Assembly (NCBI RefSeq): GCF_001887355.1
Contig: NZ_MPIN01000021.1
Span: forward strand, 1 to 64,000
Direction: 5' to 3'
DNA length: 64,000 bases
DNA from: Cystobacter ferrugineus
Lineage (GTDB): Bacteria; Myxococcota; Myxococcia; Myxococcales; Myxococcaceae
Shown here: piece by piece, positions 1 to 64,000 of the stretch
Layout of the letters: each line of letters begins with the position of its first letter
How positions within the stretch are numbered: the first letter of the stretch is position 1
Position numbers and translations under genes: made by a program
The notes under the pieces: model-generated
Told to the model about the DNA's origin: nothing
The model's database searches: none
Seen by the model: the letters and a program-made list of their open reading frames with translations, nothing else

Positions 1-144
1 CATCAGCTCGAACCGCTGGTCCGTTCGGTGCAACAGCGCCAGCCCTCCATCCGACGAGATGTGCTCGCCGTCGAACGCCGCCACCAGTTTCCTCCTTCCC
101 ACGCTGTCGAACTCGACCTGCTTCGCGTTACGCTCTGTTTTCAC
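1..144 (-). CDS. IS1380-family transposase, N-terminal 48 residues (cut by window edge)
   Basis: Reading leftward from a GTG at 144 gives an open frame of 48 codons that runs off the window. It contains FDGEHISSDGGLALLHRTD, which resembles the N-terminal signature of IS1380-type DDE transposases (FDG-x-x-ISSDGG-x-x-LL). A strong GGAAGGAG ribosome site lies about 8 bases upstream of the GTG. The catalytic DDE residues would lie outside the window, so intactness cannot be judged. The family call rests on one short motif; another DDE transposase with a similar N-terminus is possible. Confidence 0.75.
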   Translation of the reverse strand, partial: MKTERNAKQVEFDSVGRRKLVAAFDGEHISSDGGLALLHRTDQRFELM

Positions 145-239
145 CGCGTAGCTCCTTCCGATGGGTGGAAAGCCTTGAGAACTCTCCAGTTATCGGCCGG
201 TCGCTACGCGGTGTTCCCTCCCTTTGTGATCGATCCGGG
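1..239 (-). mobile_element. 5' end of an IS1380-like insertion sequence
   Basis: The transposase start plus the 95 bases between it and the stop codon of the next gene should contain the terminal inverted repeat of the element. I cannot identify the repeat because the other end is outside the window. The edge is therefore placed at the metalloprotease stop only by convention. Confidence 0.45.
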
Positions 240-2993
240 CTAGTTCCTCACCGCACTGTGGGAGAGAGCGAACGGGAGCACGAGGTTCGCCCAGTCGTTG
301 TAGTCGGAATGCACCTCGAAGATACCGTCTCGATTGAGATCGAACGTGGGCGTACTGATGAAGCCGCTGTTGTCATAGTCGATGGACGTGGAGCCTGGGC
401 GGCACATCCCCGCGGATTCATTCACGGCGGTCTCGTTGAGAGTGCCGCCAGAACCATCCGAGAAATCCATGACAAAGGTATCGCTCAGCGGAGAGTTCGC
501 CAGGTCCTCCAACCCATCGTATCCCTTGATCCTCCAGCGGAGGTAATACCGGTCGCCCGCGGAGCTTCCCGAGATCGGACCCAAGCCCTCGATCTCGTAC
601 AGGGAGTTCATGACGCTCAGGTAGTTGGGCTTGTAGTTGGTATCCACGTGGCCGCCATGCCGCAGGCCGAGGTTGTGGCCGAGCTCATGCATCATGACGA
701 CGGCCTGATGGTTGATGATCTGGTTGCGCCGCGCCACCGAGTCCGTGCTCAACTTGAACCCAAAGAGCGACACCAGGAGATCGTTCCCGCGGGACTCGGC
801 GATGCCACTTTGGCCCGCGGCACCACCCACGTTCTGGGTGCTACCGAAGATGCAATAATGGAAGACCGAACGGCGGGCGAAGTCCATGTGCGCCGCCTTG
901 AGCTCGTAGACGCCGGCCGCCTCCTTGTTGTTACGCGTCAGGTTGATGCTGGTGGCAAAGGGCAACTCCGGGCTGCCTTGACCGAGGTTGTACTTCGCCG
1001 GGTCGAAGCTCGCGCTGAAGCGTGTGCCCACATCGAGATGAACCTGAATGCCACGTCTGGCGAAGACCGCGACGAGCTTGTCCAGGGCTTCCTTCTGAGG
1101 AACGATGAGTGGGTCGGTGGACTGCATGTGGTCCACCTCGATGAAGATGTCCCGCTGCGCGGTGCGTGCGCCCATTGCATACAGGTCCAGACCCGCGAAA
1201 CGACCGCCCGCGACCTCGGCGGAGTCGGGAATACCGTCGGAGTCCTCGTCCACGGCCCCCGCGGGCACGTCGTTGGGGCCCCCCGGCGTCGAGAACGGTC
1301 GCGAGGACCAGTCGCTCGCGCTGTTGGTGTCCTGGGCACCCGGCGTGCGCACGAAGGAGAACGACGAGGGGCCATCCGTCGGCACCGCGGACACATTCAC
1401 GGTGCCCGTCCACGCGCCCTCCGACAGGGGCGCCTGGGTGTTGTTGTTGCCGAAGCGGACGAAGTCGACCGTCTCGCCGATGTCGCGCCGGACCAGCTCG
1501 ATGAAGGTCGCACCCGACCAGAAGGGGATCATCGCCGGCTCCTCCCTCAGCCAGATCATCTGATTCGACTCGAAGTTCTCCAAGGGGTAGGCCTTGCCCG
1601 AGACGACGACGTACGCGCCCGGAGCGAGGAGGCGCGAGGGCAGCGGAAACAGCATGACGTCCTTGGCCACCCAGGCGTTCGTGCTGATGTCGTACCCCCG
1701 GGCACGAATCGCATAGTCCGCGAGGTCGATGGGCGCGCTGGTGTTGTTGCGCAGCTCCAGCCATCCAGGCCGGTTGCTGCCAGTGGCCGAGCTCACCTCC
1801 GTGATGGTCAGGGGCAGCGGCAGCACCTGCACGCTCTTCGATTCGAACTTGGTGGAATCGAAGACCGAGGTGGCCTGTACCGTGGCGGTCAGGACGCTGG
1901 TGGTCCCCGGCGCGGTGTAGCGCGCGAAGCTCATGTTGGGACGCGAGGCGTCGGCGGGGAGCGGCTCCAACACCCCCCCTCCCGACACCAGCTTCCATTC
2001 GACCTTGGAGCCCGAAGGCGGCGTCCCCAGAAGCTCGGCCGAGAGGACCACGGCATTGCCCGCGTAGAGCTGGGGGCGGGCGGCCAAGAGTTGAACCGCG
2101 GTGACGGCCGGAGCCTTGAGCTCGAGGGTCACGGAGCCGGCCTTGGAGCCATCGGCCACGGACGTGGCGGTGACCGTCACCTGCGTGTCCGCCCCGATGG
2201 AATCGGGCGCCGTGTAGACCACGCGCGCGCCCGTGGTGGCCGAGAGCGAGCCTTCTCCCTCCACGCTCCAGCTCACCTCCGAGCTGAAGAAACCAGCGCC
2301 CGTGACCGAGGCGTCGAGTGCCACGCTCTCCTTCTCCACCAGTTCCGTATCCGCCGCCGTCACCTCCACGCCGGTGATGACGGGAGCCTTGAGCGTGAGG
2401 GTCGTCGAAGCGGAGCGAGAGGGCGCCTGCACGGACGTCGCGGTGACGGTGACCTGGGTGTCCGCGCTCACCCCCTCCGGCGCCGTGTAGGTGACCTGCG
2501 AGCCGGTGGTGGCCGAGAGCGTGCCGCCTCCCTCCACGCTCCAGGTCACCTCGGAGCTGAAGTTGCCGGACCCCGTCACCGAGGCCTCGAGTGCCACGCT
2601 CTCCTGGGCGAACAACTCGCTGCTCGCCGCCGTCACCTGCACGCCGGTGATGCCGGGAGCCGCCTTGAGGGTCAGGGTCACGGAAGCGGAGCGAGAGGGC
2701 GTCTGCACGGACGTCGCGGTGATGGTGACCTGCGTGTCCTCGCTCACCGCGTCGGGCGCGGTATAGGTGACCGGCGAGCCGGTGACGGGCGAGACCGAGC
2801 CTCCCCCCGTCACGCTCCAGGTCACATCTTGATTGAAGGGACCCTCGCCATAGACCGTGGCCTCGAGGGTCGTCTCCTCATTGGGATGGAGTTCACTGGC
2901 TTTGCTGGTGACTTCAACCTCGGCCACCTCATTGCGCACGCAACCACTCAACACGAGTGCGACGAACAAAACCGTCCCTAGCGACTTCACCAT
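240..2993 (-). CDS. Secreted zinc metalloprotease lipoprotein with Ig-like repeats and lamin-tail domain
   Basis: The 917-residue product starts at MVKSLGTVLFVALVLSGC, a lipoprotein signal with Cys18 as the likely lipidated residue. The ATG at 2993 has a GAGGGA ribosome site. Four Ig-like (Big-type) domains of about 90 residues occupy roughly 20-390. A lamin-tail-like domain (about 392-577, with PGWLELRNNTSAPIDLADY) follows. The C-terminal zincin domain carries HELGHNLGLRHGGH near 769, matching HExxHxxGxxH, with SVMNS as the probable Met-turn. It is predicted to be anchored or released outside the cell and to degrade proteins; the substrate is unknown. The gene stands alone between an IS end and vgrG. 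Its stop lies 95 bases from the transposase start, so the extreme C-terminus could have been altered by the insertion. Confidence 0.85.
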   Translation of the reverse strand: MVKSLGTVLFVALVLSGCVRNEVAEVEVTSKASELHPNEETTLEATVYGEGPFNQDVTWSVTGGGSVSPVTGSPVTYTAPDAVSEDTQVTITATSVQTPSRSASVTLTLKAAPGITGVQVTAASSELFAQESVALEASVTGSGNFSSEVTWSVEGGGTLSATTGSQVTYTAPEGVSADTQVTVTATSVQAPSRSASTTLTLKAPVITGVEVTAADTELVEKESVALDASVTGAGFFSSEVSWSVEGEGSLSATTGARVVYTAPDSIGADTQVTVTATSVADGSKAGSVTLELKAPAVTAVQLLAARPQLYAGNAVVLSAELLGTPPSGSKVEWKLVSGGGVLEPLPADASRPNMSFARYTAPGTTSVLTATVQATSVFDSTKFESKSVQVLPLPLTITEVSSATGSNRPGWLELRNNTSAPIDLADYAIRARGYDISTNAWVAKDVMLFPLPSRLLAPGAYVVVSGKAYPLENFESNQMIWLREEPAMIPFWSGATFIELVRRDIGETVDFVRFGNNNTQAPLSEGAWTGTVNVSAVPTDGPSSFSFVRTPGAQDTNSASDWSSRPFSTPGGPNDVPAGAVDEDSDGIPDSAEVAGGRFAGLDLYAMGARTAQRDIFIEVDHMQSTDPLIVPQKEALDKLVAVFARRGIQVHLDVGTRFSASFDPAKYNLGQGSPELPFATSINLTRNNKEAAGVYELKAAHMDFARRSVFHYCIFGSTQNVGGAAGQSGIAESRGNDLLVSLFGFKLSTDSVARRNQIINHQAVVMMHELGHNLGLRHGGHVDTNYKPNYLSVMNSLYEIEGLGPISGSSAGDRYYLRWRIKGYDGLEDLANSPLSDTFVMDFSDGSGGTLNETAVNESAGMCRPGSTSIDYDNSGFISTPTFDLNRDGIFEVHSDYNDWANLVLPFALSHSAVRN
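2107..2940 (-). repeat. Tandem DNA repeat encoding Ig-like domains, period about 273-276 bases
   Basis: Three consecutive units in the metalloprotease gene are clearly similar at DNA level. The marker CCACGCTCCA recurs at 2261 and 2534, and a one-base variant at 2810, giving spacings of 273 and 276 bases (91 and 92 codons). The near-identical GCGAGAGGGCG...TGCACGGACGTCGCGGTGA block also recurs. This suggests recent tandem duplication of one Ig domain within the gene. Confidence 0.65.
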
Positions 2994-3152
2994 GAATGCT
3001 CCCTCTGAGGCCTCACCGGCACCTGGGGTCACGACCTCGCCGTGTCCAAAACAGGGTGTCTAGCGGGGAGGACACTAGATGAAGCCAGGCAATGCAAGCA
3101 ACGAAGCGGCCTCCAGAGGTCATCGTCAGGAACAAGATGCTCCAATAAGCAG

Positions 3153-5387
3153 TCAACTCCCACCCTTCTTCTTGATCTTGCTTCCCTTGAATTTGATGCT
3201 GGCTCCATCCAGGGTGATGGCATTGCCGGAAAAATTCACTGCGCCGGATTTTTTTATCTGGAGCACCACCTTTCCACCCACCTTGATGGAGAAGCTCTCC
3301 GCTTTCAGCGAGAAGGACTTCGACAACCAGGCGGTGGGGTCCTTCACCTTGAGTTGTGAATTGCCGCGAACGTCGTCTTCCAGGTTTTCACTGACGGTCG
3401 AGACCATCGCCCCGGCGATCCTGGACTGGTAGCCCAATCCCACGTCAACCGACAGATCCTCGGCGACATCCTCCAACCGGGCGCCGGCGATCCGCTCGGT
3501 GCGCATCGCCCCCACGGTCACGGACTTGTCCTGTTCCACGGACTCGCTCATGACGAGGCCGACGTTCACGGCATATGCGGCCCCGATCGTCAGCGCCTTG
3601 GCCATCGACACGCTCTCCGTGGAGGCTTGAGACACCACGAGGGTGCGGTTCTTCGCGATGGAGATGAACTGGCGGCCCGACACCTCCTCGGAGTGCTCGC
3701 CCTCCACCGTGGTGGCCCGATGACCCTGGACTCGCAGGGACTGGTGGCCCTCCACGAGCCCCTCGTCATCCAGGGTGACGGCCAGGGTCTGATTGCCCTC
3801 GACGGTGAGCTGGCGGTCCTTGAGCACCAGGAGCGACTCGAAGCCCCGCACCTCCTGGTCCTTGTCATTCTCGGTCAGCAGCGCTTCATCCTTCTGGGCA
3901 TGGAGGAAGAGCTCCTCCGCGCCCGCCGCGTCTTCGATGCGCACCTCGTTGAAGCCGGCGCTCCCCGGGCTGGACGCGCTCTTGAGGGTGGAGCGGGTCT
4001 TCTCCGCTGGCAGGGCATAGGGCGTGGGGTGATGGCCGTTGTAGACGGAGCCCGCGAGCAGCGGCCTGTCCGGGTTGCCCTCGAGGAAGCGCACCAGGAC
4101 CTCGTGACCCACGCGCGGCAGATAGAGCGCGCCCCAGGCCAGGCCGTTCCAGGCCTGACCCACGCGGATCCAACACGAGGAGGAGTCGTCCCGCGAGCCC
4201 TCCCGATCCCAATGGAACTGCACCTTGATGCGGCCATGCCCATCCGTGTGGATCTCCTCGCCCGCGGGCCCCACCACCGTCGCCGTCTGGACGCCCACGA
4301 TCTGGGGAACGGGAGTGGTCCGCCGCGGACGGAAGGGAACCGGGCCGGGCATGCAGATGAAATGGTTGCGGTACAAGCCGCCCAAGGCCTCCCGGTCGCC
4401 AGGCGCCTCGGGCTGCTCGCCGAAGTGAGAGATCCGGACCGCCAGGTACTCGCCCGCGTGGGTTCCGTCGTCCTCGACCTGGAACAGGCATCCGGGCGAG
4501 AGCCGTGGACACACGCCCTCTCCCTCCAGGGTCCAGGCGGCCTGGACCAGTTCCTCCATGCGCACCTTGGAGACCGCCTTGCCCACGCCGGGGGTCTCGT
4601 ACTCCCCCGGATGGTCATACACCTTCAGCCCATCCGCGCCCTCGGAGCTCGCCGACCTGGCGGACAGCTCCAAGGCGGGCTTCTCGAAGTTGAAGTCCTT
4701 GAGGAGCACCGCGCCAGGCCGCAGCCGGTGGATGCGCGCCAGCGCGACGAGGTACTCCCCCTCCTCCACCCGGTTGTCACGCGCACGCAAGGGCAGGCCC
4801 GCCCCCCCCGGCAAGGGCCGGTGCACCGCGGGCGCATCTCCGATGACCAGGACCGGGCCCTCGTCGGTGTGCTCGAAGAAATAGAAGATGCCCTCCCATT
4901 CCAACAAGCGGCTGAGGAACGCGAAATCCGTTTCCCGGTATTGCGTGCAATACTCGCGCTTCTCATGCTCGCCGCTGAGCATCCAGCGCGCCTCCACCCC
5001 CGCCTCGCCCAGGAGTTCCTTCACGATGTCCGGCACGGACTTGCGCTGGAAGATGCGGCTGCGATTCACCTGGGTCAGGCGCCAGAGCCCGGGAACCAGC
5101 CACGCGCGGTAGCACCAACGCCCCTCGCGGCGCCCCAGGGACTCCACCGCACGCAGCATTCCCCCCATCCATCGCGAATCGCTGCCGGGCAACGCCACGG
5201 ACAACCGGGCGTCGGCCCCCACCAGGGCTTCCGCTTCCAGGGGACCCTTCTCGTTCGCGTGGAACTCCACCTGGAATTCATAGAGACGGCTCATTCCCTC
5301 GGTGCCCGAGAACCCCAGAACGACGAGCGACTCCGCCTCGTACGGGCCCGCCCTGAAGGTAAAAGCAGCCCCCTTCGTCCGCGCCAT
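3153..5387 (-). CDS. vgrG: T6SS spike protein VgrG (first copy)
   Basis: The 744-residue product begins MARTKGAAFTFRAGPYEAE. The ATG at 5387 follows a G-rich ribosome site; longer in-frame starts are rejected because they run into the divergent vgrG. Residues about 10-360 form the phage gpD/gp27-like half (FSGTEGMSRLYEFQVEF, YRETDFAFLSRLLEWEGIFYFFEH). The gp5-like OB fold is at about 370-460 ([35 protein letters not shown]). The rest is a repetitive beta-helix needle (EGNQTLAVTLDDEGLVEGHQ), ending in Lys-rich KGSKIKKKGGS. It trimerises to form the spike tip of the contractile machine. No toxin domain is fused to its end, so cargo is probably carried through PAAR-like or adaptor proteins. It is divergent from the second vgrG across a 180-base gap. 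Confidence 0.93.
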   Translation of the reverse strand: MARTKGAAFTFRAGPYEAESLVVLGFSGTEGMSRLYEFQVEFHANEKGPLEAEALVGADARLSVALPGSDSRWMGGMLRAVESLGRREGRWCYRAWLVPGLWRLTQVNRSRIFQRKSVPDIVKELLGEAGVEARWMLSGEHEKREYCTQYRETDFAFLSRLLEWEGIFYFFEHTDEGPVLVIGDAPAVHRPLPGGAGLPLRARDNRVEEGEYLVALARIHRLRPGAVLLKDFNFEKPALELSARSASSEGADGLKVYDHPGEYETPGVGKAVSKVRMEELVQAAWTLEGEGVCPRLSPGCLFQVEDDGTHAGEYLAVRISHFGEQPEAPGDREALGGLYRNHFICMPGPVPFRPRRTTPVPQIVGVQTATVVGPAGEEIHTDGHGRIKVQFHWDREGSRDDSSSCWIRVGQAWNGLAWGALYLPRVGHEVLVRFLEGNPDRPLLAGSVYNGHHPTPYALPAEKTRSTLKSASSPGSAGFNEVRIEDAAGAEELFLHAQKDEALLTENDKDQEVRGFESLLVLKDRQLTVEGNQTLAVTLDDEGLVEGHQSLRVQGHRATTVEGEHSEEVSGRQFISIAKNRTLVVSQASTESVSMAKALTIGAAYAVNVGLVMSESVEQDKSVTVGAMRTERIAGARLEDVAEDLSVDVGLGYQSRIAGAMVSTVSENLEDDVRGNSQLKVKDPTAWLSKSFSLKAESFSIKVGGKVVLQIKKSGAVNFSGNAITLDGASIKFKGSKIKKKGGS

Positions 5388-5567
5388 GCATCCCCCCTGC
5401 TCGCAAGGAACAGAAAATCCATACAAATGCGAATCCCCTGGCAGGGAACAGCCCTCCATGAGTATTCGCCATTGATCACATCCCCTGGCGCATGAGAGTA
5501 ACATCCGTTGCAGGGCGAGGACAGAGCGTGGTCTAGACTCGTTACAGATTGGGGAGGGGAGGGCTCC

Positions 5568-7832
5568 ATGATCGCGGTACCGATGCTCCAAGCGAATCAG
5601 GCTGAGTTCGATTTCCAGGCCGGGTCGCTGGCCGCGGGCGAGCTGGCCGTCGTGGGCTTCGAGGCCCAGGAAACGCTCTCGCGCCCCTGTCTCGTCGAGC
5701 TCACGCTGGCCGCGCCTCCCGATGTGGCCGTGGAGGAGAAGGCCCTCCTGGGCCAGAGCGCGCTGCTGACGGTGCATCGGGGAGATGGGACGTCACGCTT
5801 CTTCCATGGCACCGTGTCGCGCGTCGTGCGCTGGGACGCCCCCTCGTCCGCCGAGAGCCAGCGCTATCGCATCACGGTGGTCTCCCGCCTGGAGACACTC
5901 CGGCATACCCGCCGCAGCCGCATCTTCCAGGACATGGACGTGCCCCAGATCGTCCACAAGGTCCTCACCGAGGGACAGGTGGAGCACACTCTCTCCTTGA
6001 GCAACGGCTATCGCTCACGGGAGTACTGTGTGCAGTACCGTGAATCCGATCTCGATTTCGTCTCGCGGTTGCTGGAGGAAGAAGGCATTTCCTACTTCTT
6101 CGAGCACACGGAGAGCACGCACCGGATGGTCTTGTGCGACAACACCCTCACCTGCCCGCCCATGGAGGGAGAGCGCGAGCTGGTCTTCCGCGAGGACAGG
6201 AAGATGGTGGCGGGAAGCGAGTCCGTGCACGAGTTCGCCACGAAGGTGGAAGTGCAACCGGGCGCGGTGGTCCTGCGAGACTTCAACTTCACGAGGCCCT
6301 CTTTCGATCTCACCTCCACCACGACCGCCGAGGAGGGCGAGCCGGCCCTGGAGATTTATGACTATCCAGGCCGCTACGAGGAGCCCGGTGAGGGAAAGAC
6401 GCTGGCCCAGGTGCGCCTGGAGGAGCTGCGCGCACGCGTGGAGCAGATGAACGGAAGCGGCAACTGCCGGCGCCTGTGCGCGGGTCACACCTTCACACTG
6501 ACCGAGCACCCGCGGGATGCCTTCAATCGCGACTACCTGCTGCTCTCCATCCGGCACGTGGGCCGGCAACCCGAGGCCGTCCCCCACGAGCAGACCACGG
6601 AGGGACACCAGGAGGGCTACCGCAACGAGTTCGTCTGCATGCCCGCGCAAGTGCCCTACCGGCCCGCCCGGAGCACCCCCCGGCCCTCGATCGCGGGAGC
6701 CCAGACGGCCATCGTGGTGGGACCTCCGGGAGAGGAAATCCATACCGATGAACACGGCCGGATCAAGGTCCAGTTCCACTGGGATCGCGAGGGGACGCGC
6801 GATGACAAGAGTTCCTGCTGGATGCGGGTGAGCCAGGCGTGGGCCGGGCCAGGATGGGGGGCGCTCTACCTGCCACGCATCGGACAGGAAGTGGTGGTGG
6901 AGTTCCTCGAGGGAGATCCCGACCGGCCCATCGTCACGGGCAGCGTCTACAACGGGCAGAACCCGCCGCCCATCGATCTGCCCGGAGACAAGACCCAGAG
7001 CACGTTGCGCTCCAGCTCGAGTCCCGGAGGCAACGGCGCCAACGAGCTGCGCTTCGAGGATGCCGCGGGCCGGGAGCAGCTCTATGTGCACGCGCAGAAG
7101 GACTTCAACATCGTCGTGGAGAACGACAAGTCCCAGCGGGTGGGTGGAAACGAGACGCTTCTGGTCAAGAAGGACCGCAGCCGGACCATCGAGGGCAACC
7201 AGTCGCTCGAGGTGAAGCTGAACGATGACTCCGTCATCAATGGCAACCAGAGCCTGGAAGTCAGCCAGAACCGCTCGACGAGCGTGGGAGGCAACCACAC
7301 CGAGTCCGTGGGGGGAGACCAGTCGATCCAGGTGAGTGGCAATCAGAGCGTGGCGGTATCAATGGCCTCCCTGGAAACGGTGGTGCTGGGAAAGATGCTC
7401 AGCGTGGGCGGTGGCTACGCGGTCACCGTGGGCGGAGCGCACAACGAGCTGGTGGGTGGTCTCAAGTCCGAGCAGGTCGGCGGCGCCAAGACGGAGAGCG
7501 TTGGCGCGAAGAAGTCCGAGGCGGTCAAGGGCGCGCGCACCCTCCAGGTCGGCGGAGATGTCTCCGAGCAGGTGGGCGGCTCCCGCACCCTCAAGGTGGG
7601 CAAGGATCTCCAGGTGAGCGTGGGCGGCAAGCTCAACCACGCCGTCAAGGATTCCTATACGCTCTCGGCGAAGGAAATCTCGCTGGTGGCCGAGGAGCAA
7701 TTCACCCTCAAGGTCGGCTCCGCGACCCTGCAGATCAAGAAGAACGGCGACGTCGTCATCAAGGGCGCCAAGATCGAGGTCACCGCGAGCGGAGACATCG
7801 TCATCAAGGGCTCGAAGATTTCCGAGAACTGA
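5568..7832 (+). CDS. vgrG: T6SS spike protein VgrG (second copy)
   Basis: The 754-residue product begins [16 protein letters not shown], with the purine-rich ribosome site GGGGAGGGGAGGG just upstream (5551-5563). It has the same layout as the divergent copy: gp27-like half with [27 protein letters not shown] fold at about 380-470 ([22 protein letters not shown]), then a needle of many VGGN/VGG repeats ([37 protein letters not shown]). It ends IKGSKISEN with no effector extension. It leads a rightward run of DUF6484, AHH nuclease and two immunity genes and is the most likely carrier of that nuclease. Similarity to the first copy suggests an old duplication with diverged needles. Confidence 0.94.
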
Positions 7833-7909
7833 CCCTCCCCCCCAGCCACCCGACAAGCGAGGGAAAGGGGAAGGCGACAGGTGCCCGCGTAGCTCCCGGG
7901 CCCGTGCCA

Positions 7910-7931
7910 ACCCGGCGTGTTGTCGCCGGGT
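7910..7931 (+). terminator. GC-rich hairpin after vgrG, possible terminator
   Basis: ACCCGGCG and CGCCGGGT pair perfectly (8 bp) around a TGTTGT loop, 78 bases after the vgrG stop. No T-tract follows, so it is only a weak intrinsic terminator candidate; it could also attenuate read-through into the DUF6484 gene. The remaining sequence to 8115 shows no gene. Confidence 0.4.
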
Positions 7932-8115
7932 GAAGGCTCACGTCTCGACGTGGCACGCCCCCTGACTCCGAAGGAGCCACTCCAATGCGAGCATGTAAAC
8001 GGGGCAGGCTCACAAGCGTATTGGCCGCAATTGTTCCACAGCCGCTCTGATGGCGGGCTCGCCATCCAGCCCGTCTATTGAAACAATGGGCTCCACCGTG
8101 TCGCCGAGGTTTCCC

Positions 8116-8682
8116 ATGTCTTCGCCTGACGATTACAGCACGCCTGACAAGGTCGCCCGCTCCGAGTCGCAGCAGCCCATCCTCGGGGCTCGTGTCGGCC
8201 GGCTTGTTGGTGTCAGCCTGGCAGGTCTGCCCCTGGTGCAGTTCGAAGGCTGTCCCGGGCCGGTTCCGGCCCGGAGCTTCGTTGCGCTCGACGTGGCACA
8301 GCTCCGCGCGGCCGCGGGGGAGCAGAGGCAGGTCGTACTGCTCTTCGAAGGGGGTGACCCAGCGCGGCCCTTGCTCGTCGCCATGGAGCAGGACTCTGAT
8401 ACTCCTTCACTGCTGGACCAACTCTTGGAGGAGGCGGCTCGGCCCAGGGGCTCCGAGACCAACGCGCCCGTTGAAACCGCGCCCGCCACGGCGGCCGTGG
8501 CGAAGACCGCCGTGCCGGAGGAACGCCTGGTGCTGGGAGCGCAGCGGGAACTCGTCCTGCAGGTGGGCGAGGCGAGCATCACGCTGCGCAGGGACGGCAC
8601 CATCCTCCTGCGAGGCGTCCGGGTGGAGAGCCGCGCCTCGGGGCTCCAACTCATCCGCGGTGGTAAAATCGAGCTGAACTAA
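8116..8682 (+). CDS. DUF6484 protein, T6SS effector-module accessory
   Basis: The 188-residue product starts MSSPDDYSTPDK; the ATG at 8116 has GAGG five bases upstream, whereas the in-frame ATG at 8050 has no clear site. Residues about 25-95 (GARVGRLVGVSLAGLPLVQF, ARSFVALDVAQL, VVLLFEGGDPARPLLVAM) fit the DUF6484 pattern. It is short and beta-rich, with 'GGDPARP' recalling the VgrG OB-fold 'GDPDRP'. The C-terminus (ITLRRDGTILLRGVRV) resembles the VgrG needle end. DUF6484 genes are commonly found beside vgrG and effector genes; their role is not established. I infer a structural or loading accessory of the spike. The stop is 17 bases from the nuclease start. Confidence 0.75.
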   Translation: MSSPDDYSTPDKVARSESQQPILGARVGRLVGVSLAGLPLVQFEGCPGPVPARSFVALDVAQLRAAAGEQRQVVLLFEGGDPARPLLVAMEQDSDTPSLLDQLLEEAARPRGSETNAPVETAPATAAVAKTAVPEERLVLGAQRELVLQVGEASITLRRDGTILLRGVRVESRASGLQLIRGGKIELN

Positions 8683-8699
8683 GTCCTACGGAGGCACGC

Positions 8700-9386
8700 A
8701 TGGGAAACCACCTCTCGGACGCGGGCAAGCTGCCAGCACGACTCAAGCGCTCTAGCGATTACCGGGACAAGGGCTACAAGCACATCAAGGGCAATGGGGG
8801 TCGGAAGAGCGTCTACGCGGACCTCGATGTCATCCAGGGCGTGCTCCTGACGCGTCGCACGACAACCCGCGACAAGGGGGTGGTAAAGAAGGGCAGCAGG
8901 GCCCACGCGCGGCGCTACACCTTCACGTATGGCAACAACTTCCAGATCGGCAAGTCCCCGTACGCGAACCAGGGGCACCACCTGCTTCCGGAAGAGGCGT
9001 TCTCCGACAAGTTCTTCGACAGCAACCAGTTCCGGATGCTCCAGGGGGTGGACTACAACATCAACAACGGGGAGAACATCATCTTCCTCCCCGCCAGGGA
9101 GGAAGACACGGCGTTCCATCTTCTGCCGTTCCACCAGGGCCCCCATCCGGACTACACCCGCCAGGTCGACGCGGATATGCAGGATGTCAAGGACGTTCTG
9201 GACAAGGCCCTGGCGAAGGACAAGAAGCACAAGAAGTGGAACCCTCCCGAGGATCTCAAGGACAAGCTGATGAAGCTCCAGGAGGACTACTGGGACATGC
9301 TGGTGGCCGCCGGTCCCATCCCCATCAACAAGTTCGTGAAGCCCGCCGCCAAAAAGAAGGGCCTCACGAAGAGCAAGAAGCCCTGA
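8700..9386 (+). CDS. AHH-type HNH/Endo VII nuclease, predicted T6SS toxin
   Basis: The 228-residue product starts at 8700 with a CGGAGG ribosome site. A basic N-terminus is followed by YANQGHHLLPEEAFSDKFF (about residues 88-106) and LPFHQGPHPDYTRQVDADMQ. These match the paired histidine motifs of the AHH family, a His-Me finger nuclease group of polymorphic toxins; the HH pair and the later H-x-x-x-x-H are the expected metal and catalytic residues. It has no signal peptide, VgrG or Rhs domain, so it is probably delivered as free cargo. The Lys-rich C-terminus fits nucleic-acid binding. It sits between DUF6484 and a DUF1629 immunity gene. Nuclease activity and T6SS delivery are inferred, not shown. 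Confidence 0.83.
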   Translation: MGNHLSDAGKLPARLKRSSDYRDKGYKHIKGNGGRKSVYADLDVIQGVLLTRRTTTRDKGVVKKGSRAHARRYTFTYGNNFQIGKSPYANQGHHLLPEEAFSDKFFDSNQFRMLQGVDYNINNGENIIFLPAREEDTAFHLLPFHQGPHPDYTRQVDADMQDVKDVLDKALAKDKKHKKWNPPEDLKDKLMKLQEDYWDMLVAAGPIPINKFVKPAAKKKGLTKSKKP

Positions 9387-9403
9387 ACGAGGAGCCTGTT
9401 TCG

Positions 9404-10012
9404 GTGAGCTACTATCCCTGGGTGAATGACGAGGAGGACGAGTCCTTCGCGTGGCTGGACTCGCACCGGAAGGAAGAACTGGATGGAAAGGGCTACCTGC
9501 TGAAGGAGGGAGTGCCCTGCAAGGATTGGTTTCCGGAGGGACTCATCTTCGACCTATCGAAGGAGGGGGGCAGCAAGCTGACGGACAGCATCCCCAATAC
9601 CTCCGCCCTGCTCGTGGTGTCCGAGAAGCTCAGGGGCATCCTGGAGAGGGAGACGGCAAAGGGCACCATCGAGTTCCTGCCGGTGCGTCTGCGCACACCG
9701 CGCAAGAAGGTGCTGGACGCGCCCTACTTCATCGCCAACGTGCTGGGCACCGTGGCCTGCATGGATGCCAAGAAGTCCGACTTCACGATGGATCCCATCA
9801 GCAAGGATCAGGTGCACCGTTTCCGTCGGCTGGTGCTCCAGGAAAAGAAGATCCCCAAGGACACGAAGATCTTCCGGCTGGCGGAGAGGTCCCGGCTCAT
9901 CCTCGTCCGGGAAAACCTGGGGCAGACCATCCTGGACGAGGACTGCACCGGGATGTTCTTCCAGGAGCTGGACGATTACGGCTCCGAGTTCCGCAAGCGA
10001 GCCAGCTCGTAG
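9404..10012 (+). CDS. Imm11/DUF1629-family immunity protein
   Basis: The 202-residue product begins at a GTG (VSYYPWVNDEEDESF) with GAGGAG ten bases upstream; earlier in-frame starts lie inside the nuclease gene. It is acidic at the N-terminus and carries the DUF1629 features GLIFDLSKEGGSKLTDSIPN, SEKLRGILE and IEFLPVRLR. DUF1629 (Imm11) proteins are typical partners of AHH-type toxins and act in the cytoplasm of the producer by binding the toxin. It lies 17 bases after the nuclease gene, so the two form a pair. No membrane segment or signal is seen. Confidence 0.82.
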   Translation: MSYYPWVNDEEDESFAWLDSHRKEELDGKGYLLKEGVPCKDWFPEGLIFDLSKEGGSKLTDSIPNTSALLVVSEKLRGILERETAKGTIEFLPVRLRTPRKKVLDAPYFIANVLGTVACMDAKKSDFTMDPISKDQVHRFRRLVLQEKKIPKDTKIFRLAERSRLILVRENLGQTILDEDCTGMFFQELDDYGSEFRKRASS

Positions 10013-10046
10013 ACGCTCCGCGTCCGCGGAGGACAGGCGATAGCTC

Positions 10047-10787
10047 ATGCTCCAGATGGATCTCATTCGCGAGAACGCGCTCACAGCGGTCGAGGAACTC
10101 GAGGAAGGCCTTCGCCAACCTCTCACGCCCCTTCAGCGCGAGGAGCTGCTGACCCGGCTTTCCACCTATCGCCGCATTGCCGCCATCAGCGCGTTGCTGG
10201 CAGAGGGCGACGTCCCGGTCTTCCGCCACGATCTGCGCCTGTCCGCGACGGCGCGCCGGGAGTTGCTGCTCTCCAGTCCGGAGTCGGCGGCGCCGAGCCG
10301 GTTCCGCTGCGCCAGCCGGGTGGAACCCCTGTTCGACGCGCTCGCCGCCGGTGAGATAGGCCTCGTCCGCGACATCGCCCAGTATTCCCCGCACCGCTGG
10401 GTGGTGGACGAGGAGTTCGAGGACGACTTCCGCTACGCCGACTTCCTTCGCGAGCACCTGCTCGCGGGCGCGAAGACCCCTTCCCCGGGTGAGGAGCGGG
10501 CACTCGCGGCCTTCCAGAAATGCTCCGGCGACAGTGGATCCCCGCGGATTGCAGTGTGTGAGGCGATCTCCAATCGGGACCAGGACGCATTCGATGCCGC
10601 CCTGGAGGACCTGCTCGTCGAGCGCGCTGCGGAATTCCGGAACGCGGGCCCACCCCTCCATCCCCAGCGCTTCCACACCGAGCGCCACGTCTTCATCGAG
10701 GGACTGGCCCTGCTGCGGCTGGCCGAGGATCGCGGTCTGAGCACGCAGCCTGAGTACCGGATGATGCCGGGCTTGGCCCGGCGCTGA
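10047..10787 (+). CDS. Imm49-like protein, probable second immunity gene
   Basis: The 246-residue, largely helical soluble protein has an N-terminal IRENALTAVEELEEGL and a central VEPLFDALAAGEIGLVRDIAQ with WVVDEEFEDDFRYADFL, which resemble Imm49 family proteins. GGAGG lies at 10028-10032, a little far from the ATG; an internal ATG at 10056 is possible. It follows the DUF1629 gene by 34 bases in the same direction and ends 9 bases from the convergent TIGR02270 gene. No toxin gene of its own is adjacent, so it may protect against the same nuclease or be a stacked immunity gene against another strain's effector. Confidence 0.62.
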   Translation: MLQMDLIRENALTAVEELEEGLRQPLTPLQREELLTRLSTYRRIAAISALLAEGDVPVFRHDLRLSATARRELLLSSPESAAPSRFRCASRVEPLFDALAAGEIGLVRDIAQYSPHRWVVDEEFEDDFRYADFLREHLLAGAKTPSPGEERALAAFQKCSGDSGSPRIAVCEAISNRDQDAFDAALEDLLVERAAEFRNAGPPLHPQRFHTERHVFIEGLALLRLAEDRGLSTQPEYRMMPGLARR

Positions 10788-10796
10788 CGCCCCACC

Positions 10797-13388
10797 TCAC
10801 CGCGCCGTGGGCGCCCGCACGTGAAGCGCCGCCCGCTCTCCCGCCCCCCCCCAGAGCCATGCGAGGACTCCAGAGGTCGGTGCATGGCCCCGTGCGAAGC
10901 TTCGTGACGCCATGCAGACGGCCAAGGCTCCCGTTGCCGCGCCCACGCCGCCCCACGCGTCCGCGGGGTACCACGTGGGCAGATCCCTCAACGGGAAGCC
11001 CTCCAGCCTCACCTGGGCGTAGCCCCAGTCCTGGGCCCGCTGCATCGTGCCGTCGAGGTCCGCGAAGACGAGGCCTGTCTCCCGCCCCTGGTCCTCCAGG
11101 CTCCCGAGCACCTCAGCGAGCACCGATGTCAGTGCGACGCCCAGGTGGGGCTGGCCGGAGAACATGTGGGCCGGCTCGGAGGCGGCGGCCATCGCATCGA
11201 TGTGCGCGTGGACAGGTGCGCCCCGGCGGGCGGCCGCATTTGCCTTCTCCACCAGCACGAAGGCCGCGCACTCCCCGGGCATCAGTCCCACTGGCCGGTT
11301 GGGCGTCTTCAGCAGCCGCAGTCTCTCCAGCGCGTCCAACCACTCTGGCTCGACGAGGCTGTCGATGCCGCCCACGATGCATCGCTCCACCGCGCCCGAC
11401 CTGAGCGCGCGCTCCGCCGCGCGCAGGGCGGTGACGAAGCCAGGGGCGTCACCGAAGAAGAGCTCCTCCTGCGAGACACCACCCGGCAAGGCGACCTGAG
11501 CGAGCAACCGCGGCAGCAGCGTCCGTGAGTACCGCTCTCGCAGGACCTCCGCGAACAGGGGCTCCTCCTCGGAGACTTCTGCCTCCCCGGAACCCTCTTC
11601 TTGCCCGGAGGCGGCCGCCTCCCGCTTCGCGGCCTCGCGCGCATGACGCTCCGCGGCGGCGAGGAGGAAGCCGCTCGGCAGGTTGAGGAAGAGGCCGGTA
11701 CGCGGTCCCGCGGTCAGTCCGGTCTGGTGTACGAGGTCCGCCAGGGCCGCCACGCCCAGCCGCACCAGCCGTCCCACGCCGCTGAAGCCCTGCGTGAGGT
11801 GGGGGATGGCATGCCCCGTTATCGGCAACTCCTCGCCCGAGTCCTCGTCAACGATCGGAGTGCCCTCCAGCGCCCCCGGCCGGGCCACACCCACCCGTGC
11901 GGCCGCGCAACTGCCCACCACACCATCCCCCAGGGACGACACCAGCCCCAGCCCTGTCACCGCGAGCGCCCCCGGAGGCGGAGGGCGCTGGCGGAACACC
12001 GGCGAAAAGAGCGGCTCGTCCTTCACCGGCAACGCCTCCGGGACGGCGAGGGTACGCGGCAGTGCGCGGAAGGAGCCCAGGGCCAGCCTCCCACGTACCG
12101 CAGGCCGCATGGCCTGCAGCACCTTCCATTGCCGCAGCGCCCAATCCCCGGTGGAAAGCGGCCAAGCACCCTGGGTGCGCACGGCCAGTTCCAGCGCCAG
12201 CATCGCGCGTCTGCGCATGGGTCCAGCGGTGAGGGCCTCGAGGAGTGGCTCGGCCCCGAAGGGTTTCCCGGCGAGGTAGCGCCCCTGGAGTGGGAAGTTA
12301 CCCTGGGCCTCCTTCCACCAGCGCTCCACCCGCTGGGGCTCGGGGAGGGGGAGTTCGGCCTCGGGTCCGAGCGGCGTAGGTTCCTCCTCCTCGGGAGCAT
12401 CCGGCGTCCAGACCTCGCGAGGCACCGAGAGGTCACCGGTGAGAGCCAGGCCGGTGATGGCGCAGAAGGCCTCCGCAGCCAAGGGCGCGACGGCCTCGTC
12501 TCGCATGGCCTCAAGCAGTGGCCCCACGGCGGCAACGCGCCCGCTGAGCCCCAGGGCCCAGAGCGCGTCCCGCCGCAGCGCCGGTTCCGGCAGCGCCTGG
12601 AGGAGGAGGTTTACGTCCTGGAGGTCGCCGCCCAGCGCGAGCAGCGTCGCAGGCCCACCCCAACCTGGCTCCCGGCGGCGGACGGCCTCGACACAGGTGC
12701 TCCAGGCGCCGGGGTGCCCCAGCAGAAAGGCTGTCTCCAGCGCCGTGTTGCGCACCTCCGGCACGTCCGAGCCGAGGGCGCGATCGAGCGAGGAGACCCT
12801 CAGCCGCGCGGGAAAGCGGCGGGCGGCGCGCAGCACCGCGCAGGCCAGCGGTGCATCGCTCGCGGCGAGGAGCCCGTCCAGGTCTTGAGCGGGATCCGTC
12901 TCCCACTGCGTGAGGATATCAAGCACACGGGTCTGGACTACGGGAGTGGCATCCTTCAGGAGCGCGTGCAGCCGAGACACCGCGTCCACGCGGCGGGTGA
13001 GTTCCAGGGCTCGTGCCGCCCCCTGGCTCGTCGGCTCCACGTCGACACAGAGCGTGGTGAGCACGGCATCGAGCCCTTCCGCTCCGCCCTGCATGAGGAG
13101 GACGGAGCATACGCACGCGACTGTCTCCAGTTCCTCCGAAGCCAGGGCGGGCCGCAACAACTTCCGATTGACCGTCGGTCCACCCAGCACCAGTGCGTCA
13201 AGGCAGGCGAGTAGCCGCCGCTCGGGGCCTTCCAGGAGATCCTGAAGGGTGTAGTCGGGAGCGACCAGCCCCTGCTCGCGCTGCACCCAGAAGAAGGCGG
13301 CATCCGCGAGGAAGTCCCGCGCCATGTCCATTCGGGGTGAGGCATCGTGCGGCGCGGAGGACGCGCCGGTGCCGCGGTGGGCTTCCAT
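10797..13388 (-). CDS. TIGR02270-like HEAT protein fused to an inactive ketosynthase fold
   Basis: The 863-residue product has two parts. Residues about 20-460 are helical and HEAT-like, resembling the TIGR02270 family found in T6SS effector loci. Residues about 473-860 have a thiolase/ketosynthase fold pattern (ALAVTGLGLVSSLGDGV, VGGIDSLVEPEWLDAL, GLMPGECAAFVLVE). The nucleophile region reads GDAPGFVTALRAAERALRSG, with Ala where Cys is expected. The two His positions read DLDGT (H to D) and WGGVGAATG (H to G). It therefore should not condense acyl chains and probably binds a partner. It is third in the leftward DUF2169-DUF4150 operon. The start is uncertain: ATG at 13388 was chosen, 13397 or 13331 are possible, and none has a clear ribosome site. 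Confidence 0.78.
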   Translation of the reverse strand: MEAHRGTGASSAPHDASPRMDMARDFLADAAFFWVQREQGLVAPDYTLQDLLEGPERRLLACLDALVLGGPTVNRKLLRPALASEELETVACVCSVLLMQGGAEGLDAVLTTLCVDVEPTSQGAARALELTRRVDAVSRLHALLKDATPVVQTRVLDILTQWETDPAQDLDGLLAASDAPLACAVLRAARRFPARLRVSSLDRALGSDVPEVRNTALETAFLLGHPGAWSTCVEAVRRREPGWGGPATLLALGGDLQDVNLLLQALPEPALRRDALWALGLSGRVAAVGPLLEAMRDEAVAPLAAEAFCAITGLALTGDLSVPREVWTPDAPEEEEPTPLGPEAELPLPEPQRVERWWKEAQGNFPLQGRYLAGKPFGAEPLLEALTAGPMRRRAMLALELAVRTQGAWPLSTGDWALRQWKVLQAMRPAVRGRLALGSFRALPRTLAVPEALPVKDEPLFSPVFRQRPPPPGALAVTGLGLVSSLGDGVVGSCAAARVGVARPGALEGTPIVDEDSGEELPITGHAIPHLTQGFSGVGRLVRLGVAALADLVHQTGLTAGPRTGLFLNLPSGFLLAAAERHAREAAKREAAASGQEEGSGEAEVSEEEPLFAEVLRERYSRTLLPRLLAQVALPGGVSQEELFFGDAPGFVTALRAAERALRSGAVERCIVGGIDSLVEPEWLDALERLRLLKTPNRPVGLMPGECAAFVLVEKANAAARRGAPVHAHIDAMAAASEPAHMFSGQPHLGVALTSVLAEVLGSLEDQGRETGLVFADLDGTMQRAQDWGYAQVRLEGFPLRDLPTWYPADAWGGVGAATGALAVCMASRSFARGHAPTSGVLAWLWGGAGERAALHVRAPTAR

Positions 13389-13419
13389 GGAGAGCATCAG
13401 CGCGTTCCCGGCAACCTGC

Positions 13420-13884
13420 CTAAACGTCCTCTTCGCAGCAGAGGCACTTGGGCTTCGTATCACCACCGCCCATGGCGATGATGGGCCCCTGCATGACCGG
13501 GAAGGGGGGCGTGTTCTTGTCGTTGTGAAGCATAAGGTCGAAGGCGCGCGCTACGTTCTTACCCTCGAACTTCACGTCGAAGGAGAAGTTGACGAACTCG
13601 GCCTTGCCCTTGGTTTTGCTGGAGGCCACGCCGCCCCCGGCCGTGCCCGCCTCATCACCCATGCTGGTGCTGAAGTTCGAGTCCTTCACGCACACCGGAT
13701 TGCCTGCCACGGATACCTTCTTGGTGCCCTTCGCGGTGTCCGAGGATTGCGCCACGTTGGGGTAAGGGATGGGCACGGGCCCGGCCGGACTGGGCGTCTT
13801 GCACACGTCCGGGAACGCGGTGGTGACGCCACCACTGTCCTTGGTCACCACGGACATCTTGTTGACACCAGTGTTGACGGGCAT
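13420..13884 (-). CDS. PAAR-like DUF4150 protein
   Basis: The 154-residue product starts MPVNTGVNKMSVVTKDSGGV with GGAGG upstream; the frame is open further upstream but without a ribosome site. DUF4150 hallmarks are present: FPDVCKTPSPAGPVPIPYPNVAQSSD and VSVAGNPVCVKDSNFSTSMGDEAGTAGG. Proteins of this family are PAAR-like tips that cap the VgrG spike and recruit effectors. It ends in a Cys-rich tail (PKCLCCEEDV) that could bind metal, as PAAR tips do. It is encoded between DUF2169 (125 bases upstream) and the TIGR02270 fusion (31 bases downstream), the usual adaptor, tip, accessory order. Confidence 0.88.
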   Translation of the reverse strand: MPVNTGVNKMSVVTKDSGGVTTAFPDVCKTPSPAGPVPIPYPNVAQSSDTAKGTKKVSVAGNPVCVKDSNFSTSMGDEAGTAGGGVASSKTKGKAEFVNFSFDVKFEGKNVARAFDLMLHNDKNTPPFPVMQGPIIAMGGGDTKPKCLCCEEDV

Positions 13885-14009
13885 GTCCACCTCCAAGAGG
13901 GAAGAGATTACCACGCCGAATCCACGTAGCGCGAACACGGGCCCGCTCGAGGAGTCAAGTGGGCGGCGAGCCAGAGCCAATTCAGGAGAGCTGAAATGAG
14001 TCTGCACGC

Positions 14010-15044
14010 TCAGGCTGTCTTCGGCCGAGAAACACCCTCAGCAGTGACGCGTAAGTCGCGCACATCATGCATACCGTCACTGAGCACCACGTGCCCGCGC
14101 CACAGGAGCAGGACGTGCTCCGCGTCCGTGTCGAGGATGACGGTGTCCAGGCGCATCTCGGGCTTCGCGTCCCCGGAGCTGGTCAGGGCTACGGTGACCC
14201 TGGGTGCTGCTTGGCCAGGGAGTGAAAAGGCGAGCCGACCTCTTGGAGAGGCGCCAGCAACGACCACGGCCTCGTTGCCTTGGAGGTAGCCAGGGGCGAT
14301 GAGGCCTGGCGCTGCGGCATTGAAGAAGCGTCGGTTGAAGTCCTTCGGCAGCAGTGGCTTGCGCGTCTTGTTCCAGGCTTCGTCGTAGGTGCCCGCGTAC
14401 TTCGCCCTTGGCTGCCAGTGGGGCGAGATAAATCCGAAGCTCGCTGGCGTGACCATCTGCCCGAAGTCGCGCAGTGGTTCCGCCGGGTCCTCCAGGTTGG
14501 GCAGTTTCAATCCTTCCTCGAAATGGCGCGTGCTGGCGCGGAAGCCGGTACCCACCGGGTTGCGCGGCTCGAAGGCGGGCTTGCCCGAATCCGTCCGGTC
14601 CCAACCACCGAAGGCCCGCTCCCAGACGAGGGGCATCGTCCCGAAGGGCAGCGGCTTCGTCATGCCCACTCGGCCCATGCTGCGGAACCAGGTGCGCTCA
14701 CCCACCACGCGCACGACCTTTTTCAGCGGGCCTATCTGGAGGGCGACCCCTGTCTCGGTAGTACCCCGCTGTAGTGCGTGTGCGTGGCCGATGAGTGCTA
14801 CGTCCGTGGTCGGCTTGATGAAGGCTCCCTCCGGCTCGTACTTGTAGCTGGATTCGCCGGGTTCACCCCAGGACTCGCCGCTCCAGTTCACTGGGAACTG
14901 CTCCTCGGCGAGTTGCAGCCTCATGTCGCCGATGGAATAGGTGGCTTTCACCACCAAGAGCAGCATGGGCCTCCCGTCCTCGTCCGCGAGGCCCATGATG
15001 TCGAAGACGAACGGCGTCTCGTTATCGATGGCGGGATGTCCCAT
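14010..15044 (-). CDS. DUF2169 T6SS adaptor protein
   Basis: The 344-residue product begins MGHPAIDNETPFVFDIMG. Family features are the early ...LLLVVKATYSI, the central MPLVWERAFGGWDRT, EPRNPVGTGF and a beta-rich C-terminal half. DUF2169 proteins are cytoplasmic adaptors; in Agrobacterium one is needed for loading a DNase effector onto VgrG. Here it heads the leftward operon with the PAAR-like DUF4150 protein and the TIGR02270 fusion, convergent to the AHH nuclease operon. I infer that it helps load that nuclease or a distant effector. No signal peptide. The ribosome site is weak. The 215 bases upstream hold its promoter, which I cannot define. Confidence 0.87.
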   Translation of the reverse strand: MGHPAIDNETPFVFDIMGLADEDGRPMLLLVVKATYSIGDMRLQLAEEQFPVNWSGESWGEPGESSYKYEPEGAFIKPTTDVALIGHAHALQRGTTETGVALQIGPLKKVVRVVGERTWFRSMGRVGMTKPLPFGTMPLVWERAFGGWDRTDSGKPAFEPRNPVGTGFRASTRHFEEGLKLPNLEDPAEPLRDFGQMVTPASFGFISPHWQPRAKYAGTYDEAWNKTRKPLLPKDFNRRFFNAAAPGLIAPGYLQGNEAVVVAGASPRGRLAFSLPGQAAPRVTVALTSSGDAKPEMRLDTVILDTDAEHVLLLWRGHVVLSDGMHDVRDLRVTAEGVSRPKTA

Positions 15045-15259
15045 GGCATGCTCATCTATCTTTATTGGGGCTGAATACCGAGCGACCCGCGAGAGCGCAC
15101 AGTGTAGCTCAACAGCCCGCCATGCCTTCTTTGGTCGGAGCGCAAGGGCGTTCGATAAATCGAACTGTCGGACACGGTCCCCTCTGCATGCACCCCATCC
15201 CCGCTCGCTCTCCCCCCTCGGCCTCCCCCCATCTGACCGGTAGTATGAGCTCGGGAACT

Positions 15260-16021
15260 TCAGGCGGAGCGGGTTCCACTCTTGAACCCACGCGCCGGCG
15301 TCTCCGGGCTCGCCGCGCGGAAGCGGTAGAGCGCGGCGGGCTTGGAGGCCGTGCGCCGCACACCGGGTGCCGCTTCCAGCACCCCATCCTCGATGAGCCG
15401 CTTCACCTTGCGGCGGAAGTTGCCCGGATCCTGCGGCTCGCCCTTCACCGCGGAGAACACCGCGCGCAACTCCGGAATGGAGAAGCGCTCGGGCACCAGC
15501 GAGAACGCCAGCGCCGACGTGTCCAGCTTCTCGCGCATGCGAGCCAGCGCCACCCGGAGGATGTCCTCGTGGTCGAACGCCAGGGTGCTCGCGTCCAGGC
15601 GCCCCACCGCCTCCCAGCGCGCCTCCGCCGCGTCCCCCCCCGCCCTCACCCGCCGCGCCAGCTCGGGCCGCACCAGGGCGTAGTACGCCACCGACACCAC
15701 CCGCATGCGCGGATCCCTCCCCGGCCGGCCGAACGTGGCGAACTGCTCCAGCAGCACGTCCCGCGACTCCAGCCCCGTCTCCTCGTGCAGCTCGCGCACC
15801 GCCGCCACGTCCAGGTCCTCGCCCTGGTCCTCCTCGCCATCGCCCACGCGCAGGATGCCTCCGGGCAGCGCCAGCTTCCCCTCGAAGGGCGGCTCGCCCC
15901 GGCGGATGAGCAGCACGTGCAGCGCCCCGTCCACCAGCGTGAGGACGACCAGGTCCACCGCCACCGCCGGGCGCGCGTAGGGCGCCAGCGACTGGCGCGC
16001 CCGCTGGACCTCGGACGTCAT
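15260..16021 (-). CDS. nrtR: NrtR-type Nudix transcriptional regulator of NAD metabolism
   Basis: The 253-residue product starts at an ATG overlapping the nicotinamidase stop by one base (TGATG). The N-terminal Nudix domain carries a complete box: G-x5-E-x7-REL-x-EETGL within residues about 50-85. The C-terminal part (PGNFRRKVKRLIEDGVLEAAPGVRR) is the winged-helix DNA-binding region typical of NrtR. NrtR regulators bind ADP-ribose or related NAD products and control NAD salvage genes. Its place as third gene of a pncB-nicotinamidase operon fits autoregulation through the palindrome at 18477-18507. Because the Nudix box is intact, it may also still hydrolyse its ligand. Confidence 0.86.
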   Translation of the reverse strand: MTSEVQRARQSLAPYARPAVAVDLVVLTLVDGALHVLLIRRGEPPFEGKLALPGGILRVGDGEEDQGEDLDVAAVRELHEETGLESRDVLLEQFATFGRPGRDPRMRVVSVAYYALVRPELARRVRAGGDAAEARWEAVGRLDASTLAFDHEDILRVALARMREKLDTSALAFSLVPERFSIPELRAVFSAVKGEPQDPGNFRRKVKRLIEDGVLEAAPGVRRTASKPAALYRFRAASPETPARGFKSGTRSA

Positions 16022-16992
16022 CACCCCTCGATCGGGTCGGTGGTGCGCACCACCTTCATCCCCGCCTCCTGCAACGCGCGCAGCGCCTCGTTGGCCACGC
16101 GCGGGAAGTCCAACCCCGGCGGCAGCGGATCCAACGGCGGCGCGGGCACCGGGCTCATCGCGTCCTCCAGGATGTGGATGCGCCCCATCTTCGAGCGGTC
16201 CGTCTCCTCGATGCGCCGCTTGAGGTCCATCAGCGTCGACAGCACGCAGTGCGACTTGGCCTGGCCGAACACGTACACCCGGTCGAACGTGAGCAGATGG
16301 TCGAAGAGCGCCTGGTCGAACCGGCCCACCGTGCGTCCCGACACCTCCGTCACCTCGGGCGAGAACACCGAGTAGTTCTCCGTGAGCGCCTCCTCGCCCT
16401 TCTGGATGATGTGCGTGGGTGTGTCGCGCACCAGCGCGTGGAAGAGGCTCGCCTCCATCATCGCCGGCAGGAGCGCGTGGCTCAGGCCCCCGAGTAGCGC
16501 ATGGTAGGGCCACACCGTGAGCACGTAGCGGCCCGTGGCCTCCAGGCGCTCGCAGTAGGCGAGGCTCTCCTCGGGATGCCGCGTGGCGCGCCACCGGCCC
16601 GAGCGCACGTCCGCCGGGGTGATGACCGTGAGGGGCGGAGGCGGCTGGCCGTCCGGACCCTGCCACCACCCGGGGTGGAAGATCTGGAAGACGCGGTGGG
16701 TGTCCATGGAGAACACCAGCCCGGTGATGCGATCCAGGTTCCTGTACAGCCAGCGCAGGGTCCGCTGGGAGTCCTCCACGGCGCCCGGCACGAAGAGGCT
16801 CGCCTCGGGCTGACAGAAGGCCACCTGCGCGTCGATACCGAAGGCGGCGATGCGCAGCCGGTCCTCGCGCGCGGGTCGCACCCCGTGCTCCCGGGCGTAG
16901 CGGCGCGCCTCGTCCGTCACCCGCGCGGCGCGCTCCAGGTACAGCGAGCCCACGCGGGCATCGTCATAGAACGACGGAAGGGGGAGGGACAT
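16021..16992 (-). CDS. pncA: Nicotinamidase-like cysteine hydrolase
   Basis: The 323-residue product belongs to the isochorismatase-like fold. All nicotinamidase residues can be placed: Asp54 (GIDAQVAF), metal-binding Asp97/His99 and His106 (SMDTHRVFQIFHP), Lys198 (IIQKGEEA) and nucleophile Cys249 (GQAKSHCV). It should convert nicotinamide to nicotinate, which the upstream pncB product then uses. It is longer than typical PncA (about 210 residues) because of an N-terminal extension of some 45 residues and an enlarged central region. It starts 18 bases after pncB and its stop overlaps the nrtR start, so it lies in the middle of a three-gene NAD salvage operon. A related amidase specificity cannot be excluded. 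Confidence 0.82.
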   Translation of the reverse strand: MSLPLPSFYDDARVGSLYLERAARVTDEARRYAREHGVRPAREDRLRIAAFGIDAQVAFCQPEASLFVPGAVEDSQRTLRWLYRNLDRITGLVFSMDTHRVFQIFHPGWWQGPDGQPPPPLTVITPADVRSGRWRATRHPEESLAYCERLEATGRYVLTVWPYHALLGGLSHALLPAMMEASLFHALVRDTPTHIIQKGEEALTENYSVFSPEVTEVSGRTVGRFDQALFDHLLTFDRVYVFGQAKSHCVLSTLMDLKRRIEETDRSKMGRIHILEDAMSPVPAPPLDPLPPGLDFPRVANEALRALQEAGMKVVRTTDPIEG

Positions 16993-17010
16993 GGCGTTCT
17001 CCAGGAAGCG

Positions 17011-18447
17011 TCACGAGGAAGTCGGGGAAGCGCGGGGGAAGTGCCGCTGGCGCAGCTCGTCCACCAACGCCTGGGTGGCCCGGGTGTACGCGACACGCTG
17101 CTCGCCGCCGACGGGCGCCGAGGTGTCCGCGGGCGCGCCGGAGAGCAGCTCATAGCCCTCGGGCACGGGCTCCCCCTCCTGGCCGATGAGCCCGATGGGG
17201 CCCGAGCCGCCACGGCGCCGGAAGACCACCGGCGTGCCCGGGATGCTCTGCTTGCCCTCGGCCAGCTCGTTGCCGAACTTCATCGTCGGCGAGTGGCCCG
17301 TGCGCGCCAGCTTGTACACCGCCGCCACCCGGTCGCGCGTGAAGGGGCACGCCATGGTGCGCGCCACGATGAACCCCCCGTACCCGTAGAACTGCTGCGA
17401 GGGCTCCCAGCCGAACTCGCGGCGCAGCGCCTCGAACTCGCGCGTGGCCTGTGCGTCCAGACCGTCCTCGAGGATGAGCACCGGCTTGATGCCCTCCGCC
17501 TTCGCGCGCGACACCGCATGGGTGTACTGCGTCTTCTTGTCCCCGGAGTCGAAGCGGATGGAGTCCCCCGCGTCCGGCTCCTCGTGGATGATGCGGAAGG
17601 CCGTGGGCAGACCCGAGTTCAGGGTGTCATAGGTGTCCAGCAGGAAGCTGGAGCGCTCGGGACGCCGCTCGCGGATGGCGCGGAAGGCCGCCTCGTCCTG
17701 GCCGTAGCGCTGCACGTGCTCGTGGCCCATGGTGCCCACCGGGATCATCCCCAGCTTCCTGGCCAGGTACACGTTGCTCGTGCGCAGGACCCCGGCCTCG
17801 CGGCAGGCGCGCACGGCGATCTCATGCTGCTGCAGGCACGTCGCCGCGCGCAGCCCCACCTCGAAGATGCGGCTCGGGTCGCCCACCGCCTCCACCAGGT
17901 CCTTCACCACCGCGAACACCCGCGCGTGGTAGCCCTCGGAGTCCACGGTGATGGGCACGGCGGGCACGCCCACCGCGTCCAGCGTCTCCAGGGCGATGCG
18001 CTTCTCCTCCTCGCACGACACCACCGCCAGCGCCCGGGCCACCGCCTCGCGGTCCGCCAGCGCCTGCGTGGCCACCTGGATGCGGAAGTTGAGCTGCAAC
18101 AGCAACGGCTCCAGCCACGACACCAGGGCCGAGCTGCCCGTGAGGGAGAAGACCGGCTCGCGCGCGTAGAAGCGCGCACCGCGCGGCAGGGCCCGGATGA
18201 TGAGCCGCTGCTTGCGGATGGCCGCCTTGAAGCCCGCTCCCATCTCGTAGCTGTTGCGGGCCAGGTAGGCGTAGTCCTCTTCCGTGGGCTCCGGCAGCAG
18301 GGAGCGCACATGGGCCTCGAGCTCCACCGGCACCACCTGCTGCCCTCCCTTGCGGTGCGAGTAGTAGAACGTCTCCTGACGCAGCGGCCAGCCAGCCTCC
18401 GCCATGCTGAACTTGTAGCCGTCCGTCGCGAGCAGCGGACTTCCCAT
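17011..18447 (-). CDS. pncB: Nicotinate phosphoribosyltransferase
   Basis: The 478-residue enzyme forms nicotinate mononucleotide from nicotinate and PRPP, the committed step of the Preiss-Handler NAD salvage route in the cytoplasm. N-terminal LLATDGYKFSMAEAGW is the conserved NAPRT start; other landmarks are GTMGHEHVQRYG, IRFDSGDKKTQY, YGYGGF and KFGNELAEGKQSIPG. The ATG at 18447 follows CCAGGAGGC. It leads the operon pncB, pncA, nrtR, with a promoter at 18466-18494 covered by a near-perfect inverted repeat. Length and motifs are normal for the family. Confidence 0.93.
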   Translation of the reverse strand: MGSPLLATDGYKFSMAEAGWPLRQETFYYSHRKGGQQVVPVELEAHVRSLLPEPTEEDYAYLARNSYEMGAGFKAAIRKQRLIIRALPRGARFYAREPVFSLTGSSALVSWLEPLLLQLNFRIQVATQALADREAVARALAVVSCEEEKRIALETLDAVGVPAVPITVDSEGYHARVFAVVKDLVEAVGDPSRIFEVGLRAATCLQQHEIAVRACREAGVLRTSNVYLARKLGMIPVGTMGHEHVQRYGQDEAAFRAIRERRPERSSFLLDTYDTLNSGLPTAFRIIHEEPDAGDSIRFDSGDKKTQYTHAVSRAKAEGIKPVLILEDGLDAQATREFEALRREFGWEPSQQFYGYGGFIVARTMACPFTRDRVAAVYKLARTGHSPTMKFGNELAEGKQSIPGTPVVFRRRGGSGPIGLIGQEGEPVPEGYELLSGAPADTSAPVGGEQRVAYTRATQALVDELRQRHFPRASPTSS

Positions 18448-18465
18448 GGTGTGCCTCCTGGCGCC

Positions 18466-18494
18466 ACTCTAATGGGCCGAGAAAAAGTCCTCAA
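18466..18494 (-). promoter_or_regulatory. Predicted sigma-70-type promoter of the pncB operon
   Basis: On the minus strand TTGAGG (18494-18489) and TAGAGT (18471-18466) are separated by 17 bases. The -10 box lies 18 bases before the pncB ATG, so the leader would be very short. The -35 box falls in the loop of the palindrome described next. Confidence 0.5.
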
Positions 18495-18507
18495 CACTCT
18501 TTCTCGG
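18477..18507. promoter_or_regulatory. Palindromic operator candidate over the pncB promoter
   Basis: CCGAGAAAAAGT and ACTCTTTCTCGG form 12-base arms matching at 11 positions around a 7-base centre. The site covers the -35 box and most of the spacer, an ideal place for repression. No T-tract follows, and it lies upstream of the start, so it is not a terminator. NrtR, encoded in the same operon, is the obvious candidate binder; this is inference. Confidence 0.6.
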
Positions 18508-18762
18508 AGGCTGGAGCTCCGCGCGCCGTCCGCCACGAACAGCAGTCACCACCTGGTGACAACAGACACCAGGGAACGGATGTTCGCTGTCGCCGTGTCA
18601 GCCCGGAACCCGGGTGCGAATGCTCCTTTGCTCGAAGTGCCAGTCCTTGGCTAGGGTGGACGACAGACGCTGGCATGCCCACTGCAACTGCCCCGCGGCA
18701 TCGCTGACGCCTGCGTCTCCCGAGTCGGCTCTCCCCTGTCGTGCCTTCCCCCGGAGTCACCC

Positions 18763-19293
18763 ATGGCCATTCCCCCCAGCATCGGCAAACCCGGCTTCGC
18801 CACGCTCGTCCGGACCACCCAGGAGCAGGGCAAGATGCTGGGCAAGATCGCCGAGGGAGTGAAGAGCGGAGCCATCACCCCCAAGGAGTCTCGCAAGCTG
18901 CTCGAGGGCCAGCAGAAGCTCTCCGCGTCCGTGGAGTCCGCCCTGGCCGACGGCGAGGTGTCCGTGGGCGAGGAGCTCGGTCTGCTCCAGCAGGGCCTGG
19001 ACAACCTCAAGAACATCAAGGCGGCCTACGAGAACAACACCCAGGACGCCTTCGCATCCGAGTCGGTGAGCGCCCCGGGGCAGGTCCGACAGATTGGCGC
19101 CATCGCCGAGGGCATCCGCCAGGGCACCATCGATCCCAAGGAGGCGCAGAAGCTCCTCGAGGGGCAGATCGCGCTCCTCAAGGCCCGCGCCGAGTCCACC
19201 ACCCCCGAGGACCTGGCCTTCATGGACATGTCCGAGGAGCTGCAGGACCTGGAGATCGAGCTCGCGAAGCTGATCAACCTCACCAACGGCTGA
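18763..19293 (+). CDS. Small two-repeat helical protein of unknown function
   Basis: The 176-residue protein has no signal peptide or membrane segment. It contains two copies of a helical unit: IAEGVKSGAITPKESRKLLEG (about residues 27-48) and IAEGIRQGTIDPKEAQKLLEG (about 111-131), each followed by a Q-x-x-L segment. The ITPKE/IDPKE turn resembles the helix-loop of EF-hand-like or dockerin-like units but lacks the Asp ladder for calcium. An acidic, amphipathic composition suggests a soluble protein. It stands alone, convergent with ppa. I do not recognise the family. Confidence 0.75.
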   Translation: MAIPPSIGKPGFATLVRTTQEQGKMLGKIAEGVKSGAITPKESRKLLEGQQKLSASVESALADGEVSVGEELGLLQQGLDNLKNIKAAYENNTQDAFASESVSAPGQVRQIGAIAEGIRQGTIDPKEAQKLLEGQIALLKARAESTTPEDLAFMDMSEELQDLEIELAKLINLTNG

Positions 19294-19313
19294 CCGTCCC
19301 CGCCGCGCGCACC

Positions 19314-19344
19314 GGGCGCCGGAGCCTCGAGGACTCCAGCGCCC
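19314..19344. terminator. Hairpin between convergent genes, candidate bidirectional terminator
   Basis: GGGCGCCGGAG and CTCCAGCGCCC form an 11-bp stem with one mismatch around a 9-base loop, between the convergent repeat-protein gene and ppa. There is no T-tract, so factor-dependent or structural termination is more likely than classic intrinsic termination. Confidence 0.45.
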
Positions 19345-19368
19345 ACGTGCGTCGCGAAGGCGCGGGGC

Positions 19369-20037
19369 TCAGCGCTTCGCGCGGCCGCGCGCCTTGGCCG
19401 CCGGGGGCTGGCCGAACACGCGCTGGTAGTCCTTCATGCTGCGGATGATGACCTCGTGGGCCTCGGCGCTGTCGTACATCTCCACGATCTCCACCGAGCG
19501 CTTGGCCTGACTGGGAAGCTGCTTGTACGTCAGGAAGTAGTGCTTGAGCCGCTCCACGAGCGCGTTGGGCAGCTGCGCCACGTGCTGGAAGGCCCCGTAG
19601 ACCAGGTCCGACTCCAGCACGGCGATGATCTTGTCGTCGGCCTCGTTGCCGTCGACCATGCGGAAGCCGCCTACCGGCACGGCGCGCACCAGCAGCGCCC
19701 CCGCGGGGATGACCTTCTCCGTCAACACGCAGATGTCGAGCGGATCCCCATCTCCCTTGATGTCCTTGTGGCCGGTGCGCTCCGCGCAGCGCTTGGCGAC
19801 CAGCTCGTCACAGTAGGTCCGGGGGATGAACCCATAGAGCGTGGGGCACTGGCTGGAGAAGCGCTGAGGCCGGTCCAGCCTCAGGATGCCCGCCTCCTTG
19901 TCGAGCTCGTACTTCACCGTGTCGGTGGGGACGATCTCGATGTACGCGGTGACGCTCTCGGGAGCGTTCTCACCGGGGGAAATGCCATGCCAGGGATGGG
20001 CCTGGAAGGTGTGGGTCGGCGGATTCTTTGTGGCCAT
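19369..20037 (-). CDS. ppa: Family I inorganic pyrophosphatase
   Basis: The 222-residue enzyme hydrolyses PPi to phosphate, using Mg2+. The signature GDGDPLDICVL with its acidic metal ligands is present, as are YELDKEAGILRLDRP and the PTLYGFIPRTYCDE segment. The C-terminus is an extra basic tail (PPAAKARGRAKR) not needed for catalysis. The ATG at 20037 lies one base after the epmA stop (TGA-C-ATG), so the two are translationally coupled; a TTG at 20046 would overlap epmA. The pairing makes sense because EpmA releases PPi when it forms lysyl-adenylate. Confidence 0.9.
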   Translation of the reverse strand: MATKNPPTHTFQAHPWHGISPGENAPESVTAYIEIVPTDTVKYELDKEAGILRLDRPQRFSSQCPTLYGFIPRTYCDELVAKRCAERTGHKDIKGDGDPLDICVLTEKVIPAGALLVRAVPVGGFRMVDGNEADDKIIAVLESDLVYGAFQHVAQLPNALVERLKHYFLTYKQLPSQAKRSVEIVEMYDSAEAHEVIIRSMKDYQRVFGQPPAAKARGRAKR

Positions 20038-20038
20038 G

Positions 20039-21028
20039 TCACTCAACGAATTCGTGGGCGGGGAACAACAGCACGTCCGAAATGGACGCCACGCCCAACA
20101 TCAACATCAGGATACGATCCAGCCCCACGGCGATACCCGCCGAGGGCGGCATCCGCCCTACCGCGTCCAGGAAGCGCTCGTCCAGCGGATAGACGGCCCG
20201 GCCCGTGTTCCGCCGGAATTCCTGCTCCTCCAACAACCGGGCTCGCTGCTCCACCGCGTCCGTCAGCTCGGAGAAGCCGTTGGCCAGCTCCAACCCCCGG
20301 GCGTAGAGCTCCGTGCGCTCGGCCACCGCGGGCTCCCCGGGCTTGAGCCGCGCCAGCGAGGCCATGGACGCGGGGTACTCCGTGAGGAAGGTGGGACGCT
20401 CCTGTCCCAGGCCCCCCTCCACCCGCTGCAGGAAGAGGTGGAAGAAGACGTCGTCGTACAGGACGGAATCCCCGGTGCGCACCCCGGCCGCCTCCGCCGC
20501 GCGCTTGAGCGAGGGCCCATCCGGGCAGGCGCGCAAGTCCACGCCCGTGGCCCGGAGCACCGCGTCCCGCACGGACACCCGCTCGTAGGGCGTCCGGGTG
20601 AAGAACCCATCCCCGCCCACCGCGCGATCCGCCTCCGCCAGCGCCCCCTCCAGGTCCGCCATGATGGCGTGGTAGTCCGCCTGGGGCCGGTAGAACTCCA
20701 GCAGGGTGAACTCGGGGTTGTGCGTGCGCGACACCTCGCCGTTGCGGAACACCTTGCAGATCTGGAACAGCGGACCCGAGCCGTCGGCGAGCAGCCGCTT
20801 CATGGCGTACTCGGGACTGGTGTGCAGGTAGAGCGAGCGCCCGCGGCCCACGTCCGTCTCGGGGACGAAGGGAGTCTCGAAGGCGGTGATGTGGGGCTCC
20901 ATCCCGGGGGTCGGGACGAGCAGGGGCGTGTCCACCTCCAGGTAGTCACGCTGGGTGAAGAACCGGCGAAGGGCTGCATAGAGGGCCTGCCGGGCGGCGG
21001 CCGAGCGCCACTGCACTGAATTGGGCAT
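20039..21028 (-). CDS. epmA: EF-P lysine lysyltransferase EpmA (GenX/PoxA type)
   Basis: The 329-residue protein is a class II lysyl-tRNA synthetase catalytic core without the anticodon-binding domain, the size of E. coli EpmA. Motif 2 region FQICKVFRNGEVSRTHNPEFTLLEFY, the LEVDTPLLVPTPGMEPHI segment and motif 3 (GIAVGLDRILMLMLG) are visible. It attaches (R)-beta-lysine to elongation factor P, which relieves ribosome stalling at polyproline. No epmB aminomutase or efp gene is in the window. The start (MPNSVQWRS) has no strong ribosome site and is only 30 bases from a divergent gene. It is coupled to ppa downstream. Confidence 0.9.
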   Translation of the reverse strand: MPNSVQWRSAAARQALYAALRRFFTQRDYLEVDTPLLVPTPGMEPHITAFETPFVPETDVGRGRSLYLHTSPEYAMKRLLADGSGPLFQICKVFRNGEVSRTHNPEFTLLEFYRPQADYHAIMADLEGALAEADRAVGGDGFFTRTPYERVSVRDAVLRATGVDLRACPDGPSLKRAAEAAGVRTGDSVLYDDVFFHLFLQRVEGGLGQERPTFLTEYPASMASLARLKPGEPAVAERTELYARGLELANGFSELTDAVEQRARLLEEQEFRRNTGRAVYPLDERFLDAVGRMPPSAGIAVGLDRILMLMLGVASISDVLLFPAHEFVE

Positions 21029-21058
21029 GAGCGCCGCTGAAGTTACATTGCGCCCCCC

Positions 21059-22840
21059 ATGCGCCCAAGGCTTCCCGCACTCATCCTCAGCGTCGCTCTC
21101 GGTTTCCACGCGGGGTGCGCCACCGCTCCCAAGCCCCCCCCACCCCCCACCGAGGAACAGCAACTGGCCACGCGCGTGGCCCACAGCGCGTCCGCCGCCG
21201 AGGCCCTGCTCCAGGCGCAGGATCTGCTGGTGTGGAACTACTGGGCCGAAGGCGCCCGGGCGGACATGGCCTCCACGTACGCCGGCCAGGACACGCTCTT
21301 CACCCTCGAGGCCATCCGCGACATCGAGCAGCTGCGCCAGCGCACCACCGATCCCCGGGAGATCCGCGCCCTCACCGCGCTCCAGGCCCACTTCGCCGGC
21401 GAGTACCTGTCCCAGCAGCTCGCCGAGGTGAACGACGCACTGGCCAACCTGGAGGCCTCGTTGAGCTTCCAGGTGGACGGCCGGGAGGTGCGCTGGCACG
21501 AGCTGGAGCGGCTGCTGGCCAACGAGCGCAGCGCGCTCAAGCGCAAGGCCCTCTACACCGCGGCCACGCCCGCCCTGGAGCGGCTCTCCCCGCTCATCCG
21601 CCGCCGGGCCGAGCGCACCGAGGAGCTGCTCAAGGAGCTGGGCTACTCCTCCTACGAGGCCTTTGGCGGCGAGCTGCGGCAGGCGGACCTGGAGCGGTTG
21701 GGCATGCTCGCCGAGGAGGTGCTCCAGGCCACCGAGGTGCCCTACAAGGAAGTCATGGAGCGGCTCGCCCAGCGCGAGCTGGGAATGCCCTACGCGAGCC
21801 TCACCCGGGCGGACCTGCCGCGGCTGTTCCGCTCGCGGGAAGTGGAGGGCCTCTTCCTCAAGGGCGAGCAACTCTTGCGCGCCCACGGCACGCTGGCCGG
21901 GATGAACATCGACCTGGGCGAGATGAAGAACGTGCGCATCGACGCCCGGGAGGACGTGAAGGGCAAGAACCCGCGTCCGCTGGCGCTGGGCATCCGGGTG
22001 CCCGGGGACGTGCGGCTGTCGGTGCGCTCGGTGGGGGGCGCGCTGGAGCAGGCGAAGATGCTGCACGAGTTCGGCCACGCGCTGCACTACACCTTCACCA
22101 CGGAGCCGCGCTTCGAGCTGGCCAAGCTGGGCAACCCCACCGTCACCGAGGCCTACGGGGCCCTCTTCGAGGACCTGATGGAGGATCCGGTGTGGCTCGA
22201 GGAGCACGCGGGACTCAAGGACAAGGAGCGCGCCGGGTTCCTCGCGGCGACGAGCTCCCACAAGCTGTTCCTCATCCGCCGCGCCGCGGGACGCCTGCTC
22301 TACCAGCTCGCGCTGCACCGGCAGGGGGAGGCGGTGGATGCACGCGAGCTGTACAGGGCCATCATCTCCCGGGTGGACGCCCTGCCGGCGACGGACGACG
22401 ACGTGGCGCGCTACCAGGTGGACCAGGAGGACTTCTACCAGTCCGCGGACAACTTCCGCGCGTGGTTCCTCGCGGGCCAGTTGCAGGGGCAGCTCAAGGC
22501 GCGCTTCGGCCCGGCGTGGTGGCACAGCCCGGAGGCGGGCACGTTCCTCAAGGGGCTGTGGGCGCATGGCAACGCCCTCTCCGCGCGTGAAGTGGCCGAG
22601 ACCCTGGGTGACCGGGGCATCGTCCCGGACGTGCTGCTGCTGCGGCTCGGCACCACCCTGGGCGTGCCCATGAAGCTGGGAGCGCACGAGGCGCCCGCGG
22701 CTCCAGCGCCCACGGCTCCGGAGGCTCCGAAGCCCGAGGCACCGGCGGCGCCCGAAAGCGCTCCAGCGGCGCCCCAGAGCCCCCCGGCGGCGCCCCAGGG
22801 CGCTCCCGCCCCGGAGAGCCCTCCGGTCCCGGCGGGCTAG
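21059..22840 (+). CDS. M3-like zinc peptidase lipoprotein
   Basis: The 593-residue product begins MRPRLPALILSVALGFHAGC, a lipoprotein signal with Cys20. The body is helical like oligopeptidase F/M3 or M2 enzymes. The zinc site MLHEFGHALHYTF (HExxH) lies near residue 341, with a downstream Glu in TEAYGALFEDLMED as probable third ligand. It probably cleaves peptides in the periplasm. The last 50 residues are Pro/Ala-rich (PAAPAPTAPEAPKPEAPAAP) and likely unstructured. Divergent from epmA by 30 bases; its stop overlaps the stop of the next, convergent gene by three bases at a CTAG palindrome. Confidence 0.8.
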   Translation: MRPRLPALILSVALGFHAGCATAPKPPPPPTEEQQLATRVAHSASAAEALLQAQDLLVWNYWAEGARADMASTYAGQDTLFTLEAIRDIEQLRQRTTDPREIRALTALQAHFAGEYLSQQLAEVNDALANLEASLSFQVDGREVRWHELERLLANERSALKRKALYTAATPALERLSPLIRRRAERTEELLKELGYSSYEAFGGELRQADLERLGMLAEEVLQATEVPYKEVMERLAQRELGMPYASLTRADLPRLFRSREVEGLFLKGEQLLRAHGTLAGMNIDLGEMKNVRIDAREDVKGKNPRPLALGIRVPGDVRLSVRSVGGALEQAKMLHEFGHALHYTFTTEPRFELAKLGNPTVTEAYGALFEDLMEDPVWLEEHAGLKDKERAGFLAATSSHKLFLIRRAAGRLLYQLALHRQGEAVDARELYRAIISRVDALPATDDDVARYQVDQEDFYQSADNFRAWFLAGQLQGQLKARFGPAWWHSPEAGTFLKGLWAHGNALSAREVAETLGDRGIVPDVLLLRLGTTLGVPMKLGAHEAPAAPAPTAPEAPKPEAPAAPESAPAAPQSPPAAPQGAPAPESPPVPAG

Positions 22841-23154
22841 CGCGCCTCCAGCGCGGCGGCCCGTGCCTCGCGGCGTAGCTGGGCGTCGAGCCAGAAGGTT
22901 CCCCCCGGCACCAGCGAGGCGACGAAGGCCACCACCACCCGGGTGAAGCCCCAGCGGTGCTCGAGAGCGGCCATCATCAGCGTGTACACGTACGCGATGA
23001 ACAGCACGCCGTGGGCCATGCCCACCCCGCGCACCATCTGCGGCATGCCCAGGTAGTACTTCAGCGGCATGGCCAGGAAGAGAAGGACGAGGAAGGACAG
23101 TCCTTCCCAGAAGGCGACGGCGCGGAAGCGCCCGAGGGGGGTGGTCAGCAGCAT
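22837..23154 (-). CDS. DUF3817-family small membrane protein
   Basis: The 105-residue protein starts MLLTTPLGRFRAVAFWEGLS with GGGAGAG upstream; longer upstream frames are rejected. Three hydrophobic segments are visible (WEGLSFLVLLFLAMPLKYYLG, VGMAHGVLFIAYVYTLMMAA, VVVAFVASLVPGGTFWLDAQL). The RAVAFWEGLSF..PLKY and HG-x-LF pattern fits DUF3817, inner-membrane proteins of unknown function. It ends at the convergent peptidase gene and is divergent from the lipoprotein gene at 23385 across 230 bases. Confidence 0.8.
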   Translation of the reverse strand: MLLTTPLGRFRAVAFWEGLSFLVLLFLAMPLKYYLGMPQMVRGVGMAHGVLFIAYVYTLMMAALEHRWGFTRVVVAFVASLVPGGTFWLDAQLRREARAAALEAR

Positions 23155-23384
23155 GGCGATGTCTCTCCCACGGCCATGAGCACGAGGGAGCGGACTTGCT
23201 CCGTCAGGCCGCGATACGGGGGCGCGGCACTGTAGTCCGGGTCGCGCGTCCCCGCGATTCGCTCCGCGCGCGAGTAAACCCGGCCTCCGGGTGAGAATCT
23301 CCCCGTCCAAGCCCCCCGGGGGTTGGCGATGGACGGTATGATTCGTCCACCACCGAACCCAATGCCCCCCAGGAGGACCCCCCG

Positions 23385-24194
23385 GTGCACGTCGAACGGC
23401 GCGCTCGCCGCGTTTTGCTCTCACTCCTCTGTCTCACCTGGATGATGCCCGTTGCGTGCAAGCGGGCCTCGGAGACTCCGGCGGAGGGAGCCCGCGGCGC
23501 CCAGGCGGACAACCCCGCCCCGGCCCCAGCCCAGGCCACCTCACTGCCCGTCCAGGTCCTGCCGGGACTCGAGGTGATTTCCAAGCCCGAGGAGGCCGCC
23601 GCGGCCCTGCGCCGCGAATGGCCCCAGACCTACACGCTCATGGAGGGCCGACTCCCCCAGAGGAAGGCGCGGGAACTGCGCCGGTGCACGGACATCGAGG
23701 GCGTGGACGTGAATGACGTCGACGTCATCACCCAGCAGGAGACCGAGGTCGTCCAGCTCCAGTTCCTCCAGTGCCGGGTGATGAAGGCACTCACCACGGC
23801 CCGTCCTTCACGCACCAGCCATGTGCGGGAGCTCCTCACGATGAAGTCCCCGGGCGAGGTCCTCCCCGCGGCGATGGCGCCGGAGTTCGGCGAGGCGGCT
23901 CCAGACAAGGCCCAGGAGCGGCAGGGAAAGTCCTGGAGCGCCACCGAGCCCGAGCTCCACTTCGAGCCGAGAACCGGCGAGCGCAACGCCTTCAGCCTCG
24001 AGGTCACCGGCCGGGACACCCTGGGGCTGCTGGAGTGGTGGGCCACGGGAGACTTCAATGGAGATGGGCAGGAGGACGTGATCGCCTATCGGGCCATGTC
24101 CCCCCGGGGCGGCTCCCTGACCGACATCGCCGCCTTCGTGCTGACGCGCTCCCAACCCCAAGGCGTCCTCCAGATCCTCGAGCACTGGCGGTAA
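23385..24194 (+). CDS. Predicted lipoprotein, first gene of the peptidoglycan-hydrolase operon
   Basis: The 269-residue product starts at a GTG with AGGAGG upstream. The N-terminal MHVERRARRVLLSLLCLTWMMPVACK is a signal sequence with an imperfect lipobox before Cys25. The C-terminal quarter has ATGDFNGDGQEDVIAYRAM, an FG-GAP-like acidic loop that may bind calcium. It therefore acts in the envelope. It is 27 bases before a second exported protein gene and upstream of two signal-less cell-wall hydrolase genes in the same direction. I infer a periplasmic immunity or protective role; no known immunity family was recognised. Confidence 0.72.
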   Translation: MHVERRARRVLLSLLCLTWMMPVACKRASETPAEGARGAQADNPAPAPAQATSLPVQVLPGLEVISKPEEAAAALRREWPQTYTLMEGRLPQRKARELRRCTDIEGVDVNDVDVITQQETEVVQLQFLQCRVMKALTTARPSRTSHVRELLTMKSPGEVLPAAMAPEFGEAAPDKAQERQGKSWSATEPELHFEPRTGERNAFSLEVTGRDTLGLLEWWATGDFNGDGQEDVIAYRAMSPRGGSLTDIAAFVLTRSQPQGVLQILEHWR

Positions 24195-24221
24195 TTCCTC
24201 GCGACCCCAGGACCTACAGAC

Positions 24222-25130
24222 ATGCGCAACGCCACCAAGCCCCTCCCCTCCCGCTCGATGATCATTCCCTCGCTCCTGACGTCCGCGGCGTCCTTCCTGC
24301 TCGGGGCGGCGCCAGCCCCCGCCCACGCGGAGGAGCGCCTGTGTGACTCGGATTGGGGAGCAAAGAGTCTCACCATCGAGATCGGCGAGAGGAAGAACGA
24401 TGGACAGCCATTGCAGTCCTACGATCCCTCGAAACCCTTCGAGCCCTATGACCTCCTGGGCGATCGCTATCTCTTCGCCGACAAGGGAGTGGTGTACCGA
24501 ACCGTAGGCAGCTTCACGGACAGACAAGAAGGCGAAGAGGCGCTGAAGACAGTCTACACGGAGATGACCCACCTCTACACGGGGGCCTACAAGCCCTATC
24601 TGACGAGCTTGGGTCCCTACCTGGTCAATGACGCCTCCACCTGCAAGGTAAACAGGGACAATCCAGTCATCGACCCCGCCTCCTGGATCATGGAGAAGGA
24701 CAAGGTGCTGTTGGTGGGGCAGGCCACCACGACCTGCGAGCGGGGCCAGACCACCAAGAAGCTCACCGTGGTGTCCTGTGACGGGAAGAAGAACCTGCTC
24801 ACCGATTCGGTCTCCGCGCCCTGTGAGGCCGGCCGGGTCACCACCTGCATCCACCCCCTGGCCCCGGGTGTCTTCATCTTCGAGCACTTCTACTCATCAC
24901 CTGGCTCGGGAACCTCGGTGAACCTGCGGGTCTACGACACGGGCAAGAAGAAGAAGCTCAAGGCCTTGTCCTGGGTCAACGAAGGCGGGCCCGAGGCTGA
25001 GGTGTTGGGAGTCGAGGACGTCGACAAGGATGGTGTTCCCGAAATCGTGCGCAGCATCGCCGAAAGCGGCAAACCCACGTCCATATTCAAGTGGAAGAGC
25101 GGCAAGTTCATCGAGGTCAAGGCTCCGTGA
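24222..25130 (+). CDS. Exported protein of unknown function, candidate periplasmic immunity protein
   Basis: The 302-residue product has a signal peptide ending at about AHA-EE (residue 36). The mature part has several Cys (CDSDW, STCK, TTCE, VSCD, APCE, TTCI), suggesting disulfides in the periplasm. Its C-terminus contains VLGVEDVDKDGVPEIVR, an acidic FG-GAP-like loop similar to that in the preceding lipoprotein. Its stop overlaps the GTG start of the M15 peptidase gene by four bases (GTGA), so the two proteins are made together. That coupling, and its location outside the cytoplasm where the peptidase would act, suggest immunity. No characterised family was recognised. Confidence 0.75.
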   Translation: MRNATKPLPSRSMIIPSLLTSAASFLLGAAPAPAHAEERLCDSDWGAKSLTIEIGERKNDGQPLQSYDPSKPFEPYDLLGDRYLFADKGVVYRTVGSFTDRQEGEEALKTVYTEMTHLYTGAYKPYLTSLGPYLVNDASTCKVNRDNPVIDPASWIMEKDKVLLVGQATTTCERGQTTKKLTVVSCDGKKNLLTDSVSAPCEAGRVTTCIHPLAPGVFIFEHFYSSPGSGTSVNLRVYDTGKKKKLKALSWVNEGGPEAEVLGVEDVDKDGVPEIVRSIAESGKPTSIFKWKSGKFIEVKAP

Positions 25131-28100
25131 GCTACAGCCACCAACAACCCACGCACAAATACACGACGGACGCCGAACTCGAGCGCATCTATGGCAAGCG
25201 CCTGGTGCACAACGACTTCCAGAGCGACAGCATCACCGGCAACTTCGAGAAGACGGCGCGGGTTCTCGACAACCCCGTCCTCGAAAGCTTCAGCCGGAAT
25301 CACATCGTCGATGTGAAACTGCCAGGAATCGGTCCACAGAAAGACAAGACCGTCACCGTGCAGTTCAACCGGAAACTGGCCCATCTCCTGTTGGCCGCCT
25401 TCGAGAAGATCCGGTCCGAAAACCTCCCCTACACCATCTATCAGGTCGGCGGATATTTCTTCCGCTACCAACAAAATCCCAGTGTTCGAGAGGCCCTCGA
25501 GAATCGCCCGGAGTACGTGGACCTACGGAAGGACAAGGGCTTCTCGGCCAACTGGAACATCGTCTGCGCGGAACGGGACCGGCAACTCAAGACGTTCGAT
25601 GAGAGAATTCCCTACGGCAGCAAGACGAAAGCCAAGAAGGACCTGCTCTCCAATCACGCCTTTGGAAGCGCCATCGACATCAATTGGGAGACGAATCCCT
25701 ATAAGAAAGGAGCCCTGTTCGACCTCCATCCCAGGATCGTGGCGATCCTGGAGGGATTCGGCTTCAGTTGGGGCGGCAAGTACCATGACTACATGCACTT
25801 CGAGTACCTGCGCGGCACCATCGAGGGCGTTCCCGATGAGGATCCACCGCAGGTGTTCTACCCCTTCAGCGCGGAGCAGCGGCGTGAATCGCCCCTCAAG
25901 TACTACTACCTGAACGAGCGGGGGAAAGGCGGCTATTTCCCCGTAGGCCTCCAGCAGAACCTGCACGGCGGCGTCCATCTGGAACCGGAAGCCACCGCCA
26001 CCCGGACCCCCGTCCGCGCCGCCATGCCAGGGTACATCGTGGCCGCGCGCCTCATGGCCCCCGGCAAGGGAGGCGACAACCCGGACGTGCGCCGAGTCAC
26101 GGATGATCGCCCGCTGGGGTTCGTGTTGCTCCGGCATGAAGTGCTGGACAAGAGCAGCAACGGCGCGACCGGGGGGCAGGCCGCCCCCTCCGAGGGAAGC
26201 GCCCCTCCAGCGCATCCCCTCTACAGCCTGTACATGCACCTGGCGGCCCCCCAGTGGGACGCGGCCACTCCAGACCCCGCGGAGGCCCCCTGGTTGGCCT
26301 CTCTTCTCAAGATGCGGTTTGGAGGGGTGGTGGACCTCGACGCCAGCAGCAAGGATGTCGGAAAAACCTTCTGGTCCAAGGAAGCGCTGAGCCCAGGGGC
26401 GACTGCGTTCAAGGTGCATGACCGCGAAGCGCCCTTGTCCGCCCAGAGGGGCTCGAAAATCCTCGCGCTGGGCAAACCGAGCCCCGAGGACGTCCGCCAG
26501 GCCATCGAGGCCCTTCAAGAGGGCGCCGTCATCACCTTTGATCGCGCACTCTTTCCCGTGGCCGCGGGCGAGACGATCGGGTTCGTCAGTGGAAACCAAC
26601 CCCTCGAGGGTCAGGCGCCCGCCGCATCAGCGGGCACGGGCGGCGCCAGATACCTGCACTGGGAGATGTTTTCCCCCAGCACGCAGAACGGCGTCATCGA
26701 GCTGCTTCGCGCCCAGGCTGGAATCGACAAGCTCTTCAACCCGGTCAAGGAGCTCCGGCAGAACAACCTGTTGGACATGCCCTCGGCTGAAAACGAGGGG
26801 GCGTCCAACGAACTCCAGCAGATCCTCGGGAACACCGGGGAGCCGCTCGCCGAGCAACTGCAATCAGACACCTACGGCAGCATCCTGCTGGAGCACTTCA
26901 ACGAGGGGAAGACCTTCTTCCCTGAGCAGCCGGACTCGGCGCCTCGGTTCACCTACCCGCTCGACATCACCCTGGACAATACCTATCAATACAAAGGGGA
27001 TGCCACGGGCCACTGCTCGCTCGATGTCACTTATTTCAAGGGAAACGTCTCGCTCAAGACGGAGAAGATCCGGTTCAAGCCGGGCCAGGGAAAGCTCACC
27101 CTGAACGTCCCCGCGGAGGCGGACACGCTCGACCTCTGGTCTCCCGACTTCTTCCTCGACAAGCCCGATCCCTCGGCGAACGAGAATCCGCGCCCCAAGC
27201 GGCTGGAGAACCGCATCGAACTGTTCGGAAAAGCCGTGACACGGCACTGGCGCAACCTCTTGCTGGATCACTTGAATGAGTGGACCCCGGAAAGTCTCGA
27301 GACCCAGCTGGAGGCACGCAGCGAGGCCGGACATCTCGAGGACATCGTCGACACCTCCAGTCCGACGGTCTTCGCCGCGTGGAAGAAGAACATCCGTCCC
27401 CTGAGCTGGTGGTCCCGGAAGAAGAACGAAGATGATCCGTATGGCGAGGTTCCCGTCCTGGGAGCCGAGGCGCAGGAACAAAGCATCTTCGGTTCGGGTG
27501 AGCAGCTGCTGCCCGAGTCCGCCAACACCCTCAATGTGCATCCGGTAACGACGCTCTGGCTCATCGACATCCTCTTGGAGAAGGAAACCATCGCCTTCAA
27601 GAAGGCCTGGCCGCCAGCGACGTTGAAGCGCAGCGAGAGTACCCAGAAGCCGCCGTTTCTCGGCTTCCTGCACAAGGAAGTGAAGCCCACGGTGGGCATG
27701 GAATTGGTCGGCATCCTGGTACAGCACGGCTACGCAACCACGGACGGAGCGAACGCGACGGATGTGTCGTTCTCGGCGGCCCCGGAAGGAGAAGGGGCTC
27801 CGACCTCCGCTCCCCAGACACTGGGCCGTACCGCCTACCGAGATGGCGTGGCGATGGTCCGCACCTTGTTTCCCTTCTGGGGAAGCTGGCGGATGCAAGC
27901 CACGGACGGAGTTGGTCAACCCTTCGAACCCCTTCAAACCGCGGGCATGACCCTCCAGACAGACAGACCTGAACTGGAAGGCCAGACGCTCGTGCTCGGT
28001 ACCGGAAAAACCGCACCGGCTTCCGATGGGAAGGTCCGTCCCCTCGTTTCGGGAAGCTTGAATTTCAGCAAGAACTGGCCCATCGCACTCGCGGGCTACG

Positions 28101-29590
28101 TCGTCTTGGAACATTGGCGAGCGCCCAAGGGGAGCAAGCCCAACCTGGAGGAGCCCCCCACGAGTGGCGCGTGGGCCATCCCAGTCATCGCGAACAGACC
28201 TCCGCTGAAGAAAGTCGATCGGGGACTCAAGTACGAAGGCGACTTCATCGTGGGAAAGGAGAAGGAGAAGAACAATCCCAGGGTCACGGCGGACTTCACC
28301 TTCCAAGACTTCGTCAAACATCGCCAGTTCGGTCAGGTCTTCGCGGGTGAAGCGGCCAACTTCAAGCTGGCGTTCCCGCTCGCGCATCGCCTCCAGGAGT
28401 TGAAGACGGCGTGCCGGCCCAGGACCCAGCGGGAAAAACCCATCGTTCCGCTCGTGAAGCGCCTGTCCGTGAACGGATTGACGCTACATGTGTCGACGGC
28501 GTCGGGGGCCGAGCCAGAGCTCGCGTTCCTGGAGGAAAGACTCGCTCAACTCCCTGCCTCACCGCTCTTCTCGGTGGAAAGGGTCCCGGAGAAAGCGGCG
28601 ATTTCCATCACCTATCTGGAACCCGAATCCGCAGGCCCGCTCTTCTTCGATTTCGACCCGGGCCCGGCCCTGGGGCTCATCGCCGCGGAGGCGTTCTCCG
28701 CGGAGGGAGAAACGCTTCACGTCCGCCCCCGCTTCATCGCGCCCAATGGCGGGCACCTGGTGCTGGCCGACAAGGAATCCCCCGTGGGGGATGTCACGAA
28801 GCTGCTCACCGCCTCGCTGGAGGACATCAAGTCCGCCTGTGGCAATGACTTCCTGGAGGCCGTCGCGGACAAGCTCCTGCCCCCCGTGGGCAGGTTCGAG
28901 TTCGGCGAGGTCTCCCTCAAGATGGGACGCGGCAAGCTGTACACGACGGTCCGCCTCCATGGCGATGCGAAGCAATGGACCGCGGCCGCGCCCATCATCA
29001 AGCTCAAGCTGGGTGGGGAGACGTTCCAGCAGGGCAAGCTCGTCGGCTCGACGGTCAGCGCGGAATGGGATCTGTTCAAGGACAAGAAGGGCAAGCCACT
29101 ACCGGGCCGCTGGGGTGGAACGCTCGAGTTCTCGGCCGAGATTTCCCAACCCGACAAGGTGACGACGCCGCCTCCCGGCATCTCGTGGACGGTGGAGCTC
29201 AAGCCCCGCCTCGAGGAACTCAAACACGAGATAGGCGCCAAGAGCATCCGGTTCCTGGGGCAGGCCAGCCACGTGCCCACGGACGTCTCCCTCCACATCA
29301 CCTGCGAGCGGAAGGACGAAACGGGTCAATGGCAGGAGGACATCGGCATCACCCAGTTGATTCGCTACAAGATTCAAGCGAGCCAACAGTCCTCCCACTA
29401 CGGATGCTGTACGGACACGGGCGGATTCGAAGCCAACGTCCTCAAGAGCGCCCTGAAGAAGACCCCGGGGACCTTCCGCTTCGTCTGGGCGCCCAAGGGA
29501 ACACGAGCGGGCGACACGGTCGACGTCCAGGGCATTCCCGTCGAGGTCAGGACGGCGCCTGAAATCAATCCCGAGGATCTGGGAGCCTGA
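25127..29590 (+). CDS. Giant cytoplasm-made peptidoglycan hydrolase: M15 peptidase plus M23-like domain
   Basis: The 1487-residue product starts at a GTG that overlaps the preceding stop (GTGA). Residues about 80-230 are an M15-type (VanY/endolysin-like) peptidase: His177 and Asp184 in HAFGSAID and His224 in DYMHFEY are the zinc ligands. Residues about 268-550 resemble an M23/LytM peptidase (LHGGVHLEPEAT, then GYIVAAR, LYSLYMHL and RYLHWEMF), but the expected HxxxD reads H280xxxH284. The remaining 900 residues are unassigned and include beta-rich stretches. There is no signal peptide or membrane segment, so it needs another route to peptidoglycan, such as T6SS or lysis. It is two bases from the lysozyme-domain gene. 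A predatory or competitive wall-degrading effector is my best reading. Confidence 0.8.
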   Translation: MSYSHQQPTHKYTTDAELERIYGKRLVHNDFQSDSITGNFEKTARVLDNPVLESFSRNHIVDVKLPGIGPQKDKTVTVQFNRKLAHLLLAAFEKIRSENLPYTIYQVGGYFFRYQQNPSVREALENRPEYVDLRKDKGFSANWNIVCAERDRQLKTFDERIPYGSKTKAKKDLLSNHAFGSAIDINWETNPYKKGALFDLHPRIVAILEGFGFSWGGKYHDYMHFEYLRGTIEGVPDEDPPQVFYPFSAEQRRESPLKYYYLNERGKGGYFPVGLQQNLHGGVHLEPEATATRTPVRAAMPGYIVAARLMAPGKGGDNPDVRRVTDDRPLGFVLLRHEVLDKSSNGATGGQAAPSEGSAPPAHPLYSLYMHLAAPQWDAATPDPAEAPWLASLLKMRFGGVVDLDASSKDVGKTFWSKEALSPGATAFKVHDREAPLSAQRGSKILALGKPSPEDVRQAIEALQEGAVITFDRALFPVAAGETIGFVSGNQPLEGQAPAASAGTGGARYLHWEMFSPSTQNGVIELLRAQAGIDKLFNPVKELRQNNLLDMPSAENEGASNELQQILGNTGEPLAEQLQSDTYGSILLEHFNEGKTFFPEQPDSAPRFTYPLDITLDNTYQYKGDATGHCSLDVTYFKGNVSLKTEKIRFKPGQGKLTLNVPAEADTLDLWSPDFFLDKPDPSANENPRPKRLENRIELFGKAVTRHWRNLLLDHLNEWTPESLETQLEARSEAGHLEDIVDTSSPTVFAAWKKNIRPLSWWSRKKNEDDPYGEVPVLGAEAQEQSIFGSGEQLLPESANTLNVHPVTTLWLIDILLEKETIAFKKAWPPATLKRSESTQKPPFLGFLHKEVKPTVGMELVGILVQHGYATTDGANATDVSFSAAPEGEGAPTSAPQTLGRTAYRDGVAMVRTLFPFWGSWRMQATDGVGQPFEPLQTAGMTLQTDRPELEGQTLVLGTGKTAPASDGKVRPLVSGSLNFSKNWPIALAGYVVLEHWRAPKGSKPNLEEPPTSGAWAIPVIANRPPLKKVDRGLKYEGDFIVGKEKEKNNPRVTADFTFQDFVKHRQFGQVFAGEAANFKLAFPLAHRLQELKTACRPRTQREKPIVPLVKRLSVNGLTLHVSTASGAEPELAFLEERLAQLPASPLFSVERVPEKAAISITYLEPESAGPLFFDFDPGPALGLIAAEAFSAEGETLHVRPRFIAPNGGHLVLADKESPVGDVTKLLTASLEDIKSACGNDFLEAVADKLLPPVGRFEFGEVSLKMGRGKLYTTVRLHGDAKQWTAAAPIIKLKLGGETFQQGKLVGSTVSAEWDLFKDKKGKPLPGRWGGTLEFSAEISQPDKVTTPPPGISWTVELKPRLEELKHEIGAKSIRFLGQASHVPTDVSLHITCERKDETGQWQEDIGITQLIRYKIQASQQSSHYGCCTDTGGFEANVLKSALKKTPGTFRFVWAPKGTRAGDTVDVQGIPVEVRTAPEINPEDLGA

Positions 29591-29592
29591 GC

Positions 29593-31527
29593 ATGGCCAC
29601 GACTGAAGAGCAGCAGGTGAAGAAGCCGGGAACCGTGAGCCTGAGCGCCGGCTACCGGGCCTCGATTCCCTTCGTGCTCGTTCCACGCACGTCCATCACC
29701 CTGGACTCGCCGGGCACCCTGGCATCGATGGGCCTCCAGTCCGGCGTGCCCCTCACGATCAGCTTTCCCATCAAGGGCACCAGCAAGAACTTCCCTCCGG
29801 GGGACCGCAAGTGTGCCCTCTCCTGGTTGGTGTCACGCGAGGGCAAGGAGTTCTCCTACCCCGTGGATGGGGAGGTGATGATGAAGATCCAGTCCGGGGG
29901 GGAGTTCGAAGTCACGGTGAACGGAAAGACGCCCATCGTCGACGTGCTCGCCCAGCAATTGATTGGGAGGGGCAAGCTGGGCTTTTCCCTCACCCCCGAC
30001 TTTCCCCACGCGGACACGGCGACCTTCAAACCCGCCGTCGACTTCAACAACCCGTGTGAGATCCACGTGCGCCTGCCCGACAAGAAGCTCCTCGGCGAGC
30101 GCGTCACCTTCACGCCCGATTTCGGCATGGTCTTCCAGATGGCGGAACTCGAGCTGCGCGTCTTCGAGCGTGACGAGGGCGCGGACGAGATCGCGGCCAA
30201 GGAGCCTCGCAACGCCTTCACCCACACGTGGACACCGGGCTACTTCTTCACGCTGTCGCGCTCCTGGGCCATCGGGTTCACGGACGATAGCTGCCATCAA
30301 CTGGCGGACGTGGGAGAAGAGGAGGTCGGCGCCCTCGAGTTCGCCTGGCAGCTTTGGGGAAGGCACAGTGGCGGCTCCCCTACCCTGCTGCTCGAGAACA
30401 AGAACTTCCTCACGGTCCCCAGACCCAAGCTGGAGGATTTCCGGATCGAATACGACCCATCCATCGAGGGCACGTGGGAGGTGAGCGGGAAGATCTCGGG
30501 CGTCTCCCCCCGGGCGGAGCTGCAGATCGACGTAGCGCTCGTGGAGCCGAGGTCCAAGACTCCCCTCCTGATCAACCACGACTCCGCGGCCGTCCGGTTG
30601 CCCCTGGGTTCGGATGGCATCTTCGAGGGCTATCTGGGAGAGCGACACTGGCTGTTCACACGGCCCGCGGCCGGTGAGTTTCCCCTGGCCCCCGCCTTCG
30701 CCATCCTCTCGCTTCCGGCCGCGATTCGTGATGGCAAGCGGGGTCCCATCGCCGCGCACCTGGACTTCGACGACACGACGTTCTCCGCGTTCAAGGGACA
30801 CGAGCTGACGTGGGACATCGACGCGGACTGGGTGTGCTCGCGAGAGGCGGTCGCGACGGAGCCTCGGCCCCCCCGGCCCAAGCGGCGCAAATCGGGGATC
30901 GTCACCATCCCCGCGCCGCCCGCCGACGCGGGCAACCAGAAGGGGCCGATGACCTTCGAGGAGATGTGGAACGACCTCTGCGCCTGGGAGGGAATCGTCG
31001 CGTACATGTACCTGGACACGAAGGGCTACGTGACGGTGGGCGCGGGCAACCTGCTCAGCACCGTGAAGGACGCCCAGGCGCTGCCCTTCCAGAACAAGGA
31101 CGCGGGCCGGGCGGCGACACCGGAGGAGATCGCGACGGCGTTCCAGCAGGTCAAGCAGATGAAGAAGGGCATGTGGTACACGGAGTACGCCCAGCGGCCC
31201 ATGATCGCGCTCACGGATCAGTTCATCCGTGACCTCGTGAAGAAGCGGCTCGACACCGAGTTCCTTCCGGTCATCCGGGACACCTTCAAGCCCCACTTCG
31301 ACAGCTACCCGCTCTGTGTGCGTCGTGCGCTGCTCGACATCGGCTACAACCGCGGCGCGTACAGCTTCAGCACGAAGGTCCCGGAGCTCACCGCCGCCGT
31401 CAAGACGCGCAACTGGACCCTCGCGGCATCACTGAAGTGTCTGGATCACGGTGCCGAGGCACGCGCCCTGTGGCGCAAGTCACTCTTCCAGTACGCCATC
31501 GTCGTCGAGCCCCCCAAGAAGAGCTGA
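29593..31527 (+). CDS. Protein with C-terminal T4-type (GH24) lysozyme domain
   Basis: The 644-residue product lacks a signal peptide. Residues 1-430 are beta-rich and unassigned. A Pro/Lys/Arg linker (PRPPRPKRRKSG) leads to a GH24 domain at about 452-640. Its catalytic residues have exact T4 lysozyme spacing: Glu466 (CAWEG), Asp475 (YLDTKG) and Thr481 (VTVGAG), 9 and 6 apart. The C-terminal GAEARALWRKSLFQ resembles the family end. It should cut the MurNAc-GlcNAc glycan chain, complementing the peptide-cutting M15 protein encoded two bases upstream. No holin, capsid or phage gene is near, so a prophage origin is unlikely. It is probably a secreted effector. Confidence 0.83.
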   Translation: MATTEEQQVKKPGTVSLSAGYRASIPFVLVPRTSITLDSPGTLASMGLQSGVPLTISFPIKGTSKNFPPGDRKCALSWLVSREGKEFSYPVDGEVMMKIQSGGEFEVTVNGKTPIVDVLAQQLIGRGKLGFSLTPDFPHADTATFKPAVDFNNPCEIHVRLPDKKLLGERVTFTPDFGMVFQMAELELRVFERDEGADEIAAKEPRNAFTHTWTPGYFFTLSRSWAIGFTDDSCHQLADVGEEEVGALEFAWQLWGRHSGGSPTLLLENKNFLTVPRPKLEDFRIEYDPSIEGTWEVSGKISGVSPRAELQIDVALVEPRSKTPLLINHDSAAVRLPLGSDGIFEGYLGERHWLFTRPAAGEFPLAPAFAILSLPAAIRDGKRGPIAAHLDFDDTTFSAFKGHELTWDIDADWVCSREAVATEPRPPRPKRRKSGIVTIPAPPADAGNQKGPMTFEEMWNDLCAWEGIVAYMYLDTKGYVTVGAGNLLSTVKDAQALPFQNKDAGRAATPEEIATAFQQVKQMKKGMWYTEYAQRPMIALTDQFIRDLVKKRLDTEFLPVIRDTFKPHFDSYPLCVRRALLDIGYNRGAYSFSTKVPELTAAVKTRNWTLAASLKCLDHGAEARALWRKSLFQYAIVVEPPKKS

Positions 31528-31596
31528 CGTGGACTCCCAGGACGCACCAGGGCGTCCGCCGGGAAGAGGAGGGCCGGCTCGTGCGTCCTCGGGCTG

Positions 31597-33030
31597 GTGG
31601 TTTTCCTTCGCATACTGTCCTGGTTGCCGCTGAGCGCGGCTGGTCTGCTCTGGGCCGCGGTGCTCGGCCTCGTGGCGCTCTGGCCCCAGCACCCCACCGG
31701 TGCGCGCCAGTTGCGCTGGCGGAATGCGGCTGGCCAGCCGCTCGCTTCGGCCCCCAGTCGCTGCGGCGACGTCATCCGTTTTCCCTTGTTCGTCGAGCAG
31801 GACCGGATCTGGCTCCCCTGCCCGGCCGCGCCGGACCTGCCCACCGGCACCTTCGCCCTTCTCCAGCCACGGCGCGGGGAGGCCCGCCTCCTGGAGCCAT
31901 TGCCGGAGCACCTGGCGCTCGAACGGGTGGAGGGCCTGCTTCCAGGCCCTGGCGGGCGCGTGGGGCTCGTCTACCGGGCGGGCACTCGCGCGTCGGCGGC
32001 GGGAGGAGCGAGGGAGGCACTGGTCGCGGCCGTGATGGACGCGGAGGGCTGGCGGGAGCTTCCGGAACGCCTTCCGGGTGGCGCGGGCAGCCGCCTGCTC
32101 GGCCTGGGATGGGCGGGCTACCGGCTGGAAGTGGCAATCGCACCCGCGCGAGGCGAGGACACGCGCGCCGAGGCCGCGGACGCGGTGCTCGTCCGGGTGG
32201 GCGACAAGGATCTGCCTCGTACCCTCACCCGCGAGGAGATGTGCCTGGACCGCACGGACTGCGTCGTGCGCGCGGCCTGGAACGCGGGCTTCGCCCGGGG
32301 CTGGCGCTTCCTCGTCGAGGACGGAGGAACGCTGCGCGAGGTCGAGGAGAGCGGAGCGGGCGAGGCCGCCGGACAGTCCCTCCAGTTGCTGGCCGGGCTC
32401 GATCTGCGCGTGGCCGGACGCATGCGTCCGCCAAATCTGCCGGCCACCCACCAGCTCGAACCGGATGGCAGCATCCTCCCCGCGCAGCCTCCGCCCTCTG
32501 GACCGCGTCCCCTGCCCTCGCCCCTGGTGATGGGGGACACCCGGCTCGAGACCCTCTCCCGCTTCGTCCTGGAACCGGGAGAGGGCCTCCTCCATGAATG
32601 GCGCGGCCAGCGGTGGAACACGGTCTCCGGCGCGGATGGGCTGCTCCGGGTGGGTGAAGGCACCGGGGCCCTGGCCGCCGTCGCGCGCCTCGAGAGCCCC
32701 TGTACCCACCTCGCCTCCGGCTTCCTCGTTCCCTCGCGCCGGGGCCTCACGCTGCTGAGCCCCGAGGGGTGCCACGTGGGCCTCACCGCCTCGGGACAGC
32801 GCGCCGACCCGTTGAACCTCCTCGAGCACCTCGAGTACGCCCACGTCCCCCACGCCCTGCCCGCGCTGCTCTTCGTCGTGCTCGGGTTGCCGGCGCTGCT
32901 CATCCCAACGAGCGTGGCGAGCCGGCCGCGGGCTCGCGACCACCGGCTGCTCGTCCGCGCGCTGCTCGCCTCCTGCTATCTGCTCGGCGCCCTGCCGCTC
33001 CTGTCATGGCTGTGGCCGCTGCTGTCCTGA
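31597..33030 (+). CDS. Membrane protein with large periplasmic domain, operon end
   Basis: The 477-residue protein has one N-terminal membrane segment (about 7-29, WLPLSAAGLLWAAVLGLVAL), a large extracytoplasmic region and two C-terminal segments (ALPALLFVVLGLPALLI and LLVRALLASCYLLGALPLL). No known domain was recognised. It starts at a GTG 69 bases after the lysozyme-domain gene; a GAGGAGGG at 31567 is rather far from it, so the start is uncertain. As last gene of the run it may be a membrane-anchored immunity protein or a separate envelope protein. A hairpin follows at 33041. Confidence 0.65.
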   Translation: MVFLRILSWLPLSAAGLLWAAVLGLVALWPQHPTGARQLRWRNAAGQPLASAPSRCGDVIRFPLFVEQDRIWLPCPAAPDLPTGTFALLQPRRGEARLLEPLPEHLALERVEGLLPGPGGRVGLVYRAGTRASAAGGAREALVAAVMDAEGWRELPERLPGGAGSRLLGLGWAGYRLEVAIAPARGEDTRAEAADAVLVRVGDKDLPRTLTREEMCLDRTDCVVRAAWNAGFARGWRFLVEDGGTLREVEESGAGEAAGQSLQLLAGLDLRVAGRMRPPNLPATHQLEPDGSILPAQPPPSGPRPLPSPLVMGDTRLETLSRFVLEPGEGLLHEWRGQRWNTVSGADGLLRVGEGTGALAAVARLESPCTHLASGFLVPSRRGLTLLSPEGCHVGLTASGQRADPLNLLEHLEYAHVPHALPALLFVVLGLPALLIPTSVASRPRARDHRLLVRALLASCYLLGALPLLSWLWPLLS

Positions 33031-33040
33031 CAAAAGACGA

Positions 33041-33071
33041 AGGCTTCCGCCCGGAACACGGACGGAAGCCT
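33041..33071. terminator. Hairpin between convergent genes
   Basis: AGGCTTCCG and CGGAAGCCT form a perfect 9-bp stem around a 13-base loop, 10 bases after the membrane protein gene. The A-rich flank on the left (CAAAAGA) gives a short U-run for transcripts coming from the SPFH gene, so it may stop transcription from both sides. Confidence 0.6.
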
Positions 33072-33104
33072 CGGAGCGAGCCACCCGAAGAGGGGTGACC
33101 GGAA

Positions 33105-34160
33105 CTACAGCAGCTTCATCAGCTCGGCGCGCTTGGCGTTGTACTCCTCATCGGAGAGCACGCCCGCGTCCTTGAGCTCCTTGATCTCCTTGAGCCGCTG
33201 CGCCGGGCTGCGCGTGTCGGCCGGAGGGGCCGCGGCGGGAGGAGGCTGCTGGGGCTGCTGGAACTGGGGCTGCTGCTGGTTCTGGTTGTTGGCGAACATC
33301 TGGGCCATGCCGAAGCCCATGCCCATGCCCATGCCCTGCAGCGCGCCGTCCGAACCGCCACCGCCCTTGGCCATGCCCTCGGACGCGCCGAGCATCGCCT
33401 GGCCCTGGGCGTACTGCTGGAAACCACCGGCCAGACGCGAGTAGGCCACGTCCTTGGACAGCTTCTTGAGCGTCGCCTCGTCCTCTTCCTTGATGCTGAC
33501 GTGGAAGTTGCCCATGCGCACCACGGTGAGGCCGTAGGTGTCCACATGCGGCTTGAGCCCGGCGATGACCTCGGTCTCGATCTCCTCGGTGTACGCGCCG
33601 CTCGTCACGTCCAGCAGCGGCCAGCGCTTCTTCACCAGCAGCTCGGCGATGCGATCGCGCGTCACCTTGAGCACCTGGCTCTTGAACCAGCTCACGAACT
33701 CCGCGTTGTTGGTGCGGCCCATGCCCACCAGGCCCACCACGAGCTTCTCCGGCTCCGTCACCCGGATGGAGAAGTCGCCGTACACCATCGTCCCGATGCC
33801 CAGCCCCGTCTCCGGATCGCGCACGTCACCGATGGGGCCGCCGAACTTCAGGCCCGTGAACTCGCGCGTGGAGACGAAGAAGATCTCCGCGATGAACAGG
33901 TTGCCGCCGGTGAAGCCCTCGATCAGGCGGCCAATGAACGGAATGTTCTTGGTGTCGAGCTGGTGCCGGCCCGGCCCCAGCTTCCCCTCCACCTTGCCGT
34001 CCTTCACGAAGAGGGCGACCTCGTCCGCATCGACGGTGAGCTGGGTGAGCATCCGGACGTTCTTCTCCGGATACTTGTAGACAATCTCGCCCTTCGCCTC
34101 GTCAGCCCGCGCGATGAAATTGCGCTGCGACTCGCCCTTGATCGTATCGAAGAATCCCAT
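33105..34160 (-). CDS. SPFH-domain protein with C-terminal SHOCT domain
   Basis: The 351-residue cytoplasmic protein starts MGFFDTIKGESQRNF (GGAGG upstream; the earlier in-frame start is rejected). Residues about 15-260 match the SPFH/'virion core' family (YdjI-like; EIVYKYPEKNVRMLTQLTVDADEVALF). Then follows a Gly/Met-rich hinge (GMGMGMGFGMAQMF), a Gln/Pro linker and a 30-residue SHOCT tail (RLKEIKELKDAGVLSDEEYNAKRAELMKLL ending). In Bacillus such proteins associate with membrane-stress responses; function here is inferred. It reads leftward, after the ABC exporter operon and separated from it by 187 bases. Confidence 0.87.
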   Translation of the reverse strand: MGFFDTIKGESQRNFIARADEAKGEIVYKYPEKNVRMLTQLTVDADEVALFVKDGKVEGKLGPGRHQLDTKNIPFIGRLIEGFTGGNLFIAEIFFVSTREFTGLKFGGPIGDVRDPETGLGIGTMVYGDFSIRVTEPEKLVVGLVGMGRTNNAEFVSWFKSQVLKVTRDRIAELLVKKRWPLLDVTSGAYTEEIETEVIAGLKPHVDTYGLTVVRMGNFHVSIKEEDEATLKKLSKDVAYSRLAGGFQQYAQGQAMLGASEGMAKGGGGSDGALQGMGMGMGFGMAQMFANNQNQQQPQFQQPQQPPPAAAPPADTRSPAQRLKEIKELKDAGVLSDEEYNAKRAELMKLL

Positions 34161-34347
34161 CGTGCTTTCGTCGCCTCCAGAGAACGCGTCGACCACCGGG
34201 AGTCCACGCCGCGTTCCTACTTCAACGCATGACGCGTGAACCTATTGCATGTGGGCGATGTCCATACATCCCCGCCCGGTCCCTGGAAACATGCCAAAGG
34301 GCCCGGTCGTTTGCCAGTCAACCGGATGGGCGGGCGTCGTTCGGTTG

Positions 34348-35148
34348 TCAGCCCCAGCGGCTGAGGAGCCGCTCGCGGTCGAGCAGGCGGACACTGGCCC
34401 ACAGCAGGGCCACGTCCAGCAGGAGCACGACGGCCCCCTGCACCGCGTAATAGACGGGGCCGGCGTTGAGGACCCCGGCCACCTGTCCCGCCACGAGACC
34501 CACCAGGGGCAGCACCACGAGCGCGGAGAGCTGCTGGGCGGTGCGAGCCTCGGCCACGCGCGCGGAGATGAGCACCGCCACGCCGTTGCCGAAGAAGGCG
34601 AACAGCGGCGCCAGCACGAGCACCCCGAAGGTCCACAGGGCGTTGGGCATCAGCAGCCCCTGGCCCAGGGGCCAGCCCACCACGTCCACGCCGATGCACA
34701 GCAGGAGGAAGGCCACCCAGGAGATGAGCACCGCCGGCACCAGCGACGCGAGGCTCTTGCCCGCCACCAGCTCCATCGCCGTCACGGGCGAGGCGAGCAG
34801 CGGCTCCAGCGTGCGCCGCTCGCGCTCCCCCGCGACGCTCTGCGAGGAGACGAGGATGGGGACGAAGACGGGCATCACCAGGAACATGCCGAACCAGTCG
34901 AGCAGGGTGCGCTCCACCAGGAAGCGTCCCGCGTTGGCGTTGAGCGGCAGGGTGGGATCGTAGAAGAGCGCGACGACGCGCAGGTTGCTGTCGTCGGGGT
35001 TGCGCGTGTACGTCCAGACGACCACCACGGGCACCACCACGAGCACCAGCGGCAGCGCCGCCATGGCGAGCAGCAGCGACGGGTTCTTGCGCAGATCCAG
35101 GAAGTCCTTCCAGAAGACGGCCAGCGCGCGCCGGGGATGGAAGCTCAT
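34348..35148 (-). CDS. ABC-2 type transporter permease (NatB-like)
   Basis: The 266-residue membrane protein has about six hydrophobic segments, an extracytoplasmic loop after the first, and the family motif SVAGERERRTLEPLLASPVTAMELVAGK. It pairs with the ATPase encoded just upstream, whose stop overlaps this ATG by four bases (ATGA). Together they form an exporter; the substrate is unknown. Confidence 0.86.
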   Translation of the reverse strand: MSFHPRRALAVFWKDFLDLRKNPSLLLAMAALPLVLVVVPVVVVWTYTRNPDDSNLRVVALFYDPTLPLNANAGRFLVERTLLDWFGMFLVMPVFVPILVSSQSVAGERERRTLEPLLASPVTAMELVAGKSLASLVPAVLISWVAFLLLCIGVDVVGWPLGQGLLMPNALWTFGVLVLAPLFAFFGNGVAVLISARVAEARTAQQLSALVVLPLVGLVAGQVAGVLNAGPVYYAVQGAVVLLLDVALLWASVRLLDRERLLSRWG

Positions 35149-36080
35149 GGGGCGCCTCGTCCTTCTTCCCGTCCTTCACGGATGAGTTCCAGATAGACCT
35201 CCTCGAGCGGGCGCTGGGCGGGAAGCGCGCTGCGAACCCGGGCGCCCGCCCCCACCAGGCACGCCACCACATCCGGCGCCTGGGACTCGTCCGCGAGCAT
35301 CACCCGCAGCCGTCCGCCCTCGGCGAGCGAGGACGGGGCGAAGGGCAGCGCGGCCAGCGCCGGAACGAATCGCGAGGCCTCGCCCTCCACGGACACCTCC
35401 AGCGCGCTGCCCGTGCGCCGCAGCTCACTGAGCGGAGCGAGCGCGAGCAGCCGCCCCTTCACCACCGCCACGCGCGTGCACAACCGCTCCACCTCGGCCA
35501 GGTTGTGCGAGCACAGCACGAGCGTGCGCCCCTCCGCCGCCAGCTCCGCCACGGCGTCGCGCACGGTGCGCGCGGACTCGGGATCCAGACCGCTCGTGGG
35601 CTCGTCGAGGAAGATGACCTGGGGCTCGTGCACCAGCGTGCGCACGATGGCGAGCTTCTGCCGCATGCCCTTGGAGAAGCTCCCACAGGGCTCGTTCTCG
35701 CGCCCTCCGAGACCGAAGCGCTCGAGCCACGCCTGGGCCCGGGGCCACGCCTGGCGCTCGTCCAGCTCGTGCAGCTTCATGAAGAAGCGCAGGTTGTCAC
35801 GCGCGCTGAGCCGCTCGTAGAGGCCGGGTTGTTCGGTGAGCAGACCCACCGTGCGGCGCAGGGCCTCCCCCTGGGTGCGCACCGAGTGGCCCCAGACATG
35901 CGCCTCGCCTTCCGAGGGCTGGAGCAGCCCGGTGAGCATGCGCACCGTGGTCGTCTTCCCCGCGCCATTGGGCCCGAGCAGGCCGAACACCTCACCCGGG
36001 CGGACGTCGAAGGACAGCCCCTGCACCGCGGTGCGGGAGCCAAAGCGCTTGGCGAGGCCCTGAACGGAGATGCCACTCAA
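35145..36080 (-). CDS. ABC transporter ATP-binding protein
   Basis: The 311-residue ATPase has Walker A GPNGAGKTTT (about residue 37), a degenerate signature GSFSKGMRQKLAIV, Walker B VIFLDEPTSGLDPES and the switch His (VLCSHN). A C-terminal regulatory region of about 90 residues is typical of DRA/NatA-like exporters. The best start is a TTG whose last two bases overlap the glycosyltransferase stop (TTGA); no ATG lies in a suitable place. It is coupled to the permease downstream. Confidence 0.86.
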   Translation of the reverse strand: MSGISVQGLAKRFGSRTAVQGLSFDVRPGEVFGLLGPNGAGKTTTVRMLTGLLQPSEGEAHVWGHSVRTQGEALRRTVGLLTEQPGLYERLSARDNLRFFMKLHELDERQAWPRAQAWLERFGLGGRENEPCGSFSKGMRQKLAIVRTLVHEPQVIFLDEPTSGLDPESARTVRDAVAELAAEGRTLVLCSHNLAEVERLCTRVAVVKGRLLALAPLSELRRTGSALEVSVEGEASRFVPALAALPFAPSSLAEGGRLRVMLADESQAPDVVACLVGAGARVRSALPAQRPLEEVYLELIREGREEGRGAP

Positions 36081-38365
36081 TCGATGGTCACCAGGATGAA
36101 CTTGTTGTTGATGTCGCGGTCCACGACCGTCACCACCTTGTCGGTGCCCGCGTTCTGACGAAGGATGCCCAGCCGGTTGTGCTCCACGAGTGCCCACTCG
36201 CGGCCGGGCTGCTCCACGAAGGGCCGGAGCTTGGGCGTCTCGCGGATCTGCTTCACCGTGTTGCGCGAGTAGAACGTCTCCCCGCGCCAGTTCATCAGGT
36301 AGGCGGCGATGGGCTCACCCGCCTTGCGCTGGGCGTAGTAGCGCCAGAACAGATCGCGCTGGGTCCAGTGGTGGGACAGGTCCACCCAGTGCCCCCAGTT
36401 GAACCAGAGGGCGAAGCCGGCCGCGAGCGCCCAGAAGGTGCCGTACAGCATCACCCGCGCGCGCAGCAGGCAGGCCACCACCGCCAGGCCTCCGGCCACC
36501 GTGAAGGTGAAGCCCAGGGCCATCTTCACGTTGACGGGCTCGGACAGGGACTTGAGCAGCCCGTCCGCGGACGCCGGGGCCGTCACCCCCCGCGCGAGGG
36601 CGCCACCGCCCACCAGCAGCAGGAGCACGCCGAAGCACCACAGCCCCGCGCGCGACTCCGCCCCGGCCCGCCACGCCCGCCAGCCCACCCAGGCGCCCAC
36701 GAGGAGCAGGGCCGCGCCCACCATGGGGGTGGCGGGCACCGAGCCGCGCGTGGCCATGGGCACGAGGAAGGCCACGCCCAACGCGAGGCACAGCCACGCC
36801 GTGGCGCGCGCGGTCGGCGAGGCGCCCGACTTCGGGGGAAGCACCCCCAGCCCGAGGTAGGCGCCCACGGCCAGCAGCACCAGCGTCAGCAGGTCCCCCA
36901 CCCAGAGCGGGCGCGAGGCGAACATGGCGATGGGCTTGGTGACGAGCTCCATCGGGTAGGGCCGGTCGTAGTTGTAGACGAAGAGGTCGGTGAAGTCCTT
37001 CGGGTGGTTGGCCAGGTCATGGCCCACGAGCAGGAAGAGGACGAACCCGAAGACGAGGCTCACGGAGTGCTCGGCGATGCCCTCCTCCCACAGCCGGTCC
37101 ACGAAGAGGGCGAGCAGGATGCCGAGGCCCGGCAGCACCGGGAAGACGTAGTGGTGGAACTTGGTGGCCGAGGAGGCCAGCAGGGTGAAGGAGAAGGCCA
37201 CCCACAACATGGCGATGAGCGCCAGATGCTCCCTCTTGTCCCGCGAGCGCGGGCGCAGCCGCGACACCACCGCGAAGGCCCCCGGCACCAGGGCCACCCA
37301 GGGGAAGATGGCGAAGCCGCCCTGCTCGATGAAGTAGACGAAGGTGCCGCCCGGCGTGGTGGTGTGCACGCCCGCGCTCAGCCGGTTGAGGTGATCGTGG
37401 ATGAAGAAGCGGTACCAGAAGAGCTTGCCCTCGTCGTCCACGCCATCGAAGAGGCACAGCACGAGGTACCAGGGCACCGCCACCGCGCAGAACACGAGGA
37501 TGCCCGTGCCCAGCTTCATCTTGTACATCTGCGCCCACAACACCGGCATGGGGCGCTGTCCGGCGCGCACCTCGGCGCGGAACCCCCGCTCCAGCAGCCA
37601 GCGCAGGTGCGCGTTGAGGCTCGCGGCGTCATAGGGAATGACGGCGAAGAGCGCGTAGAGCACGAGGATGACGGCCGGCAGGCCCACGCCCAACAGACCC
37701 TTGGCCAGGGTGGACAGACCCGCGAACACATAGAAGGCGTACCACCACGCGGCACGGTGCCGCGTCTTGTCGTCGAGCTGGCCGATGAGCGCGCACGCCA
37801 TCGCGCACACGAGCGTGGTGACGAAGGGCGTGTCCGTCACCGTCTGCCGCGTGAGCAGGAAGTAGAGCGGCATGGTGGCCACGATGAACCCGGTGGCCAG
37901 CCCCGCGCGCAGGCTCACCACCCGCGCCACCGCCAGCGACAGCAGCGCCACCGCGGTGATGCTCAACAGCGCGAAGGGCAGCCGCATGCCCCACTCCGTG
38001 TAGAGGTCCAGCGCCCCCTCGGTACGCAGCGACCCCACCACCTGCATGCCCAGCGCCTGCATCCACATGGTCAGCGGCGGCTTGGAGAAGAACCACGCGT
38101 TCTCCCAGTAGGGGAACACGTAGTCGCGCCGCTGCACCATCTCGCGGCCCACCTCGCCGTAGTGCGTCTCCCAGGGATCCCACAGGCCCACCGCGCCCAG
38201 GTAGGGCACGAAGAGCAAGGCCGCGAAGACGGCCGTCGCCAGGGCCACGCGCCACGAGGGCTCCAGCGCCATCCATCGGCGGACCCACGGCTCCTGGTGA
38301 ATGCCCTTGCCGAGGACGGCCTCGGTGAGGGATTGGGGCTCCTGCTGCGCTCCGTTGCTCGCCAC
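36077..38365 (-). CDS. GT39/ArnT-like membrane glycosyltransferase
   Basis: The 762-residue integral membrane protein belongs to the PMT/ArnT superfamily, which moves sugars from polyprenyl-phosphate donors onto lipid or protein in the periplasm. The first loop has the catalytic motif GLWDPWETHYGEVGREM followed by FSKPPLTMWMQA, as in ArnT. More than ten membrane segments follow, then a C-terminal soluble tail (RNTVKQIRETPKLRPFVEQ). The GTG at 38365 has GGAGGC upstream. It is first in an operon with the ABC exporter. The sugar and acceptor cannot be told from sequence. Confidence 0.86.
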   Translation of the reverse strand: MASNGAQQEPQSLTEAVLGKGIHQEPWVRRWMALEPSWRVALATAVFAALLFVPYLGAVGLWDPWETHYGEVGREMVQRRDYVFPYWENAWFFSKPPLTMWMQALGMQVVGSLRTEGALDLYTEWGMRLPFALLSITAVALLSLAVARVVSLRAGLATGFIVATMPLYFLLTRQTVTDTPFVTTLVCAMACALIGQLDDKTRHRAAWWYAFYVFAGLSTLAKGLLGVGLPAVILVLYALFAVIPYDAASLNAHLRWLLERGFRAEVRAGQRPMPVLWAQMYKMKLGTGILVFCAVAVPWYLVLCLFDGVDDEGKLFWYRFFIHDHLNRLSAGVHTTTPGGTFVYFIEQGGFAIFPWVALVPGAFAVVSRLRPRSRDKREHLALIAMLWVAFSFTLLASSATKFHHYVFPVLPGLGILLALFVDRLWEEGIAEHSVSLVFGFVLFLLVGHDLANHPKDFTDLFVYNYDRPYPMELVTKPIAMFASRPLWVGDLLTLVLLAVGAYLGLGVLPPKSGASPTARATAWLCLALGVAFLVPMATRGSVPATPMVGAALLLVGAWVGWRAWRAGAESRAGLWCFGVLLLLVGGGALARGVTAPASADGLLKSLSEPVNVKMALGFTFTVAGGLAVVACLLRARVMLYGTFWALAAGFALWFNWGHWVDLSHHWTQRDLFWRYYAQRKAGEPIAAYLMNWRGETFYSRNTVKQIRETPKLRPFVEQPGREWALVEHNRLGILRQNAGTDKVVTVVDRDINNKFILVTID

Positions 38366-38585
38366 GAGGAAGCTGCCTCCGTCCGCATTGTCCCGGACTC
38401 CGCACCCGGGTCGCGGCCTTATATCCCCGCCCCGCTCCCGGGTGTGCACCTTCACCCGCGCGCCCCGTCGCCCGCCGCCGCGCCCGCTCCCCCTCCCGGC
38501 TCGCGGCCAGATGTCCGATGGACAACCGAGCTGTCAAAGTACCTTCTTGTGCGAAAAGCCCTGTCTTTTAGGACGGATACCCTTC

Positions 38586-38615
38586 TTGAGGTGCCCGGGG
38601 GCGTTCTGCTATAGC
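38586..38615 (+). promoter_or_regulatory. Predicted sigma-70-type promoter of the FHA protein gene
   Basis: TTGAGG (38586-38591) and TATAGC (38610-38615) are 18 bases apart, with TG two bases before the -10 box. The leader to the GTG is about 12 bases and includes AAGGGG. The same TTGAGG -35 box appears at the pncB operon. The other 220 bases up to the divergent glycosyltransferase show no gene. Confidence 0.5.
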
Positions 38616-38633
38616 TGTAAGGGGACCCAACCC

Positions 38634-40394
38634 GTGCTGAAGCTCATCATCGAAGACGACGAAGGGCGAAAGACCGTAGTTCCCTTCATGCGCGACGAGA
38701 TCACGATCGGTCGCCAGGAGGGGAACACCATCCGCCTGACCGAACGGAACGTGTCTCGCCGACACGCCCGCCTGCGGCGCCAGAACGGGCACGTGGTGGT
38801 GGAAGATCTGGGCAGCTACAATGGTGTGCGCATCAATGGCGAGCGCATCCAGGGGCCCGCCCAGGTCGAGGATGGAGATCTGATCCAGATCGGCGACTAC
38901 GATCTGGCCGTCCAGCGCGAGGTGCCGCAGCCCGTCGCGCCCACCATCCGAGTCCCCGCCTCGGCCCTGCAGGCGGCGATCGCCCAGGCCGAAAGCGCCG
39001 CCGCCGCCGCGGCCGCCGCCCAAGGCGCGGCCAGCGAGGAGGACGAGGAGGATTCGGACGACAGCGCCGAGGACACGCCCGCCAATGCCGCCGAGGAGAA
39101 CACCACGGTGCTGCCCGGCAAGCAGCGCCGCCAGTCCACCGCGGTCATCCGCCTGGATCAGGTGGAGATGAACCGGCCCCGCCGGCTCGAGTCCGTGGAG
39201 CCCGAGATCGCGCCGCGCCTGATCGTGGTGAGCCCCGAGTTCAAGGGCCAGGAGTTCGCCTGCATCCGCACCGAGATGCGGGTCGGCCGCACCGAGGACA
39301 ACGACATCGCGATCGACCACCGGTCGCTCTCGCGGCTGCACGCCAAGATCGTCCGCGAGGACACCGGCGAGTGGCGCATCATCGACATGCAGTCGGCCAA
39401 CGGCATGAGCGTCAACGGGGAGATCTACGCGCAGGCCTCCCTGTCGCACGGAGACATCGTCGAGCTCGGCCATGTGAAGCTGCGCTTCGTCGGCCCCGGG
39501 GAGAGCGCCTCGGGGCTGGTGAACGACGCGGCGGCGAAGGGCTCGAAGAAGGGGCTCGTGCTGGGACTGACCGGTCTCGTCCTGCTGGGCGCGGCCGGAG
39601 GCGCCGCCTGGTTCCTCTTCGGTCAGACCCCCTCCAGCCCGCCGGCCCCCGTCGCGGCGGCGGAGCCACCCGCCCAGGAGGCTCCGCCCACCCAGGCCAA
39701 CACCGCCCCGCCTCCCGTGGAGCCCGCGACCGACACGACCCCGCCGCCCACCCAGGCCGCGGCGACGGCCGAGCAGAAGCTCCAGCCCGCCCAGGACGCC
39801 ATCAAGGCGCGCGACTTCGACAAGGCCGTGGCCCTGCTCGAGGCCATGGGCGGCGCCGGACAGCGGCCCGCCCAGGCCGAGGAGTTGCTGAAGCAGGCCC
39901 GGGCGGAACAGGAAGCGAAGAAGAACCTGGAGCAGGCACGCAAGGCCTTCGAGGCGGGCAATCTGCAGGACGCCCAGAAGGGCCTCACGGCCGCCGGCAG
40001 CACGGTCGCCTTCGCCACCGAGCGCACCCGGCTCAAGGAGAAGGTGGACACGGCGCTCGCCAAGGAGGCCACCCGGCCCGCGGCCGGCACGGCGCCGCGG
40101 CAGGACCCGGTGGCCGACGCCAAGAAGCTGCTCGAGGACGGCAAGGGCCTGCTGCGTCAACAGCAGTACCAGGAAGCCGAGGCCGTGTTCCGCAAGTGCA
40201 TCGCGGCCGATCCCACCAACGCGCCGTGCCAGATGATGATGGGCACCACGCAGGCGAGGATGGGCCACTTCGACAAGGGCGCTCAGTTCTACCGGGAGTT
40301 CTTGAGGCTCGCGCCGAATGATGCCAATGCGCCCAAGGTCAAGAAGCTGGTCGATGATTACGAGAAGAGTTTGAAAACAGGGGGCGGCAAGTAG
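38634..40394 (+). CDS. Double FHA-domain membrane protein with C-terminal TPR region
   Basis: The 586-residue product starts at a GTG (VLKLIIEDDEGRKTVV) with AAGGGG upstream; open frame further upstream overlaps the divergent gene. FHA1 is at about 1-95 (IGRQEGNTIRL, NVSRRHARL, SYNGVRING). FHA2 is at about 193-292 (VGRTEDNDIAI, SLSRLHAKI, SANGMSVNG). Both keep the phosphothreonine-binding Gly-Arg, Ser-Arg and Asn residues. An Ala/acidic linker joins them. One membrane helix (about 303-328, GLVLGLTGLVLLGAAGG) and a Pro-rich linker lead to TPR-like repeats (about 385-586). It probably reads Ser/Thr kinase phosphorylation in the cytoplasm and presents the TPR part across the inner membrane. Confidence 0.85.
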   Translation: MLKLIIEDDEGRKTVVPFMRDEITIGRQEGNTIRLTERNVSRRHARLRRQNGHVVVEDLGSYNGVRINGERIQGPAQVEDGDLIQIGDYDLAVQREVPQPVAPTIRVPASALQAAIAQAESAAAAAAAAQGAASEEDEEDSDDSAEDTPANAAEENTTVLPGKQRRQSTAVIRLDQVEMNRPRRLESVEPEIAPRLIVVSPEFKGQEFACIRTEMRVGRTEDNDIAIDHRSLSRLHAKIVREDTGEWRIIDMQSANGMSVNGEIYAQASLSHGDIVELGHVKLRFVGPGESASGLVNDAAAKGSKKGLVLGLTGLVLLGAAGGAAWFLFGQTPSSPPAPVAAAEPPAQEAPPTQANTAPPPVEPATDTTPPPTQAAATAEQKLQPAQDAIKARDFDKAVALLEAMGGAGQRPAQAEELLKQARAEQEAKKNLEQARKAFEAGNLQDAQKGLTAAGSTVAFATERTRLKEKVDTALAKEATRPAAGTAPRQDPVADAKKLLEDGKGLLRQQQYQEAEAVFRKCIAADPTNAPCQMMMGTTQARMGHFDKGAQFYREFLRLAPNDANAPKVKKLVDDYEKSLKTGGGK

Positions 40395-40486
40395 CCCACG
40401 GGACGCGTGCCGCGCGCGTCGTCCGCTTCTGGCGCGTCCCTCCCCCAGGGCCACGTGCCTCCCCCCACACCCGAAGGAGCAGGTTC

Positions 40487-41080
40487 GTGCAGATCCGTAT
40501 CCTGGTGGTCGATGATGAGCAGGACAACTGCGACTACCTCAAGCTCGTCCTGATGCGTGAGGGCTACGAAGTCGTCACCACGACGGACCCCACGAAGACG
40601 GTGGAGATCCTGCGCAGTGCCGACTTCCACCTCGTCATCCTGGACATGATGATGCCGGTGATGTCGGGCACCGAGGTGCTCGAGCAGATCCGCAAGTACG
40701 ACACGGACGTCGCCGTCATCGTCGCCACCGCCTACCCCACGGTGGACACGGCGGTGGCCTCGCTGAAGAACCAGGCGAGTGACTACGTGAAGAAGCCCAT
40801 GGAGCCGGACCAGTTCCTCGGCGCCGTGCGCAACGCGCTCGCCAAGAAGGGTCTGTCGCAGGATCCCGAGGCGGACCTCCACCGCGCCATCGGCCGCACC
40901 ATCCGCGATGCGCGCAAGACGCAGGATCTCACGCTCAAGCAGCTCGCGCGCCGCACCGGCCTGTCCGTGTCGCTGCTGTCGCAGATCGAGCGCGCCGAGT
41001 CCTCCGCCTCCATCTCGTCGCTCTACAAGATCGCCTCCGCCCTGCAGCTGCGCATGGGCGAGCTGTTCGGCGACACCTGA
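40487..41080 (+). CDS. Response regulator: receiver domain fused to XRE-type HTH
   Basis: The 197-residue product starts at a GTG with GAAGGAG upstream. The receiver (1-120) has the acidic pair D9/D10, phospho-acceptor Asp53 (VILDMMMP), the conserved Thr (VATAYPT) and Lys in YVKKPME. An XRE-type helix-turn-helix follows (about 130-190, TLKQLARRTGLSVSLLSQIER). Receiver-XRE fusions are uncommon compared with OmpR or NarL types. No partner kinase is adjacent. It is 92 bases after the FHA protein gene and may share its promoter. Confidence 0.88.
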   Translation: MQIRILVVDDEQDNCDYLKLVLMREGYEVVTTTDPTKTVEILRSADFHLVILDMMMPVMSGTEVLEQIRKYDTDVAVIVATAYPTVDTAVASLKNQASDYVKKPMEPDQFLGAVRNALAKKGLSQDPEADLHRAIGRTIRDARKTQDLTLKQLARRTGLSVSLLSQIERAESSASISSLYKIASALQLRMGELFGDT

Positions 41081-41086
41081 GCCCAC

Positions 41087-41107
41087 GAGGCGGGGCTCCC
41101 CCGCCTC
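41087..41107. terminator. Perfect GC hairpin between convergent genes
   Basis: GAGGCGGGG and CCCCGCCTC pair perfectly (9 bp) around CTC, between the response regulator and the enoyl-CoA hydratase gene, and touching the latter's stop codon. There is no T-tract. The position suggests bidirectional termination. Confidence 0.5.
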
Positions 41108-41876
41108 ACTGGCCGCGGAAACGGGGCGGGCGCTTCTCCAGGAACGCCGCCCTGCCCTCGCGGGCATCCTCGCTCGCGAAGGCCCGCGCCCGCACCTCGC
41201 GCAACCGGGACACTTCCTCCTCGGACAGCGCGGGCCGAGTGAGCAGCCGGAACGCCTCCTTCATCCCCGCCACCGCCAATGGCGCCTGGGCGGCGAGCGT
41301 CTGGCACAGCTCCAGGGCCCGCGCGTCGGCCTCGTCCCCGGGAAGGCACTCATCCAACAGGCCCCAGGCCAGCGCCTCCCGAGCGTCCAGCCGGCGCCCG
41401 GTGAGAAACAGGTTCTTGGCACGCGCCACCCCCACCAGCCGGGCCGCGCGCGTCAGCCCCGCCGGGGAGTAGACGATGCCCAGCCGCGCCGGAGGCATGC
41501 TGAAGAGCGCGTCCTCGCCCCCCACGCGGAAGTCACATGCGGCCGCCAGATCGAAGCCCGCGCCAAAGGCCGCCCCACGCACGAGGGCGACACTCGGCAG
41601 CGGCAGGGCCTCCAGCCGCTCCAGGCACACCATCAGCGCATCATCCGGCAGGCGATCCGCCGACGGCGCCGACAGCAGGTTCAGGTCATAGCCCGAACAG
41701 AAGGCCCCCGCCTCGCCCTGGAGGAGCACGGCGCGCGCCCGGCCCGGAGCCGAGGCCAGCGCCGCGTCCAACCGCGCCACCTGCTCGTCATCGAGCGCGT
41801 TGCGCCGCGCCGGGTTGGACAAGGTGAGCACGAGCACCTCGTCCCGCTCCTCCACGTGCAAGGCGGACGGCCGCAC
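41106..41876 (-). CDS. Enoyl-CoA hydratase/isomerase family protein
   Basis: The 256-residue crotonase-fold protein starts at a GTG with GGAG upstream, 14 bases after the biotin carrier stop. Crotonase landmarks are the oxyanion-hole segments GEAGAFCSGYDL (about 58-69) and LVRGAAFGAGFDLAAACDFRV (about 100-120). The first catalytic Glu of classical hydratases is replaced in the GAAFGAGF stretch and the second is near MPPARLGIVY, so it could be an isomerase or a methylglutaconyl-CoA-hydratase-like enzyme rather than a simple hydratase. It is last in the biotin carboxylase operon, suggesting acyl-CoA or branched-chain amino acid metabolism. Confidence 0.82.
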   Translation of the reverse strand: MRPSALHVEERDEVLVLTLSNPARRNALDDEQVARLDAALASAPGRARAVLLQGEAGAFCSGYDLNLLSAPSADRLPDDALMVCLERLEALPLPSVALVRGAAFGAGFDLAAACDFRVGGEDALFSMPPARLGIVYSPAGLTRAARLVGVARAKNLFLTGRRLDAREALAWGLLDECLPGDEADARALELCQTLAAQAPLAVAGMKEAFRLLTRPALSEEEVSRLREVRARAFASEDAREGRAAFLEKRPPRFRGQ

Positions 41877-41890
41877 CCGCGACGCTCCGC

Positions 41891-42103
41891 CTACCCGAGC
41901 ACCACGAGGACATCGCCCTCGTTGACGGGCTGGGACTCCTTGCACCGGATCTCCTTCACCGTCCCGCCCTCCTCCGCGTCCACCGGCATTTCCATCTTCA
42001 TGGACTCGAGGATGACGAGCGTGTCTCCCGCGGAGACCTGCTGCCCGACCTTGACCTCGATCTTCCACACCGTCCCGGTGATGTGCGCCGCCACGTCCGC
42101 CAT
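41891..42103 (-). CDS. Minimal biotin carboxyl carrier protein
   Basis: The 70-residue protein is little more than a biotinyl domain, with the biotin-accepting Lys in ESMKMEMPV. It lacks the N-terminal extension of classical AccB (about 150 residues), so it resembles the stand-alone biotin/lipoyl-binding proteins of acyl-CoA carboxylases. It carries the carboxyl group made by the biotin carboxylase encoded 64 bases upstream to a carboxyltransferase not encoded here. Confidence 0.9.
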   Translation of the reverse strand: MADVAAHITGTVWKIEVKVGQQVSAGDTLVILESMKMEMPVDAEEGGTVKEIRCKESQPVNEGDVLVVLG

Positions 42104-42167
42104 CGCTGTGCTCCTCCTGGGGTGCTGCGTGTCTTCCTCGTGTTGAAAGGCTCCGCCCCGCCGCGCG

Positions 42168-43517
42168 CTACGGCTTCGCGTGCTGCTCCAGGAAGCGCGT
42201 GTTCAGGTCTCCCGCGCGGAAGACCGGGTCGCGCAGGATGCGCAGGTGCAGGGGGATGTTCGTCTTGATGCCCTCGATGCGGAAGCCCTCCAGTGCCTGG
42301 ATGGAGCGCTCGATGGCCTCGGCGCGCGTGGCCCCGGAGACGATGAGCTTGGCGATCATCGGATCGTAGTTCGGCGTGACGGTGTTGCCCTCGGCGTAGC
42401 CCGAGTCCAGGCGCACGCCTTCACCCGTGGGCGGCTGGTACACCTTGAGCGGCCCCGGCGAGGGGAAAAACTTCACCGGATCCTCCGCGTAGATGCGGAA
42501 CTCGAGCGCCGCCCCGCGCCGCTTCACGTCCTCCTGCTTCACCGTGAGCCGCTCGCCGGCCGCGATGCGCAACTGCCAGCCGATGAGATCCAACCCCGTG
42601 GTCAGCTCCGTCACCGGGTGCTCCACCTGGAGCCGCGCGTTCATCTCGATGAAGAAGATGTCCCCGTCCGAGTAGAGGAACTCCACCGTGCCGGCATTGG
42701 CGTAGCCGAAGGCCCGAGCCGCGGTGAGGGCCGCCGTGAACAGCTTGTCGGCCAGCGCCGCGTTGCGCCCCTCCGCGAACAGCGGCGAGGGCGCCTCCTC
42801 CACCACCTTCTGGTGCCGGCGCTGGATGGAGCACTCGCGCTCCAGGCCGTGGATGAGGTGGCCGTGATGATCCCCGAGGATCTGCACCTCGATGTGACGT
42901 GGCGCCGGGAAGTAGCGCTCGATGTAGACGCCCTCGCGGCCGAAGGCGGCCTTCGCCCGATCCGTGCACTGACGGAAGACCTTCTCCAGTTCGGCGGGAG
43001 AGTTCGCCGCGGCCATGCCGATGCCACCGCCACCGCCCGCGGCCTTGCACAGCACCGGGTAGCCGATGCGCTCGGCGGCCGCGCGCGCGGCCTCCACGTC
43101 CGGCAGCACGTCCTCGGTCCCGGGCACCACGGGCACGCCCGCGGCGGACACGAGCTTGCGCGCCTGGCTCTTGTCCTTCATGCGCAGCATCGCCTCGGGC
43201 GGAGGACCCACGAAGGTGATGCCGGCGGCATGGCACGCGCTGGCGAACTCGGCGCTCTCCGACACGAAGCCGTAGCCGGGATGCACCGCCTCCGCTCCCG
43301 TGGCCTTCGCCGCCTCGAGCAACGCCGGGATGTTCAGATAGCTGTCCCGCGCGGGCGCCGGCCCCAGGCGCACCGCCTCGTCCGCCTCGCGCACGAACGG
43401 CAGCTCCGCGTCCGCGTCCGAATAGACGGCCACGGTGCGAATCCCCATCCCCTTGGCCACCGTGTTGATGCGTCGGGCGATCTCACCCCGGTTGGCGATG
43501 AGCAGCTTCTTGAACAT
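42168..43517 (-). CDS. accC: Biotin carboxylase subunit of an acyl-CoA carboxylase
   Basis: The 449-residue enzyme uses ATP and bicarbonate to carboxylate biotin. It begins MFKKLLIANRGEIARRI. The ATP-grasp domain shows HPGYGFVSE, the Gly-rich loop CKAAGGGGGIGM, RHIEVQILGD and NARLQVEHPVTE with catalytic Arg/Glu. Length matches stand-alone AccC. It leads an operon with a minimal biotin carrier and an enoyl-CoA hydratase. It could serve acetyl-CoA, propionyl-CoA or methylcrotonyl-CoA carboxylase; with a crotonase downstream a catabolic role is plausible. Longer upstream starts have no ribosome site. Confidence 0.9.
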   Translation of the reverse strand: MFKKLLIANRGEIARRINTVAKGMGIRTVAVYSDADAELPFVREADEAVRLGPAPARDSYLNIPALLEAAKATGAEAVHPGYGFVSESAEFASACHAAGITFVGPPPEAMLRMKDKSQARKLVSAAGVPVVPGTEDVLPDVEAARAAAERIGYPVLCKAAGGGGGIGMAAANSPAELEKVFRQCTDRAKAAFGREGVYIERYFPAPRHIEVQILGDHHGHLIHGLERECSIQRRHQKVVEEAPSPLFAEGRNAALADKLFTAALTAARAFGYANAGTVEFLYSDGDIFFIEMNARLQVEHPVTELTTGLDLIGWQLRIAAGERLTVKQEDVKRRGAALEFRIYAEDPVKFFPSPGPLKVYQPPTGEGVRLDSGYAEGNTVTPNYDPMIAKLIVSGATRAEAIERSIQALEGFRIEGIKTNIPLHLRILRDPVFRAGDLNTRFLEQHAKP

Positions 43518-43640
43518 GGCGGGCGTCCCCCTGCGTGAGGTCGGGCAAGGTAGACCCCGCATTCCAAGCTGACAAGGAGACAACGCACCCGCTGTCGGGA
43601 AGTTGCGGGCATGTAGGTAAATGGCGTAGCTTTCTCGGCC

Positions 43641-44018
43641 GTGAAGCCATCCACGACAGGAACAGTGGTGGATCTCCAGGGCGCGCGCCTCGAGCGGCGC
43701 TTGGAGATGTACCGGGCCCGGGTGACCGAGCGCCTCCGCACCAACCGCGCCGCCGTCGAGGCCCTCTACGAGGGAGGAAACCTCTTCTCGCCCCAGGGCA
43801 CGCGCGCGGGCCGGGCCCTCCTCCGGGCCCACCAACTGCTGCAACGCGCCAACAACCTGTTGGAGCAGCTCTCCGGCGAGGGAGTGGTCCCCGCGCCGCG
43901 CCTGCCCGAGCGCATCGACGAGCACTACCGCGAGCTGGACACGCTGCTCGCGCGCAGCGACGCGCTCTCTGGCCGGCACCACCGGGCGGCGAGCGTGGCC
44001 CGCCTTCCCGGCCGCTAG
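43641..44018 (+). CDS. Small helical protein of unknown function beside ftsZ
   Basis: The 125-residue protein starts at a GTG and is Arg/Leu/Ala-rich and almost wholly helical, with long amphipathic stretches (LERRLEMYRARVTERLRTNRA and ALLRAHQLLQRANNLLEQL). No signal or membrane segment. It ends four bases before the convergent ftsZ stop. I do not recognise a family. Codon use is like that of its neighbours, so it is probably a real gene. Confidence 0.65.
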   Translation: MKPSTTGTVVDLQGARLERRLEMYRARVTERLRTNRAAVEALYEGGNLFSPQGTRAGRALLRAHQLLQRANNLLEQLSGEGVVPAPRLPERIDEHYRELDTLLARSDALSGRHHRAASVARLPGR

Positions 44019-44022
44019 CCCC

Positions 44023-45237
44023 TCACGGCATCTCGGTCTGACCCTGACGGCGCAGGAACGTCGGGATGTCGAACTGATCCTCGTCCAGGGGCAGGGCCGC
44101 GTCCTTCACCACCGCGGTGCGGCTGGACAGCGAGCGGCCCTCGGCCTGGGCCAGGGTCCGTGAGCCAGCCTTGGCGGGCACCAGGCTGGCCACCTCCTCG
44201 CGCGCCGCGGTCAGCGAGGCGGGCGTGGGGCGCGTGGTGACGGGCACCTGCACCACCGGCGCCGGCTGGCGCACCTTGGCGTCGCGCGAGACGAAGCCCG
44301 TGGCGATGATGGTGATCTTCACCTCGTCCGAGATGTTCTCGTCGATGAGCGAGCCGAAGATGATCTCCGCGTCCGGGTCCGCCGCGTCGTGCACCAGCGT
44401 GAGCGCCTCGTTGACCTCCTGGAGGGTCATGTCGCGTCCGCCGGTGATGTTGATGAGCAGGCCGGTGGCGCCGTCGATGGAGATGTCCTCGAGCAGCGGG
44501 CTGGAGATGGCCTGCTGCATGGCGCTGAGCGCGCGCTTGTCGCCGGTGGCCTGACCGGTGCCCATGAGCGCCAGACCCTTGTCGCTCATGATGGTCTTCA
44601 CGTCGGCGAAGTCCACGTTGATGTAGCCGTGGTACTGGATGAGATCGGAGATGCCCTGCACGGCGTTGAGGAGCACCTCATCGGCGCGCTTGAAGGTCTC
44701 CAGGAGCGGCATGGGGGCGGTGCTCAGCGTGAGCAGGCGCTGGTTGGGGATGGTGATGAGCGTGTCCACCGCGGCCTTGAGCTCCACGAGGCCCTGCTCC
44801 GCCTGCTTGCGGCGCTTGTTGCCCTCGAAGAGGAAGGGCTTGGTCACCACGCCCACGGTGAGGCAACCCAGGCTCTTGGCGATGTCCGCGATGATGGGCG
44901 CCGCGCCCGTCCCCGTGCCACCACCCATGCCGGCGGTGACGAACACCATGTCCGCGCCCTCGATCATCGAGGCGATCTGATCGCGCGACTCGAGCGCGGC
45001 CTCACGGCCCATCTCCGGGTTGGCGCCCGCGCCCAGGCCCTTCGTCAACGTCTGTCCGAGCTGCAGCCGCGTCGGTGCCTTGCTCGCCGCCAGTGCCTGT
45101 ACATCGGTGTTGGCGGCAATGAAGTCGACACGCTCAAGCTTCGCCATGATCATCGTGTTGACCGCGTTGCATCCAGCGCCCCCCACGCCGATGACGCGAA
45201 TCTTGGCGGCCTGCTTGTTCTGCTCGAACTGGTCCAT
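44023..45237 (-). CDS. ftsZ: Cell division protein FtsZ
   Basis: The 404-residue tubulin-like GTPase forms the division ring. It starts [20 protein letters not shown] with AAGGAAAC upstream; an upstream in-frame start is rejected. The tubulin signature GGGTGTG is at residues 105-111. A linker of about 60 residues leads to the C-terminal peptide DIPTFLRRQ, which binds FtsA and other partners. It is last in the dcw order but cut off from ftsA by an opposite-strand kinase gene, so it must have its own promoter in the 506-base region to the right. Confidence 0.97.
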
Positions 45238-45743
45238 GAGTTTCCTTCTTTTCGCGCGTGCCCGCGCGCGCACCTGCAAACACCATCTTCAGCAAGTCGC
45301 GATCTTTGGCAAGTTCTGAGCTACGAACATGTAGCGCCTCGTCGCATCGCCAAGTCGTCACAGGCACTTACGCGCAAGCCCCACCAGAGCAGCCGTGCGA
45401 CGTGGTGGGAGCATCACACCTCTTGACTCGCGCCACGAGCATTTCGGAGCACGAAGCACTCTTCATCACGTACCGCCGCAGTCCATGAATGTGGACTCGC
45501 TGCACGCCACCGCCGCGCTCGACATCTCCGTCTACCCGTGAGGGGGATTCCACTGCGCGCCGGTTCTCGTGGCCCTTCTACATGAAGGTGTGGCCCACGC
45601 GGCAAGAGAACAATCGAGGAGCGCGCCAGGCGCGACAGAAAACCCAACAGAGCATCACCAGGACCCTGGCTTTTCGAGCGCGAGGCCAAGTGCTCCGGGG
45701 CATAAGGAGCGGAGCACCGCGAGACGCTCCATGGGGTGAATGC
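45238..45743. other. Divergent regulatory region between ftsZ and the hybrid kinase gene
   Basis: About 500 bases with no convincing gene. They must hold the ftsZ promoter(s) leftward and the kinase promoter rightward. Two small hairpins are visible: AGTCCA/TGGACT around a 6-base loop at 45480-45497, and GCTAC/GTAGC near 45330. A continuous frame runs from 45489 into the kinase gene, but its sequence up to about 45740 is low-complexity Arg/Ser/Pro and does not look coding. Confidence 0.5.
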
Positions 45744-48700
45744 TTGGACGAAGGACTGACTGGCGGGGGGGAGATGCTGGCGCGCATCCGCGCCTTCGAC
45801 TGGACCCGGACCCCGCTCGGTCCTCTCGAGCGCTGGCCCCAGAGCCTGAAGACGGCGGTGAGCATCTGCCTGGACTCACGCTTCCCCATGATCGTCCGCT
45901 GGGGCGAGGAACTCATCGCGCTCTACAACGACGCCTATATCCCCATCCTCGGCCGCAAGCACCCCGGAGCGCTCGGCAGTCCCGGACTGTCGCGGGCGTT
46001 GTGGGGAGACCCGGAGACCCGCACCATCATCGAGCCCATGTTGCGCGGCGTGCTCGCCCGGGGCGAGGCCACCTGGTCCAACGATCAGCTCATCATCTTC
46101 CAGCGCCACGGCTTCGCCGAGGAGGCCTACCTCACCTTCTCCTATAGCCCCATCCGCGTGGAGTCCGGAGAGGTGGGCGGCGTCTTCACCGCCGTGAGCG
46201 AAACGACCCGGAAGGTGCTGGGCGAGCGGCGCCTGCGCGTGCTGCGCGAGCTGTCGGCACGCGCGTCCGCGGAGACCACCCTGCCGGGCACCTACGCGGC
46301 GGCCCTGTCCGTGCTCGGCTCCGCTTCACACGACGTACCCTTCTGCCTGCTGTACATGCTCGACGCGGCGGGGACGACGGCCACCCTCGCGGGACTGGGC
46401 GGCGACGTTCCCAACGAGGCGGCACCCAGGCGCATCGCGGTGCATGCGCTCGAGGCCCCATGGCCCCTGACACGGGCCTGGACCGGAGCCGTGGAGGTAG
46501 AGCTCGCGCGGCTGGGACCCTGGGCGAGCGCCCTCCCCGGAGGCCCCTGGCCCGAGCCAGCACGTCAGGCCCTGCTGCTGCCCATCCGTCCCACCGGCGA
46601 GAAGAACCCCTCGGGATTCCTGGTCGCCGGCACCAGCCCCCGGCTGCCGCTGGACGACAACTACCGCGGCTTCCTCTCCCAGGTGGCCGACCACCTCTCC
46701 CACGCCATCGCCCGGGTGCATGCCTACGAGGAAGAGCGCCGACGCGCCGAGTCCCTCGCCGAGCTGGACCGCGCGAAGACCGTCTTCTTCAGCAACGTGA
46801 GCCATGAGTTCCGCACTCCCCTCACGCTCATGCTCGGCCCCCTGGAGGAGCTGCGCTCGGGAGTCCTCGGCACCTTGACGCCTCCCCAACACGCGCGGCT
46901 CGACACGCTCCATCGCAACGCCCTGCGGCTGCTCAAGCTCGTCAACTCGCTGCTGGACTTCTCTCGCCTCGAGGCCGGGCGCGTCCAGGCCCGCTTCGTT
47001 CCCACGGACCTGGCCGGGCTCACCCGCGGCCTCGCGAGCGCCTTCCGCTCCGCCACCGAGCAGGCCGGCCTCACGCTGACGATCGACTGTCCCACGCTGC
47101 CCGAGCCCCTCTACGTGGACCGGGACTCGTGGGAGAAGATCGTCCTCAACCTGCTCTCCAATGCCTTCAAGTTCACCTTCGAGGGCGGCATCACGGTGAG
47201 GCTCCGGCCAGACGACGGCCGGGCCGTGCTCGAAGTGGAGGACACGGGCACGGGCATCCCCGCCGAGGCCCTGCCCCACCTCTTCGAGCGCTTCTATCGG
47301 GTGGAAGGGGCGCGCAGCCGAACCCAGGAGGGCAGTGGCATCGGGCTCGCGCTGGTGCAGGAGCTGGTGAAGCTGCACGGCGGCACCCTCTCCGTGGCGA
47401 GCACCCCGGGCCAGGGCACGCGCTTCACGGTGATGCTCCCCACCGGCCGCGCGCACCTGCCCGCGGAGCGCATCGGCGACACCCCGGCCCCACGCTCGAG
47501 CGACTCCAGCGCCGCGCCCTTCGTGGACGAGGCCCTGCGCGGGCTGCCCCGCCCGCGGACGCCGCCCGCCGAGGAAACCGCGGGCCAGGGCCGCATCCTG
47601 CTGGTCGACGACACGCCGGACATGCGCGGGTACGTGTCCGGGTTGCTGCTCGGCGCGGGCCACACCGTGGAGACCGTCTCGGATGGGCTCCAGGCGCTCG
47701 CGGCCGTGCGGGAGCGTCGGCCGGATCTCATCCTCACGGACGCGATGATGCCCGGGCTCGATGGCTTCGGCCTGCTGCGCGAGCTGCGCGCGAGCGAGCG
47801 CACCCGCACGCTGCCCGTCATCCTGCTCTCGGCGCGCGCGGGCGAGGAGTCGCGCGTGGAGGGCCTGAGCCAGGGCGCGGACGACTACCTGGTGAAGCCC
47901 TTCAGCGCGCGCGAGCTGCTCACGCGCGTGCGCACGCAGCTCGAGCTGTCTCGGCTGCGCGCCACCTTGAAGAGCGAGAAGTTCCGCGCGTTCGTCCTCA
48001 ACGTCCCCGGCGCCGTGTACGAGTGCCAGCCCGAATCTCCCTGGCGCTTCAGCTTCATGAGCGAGCCGGTGCTCGCCCTCACGGGTCATTCCGCCTCCGA
48101 GTTCCTCGCGGGGCTGACCTGGGCGCCCCTCGTCCACCCCGAGGATCTCTCCTCCGTGGAGACGCGGATCGCCCAGGCGGTGGAGCAACACGAACCCTAC
48201 GAACTGGAGTACCGCCTGCGCCACGCGGACGGAACCACGCGCTGGGTCTCGGAGGTCGGGCGGGCCGTCTACGACGAGGCCGGCCAGGCCTATTGCCTCG
48301 AGGGCATCATCTTCGACATCACCGAGCGCAAGGCGGCCGAGGAGTCCCTCCAGCACTACCAGCGGCAGTTGACCCGCACCCTCGCGGAGAACGCCACCTC
48401 GGCCCTGTACATGACGGATGGCGAGAGCCGCTGCACCTATATGAACCCCGCGGCCGAGCGGATGACGGGTCACGTCTTCGCCGACGTCCAGGGCCAGCGG
48501 CTCCATGACTTCATCCACCCGTCCCAGCCAGGGGCGGCGGTCTGCACCGGCACCTGTGCCCTCGAGCGGTTGCTCACCGGACCGGGAACCCGGGGCGGCA
48601 CGCACGAGGATCTCTTCGTGCGCACGTCGGGAACCGCCCTGCCCGTGGCCGTGGCGGCGAGCCCCCTGCTGCGCGAGGGCCAGCGCGTGGGCACCGTGCT

Positions 48701-49871
48701 CGAGGCGAGGGATCTCACCGGGCAGAAGCGGGCCGAGGCGGCGTTGCTGGAGGCCCAGCACCGCAAGGATGAATTCCTGGCGATGCTCGCCCACGAGCTG
48801 CGCAACCCCATGGCGCCCATACGCGCCGCGCTCAAGCTGATCGCCGCCCGCGCCGCCCTCGATGACAAGGGACGCCACGCCATCGAGATCATCGAGCGGC
48901 AGACGACGAACCTCGCGCGGCTCGTGGACGATCTGCTCGATGTGTCGCGCATCACCCGGGGACACATCGAGCTGCGCAAGACGCTCGTGGAACTGCCCGC
49001 CATCATCGAGAGCGCCCTGCAATCCGTGCAGCCCCTGCTCGACGAGCGGCGCCACGAGGTGAGCGTCACCCTGCCCCGCAAGCCCCCGCGCACCTTCGGG
49101 GATGCCATCCGGCTCGAGCAGATCGTCGTCAACCTGCTCACCAACGCCGCCAAGTACACCGAGCCCGGGGGCACCCTGCGCGTGGGCCTGGAGCGCGCGG
49201 GCGCCGAAGCGGAGATCCGCGTGAAGGACACGGGCATCGGCATCTCTCCGGAGATGCTCGGCCGCGTGTTCAACCTCTTCGAACAGGCCGAGCGCCCCCT
49301 CGATCGCTCCCAGGGAGGATTGGGCATCGGGCTCACGATGGTGAAGAACCTCGTCGAGATGCACGGAGGCACCATCGAGGCCAGGAGCGAGGGGCTCGGT
49401 CAGGGCAGCGAGTTCATCGTCCGGCTGCCGCTCGCCGAGGAGCCCAGCGCGCCGCGACCCGCCCCAGACACGCGGGTGGATCCCCCGCCCTCGAGCGCCC
49501 GGCGCATCCTCGTGGTGGACGACAACCTGGATGCCGCCGACACCCTCGCCGAGCTGCTACAGACCTGGGAGCACACCGTCTGGCAGGCCCACGACGGGCT
49601 CGCGGCGCTCCAGGCCGTGGAAGAGCATCGCCCGGACATCGTCCTGCTCGACATCGGACTGCCGGGAATGGATGGCTACGAGGTGGCGCGCCGGCTGCGC
49701 TCGGGGCCGCTCGGCCAGCAACTCACCCTCGTGGCGCTCACCGGCTATGGCCAGGCGAGCGATCGCCACCGCGCGTTGGAGGCGGGGTTCGATCAGCACT
49801 TCGTCAAACCCGTGGACATCGACGGGCTGCAGAAGTTCATCGAACAGCGGCCGGCCCGCGGTGCGCGGTAG
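45744..49871 (+). CDS. Double hybrid sensor histidine kinase (two kinase-receiver modules)
   Basis: The roughly 1375-residue protein has, in order: a PAS-like N-terminal domain (about 12-155, FDWTRTPLGPLERWPQSLKT), a GAF-like domain (about 165-320), a first kinase core with His354 (SNVSHEFRTPL), a receiver at about 617-735 (ILLVDDTPDM, LTDAMMPG), two PAS domains (about 745-990), a second kinase core (LAHELRNPM, His near 1017, plus ATPase) and a final receiver (about 1254-1372, ILVVDDNLDA, LLDIGLPG). No membrane segment, so it senses a cytoplasmic signal. TTG at 45744 is the chosen start; ATG at 45774 is possible. It sits on the opposite strand between ftsA and ftsZ. Confidence 0.88.
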   Translation: MDEGLTGGGEMLARIRAFDWTRTPLGPLERWPQSLKTAVSICLDSRFPMIVRWGEELIALYNDAYIPILGRKHPGALGSPGLSRALWGDPETRTIIEPMLRGVLARGEATWSNDQLIIFQRHGFAEEAYLTFSYSPIRVESGEVGGVFTAVSETTRKVLGERRLRVLRELSARASAETTLPGTYAAALSVLGSASHDVPFCLLYMLDAAGTTATLAGLGGDVPNEAAPRRIAVHALEAPWPLTRAWTGAVEVELARLGPWASALPGGPWPEPARQALLLPIRPTGEKNPSGFLVAGTSPRLPLDDNYRGFLSQVADHLSHAIARVHAYEEERRRAESLAELDRAKTVFFSNVSHEFRTPLTLMLGPLEELRSGVLGTLTPPQHARLDTLHRNALRLLKLVNSLLDFSRLEAGRVQARFVPTDLAGLTRGLASAFRSATEQAGLTLTIDCPTLPEPLYVDRDSWEKIVLNLLSNAFKFTFEGGITVRLRPDDGRAVLEVEDTGTGIPAEALPHLFERFYRVEGARSRTQEGSGIGLALVQELVKLHGGTLSVASTPGQGTRFTVMLPTGRAHLPAERIGDTPAPRSSDSSAAPFVDEALRGLPRPRTPPAEETAGQGRILLVDDTPDMRGYVSGLLLGAGHTVETVSDGLQALAAVRERRPDLILTDAMMPGLDGFGLLRELRASERTRTLPVILLSARAGEESRVEGLSQGADDYLVKPFSARELLTRVRTQLELSRLRATLKSEKFRAFVLNVPGAVYECQPESPWRFSFMSEPVLALTGHSASEFLAGLTWAPLVHPEDLSSVETRIAQAVEQHEPYELEYRLRHADGTTRWVSEVGRAVYDEAGQAYCLEGIIFDITERKAAEESLQHYQRQLTRTLAENATSALYMTDGESRCTYMNPAAERMTGHVFADVQGQRLHDFIHPSQPGAAVCTGTCALERLLTGPGTRGGTHEDLFVRTSGTALPVAVAASPLLREGQRVGTVLEARDLTGQKRAEAALLEAQHRKDEFLAMLAHELRNPMAPIRAALKLIAARAALDDKGRHAIEIIERQTTNLARLVDDLLDVSRITRGHIELRKTLVELPAIIESALQSVQPLLDERRHEVSVTLPRKPPRTFGDAIRLEQIVVNLLTNAAKYTEPGGTLRVGLERAGAEAEIRVKDTGIGISPEMLGRVFNLFEQAERPLDRSQGGLGIGLTMVKNLVEMHGGTIEARSEGLGQGSEFIVRLPLAEEPSAPRPAPDTRVDPPPSSARRILVVDDNLDAADTLAELLQTWEHTVWQAHDGLAALQAVEEHRPDIVLLDIGLPGMDGYEVARRLRSGPLGQQLTLVALTGYGQASDRHRALEAGFDQHFVKPVDIDGLQKFIEQRPARGAR

Positions 49872-49883
49872 GCACGCGGGCTT

Positions 49884-51116
49884 CTAGAAGATGTCCTCGA
49901 GCCACTCGCGCATGCGGCCCTTGACCTTCTTGTAGACGTTCTCGTCGCGGATGCGGAACATCTTCCGGTCCAGGTGCCGGGCGCCATAGACGACCAGGCC
50001 CACGCCGGTGGCGTACATGGGGCTCTTCACCACGTCCACCAGCCCGCCGATGCCGCGCGGCATGCCCCGGCGCACCGGCAGCCCGATGACCTCCTCGGCC
50101 AGCTCCGGCATGCCCGCCAGCAGCGTGGAGCCACCGGTGATGACCACGCCCGAGGCGAGCAGATCCTCGTAGCCGCACTTCTGGATCTCCCGGTGCACGA
50201 GCTGGAAGATCTCCTCCACGCGCGGCTCCAGGATTTCACAGAGGATCTGCCGGCCGAGCACGCGCGGCTGACGGCCGCCCACGCTGGGCACCTCGATGGT
50301 CTCGTCCTTGTCCACGAGCGAGGCCAGGGCGCAGCCGAACTTCTGCTTGATGCGCTCGGCCTCGTGGGCCGGGGTGCGCAGGCCGATGGCGATGTCGCTC
50401 GTCAGGTTGTTGCCACCCAGGGCGATGACGGCGGTGTGCACGATGGAGCCGCCGGAGAAGATGGCGATGTCGGTGGTGCCCCCGCCGATGTCGACGAGGC
50501 ACACGCCCAGCTCCTTCTCGTCCTCGCCCAGCACCGCCTCGGCCGAGGCGAGCGGCTGCAGGACGATGTCCGCCACGTTGAGGCCCGTGCGGTTGGCGCA
50601 CTTGACGATGTTCTGCGCGCTGGACACGGCGCCGGTGACGATGTGCACCTTGGCCTCCAGCCGCACGCCCGCCATGCCCAGGGGCTCCTTGATGCCACCC
50701 TGGTCATCGATGATGAACTCCTGGGGCAGCACGTGGATGACCTCGCGGTCGAGCGGGATGGCCACGGCCTTGGCGGCGTCGATGACGCGCGCGATGTCCG
50801 CCTCGCGCACCTCCTTGTCCTTCACCGCGACGATGCCCTGCGAGTTGAAGCCCTTGATGTGGCCACCGGCGATGCCCGTGTACACATGGGAGATCTCCGC
50901 GCCGGCCATCAGCTCGGCCTCCTCCACCGCCCGGCGGATGGAGGACACGGTCGCCTCGATGTTGACCACCACGCCCTTGCGCAGACCCTTCGACGGGTGC
51001 GTGCCGATGCCGATGATGTCGATCCCGCTGTCGGTCAGCTCCCCGACAATCGCGCAGATCTTCGTCGTGCCGATGTCGAGGCCGACGATGATCTCCCCGG
51101 ACTTCTGCTTCGCCAT
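49884..51116 (-). CDS. ftsA: Cell division protein FtsA
   Basis: The 410-residue actin-like ATPase tethers FtsZ to the inner membrane. It starts MAKQKSGEIIVGLDIGTTKI; phosphate-binding motifs are IVGLDIGTTKICAIVG and VCLVDIGGGTTDIAIF, with GVVITGGSTLLAGM near the C-terminus. The last residues (RMREWLEDIF) are the amphipathic membrane-binding helix. It is 47 bases after ftsQ and ends 12 bases from the convergent kinase gene. Confidence 0.96.
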   Translation of the reverse strand: MAKQKSGEIIVGLDIGTTKICAIVGELTDSGIDIIGIGTHPSKGLRKGVVVNIEATVSSIRRAVEEAELMAGAEISHVYTGIAGGHIKGFNSQGIVAVKDKEVREADIARVIDAAKAVAIPLDREVIHVLPQEFIIDDQGGIKEPLGMAGVRLEAKVHIVTGAVSSAQNIVKCANRTGLNVADIVLQPLASAEAVLGEDEKELGVCLVDIGGGTTDIAIFSGGSIVHTAVIALGGNNLTSDIAIGLRTPAHEAERIKQKFGCALASLVDKDETIEVPSVGGRQPRVLGRQILCEILEPRVEEIFQLVHREIQKCGYEDLLASGVVITGGSTLLAGMPELAEEVIGLPVRRGMPRGIGGLVDVVKSPMYATGVGLVVYGARHLDRKMFRIRDENVYKKVKGRMREWLEDIF

Positions 51117-51163
51117 GACTGCCCTCCAGGCCCCCCCACTCTCGTGAAGGGGGGCGCGTGCCC

Positions 51164-52018
51164 CTACTGCGCCGACGTCCCGTTCCTCTCGGACACGGGA
51201 CTCGAAATCTTGACCGCCACCCAGCCGGGCCGCGCCCGGTTGTCCAGGTGGATGACCTCCGCGGACAGCCCCTTGCCCTTGAGCCCCTCGCGCACCCGCG
51301 CGAGCCGCTGGAGCTTCTCCTCCATCGCCCCCTCCCCCATCCGCACCTGCGTTCCATCCGACAACACCAACACCAGCCCGTCGTCCGCCACGCGCACCTC
51401 GCTCAGGCGCTCGCTCTTGCCGGGGCGCGCGGACGTGTACGCCGCCACCATGGCCAGGGCCTCGAGCAGGCTCTCGTGCGCCTTCGCCTCGTCGGCGAGG
51501 TAGGCCTCCCGGTCCACCCCGGTGACGAGCGGCAGGTCCAACCCGTCCTCGGGCTGCAGCCGCTTGAAGGGCTTGCCCTCCTCGTTGAGGAGGTACAGAT
51601 CGTTGAGCACCACCAGCGCCACCGGCGCGTGCTCGGAAACTTCCACGGACACGCTGGCGGGGAAGTGACGCCGCACCGCCACGTCGCGCACCCAGGGGTG
51701 GGTGGCCATGGCGCGCTCGAGCGAGTCCACGTCCAGGGTCCACAGGTTCTGCCCCACCGTGAGCCCGGACAGCTTGAGCAGCTCGCCCGGGTGCGCCCGG
51801 TGCAACCCGCTGAAGGACGTCTCCTTGAGCAGGAAGAAGGGCGAGGTGAGCGCCCAGCGCCGCAGCTCGATGCCGCCCCAGAGCAGGGCGCATGTCAGAC
51901 CGGTGAGGACAATGGCCTTGAGCAACCCAGGTCCATGCGCGCGCACGGCTCCCGCCATGGCCGCCTTCTTCTGGGCGACGTCCTGATGACGCCGGTTCTT
52001 GCTCTTGCCGAATGCCAT
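51164..52018 (-). CDS. ftsQ: Cell division protein FtsQ
   Basis: The 284-residue bitopic protein has a basic cytoplasmic tail, one membrane helix (about 33-52, LLKAIVLTGLTCALLWGGIE), a POTRA domain (about 62-130, FFLLKETSFSGLHRAHPGEL) and a beta domain. It scaffolds FtsB/FtsL and regulates septal peptidoglycan synthesis. Upstream of it is a 127-base gap with hairpins, unusual in this otherwise packed cluster; downstream is ftsA. Confidence 0.92.
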   Translation of the reverse strand: MAFGKSKNRRHQDVAQKKAAMAGAVRAHGPGLLKAIVLTGLTCALLWGGIELRRWALTSPFFLLKETSFSGLHRAHPGELLKLSGLTVGQNLWTLDVDSLERAMATHPWVRDVAVRRHFPASVSVEVSEHAPVALVVLNDLYLLNEEGKPFKRLQPEDGLDLPLVTGVDREAYLADEAKAHESLLEALAMVAAYTSARPGKSERLSEVRVADDGLVLVLSDGTQVRMGEGAMEEKLQRLARVREGLKGKGLSAEVIHLDNRARPGWVAVKISSPVSERNGTSAQ

Positions 52019-52070
52019 GATGTGCGCCGGCGCATGCTGCGCGCGGTTGGATCTCCACGCCAGTTTTTGG

Positions 52071-52117
52071 CTACAGACACGTCGCTGTAGTCCGGCTTTC
52101 CTCGGGGAGGAGGCCGG
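52071..52117. promoter_or_regulatory. Two adjacent hairpins in the ddl-ftsQ gap
   Basis: CTACAG/CTGTAG (6 bp, 52071-52090) lies next to a larger stem, CCGGC-TT-TCCTC pairing with GAGGA-GGCCGG (52092-52117). They lie in the 127-base gap between ddl and ftsQ. They may terminate or attenuate the upstream mur transcript or mark a separate ftsQA promoter region. Confidence 0.4.
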
Positions 52118-52145
52118 TCTTGTTCACTTCCGATGAGGACCGGAC

Positions 52146-53090
52146 TCAGGCCTTGACAGAGGCCCCTTGCAACAGCCGCTCACACAGCGAGGGGAAGTCG
52201 ATGCCATTGCCCGCGGCGATCTTCGGCAGCAGGCTGGACTCGGTCATTCCCGGCAGCGTGTTGGTCTCCAGCAGGAAGACGTCCCCCGAGGGCGTCAGGA
52301 TGACGTCCGAACGGGAGCCGCCACTACAGCCCAGGGCGCGATGGGCGCCGAGGCACACCTCGTTCACCCGGGCATACTGCTCGGGCGGAAGGGGGGCGGG
52401 GAAGAGGTACTGGGTGGTGCCCCCGGACTTGTACTTGGCCTCGTAGTCGTAGAACTCCCGCGCGGCCACCACCTCGATGACGCCCAGGGCCTGGTCATCC
52501 AGGACGCCGCCCTGCACCTCGCGGCCCTTGATGAACTGCTCCACCAGGATGGAGCCGGCGCGCTGGGAGACGTCCTCCACGGCGGCCAGGTACGCCTCGC
52601 GCGTCTTGCACAGGTGCACGCCCACGCTGCTGCCCTCGCGCGACGGCTTGACGACGACGGGCAGGGAGAAGGGCAGCGAGTCCACGGCGGCGAGCGCCGC
52701 GTCCCTCGAGGTGAAGGAGCGGTAGGGGGGCGTGGGGATGCCGTGGGCGATGAAGACCTGCTTGGCGAAGACCTTGTCCATGCCCAGGGACGAGGCCATG
52801 ACGCCGCTGCCCGTGTACGGGATGAACATGCACTCGAGCAGGCCCTGCACGCAGCCGTCCTCGCCATAGCGGCCATGGAGGGCGATGAAGGCCACCTCCA
52901 CCTTCTCCGCCACCAGCCGCGCGGGCAGGTCGCGGCCCACGTCGATCTCCACCACGTCGTAGCCCAGCCCCCGCAGGGCCTTGGCCACCGCGGCCCCGGA
53001 GCGCAGCGACACCTCGCGCTCGGAGGACAGGCCCCCGAGCAACACACCGACCCGCTTCCGCTTCAGCTCATCCTTGGACAGGGTGCTCAT
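52146..53090 (-). CDS. ddl: D-alanine-D-alanine ligase
   Basis: The 314-residue ATP-grasp enzyme makes the D-Ala-D-Ala dipeptide for MurF. Landmarks are VGVLLGGLSSEREVSLRSG, ALHGRYGEDGCVQG, VVKPSREGSSVGV and FLLETNTLPGMTESS. Its ATG overlaps the murB stop by four bases. The inclusion of ddl after murB is the usual dcw order. Confidence 0.95.
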   Translation of the reverse strand: MSTLSKDELKRKRVGVLLGGLSSEREVSLRSGAAVAKALRGLGYDVVEIDVGRDLPARLVAEKVEVAFIALHGRYGEDGCVQGLLECMFIPYTGSGVMASSLGMDKVFAKQVFIAHGIPTPPYRSFTSRDAALAAVDSLPFSLPVVVKPSREGSSVGVHLCKTREAYLAAVEDVSQRAGSILVEQFIKGREVQGGVLDDQALGVIEVVAAREFYDYEAKYKSGGTTQYLFPAPLPPEQYARVNEVCLGAHRALGCSGGSRSDVILTPSGDVFLLETNTLPGMTESSLLPKIAAGNGIDFPSLCERLLQGASVKA

Positions 53091-54019
53091 GGCAGGAAGA
53101 CTCCCACGCGCTTGACTTCAGGTTGAAGAACGACGCCCCGCTCCTGCTTCACACGCTCCTGCATGAGCGTGAGCAGGGAGAGCACGTCGCGGGCGGTCGC
53201 TCCGCCCAGGTTGACGATCCAGTTGGCGTGCAGGAGCGACACCTGCGCGCGGCCGATGATGTGGCCCTTGAGATTCACGCTCTCGATGAGCCGCCCGGCA
53301 TAGTCGCCCGGGGGGTTGGCGAAGACGCTGCCGAAGTTGGGCTGGCTGAGCGGCTGCGAGCGCTTGCGGTACGCGAGATCCTCGTCCATGACCTTCTTGG
53401 ACGCCTCGAGGTCCCCCTTGCGCAGGACGAAGCGCACCCGCGTCACCACGCCACCCCGGGGCAGCTCGGTGTGCCGGTAGCCATGGGGGATGTCCGCGCG
53501 GGTCAGCCACCCGAGCCCGTCCGCGGTGGCCACCTCCACGGCCTCCACCACGCGGAAGCACTCGCCATTCTTGGTGCCCGCGTTCATCGTCACCGCGCCG
53601 CCGAGCGTGCCCGGAATGCCCGCGAGGAACTCCGCGCCCACCAGGCCCTGCGCGCGCATCACGTTGCACAGCCGCACGATGGCCGAGCCCGCGCCCAGGG
53701 TGAGCCGGCCCTCCTCGGCGCCCACGTCCGCCACCTCGGGGAAGAGGTCCCCCGGCAGCTTCACGGTGACGCCGGGAATGCCGCCATCACCCACGAGCGT
53801 GTTGGCGCCACCGCCGAGCACCGTGAGGGGCACGCCCTCCTCGCGCACCAGGCGCAGGAGCGCCACCAGCGCCTCGGGCGAGCGCGGACGGACGAGCGCC
53901 TCGGCGGGGCCACCCACGCGCACGCTCGTGAGGGGCGCGAGCGGGGCTCCCGCCGTCACCTCACAGCCCGACAGGCGCCCCACCCGCTCGGGCAGGGACG
54001 AGGAGAGAACGGCCACCAT
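53087..54019 (-). CDS. murB: UDP-N-acetylenolpyruvoylglucosamine reductase
   Basis: The 310-residue flavoenzyme reduces the enolpyruvyl group to form UDP-MurNAc, using NADPH. FAD-binding motifs are TSVRVGGPAE and VLGGGANTLV; GIPGTLGGAVTMNAG and the active-site Ser in PNFGSVFANP (type II-like) are visible. AAGGGCG precedes the ATG, which lies four bases after murC. The stop overlaps ddl. Confidence 0.94.
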   Translation of the reverse strand: MVAVLSSSLPERVGRLSGCEVTAGAPLAPLTSVRVGGPAEALVRPRSPEALVALLRLVREEGVPLTVLGGGANTLVGDGGIPGVTVKLPGDLFPEVADVGAEEGRLTLGAGSAIVRLCNVMRAQGLVGAEFLAGIPGTLGGAVTMNAGTKNGECFRVVEAVEVATADGLGWLTRADIPHGYRHTELPRGGVVTRVRFVLRKGDLEASKKVMDEDLAYRKRSQPLSQPNFGSVFANPPGDYAGRLIESVNLKGHIIGRAQVSLLHANWIVNLGGATARDVLSLLTLMQERVKQERGVVLQPEVKRVGVFLP

Positions 54020-54023
54020 GTGC

Positions 54024-55454
54024 CTAGTCGCCCTTCCCCAGTCCGTGTTGGCGGATCAGCTCGGCGAGTTCCGGTCCCACCTGGGTGATGTCACCCGCGC
54101 CCAGGGTGACCACCAGGTCTCCCTCGCGCAGCCGCGGCAGCAGGGCCCGCGCCAGGTCCGTGCGCTTCTCCACGAAGGTGACGTCGCGGTGGCCGTGGGC
54201 CTGGATGGCCTCCACGAGGGCATCCGCCGTGGCGCCGGGGATGGGCTCCTCGCCCGCGGCGTAGACGCTGGAGACGAAGAGCACGTCCGCGTCGTTGAAG
54301 GAGGTGGCGAACTCGGTGAACAGGTCGTGCGTGCGCGTGTAGCGGTGGGGCTGGAAGGCCACCACGAGCCGGCGGCCAAAGGCGCGCCGGGCGCCCGCGA
54401 GCGTGGCCTGCACCTCGGTGGGGTGATGGCCGTAGTCGTCCACGATGGTGACGCCCCCCGCCTCGCCCCGCACGGTGAAGCGCCGCTGCACGCCGCCGAA
54501 CTCGGCCAGCGCGCCGCGCACCACGTCCAGGGGCACGTCCATCTCCTCGGCCGCGGCGATGACGGCCAGGGCGTTGAGCGCGTTGTGCGCGCCCACCATG
54601 CGCACGCGGAACTCCCCGAGCGGCTCATCGCGCCGGTAGGCCTCGAAGCGGGTGGAGAAGCCCTCCAGCCGCACGCCCTCCAGCCGGTAGTCCGCCATGT
54701 GCGAGCTGCCGTAGGTGACGAAGCGCTTCTCCATGCGCGGCAGCAGCGACTGCACGTTGGGGTTGTCCAGGCACAGGACGTTGAGACCGTAGAAGGGCAC
54801 GCGGTTGCAGAAGGACGTGAAGGCGTCCTTCAGGTTGTCCAGCGTGCCGTAGTGGTCCATGTGCTCCGGATCGATGTTCGTGACGATGGTGATGGACGGG
54901 TGCAGGTGCAGGAAGCTGCCGTCGCTCTCGTCGGCCTCCACCACCATCAGCTCGCTCTTGCCCAGCTTGGCGTTGGAGTCGAGCACGTTCACCTTGCCAC
55001 CCACCACCGCCGTGGGATCCAGGCCCGCGGCGGAGAGCACGGTGGCCACCATGGAGGTGGTGGTCGTCTTGCCGTGGCTGCCCGCGACGGCGACGGCGTA
55101 CTTGAGCCGCATCAGCTCGGCGAGCATCTCCGCGCGGGGGATGACGGGAATCTTGCGCTGGCGCGCGCTGACGACCTCGGGGTTGTCCTTGCGCACCGCC
55201 GAGGAGATGACCACCACGTCCGCGTGGACGAGGTTCTCCGCCCGGTGGCCCTCGAAGAGCGTGGCGCCCAACTGGCTCAGCCGGCGGGTGATGTCGCTGG
55301 CCTTGAGATCCGAGCCCGACACGCGGTAGCCGAGGTTGAGCAGCACCTCGGCGATGCCGCTCATGCCGATGCCGCCGACTCCCACGAAGTGCACGTGCGC
55401 GGCATGACGGGTCTTGAAGAGGCTCGTGGTCCTCACGGAGCGGTGGTTCGTCAC
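54024..55454 (-). CDS. murC: UDP-N-acetylmuramate-L-alanine ligase
   Basis: The 476-residue Mur ligase adds L-Ala to UDP-MurNAc. N-terminal [18 protein letters not shown] binds the UDP-sugar; the ATP loop is [22 protein letters not shown] is the MurC hallmark near the C-terminal domain. The start is a GTG with GAGGAG twelve bases upstream, 15 bases after murG. Confidence 0.95.
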
Positions 55455-55469
55455 GGGGTGATTGTCTCC

Positions 55470-56675
55470 TCAGACCTGTTTTTCGTTGCTACCCGACGAT
55501 GAATTCCCCCCCTCCGGCTTCGGCTTCTTACTACCACCCGGCTTCTTCGCGCGGGGATCCTCGCCACGCGCCTCGGCGCGGCCATCGGGACCGTACTTCT
55601 TCACCATCAGGTCCACGAGCACGTCAGCCAGCTCCTTGGCGGCCTCGGGGCGGCCCATCAGGCCCGCCTTCTTCTCCATCTGCCGCAGCCGCTCCGGCTC
55701 GTTCTTGAGGCGGCGGATCTCCGAGGCCAGCTTCTCCCCGGAGAGCTCCGACTCCCGGAACATGAGAGCGGCGCCCGAGCCCACCAGCGCCTGGGCGTTG
55801 ACTTCCTGGTGGTTGTCGGTGGCGAAGGGAAAGGGGATGAGGATGCTGGCCTTCTTGGCCACCATGAGCTCGGCCAGCGTGGTGGCGCCCGCCCGGCAGA
55901 CGACGAGCGAGGCGAGGGCATAAGCGCTCGACATGTCGTCGATGAACTCCACCACCTCGGCGTCGAAGCCCTTGGCCGCGTAGCCCTGGCGCACCGTCTC
56001 CAGGTCGTTCTTGCCCGTCTGGTGGACGATCTTGAGCTGGCCCTTCAAGTCACCCAGGTGGTCCAGCGCATCGAGCATGCGCTGGTTGATGCCGCGGGCG
56101 CCGAGGCTGCCGCCGAAGACGAGCAGCGAGAAGGTCTCGTGGGGCGCGTTCGAGCGCAGGAAGTTGTCCATCAGCTTGCGGCGGATGGGGTTGCCCACGA
56201 GCTGCACCTTGCCGGCGGGGAAGAAGGCGCTCGCGCCCTCGAAGGCGGTGAAGACGACGCGCACGAACTTGCCGAGCAGCTTGTTGGTGAGCCCCGGCAG
56301 CGCGTTCTGCTCCTGCACCGCGGTGGGGATGCCGAGCAGGGCCGCCGCGAGCACCACCGGCCCGCTGGAGTAGCCCCCCACGCCCACCACCACGTCCGGC
56401 TTGTGGCGCCGGAGGATGCGAAAGGACTCGATGAAGGACATGGGCAGGGCGAACAGGCCCTGGATGAATCCCACCAGGCCCTTGCCCTTGAGGCCCCGCG
56501 CCTGGATGGTCTCCAGGGGGTAGCCCTCGCGGGGAACGACCCGGGCCTCCAGGCCGCGCGTGGTCCCGACGAACACCACCTGGTTGGCGTGGTGCCGCGT
56601 CACCACCTCCTCGGCCAGGGCGATGCCCGGGTAGAGATGGCCTCCCGTGCCGCCTCCCGCGATGAGCACCTTCAC
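55470..56675 (-). CDS. murG: Lipid II synthase MurG with extended C-terminal tail
   Basis: The 401-residue GT28 enzyme adds GlcNAc to lipid I at the inner face of the membrane. Landmarks are GGGTGGHLYPGIALAEE, VVGVGGYSSGPVV, FGGSLGAR and CRAGATTLAELM. It is about 40 residues longer than usual because of a charged, low-complexity tail after residue 358 (Lys/Gly/Glu/Ser-rich). The start is a GTG overlapping the ftsW stop (GTGA). Confidence 0.95.
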   Translation of the reverse strand: MKVLIAGGGTGGHLYPGIALAEEVVTRHHANQVVFVGTTRGLEARVVPREGYPLETIQARGLKGKGLVGFIQGLFALPMSFIESFRILRRHKPDVVVGVGGYSSGPVVLAAALLGIPTAVQEQNALPGLTNKLLGKFVRVVFTAFEGASAFFPAGKVQLVGNPIRRKLMDNFLRSNAPHETFSLLVFGGSLGARGINQRMLDALDHLGDLKGQLKIVHQTGKNDLETVRQGYAAKGFDAEVVEFIDDMSSAYALASLVVCRAGATTLAELMVAKKASILIPFPFATDNHQEVNAQALVGSGAALMFRESELSGEKLASEIRRLKNEPERLRQMEKKAGLMGRPEAAKELADVLVDLMVKKYGPDGRAEARGEDPRAKKPGGSKKPKPEGGNSSSGSNEKQV

Positions 56676-57841
56676 GCCGCCACCTCCCTCAAGTCACCGC
56701 TGGAGCGCAGGGGCCGGCCGCCGCCGGGCTGCGCGCTCGCGCTGAGGGACAGCAATACACCGGCGCCCCCCATCAACACCACCAGGGACGAGCCTCCATA
56801 GGATACGAAGGGGAGTGTCAAACCCTTGGTCGGCAGCAGGCCCATGGCCACGCACATGTTCACCGCGGCCTGCACGGCGATGATGGAGGTGAGACCCAGA
56901 CCCAGGTAGGTGCCGAACGCCTCCGGCGCCGCGAGGCTCGCGCGGATGCCCCGCCAGATGATGAGGGCGTACAGCCCCACCAGCACCCCTACCCCCAACA
57001 GGCCCAGCTCCTCGCCGATGATGGCGAAGATGAAGTCGGTGTGGGCCTCGGGCAGGAAGAAGAGCTTCTGCCGCCCGTCGCCCAGCCCCAGGCCCGTGAG
57101 GCCCCCGGAGCCGATGGACATGAGCGACTCGGCCACCTGGTAGCCGATGTCGTGCCGGTGGGCCCAGGGGTCCAGGAACGCCAGCACGCGCTTCATGCGG
57201 TAGGGGCTGGTGGCGATGGCCGCGTAGGCCAGGGGCAGCGCCAGCAGCACCGAGCCCACCAGATAGCTGAGCTTCGTCCCCGCGGCGAACAGCAGCGCGA
57301 ACAGCAGGAACACCAACAACACCGAGCTGCCGAAGTCCGGCTGCAACATACAAAGGCCCACCAGCAGACCGCACAAGAGCAGGTGGGGGAGGAAGCCCAC
57401 GGAGAAGGTGGCCACCTTCTCGCGCTTCTTCGCCAGCGAGTAGGAGAGGTAGACGACCCAGGCGAACTTGGCCACCTCGGCCGGCTGGAGGCTGAAGCCC
57501 GGCAGGCGGATCCACCGCCGCGCCCCACCCACCGTGGTGCCAATGCCCGGGATGAGCACCAGCACCAGCAACACCAGCGTCACCAGCAACAGCGGGTAGG
57601 CGAACCGCGCCAGCCGACGCCAGCCCACCTTCATCCCCACCGCCATGGCCACCACCCCGATGCCCGCCGCCAGCAGGTGGCGGTGGAGGAAGTAGAGGCT
57701 GTCTCCCAGCTTGTCCTGCGCCATGACGGCGCTCGCCGAGTACACCATCACCAGGCCAAGCGAGACGAGCGACAGCACGGCACACAAGAGCAACGCGTCG
57801 AACCGCACGGGGGCGGTGGACACGGCGGCGGTGGCCTTCAT
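56672..57841 (-). CDS. ftsW: Septal peptidoglycan glycosyltransferase FtsW
   Basis: The 389-residue SEDS protein has about ten membrane segments. It polymerises lipid II together with FtsI. Conserved features are MVYSASAVMA, GGARRWIRLPGFSLQPAEVAK, MLQPDFGSS, IGEELGLLGV and LPFVSYGGSSLV. It lies 4 bases after murD and overlaps murG. Confidence 0.95.
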   Translation of the reverse strand: MKATAAVSTAPVRFDALLLCAVLSLVSLGLVMVYSASAVMAQDKLGDSLYFLHRHLLAAGIGVVAMAVGMKVGWRRLARFAYPLLLVTLVLLVLVLIPGIGTTVGGARRWIRLPGFSLQPAEVAKFAWVVYLSYSLAKKREKVATFSVGFLPHLLLCGLLVGLCMLQPDFGSSVLLVFLLFALLFAAGTKLSYLVGSVLLALPLAYAAIATSPYRMKRVLAFLDPWAHRHDIGYQVAESLMSIGSGGLTGLGLGDGRQKLFFLPEAHTDFIFAIIGEELGLLGVGVLVGLYALIIWRGIRASLAAPEAFGTYLGLGLTSIIAVQAAVNMCVAMGLLPTKGLTLPFVSYGGSSLVVLMGGAGVLLSLSASAQPGGGRPLRSSGDLREVAA

Positions 57842-57845
57842 GGGC

Positions 57846-59222
57846 TCAGAGTTCCTCTACCAGGCGTTTGAAGGTGTCGCCCCGGTGCTCGAAGTTCTGG
57901 AACTGATCGTACGACGCACATGCGGGTGACAAAAGAACCGTGTCGCCCGGAACCGCCAGCTCCCTGGCCCGACGGACGGCTTGAGCCAACGTCCCACAGG
58001 GGTGGACGGTGGCCGCGCCCTCGTACGCCCGGGCGAGCAGCTCCGCGTCCTGTCCGATGGTGAGCACCGTCTTCACCTTGCCGCGGCCCTCCTCCACCAT
58101 GGGGGCATAGGGGGCGCCCTTGCCCTTGCCGCCCGCGATGAGGAGCACGTCCCGGGTGAAGGCGCGCAGGGCCACCAGCACCGAGTCCACGTTGGTGGCC
58201 TTGGAGTCGTTCACCCACTCCACGCCCCCGAGCACGCGCACGCTCTCCAGGCGGTGGGGAAGCCCGGGGTAGCTGTCCAGCCCGGCCTGCACGCCCTCGT
58301 GGGACACGCCGGCCAGCCGCGCCAGCAGCGCCGCCGCCATGGCGTTCTGCGCGTTGTGGCCCCCGCGCAGCGCGCGGTTGGTGAGGGTGAAGGACTCGCC
58401 CGCCTCCCCCACTCCCGTGAAGCCGAAACCCCCGGGACGCGCCACCGCCAGGCCCGCGAGCACCGGCGCGGACGCCACGGGACGCCCCGTGAGGCTGAAG
58501 CCGTAGACGGGCACCCGCGCCGCCTCGGCCAGCCGCATCACGTCCGCGTCGTCCGCGTTCACCACGGCGAAGTCACCGGACGCCTGGTTCTTGAAGATGC
58601 GCGCCTTGGCCGCGCCATAGGCCGCGTGGTCCGCGTACCGGTCGATGTGGTCCGGCGTGAGGTTGAGGATGGCGGAGCCCTGGGGCCGCAGGGTGTCGAT
58701 GCCCTCGAGCTGGAAGCTCGACAGCTCCACCACCAGCGCGTCCCAGTCACCGGGGGACAGGGCGGCCTCGCTCAGCGGACGCCCGAGGTTGCCGCCCACG
58801 AAGGTGCGCCGGCCACCGCGCGCGAAGAGCTCGCCGGTGAGCGCCGTGGTGGTGCTCTTGCCGTTGGTGCCGGTGATGCCGAGCAGCGGCACGTGCGGGA
58901 GGAAGCGCGAGGCCAGCTCGACCTCGCCCCACACGGGCACCCCGGCGGCGCGCACCGCCTGGAGCTCCGGCAGGGCCAGGGGCACGCCCGGGCTCACCAC
59001 CACCAACCGCTGCGACTCCAGGAGGCCCGGCGGCGGAGGGCTCGTGACGAGCGTGACGCCCTGGGCCTCAAGCTCGCGCGCCGTGTCCCCCAGCGCCTGC
59101 GCGCCGCGTGCATCCAGCGCCGTCACCCGCGCGCCCAAGCGCGTCAACAACCGGATGGCCGCCAGCCCACTCTTGGCCAGCCCGTACACGACTACCTTCG
59201 CGTCCTTCAGGTCGGGCGTCAT
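57846..59222 (-). CDS. murD: UDP-N-acetylmuramoylalanine-D-glutamate ligase
   Basis: The 458-residue ligase adds D-Glu. The N-terminal KVVVYGLAKSGLAAIRLL is the MurD Rossmann motif; the ATP loop is GTNGKSTTTALTGE; the C-terminal FNNFKDF-like end reads QFQNFEHRGDTFKRLVEEL. ATG at 59222 is chosen because GGAGGGAG lies eight bases upstream; a GTG at 59240 is in frame. Confidence 0.95.
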   Translation of the reverse strand: MTPDLKDAKVVVYGLAKSGLAAIRLLTRLGARVTALDARGAQALGDTARELEAQGVTLVTSPPPPGLLESQRLVVVSPGVPLALPELQAVRAAGVPVWGEVELASRFLPHVPLLGITGTNGKSTTTALTGELFARGGRRTFVGGNLGRPLSEAALSPGDWDALVVELSSFQLEGIDTLRPQGSAILNLTPDHIDRYADHAAYGAAKARIFKNQASGDFAVVNADDADVMRLAEAARVPVYGFSLTGRPVASAPVLAGLAVARPGGFGFTGVGEAGESFTLTNRALRGGHNAQNAMAAALLARLAGVSHEGVQAGLDSYPGLPHRLESVRVLGGVEWVNDSKATNVDSVLVALRAFTRDVLLIAGGKGKGAPYAPMVEEGRGKVKTVLTIGQDAELLARAYEGAATVHPCGTLAQAVRRARELAVPGDTVLLSPACASYDQFQNFEHRGDTFKRLVEEL

Positions 59223-59243
59223 GCGCGCCACTCCCTCCACGGC

Positions 59244-60425
59244 CTACCGCAACTTGATGGACAACAGGGCCACGCCGCCGCAGAGGATGGCGACGATCCA
59301 GAAGCGCACGATGATCTTCGGCTCGGCCATGCCCTTGAGCTCGAAGTGGTGGTGCACGGGCGCCATCTTGAAGACGCGCTTGCCGGTGAGCTTGAAGGAC
59401 GTCACCTGGATCATCACGCTGAGGATCTCCGCGAAGAAGACCCCGTGGATGATGGCGGAGACGACTTCGTTCTTCGACAGCACCGCCAGCCCGCCGAGCG
59501 CGCCACCCAGCGCGAGCGAGCCGATGTCGCCCATGAAGACGGAGGCCGGATAGGCGTTGAACCAGAGGAAGGAGATGCCCGCCCCCACGATGCTGGCGCA
59601 GAAGACGGACAGCTCCGCGCCACCGGGCACCTCGGGCACGCCGAGGTAGCGCCACAGGGGCTGCGCCACCAGCCGCGCCACGCCGTCCACCGTCTCCACG
59701 TTGGACAGGCGGATGGAGGAGCCCGCCACGTAGCAGAGCACCGCGAAGGTGCTGGCCGCGATGATGGTGGGCATGATGGCCAGGCCGTCCAGGCCGTCGG
59801 TGATGTTGACGGCGTTGGAGGTGCCCACCACCACGACCCAGGCGAACACCACGTAGAACCAGCCGAAGTCCGGATTGAAGCGGTGCGTGGGCACGAAGGG
59901 CAGCGTGAGCTTCGTGTCGATGAGCAGCGTGGGCCCGGAGAAGGAGCCATCCGGCCCCGTCCACGAGCACATGAGGCCGAAGATGGCGATGAAGTAGAAC
60001 ACCGTCTGCAGCACCATCTTGTAGCGGCCCGCGAGCCCCTTGGAGTTGCGCTTGCTCAGCTTGAGCCAGTCGTCCAGGAAGCCGATGAAGCCGTAGCCGA
60101 GCGTGAGCACCAGCGCCGCCCACACCGCGTGGCTGCGCAGATCCGCGAAGACGAAGGTGCCCACCGCGATGCACAGGAGGATGAGCGCGCCGCCCATGGT
60201 GGGCGTGCCCTTCTTCTTCTGGTGCGTGTCCGGCGTGTCCTCGCGCACGTTGCTCTGCCCGTGCTGCTTGAGCCGCAGCGCGGCGATGAGCCGCGGGCCC
60301 ACGAACATGCCCAAGAGCAGCGAGGCCACCCCCGCCGCGACGATGCGGAAGGTGGGGTAGCGCAGGAAGTTGAGCAGGCGCCCGGCGTCCGTGTCCTTGA
60401 GCCACTCGTAGAGAAGGATGAGCAC
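59244..60425 (-). CDS. mraY: Phospho-N-acetylmuramoyl-pentapeptide transferase
   Basis: The 393-residue membrane enzyme makes lipid I from undecaprenyl phosphate. The aspartate motifs are FLDDWLKL and NAVNITDGLDGLA, and the C-terminal histidine loop is MAPVHHHFELKG. An insertion of about 30 residues around residue 200-235 relative to the E. coli enzyme is possible. It starts at a GTG one base after the murF stop. Confidence 0.95.
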   Translation of the reverse strand: MLILLYEWLKDTDAGRLLNFLRYPTFRIVAAGVASLLLGMFVGPRLIAALRLKQHGQSNVREDTPDTHQKKKGTPTMGGALILLCIAVGTFVFADLRSHAVWAALVLTLGYGFIGFLDDWLKLSKRNSKGLAGRYKMVLQTVFYFIAIFGLMCSWTGPDGSFSGPTLLIDTKLTLPFVPTHRFNPDFGWFYVVFAWVVVVGTSNAVNITDGLDGLAIMPTIIAASTFAVLCYVAGSSIRLSNVETVDGVARLVAQPLWRYLGVPEVPGGAELSVFCASIVGAGISFLWFNAYPASVFMGDIGSLALGGALGGLAVLSKNEVVSAIIHGVFFAEILSVMIQVTSFKLTGKRVFKMAPVHHHFELKGMAEPKIIVRFWIVAILCGGVALLSIKLR

Positions 60426-60426
60426 T

Positions 60427-61824
60427 TCAGTGGCCTCCCGCCGTCACGGAAGCACCCGTGAGACCCGCCACCACGCGCTCCAAGCGCATGCCACGGCTCG
60501 CCTTGACCAACACCACGTCTCCTGACTTGAGCCTCGGCTGGAGCCAGGCCAACAGGGGCTCCACCTCGGTGAAATGCGCCGCGGCCTCGCCCAGGCCCGC
60601 GGCCTCCAGGCCCTGGCTCGAGCGCGGTCCGAAGAACGCCACCAGTTCGGCCTTGCCGCCCACGAGCGCGCCCAGGCGCGTGTGCTCCTCGCCCTCGCCC
60701 GGCCCCAGCTCCAACATGTCGCCGAGCACCGCCACCGCCCGTCCACCCGGCGCCACCAGCGAGCGCAGCGTGTCCAGCGCGGCCGCCATGGACGCGGGGT
60801 TGGCGTTGTAGCAGTCGTCCACCACGGTGATGCCGTGGGGCGCGTCCACCACGTTGAGCCGGCGCGCGTAGGGCCGCGCGGACTCCAGCCCCTTCACGCA
60901 CTCCTCCGGCGAGTAGCCCAGCGCCACCGCCAGCGCGAAGGCGCCCGTGGCGTTGAGCGCGTTGTGCTCGCCCACGAACCCCAGCCGGACCGACCAGTCC
61001 CGGCCCTGGTAGCGCACCGTGAGCGTCAACCCCTCACGGCCGCGCGACTCCACCGCCACCAGCCGCACCTGCGCGTCCGCGTGCCGGCCAAACGTGAGCG
61101 TCTTCGCCTGGCCGCGCGCCGCCTGGGCGGGAATGAGCGCGTCATCCAGGTTCACCACGGCGATGGAGGTGGGCGGCAGCTCGCGGAACATCTCGCCCTC
61201 CGCCTCGGCCACGCCCTCCAGGCTGCCCAGCCCCTCCAGGTGCTCGGGCTGCACCACGGTGAGCAGGGCCGCGTCGGGCCGGGCCACGCGCGTCAGCCGC
61301 GTCATCTCGCCCGGCTGGTTCATCCCCAGCTCCACCACCGCCGCCACGTGCTCGGGCGTCAGGCGCAGGAGCGTGAGGGGCACGCCAATCTCGTTGTTGA
61401 GGTTGCCCTCCGTCTTCAGCGCGGGGCCGCGCGTGGACAGGATGGCGCCCACCATCTCCTTGGTGGTCGTCTTCCCGTTGGAGCCCCCCACGGCCCCCAC
61501 GGGAATCCGGAAGCGCTCGCGGTGCGCGTGCCCCAGGGCACCGAGCGCCGCCAGCGTGTCCTCCACCTCGTACAGGGGGAAGCCCTCGGGAAGCGCGGGC
61601 AGCGCCCGGCCCCGCTTCACCACCGCCCCGGCCGCGCCCGCCTGGGCCGCCTGGGCGAGGAAGTCGTGCGCATCGAAGCGCTCGCCCTGGAGCGCCACGA
61701 AGAGACACCCGGGCGTGAGGGCCCGAGTGTCCGTGCAGACGGCCTGGAAGTCAGCCGCCGGCCCACCGCGCCGGGTGGCTCGCGCCACCCGCACCACCTG
61801 CTCATCCGAGAATCGTACGGCCAT
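60427..61824 (-). CDS. murF: UDP-MurNAc-tripeptide-D-alanyl-D-alanine ligase
   Basis: The 465-residue ligase attaches D-Ala-D-Ala. The ATP loop is GSNGKTTTKEM; VVDDCYNANPASM is the MurF signature, and LGDMLELGPGEGEEH follows. It starts 29 bases after murE. No unusual features. Confidence 0.95.
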   Translation of the reverse strand: MAVRFSDEQVVRVARATRRGGPAADFQAVCTDTRALTPGCLFVALQGERFDAHDFLAQAAQAGAAGAVVKRGRALPALPEGFPLYEVEDTLAALGALGHAHRERFRIPVGAVGGSNGKTTTKEMVGAILSTRGPALKTEGNLNNEIGVPLTLLRLTPEHVAAVVELGMNQPGEMTRLTRVARPDAALLTVVQPEHLEGLGSLEGVAEAEGEMFRELPPTSIAVVNLDDALIPAQAARGQAKTLTFGRHADAQVRLVAVESRGREGLTLTVRYQGRDWSVRLGFVGEHNALNATGAFALAVALGYSPEECVKGLESARPYARRLNVVDAPHGITVVDDCYNANPASMAAALDTLRSLVAPGGRAVAVLGDMLELGPGEGEEHTRLGALVGGKAELVAFFGPRSSQGLEAAGLGEAAAHFTEVEPLLAWLQPRLKSGDVVLVKASRGMRLERVVAGLTGASVTAGGH

Positions 61825-61853
61825 AAGGGGAGGCTCTCTTGTGCGGCGCTCCG

Positions 61854-63374
61854 TCAGGTGCGGATGGCCAGCGCCCGCGCCGCCACCTCGCGGTCATCGA
61901 AGGCGCGCTTCTCCGTGCCGATGATCTGGTACGTCTCGTGCCCCTTGCCGGCGATGAGGACCACGTCGTCCTCCTTCGCCAGGGAGATGGCCGTCTCGAT
62001 GGCCGTCTTGCGATCGACCTCCACGAGGTAGCCCTTCTCACCGCTCTTGGCCTTGCCCGCGGAGATGCGGCGCAGGCCGCCCTTCTCCAGGCCCGGCGTC
62101 ACCTGGGCGATGATGTCGTCGGGGTTCTCGCCACGCGGGTTGTCGCTCGTCACCACGGACAGGTCCGCGCCCTCGGCCGCGGCGGCGCCCATGAGCGGAC
62201 GCTTGCCCTCGTCGCGCTCGCCCCCACAGCCGAACACCGCGATGACGCGGCCCTTGGCCATGGAGCGCGCCGCCTCCAGCGCGCGCTTGAGCGCGTCATC
62301 CGTGTGCGCGTAGTCCACCACCACCGCGGGCGCTCCGGCCTGGGGACCGTGGTTCTCCACGCGCTCCATGCGGCCGGGCACGCCCGCCATGCGCTCGATG
62401 CCGAGCTGCACGTCCTTGCGCCGCGCGAAGCCCGCGCCGAGCGCCAGACCCGCCGCCGCGAGGACGTTCTCCAGGTTGTGCGCGCCGAGCAGCCGGCTCT
62501 TCACGGGGATGTCGCCCGCGGGCGTCTTGAGCACGCCCTTGATGCCCTGGAGCGTGAAGGACACGTCCGCGGCGGAGATCTCCCCGTTGCCCTGGCGGCT
62601 GAACTTCCACGCCATGCGCTTCTGGCCGCGCAGCTCGTTGTAGATGCGCGTGGCGTAGGTGTCGTCGCCATTGACCACCGCCACGCCCCCCTGGGACAGG
62701 TTCTCCAGGAAGAGCTTGCGCTTGGCCTGGAAGTAGTCCTCGAGGTCCTTGTGGTAGTCGAGGTGGTCGCGCGTGAGGTTGGTGAAGGCGGCGGCCTTGA
62801 AGGTGAGGCCGTGCACGCGCTCCTGGATGAGGGCGTGGCTGGACACCTCCATCACCACCGTCTCGACGCCCGCGTCCACCATCTGACGCAGGATGCGGTG
62901 CAGCTCCAGGGGCTCCGGCGTGGTGTGGGCGGTGGCATGGAACTGGCCACCGACCTTGTAGCCGAGCGTGCCTATGACGCCGGTGGACGAGTAGGCCGCG
63001 GTGGCCATGGCCTCCAGGAGGAAGGTCGTCGTCGTCTTGCCGTTGGTCCCCGTGACGGCCAGCAGGGTGAGCTGGTCCGCGGGGCGGCCGTAGAAGTTGG
63101 CCGCGATGAGCGCCAGTGCCTTCCGGGCGTTGGACACCTTGAAGTAGGGCACCTGCGAGGACAGGGGCTTTTCCGACACCACCGCCACCGCCCCCCGGGA
63201 GACCGCCTCGCCCACGAACTGGGCGCCGTCCTCCTTCGCACCCGGCACCGCGACGAACAGGTCGCCCGGCTTCACCTTGCGCGAGTCCTGCGATACCCCC
63301 GTCACGTCGACCGGGGTCCGGCCGCCCGAGGTCTGCTCGGCACCACACCCTGCGAGGACATCCGTCAGCTTCAT
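61854..63374 (-). CDS. murE: UDP-MurNAc-dipeptide-2,6-diaminopimelate ligase
   Basis: The 506-residue ligase adds the third stem residue. The ATP loop is GTNGKTTTTFL. DNPRGENPDDI is the motif that selects meso-diaminopimelate rather than lysine, as expected for a Gram-negative cell. KGHETYQI ends the third domain. It is 55 bases after ftsI. Confidence 0.96.
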   Translation of the reverse strand: MKLTDVLAGCGAEQTSGGRTPVDVTGVSQDSRKVKPGDLFVAVPGAKEDGAQFVGEAVSRGAVAVVSEKPLSSQVPYFKVSNARKALALIAANFYGRPADQLTLLAVTGTNGKTTTTFLLEAMATAAYSSTGVIGTLGYKVGGQFHATAHTTPEPLELHRILRQMVDAGVETVVMEVSSHALIQERVHGLTFKAAAFTNLTRDHLDYHKDLEDYFQAKRKLFLENLSQGGVAVVNGDDTYATRIYNELRGQKRMAWKFSRQGNGEISAADVSFTLQGIKGVLKTPAGDIPVKSRLLGAHNLENVLAAAGLALGAGFARRKDVQLGIERMAGVPGRMERVENHGPQAGAPAVVVDYAHTDDALKRALEAARSMAKGRVIAVFGCGGERDEGKRPLMGAAAAEGADLSVVTSDNPRGENPDDIIAQVTPGLEKGGLRRISAGKAKSGEKGYLVEVDRKTAIETAISLAKEDDVVLIAGKGHETYQIIGTEKRAFDDREVAARALAIRT

Positions 63375-63429
63375 CTTTTCCCCTTCACAAATACTGCAAG
63401 CGCGACGGCTGGGTTCTGCGAGCGCGACC

Positions 63430-64000
63430 TCATTGCCGCGTCGCCAATTCCAGCGTCACCCGCGCACCCTTCTCCACCAGCGAACCGGCGGCGGGAGTCT
63501 GCGCTACCACGCGTCCACTACCTGACAATTGCGGCTCCAGGGCCGCGGAGAGCAGTTTCGTCACTGCCTCGCGTCCTGCCTGACCCATGACATCCGGAAC
63601 GCGGACGGAGCCTGGCTCCACGTTCTCGGTGACAACCTCTTCCACCACGGGCCCCTCCGGTACCGCCTTCGCGGGGGGCTGGGCGGCCGCCACCGGCAGG
63701 GCGGTGGACGGCAGCGGCACCTCGCGCGAGGGCGGCACGGCCAGATGGGCCATGGCGGCGGTAGCGATTTCCTTGAATGCGGGAGCGGCCACGTTTCCCC
63801 CGTACACGTCTGTTTTCGGCTCGTCCACAACCACGAGGATGACCACGCGCGGATTTTCGGCAGGCAACATGCCCACGAAGGAAGCAAGCCTCTTGTCCGA
63901 GTACCCGCCAGCCACGGGGTCCACCTTCTGGGCGGTGCCCGTCTTGCCCGCCACCCGGTAATCTTCCATGGCGGCCTTGGTGGCGGTGCCTCCCTTGACC
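63430..64000 (-). CDS. ftsI: Septal transpeptidase FtsI (PBP3), C-terminal part with one PASTA domain
   Basis: The frame enters from the right window edge with VKGGTATKAAM and gives the last 189 residues. The third penicillin-binding motif, KTGTAQ, is present, followed by the end of the transpeptidase fold (FVGMLPAENPRVVILVVVDEP). After a Pro/Ala linker there is one PASTA domain (about the last 60 residues, VRVPDVMGQAGREAVTKLL). The catalytic Ser motif is outside the window. PASTA domains on FtsI occur in several lineages and may bind peptidoglycan. Confidence 0.92.
   Translation of the reverse strand, partial: VKGGTATKAAMEDYRVAGKTGTAQKVDPVAGGYSDKRLASFVGMLPAENPRVVILVVVDEPKTDVYGGNVAAPAFKEIATAAMAHLAVPPSREVPLPSTALPVAAAQPPAKAVPEGPVVEEVVTENVEPGSVRVPDVMGQAGREAVTKLLSAALEPQLSGSGRVVAQTPAAGSLVEKGARVTLELATRQ

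Follow-up and report, generated by a model that had tools for sequence, protein, structure and literature searches.

The window analysed here, a 64,000-nucleotide stretch of a Cystobacter ferrugineus contig (NZ_MPIN01000021.1, positions 1 to 64,000), carries the division genes ftsQ, ftsA and ftsZ on one strand and, between the latter two, a gene for a double hybrid histidine kinase on the other (Table 1). Adjacency of ftsA and ftsZ is widely conserved in bacteria; in the dcw cluster of the window the two genes are not contiguous but 4,646 bp apart, and the kinase open reading frame is all that fills the gap. A Pfam search with the ftsQ product gave no match. The kinase gene is divergent from ftsZ and convergent with ftsA, and a mere 12 bp (49872-49883) separate the stop codons of the convergent pair. 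This spacer is devoid of a clear terminator, with only weak hairpins between the two stop codons (z of -0.66 and -1.74), so that the kinase and ftsA transcripts may run into each other; between the same two genes of the congener G034 there is a strong hairpin that resembles a terminator, T tract included, and that the window lacks. An antisense RNA at ftsA-ftsZ, StfZ, is described for E. coli in the accessible part of a previous report (PMC9628754), and with a kinase convergent with ftsA, opposite-strand transcription is possible in the window, too, with the difference that the strand in question is protein-coding.

Table 1. Genes and putative regulatory features of the ftsQ-ftsA-ftsZ region in the window.
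Feature	Coordinates	Strand	Basis or remark
ftsZ	44023..45237	-	Pfam Tubulin and FtsZ_C; single match in genome
-10-like hexamer GAAGAT, putative ftsZ promoter (inferred), after a 16-nt spacer	45285..45290	-	weak match to TATAAT
-35-like hexamer TTGCCA, putative ftsZ promoter (inferred)	45307..45312	-	fixed spacing to the -10-like hexamer
Composite element GCTAC-N6-GTAGC-N2-ARWACTTGC upstream of ftsZ	45309..45335	-	in 83 of 93 genomes at 17/19 positions or more
ftsZ-proximal leader	45240..45450	-	87% identical to the adhesin-ftsZ intergenic region of G034 (221 alignment columns)
Double hybrid histidine kinase, 1,365 aa	45774..49871	+	Pfam, motifs, AlphaFold, dN/dS
ftsA	49884..51116	-	Pfam FtsA and SHS2_FTSA; convergent with the kinase
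ftsQ	51164..52018	-	named by dcw order, position and size; upstream of ftsA
-10-like hexamer CAGCAT downstream of the ftsQ element (inferred)	52034..52039	-	conserved CAGCATGcG in ftsQ-type sequences
Second element copy upstream of ftsQ, core GTAGCCAAAAACTGGC	52059..52085	-	core search and post-ddl scan

The kinase reading frame is open from 45489, and its most likely start is the ATG at 45774, from where the orthologues of G032-G034 align. An initial annotation of this DNA had begun the gene at an in-frame TTG (45744) and described a 506-base promoter region common to kinase and ftsZ; the shared intergenic stretch holds, yet it measures 536 bp when counted from the ATG. That an intact double hybrid histidine kinase lies between ftsA and ftsZ could be confirmed. 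Pfam domains follow each other in the order GAF_2, HisKA-HATPase_c-Response_reg, PAS_3, PAS_4 and HisKA-HATPase_c-Response_reg, with the GAF_2 match falling just below the cut-off (28.3 vs 28.6 bits). Both HisKA and both HATPase_c domains are present, with SHEFRTP at 343, AHELRNP at 1006 and the N and G boxes, and each of the two Response_reg domains has the acidic pocket, the Asp and the Lys. These kinase and receiver motifs are conserved in the orthologues, REC2 of G032 included. An AlphaFold model of residues 1-330, built on an alignment with 21 relatives (mean pLDDT 90.7), has an alpha/beta, PAS-like N-terminal domain and a second domain, and in Foldseek its top PDB matches, DosP and phytochromes among them, belong to the PAS/GAF proteins, with low overall TM-scores (0.29-0.40 of the query). 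Since the modelled N-terminus thus comprises two domains with PAS/GAF proteins as best matches, we arrive, together with Pfam, at about four sensor domains; the about three PAS/GAF sensors noted before were right as to their presence and too low as to their number.

By all appearances, the kinase gene is intact and under selection. Its dN/dS is 0.22-0.26 across the three closest orthologues (G000, G032 and G033), and since such purifying selection acts on it, the kinase is taken to be functional. When domains were compared between G000 and G033, the last receiver had the lowest dN/dS (0.06) and the first receiver the highest (0.43), and the weaker constraint on the latter counts against our main reading. 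Orphan hybrid histidine kinases of myxobacteria have the same domain composition and make up a large sensor family; the window kinase differs from them by its two kinase-receiver modules in one chain and by its own position. Among the matches listed for 58 family genomes and a draw of 146 phylum genomes, no other kinase orthologue was found, the best non-orthologue reaching 52%.

An ftsZ search in 96 genomes from the GTDB family of the window gave a match in 94, and the ftsZ surroundings of the 93 besides the window were retrieved. We refer to seven genera (g1, g3, g5, g6, g7, g8 and g19; 63 genomes) as the crown and to the other 31 genomes as non-crown. In all 52 crown genomes measured, ftsA and ftsZ are split by 4.6-25.4 kb (49 within a single stretch, 4.65-16.0 kb; the window, 4.6 kb; G003 and G006 across two stretches, 20.2 and 25.4 kb), and in all 30 non-crown genomes measured they are compact (-1 to 224 bp). 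In G001, which stands beside the crown in the tree, the distance is 180 bp. Twelve of the 94 genomes are outside this count: in G005, G020, G027, G040, G056, G061, G078 and G079 the adhesin gene described below adjoins ftsZ and ftsA is outside the stretch, in G004 and G007 ftsA was not reached, and in G074 and G082 the contig ends. Named loci agree with the family pattern in part. The Myxococcus and Corallococcus loci with both genes have them 7.1-9.5 kb apart and three Anaeromyxobacter loci 20-92 bp apart; those of Archangium violaceum and A. lansinium are without ftsA within the 5-10 kb retrieved, and two MAGs labelled Archangium sp. (L035, L036) have the genes close together and belong to another genus, g4. 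In a FastTree tree of FtsA, FtsZ and Ddl (80 taxa, after removal of 16 genomes with at most 700 aligned residues), the 50 crown tips fall together without intruders, but with weak support (0.37, and 0.638 for the crown plus G001), and this weakness of the tree behind a single crown origin of the split counts against our main reading. Firm nodes are those of genus g1 (0.995), of three kinase-only genomes (0.993) and of g1 with g3 (0.997).

What fills the gap in most of the crown, and in G034, is a gene of the type of M. xanthus MXAN_5598, likewise a large non-division gene between ftsA and ftsZ. According to the accessible parts of previous work, the MXAN_5598 protein comprises, beside a large adhesin region, an internal MYXO-CTERM, a barrel and OmpA domains (PMC11980579), and it is an OmpA-domain protein among vesicle proteins (PMC4158809). 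The former, a 2025 paper, suggested for this gene that attachment may be tied to the cell cycle and, in its accessible part, gives the location next to ftsA and ftsZ in one sentence, with neither a family-wide history nor a promoter element. The window differs from M. xanthus: no adhesin-OmpA gene of this type is present between its ftsA and ftsZ, and the kinase on the opposite strand is there instead. Among the matches listed, the best barrel match in the window's own genome reaches 54% and is on another contig. The barrel part of the giant gene lies on the ftsZ strand directly before ftsZ in 54 of the 62 crown genomes with coverage, and before ftsZ in none of the non-crown genomes retrieved; the eight crown genomes lacking it there are G000, G032, G033 and five of the six g3 genomes. 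Two translated examples (2,672 and 3,679 aa) consist of Ig- or cadherin-type repeats, TSP3 repeats, a barrel region and a C-terminal OmpA domain, and by our own reading the protein would also have an internal cysteine-transmembrane-arginine stretch. Between relatives, the frame by ftsZ varies from ~1,900 to >5,000 aa, contig ends included (L114, L122-L128, L132-L161).

A different content was observed in G002 (genus g3), whose 12.9-kb gap includes a piece of an MgsA-type ATPase, a cyclic-nucleotide-binding protein, a PF00144 hydrolase and two immunity-type proteins, with no Pfam match for four of the ten proteins tested. This gap looks like a turnover hotspot. The immunity-type proteins are of the TsiV and Imm11 kinds (L116, 3338-14752).

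Upstream of ftsZ, a composite element precedes the promoter-like hexamers listed in Table 1. When the 250 nt upstream of ftsZ were scanned in 93 genomes at a threshold of 17 of 19 positions, 64 genomes had a perfect match, 16 a score of 18 and three a score of 17; the other 10 scored 13 or less, and the maximum in 1,860 dinucleotide shuffles was 15. The element was found in all 62 crown and in 21 of 31 non-crown genomes, the latter with ftsA and ftsZ 81-224 bp apart. Because it occurs in these compact genomes as well as throughout the crown, the element predates the split, and a separate ftsZ promoter probably existed before the two genes came apart. The absence of the element from 10 of the 93 genomes counts against our main reading. 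Six loci outside the family, including three of Anaeromyxobacter, score 10-11. The hexamer 16 nt after TTGCnn is GATGAT in 58 of the 83 positive genomes, GAAGAT in 10 and another one in 15. A generic scan of 45200-45800 for sigma-70 promoters and terminators returned none, so that it is conservation on which the promoter assignment rests; Rfam had no match at 44900-46000. A hairpin of terminator type, with T's after it, is present in G001 between ftsA and the element. Farther upstream in the window (45360-45431, minus strand), the crown-only boxes GCGAGTCAAG (59 of 62 genomes) and CGTAAGT (55 of 62) were observed, neither of which occurs in non-crown genomes, and between them there is an inverted repeat, CCCACCA...TGGTGGG.

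Besides, a second copy of the element precedes ftsQ. Its core, GTAGCNNARWACTKGC, occurs exactly twice in the 12-Mb genome of the window, before ftsZ and before ftsQ(A). In a core search across 145 genomes of the order (96 from the family and 49 others; counted by hand, with the reversed pattern as control), the core was present in 72 of the 96 family genomes (two copies in 53, three in one, one in 18) and in 2 of the 49 others, and the reversed control gave 10 matches in all 145. Most crown relatives, too, have it at two places. The third core of G032 and the two matches outside the family gave no match to the window's FtsZ, FtsA, FtsQ or Ddl. We also considered a larger regulon for the core, which found no support, as one-mismatch matches were no more frequent than those of the control (G000 8/9, G032 8/10, G033 6/11, G034 3/3); since they do not exceed the controls, two real copies are the best estimate for the window genome. 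Within 260 nt after ddl, the ftsQ copy reaches at least 16/19 in 42 of 52 genomes. It is missing there in the other 10, which counts against our main reading; five of them (G054, G055, G065, G070 and G077) have two exact cores elsewhere (hand count). The ftsQ copies have the conserved CAGCAT 19 nt downstream, and they differ from the ftsZ copies in dyad spacing, which likewise counts against the main reading. In G007, the ftsQ and ftsZ elements are 44 kb apart.

How, then, did the arrangement of the window arise? The initial annotation had seen the kinase as an insertion that split ftsA from ftsZ and uncoupled ftsZ from the cluster. The insertion does extend beyond a single strain, given that all four genomes of the window's genus have the kinase at the locus, but conservation ends with the genus: among the stretches retrieved from other crown genomes, of which some cover the gap in part, no kinase was found at ftsA-ftsZ. 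The kinase as the cause of the split is rejected, since all 52 crown genomes measured are split and the stretches retrieved from other genera show no kinase at the locus; other crown genera have the split without it, and G034 has kinase and adhesin together. Nor is ftsZ newly uncoupled, its promoter-like element being there whether the genes are split or not. The order in G034 is ftsA, kinase (73%, opposite strand), adhesin and ftsZ, so that the arrangement of the window is most simply explained by a later loss of the adhesin gene. In line with Table 1 for the ftsZ side, the kinase side of the kinase-ftsZ interval matches the kinase-adhesin interval of G034 (80% over 41 columns), and ~280 bp in the middle have no clear match in G034, so that the deletion junction is not seen. 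Taken together, we consider it likely that the gap is old and permissive and the kinase a newcomer to it at the level of the genus. From the comparison of genomes, the ancestor of the crown would have separated ftsA and ftsZ, with a giant adhesin-MYXO-CTERM-barrel-OmpA gene now mostly in between; the hybrid kinase would have entered right after ftsA, convergently, in the ancestor of the window's genus; and the adhesin gene would have been lost in the lineage of G000, G032 and G033, which would have brought the kinase head-to-head with ftsZ. At the level of function, ftsZ would have tolerated the arrival of the kinase next door because of its own promoter, older than the split, and given the same core before ftsQ, a single regulator or promoter class probably governs both ftsQA and ftsZ irrespective of the genes in between. 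The reverse course, in which the genus ancestor had the kinase alone in the gap and the adhesin gene came to G034 secondarily, agrees with the absence of the adhesin gene from the locus in three of the four congeners, but is highly improbable in view of the adhesin barrels directly upstream of ftsZ in most of the crown and of the sister-genus genome G005, whose barrel next to ftsZ is 76% identical to that of G034. We find it very unlikely, too, that the kinase controls ftsZ, be it via the common intergenic region or a phosphorelay, and thereby links division to an environmental signal. The head-to-head position in three of the four congeners and a kinase that is functional by dN/dS and motifs would fit; however, the orthologue of G034 is ~11.8 kb away from ftsZ, other crown genomes lack a kinase copy at the locus within the stretches retrieved, the ftsZ leader is similar whether or not a kinase adjoins it, and the sensor type of the kinase has at least 14 matches in the window genome. 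Comparison of the genomes revealed no link between this orphan kinase and division. On the newcomer reading, the kinase is probably a functional passenger, an orphan in signalling that has no part in the transcription of ftsZ, while a role in division is possible, as is a regulation of both kinase and ftsZ from their common intergenic region.

The paired element is, to our mind, the more interesting result. From the two copies we infer a regulator or promoter class common to ftsQA and ftsZ, and with such a common control, physical separation need not uncouple them; the core before ftsQ-ftsA may thus keep the separated division genes in step. Tentatively, and with slightly less than even confidence, we suggest a two-target division switch of the Myxococcaceae, in which one DNA-binding protein or sigma factor would act on an element upstream of ftsQ(A) and ftsZ only, so that the genes would be co-expressed despite tens of kilobases between them and the junction would be free for gene turnover. 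The element could be an activator site at a housekeeping promoter, or else be recognised by an alternative sigma factor (with an extended -35 and a -10 block): the block nearest to the -35, AAAACTKGC, is more alike between the ftsQ and ftsZ copies than the dyad is, which speaks for a sigma factor, but the upstream dyad suggests a dimeric protein, and we rate the sigma factor site as rather unlikely. An RNA hairpin in the two 5' leaders, instead of a DNA site at the promoter, appears more doubtful. Both copies do have A-rich and CTKGC blocks behind an inverted repeat, and the arm spacing varies between them in a way that RNA loops could tolerate; yet the spacing to the downstream -10-like hexamers is conserved, the arm pair is broken in several genomes (GTTGC in four g7 genomes, GCAAC in G011 and G012), and the Rfam search yielded nothing for such a hairpin.

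A DNA site before ftsQA and ftsZ calls to mind CtrA, which has many targets, unlike the window motif with its two genomic copies. In Caulobacter, according to the accessible part of PMC3751295, the ftsZ and ftsQA promoters are both regulated by CtrA. The window resembles this system in having one type of site upstream of both the ftsQA and the ftsZ unit and differs from it in that the common element is GTAGCNNARWACTKGC and not the TTAA-N7-TTAA box of CtrA. Within the open-licence literature, as judged by titles and the beginnings of abstracts, no paper dealing with a promoter element of ftsZ or ftsQ in myxobacteria was found, and hence no description of the paired element. A family with broken adjacency, a preserved intermediate and a paired element that survived the break represents a testable case of common regulation replacing operon linkage, and offers a concrete lead to a division regulator in the group of the model multicellular bacterium M. 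xanthus. For the latter, public start-site data exist under the accession E-MTAB-11042, as stated in the accessible part of PMC8844925.

Two further loci deserve mention. In G045 (L219), ftsA and ftsZ abut (gap of -1) and the ftsZ element is missing, so that ftsZ may depend on an upstream promoter there; the ftsQ-type element after ddl is kept. Finally, a sequence titled Comamonas sp. KCTC 72670 (BNCN01000001.1, L008) encodes FtsZ and FtsA proteins 87% and 98% identical to those of the window, with the two genes 8.7 kb apart, and its organism label, Comamonas, looks wrong.
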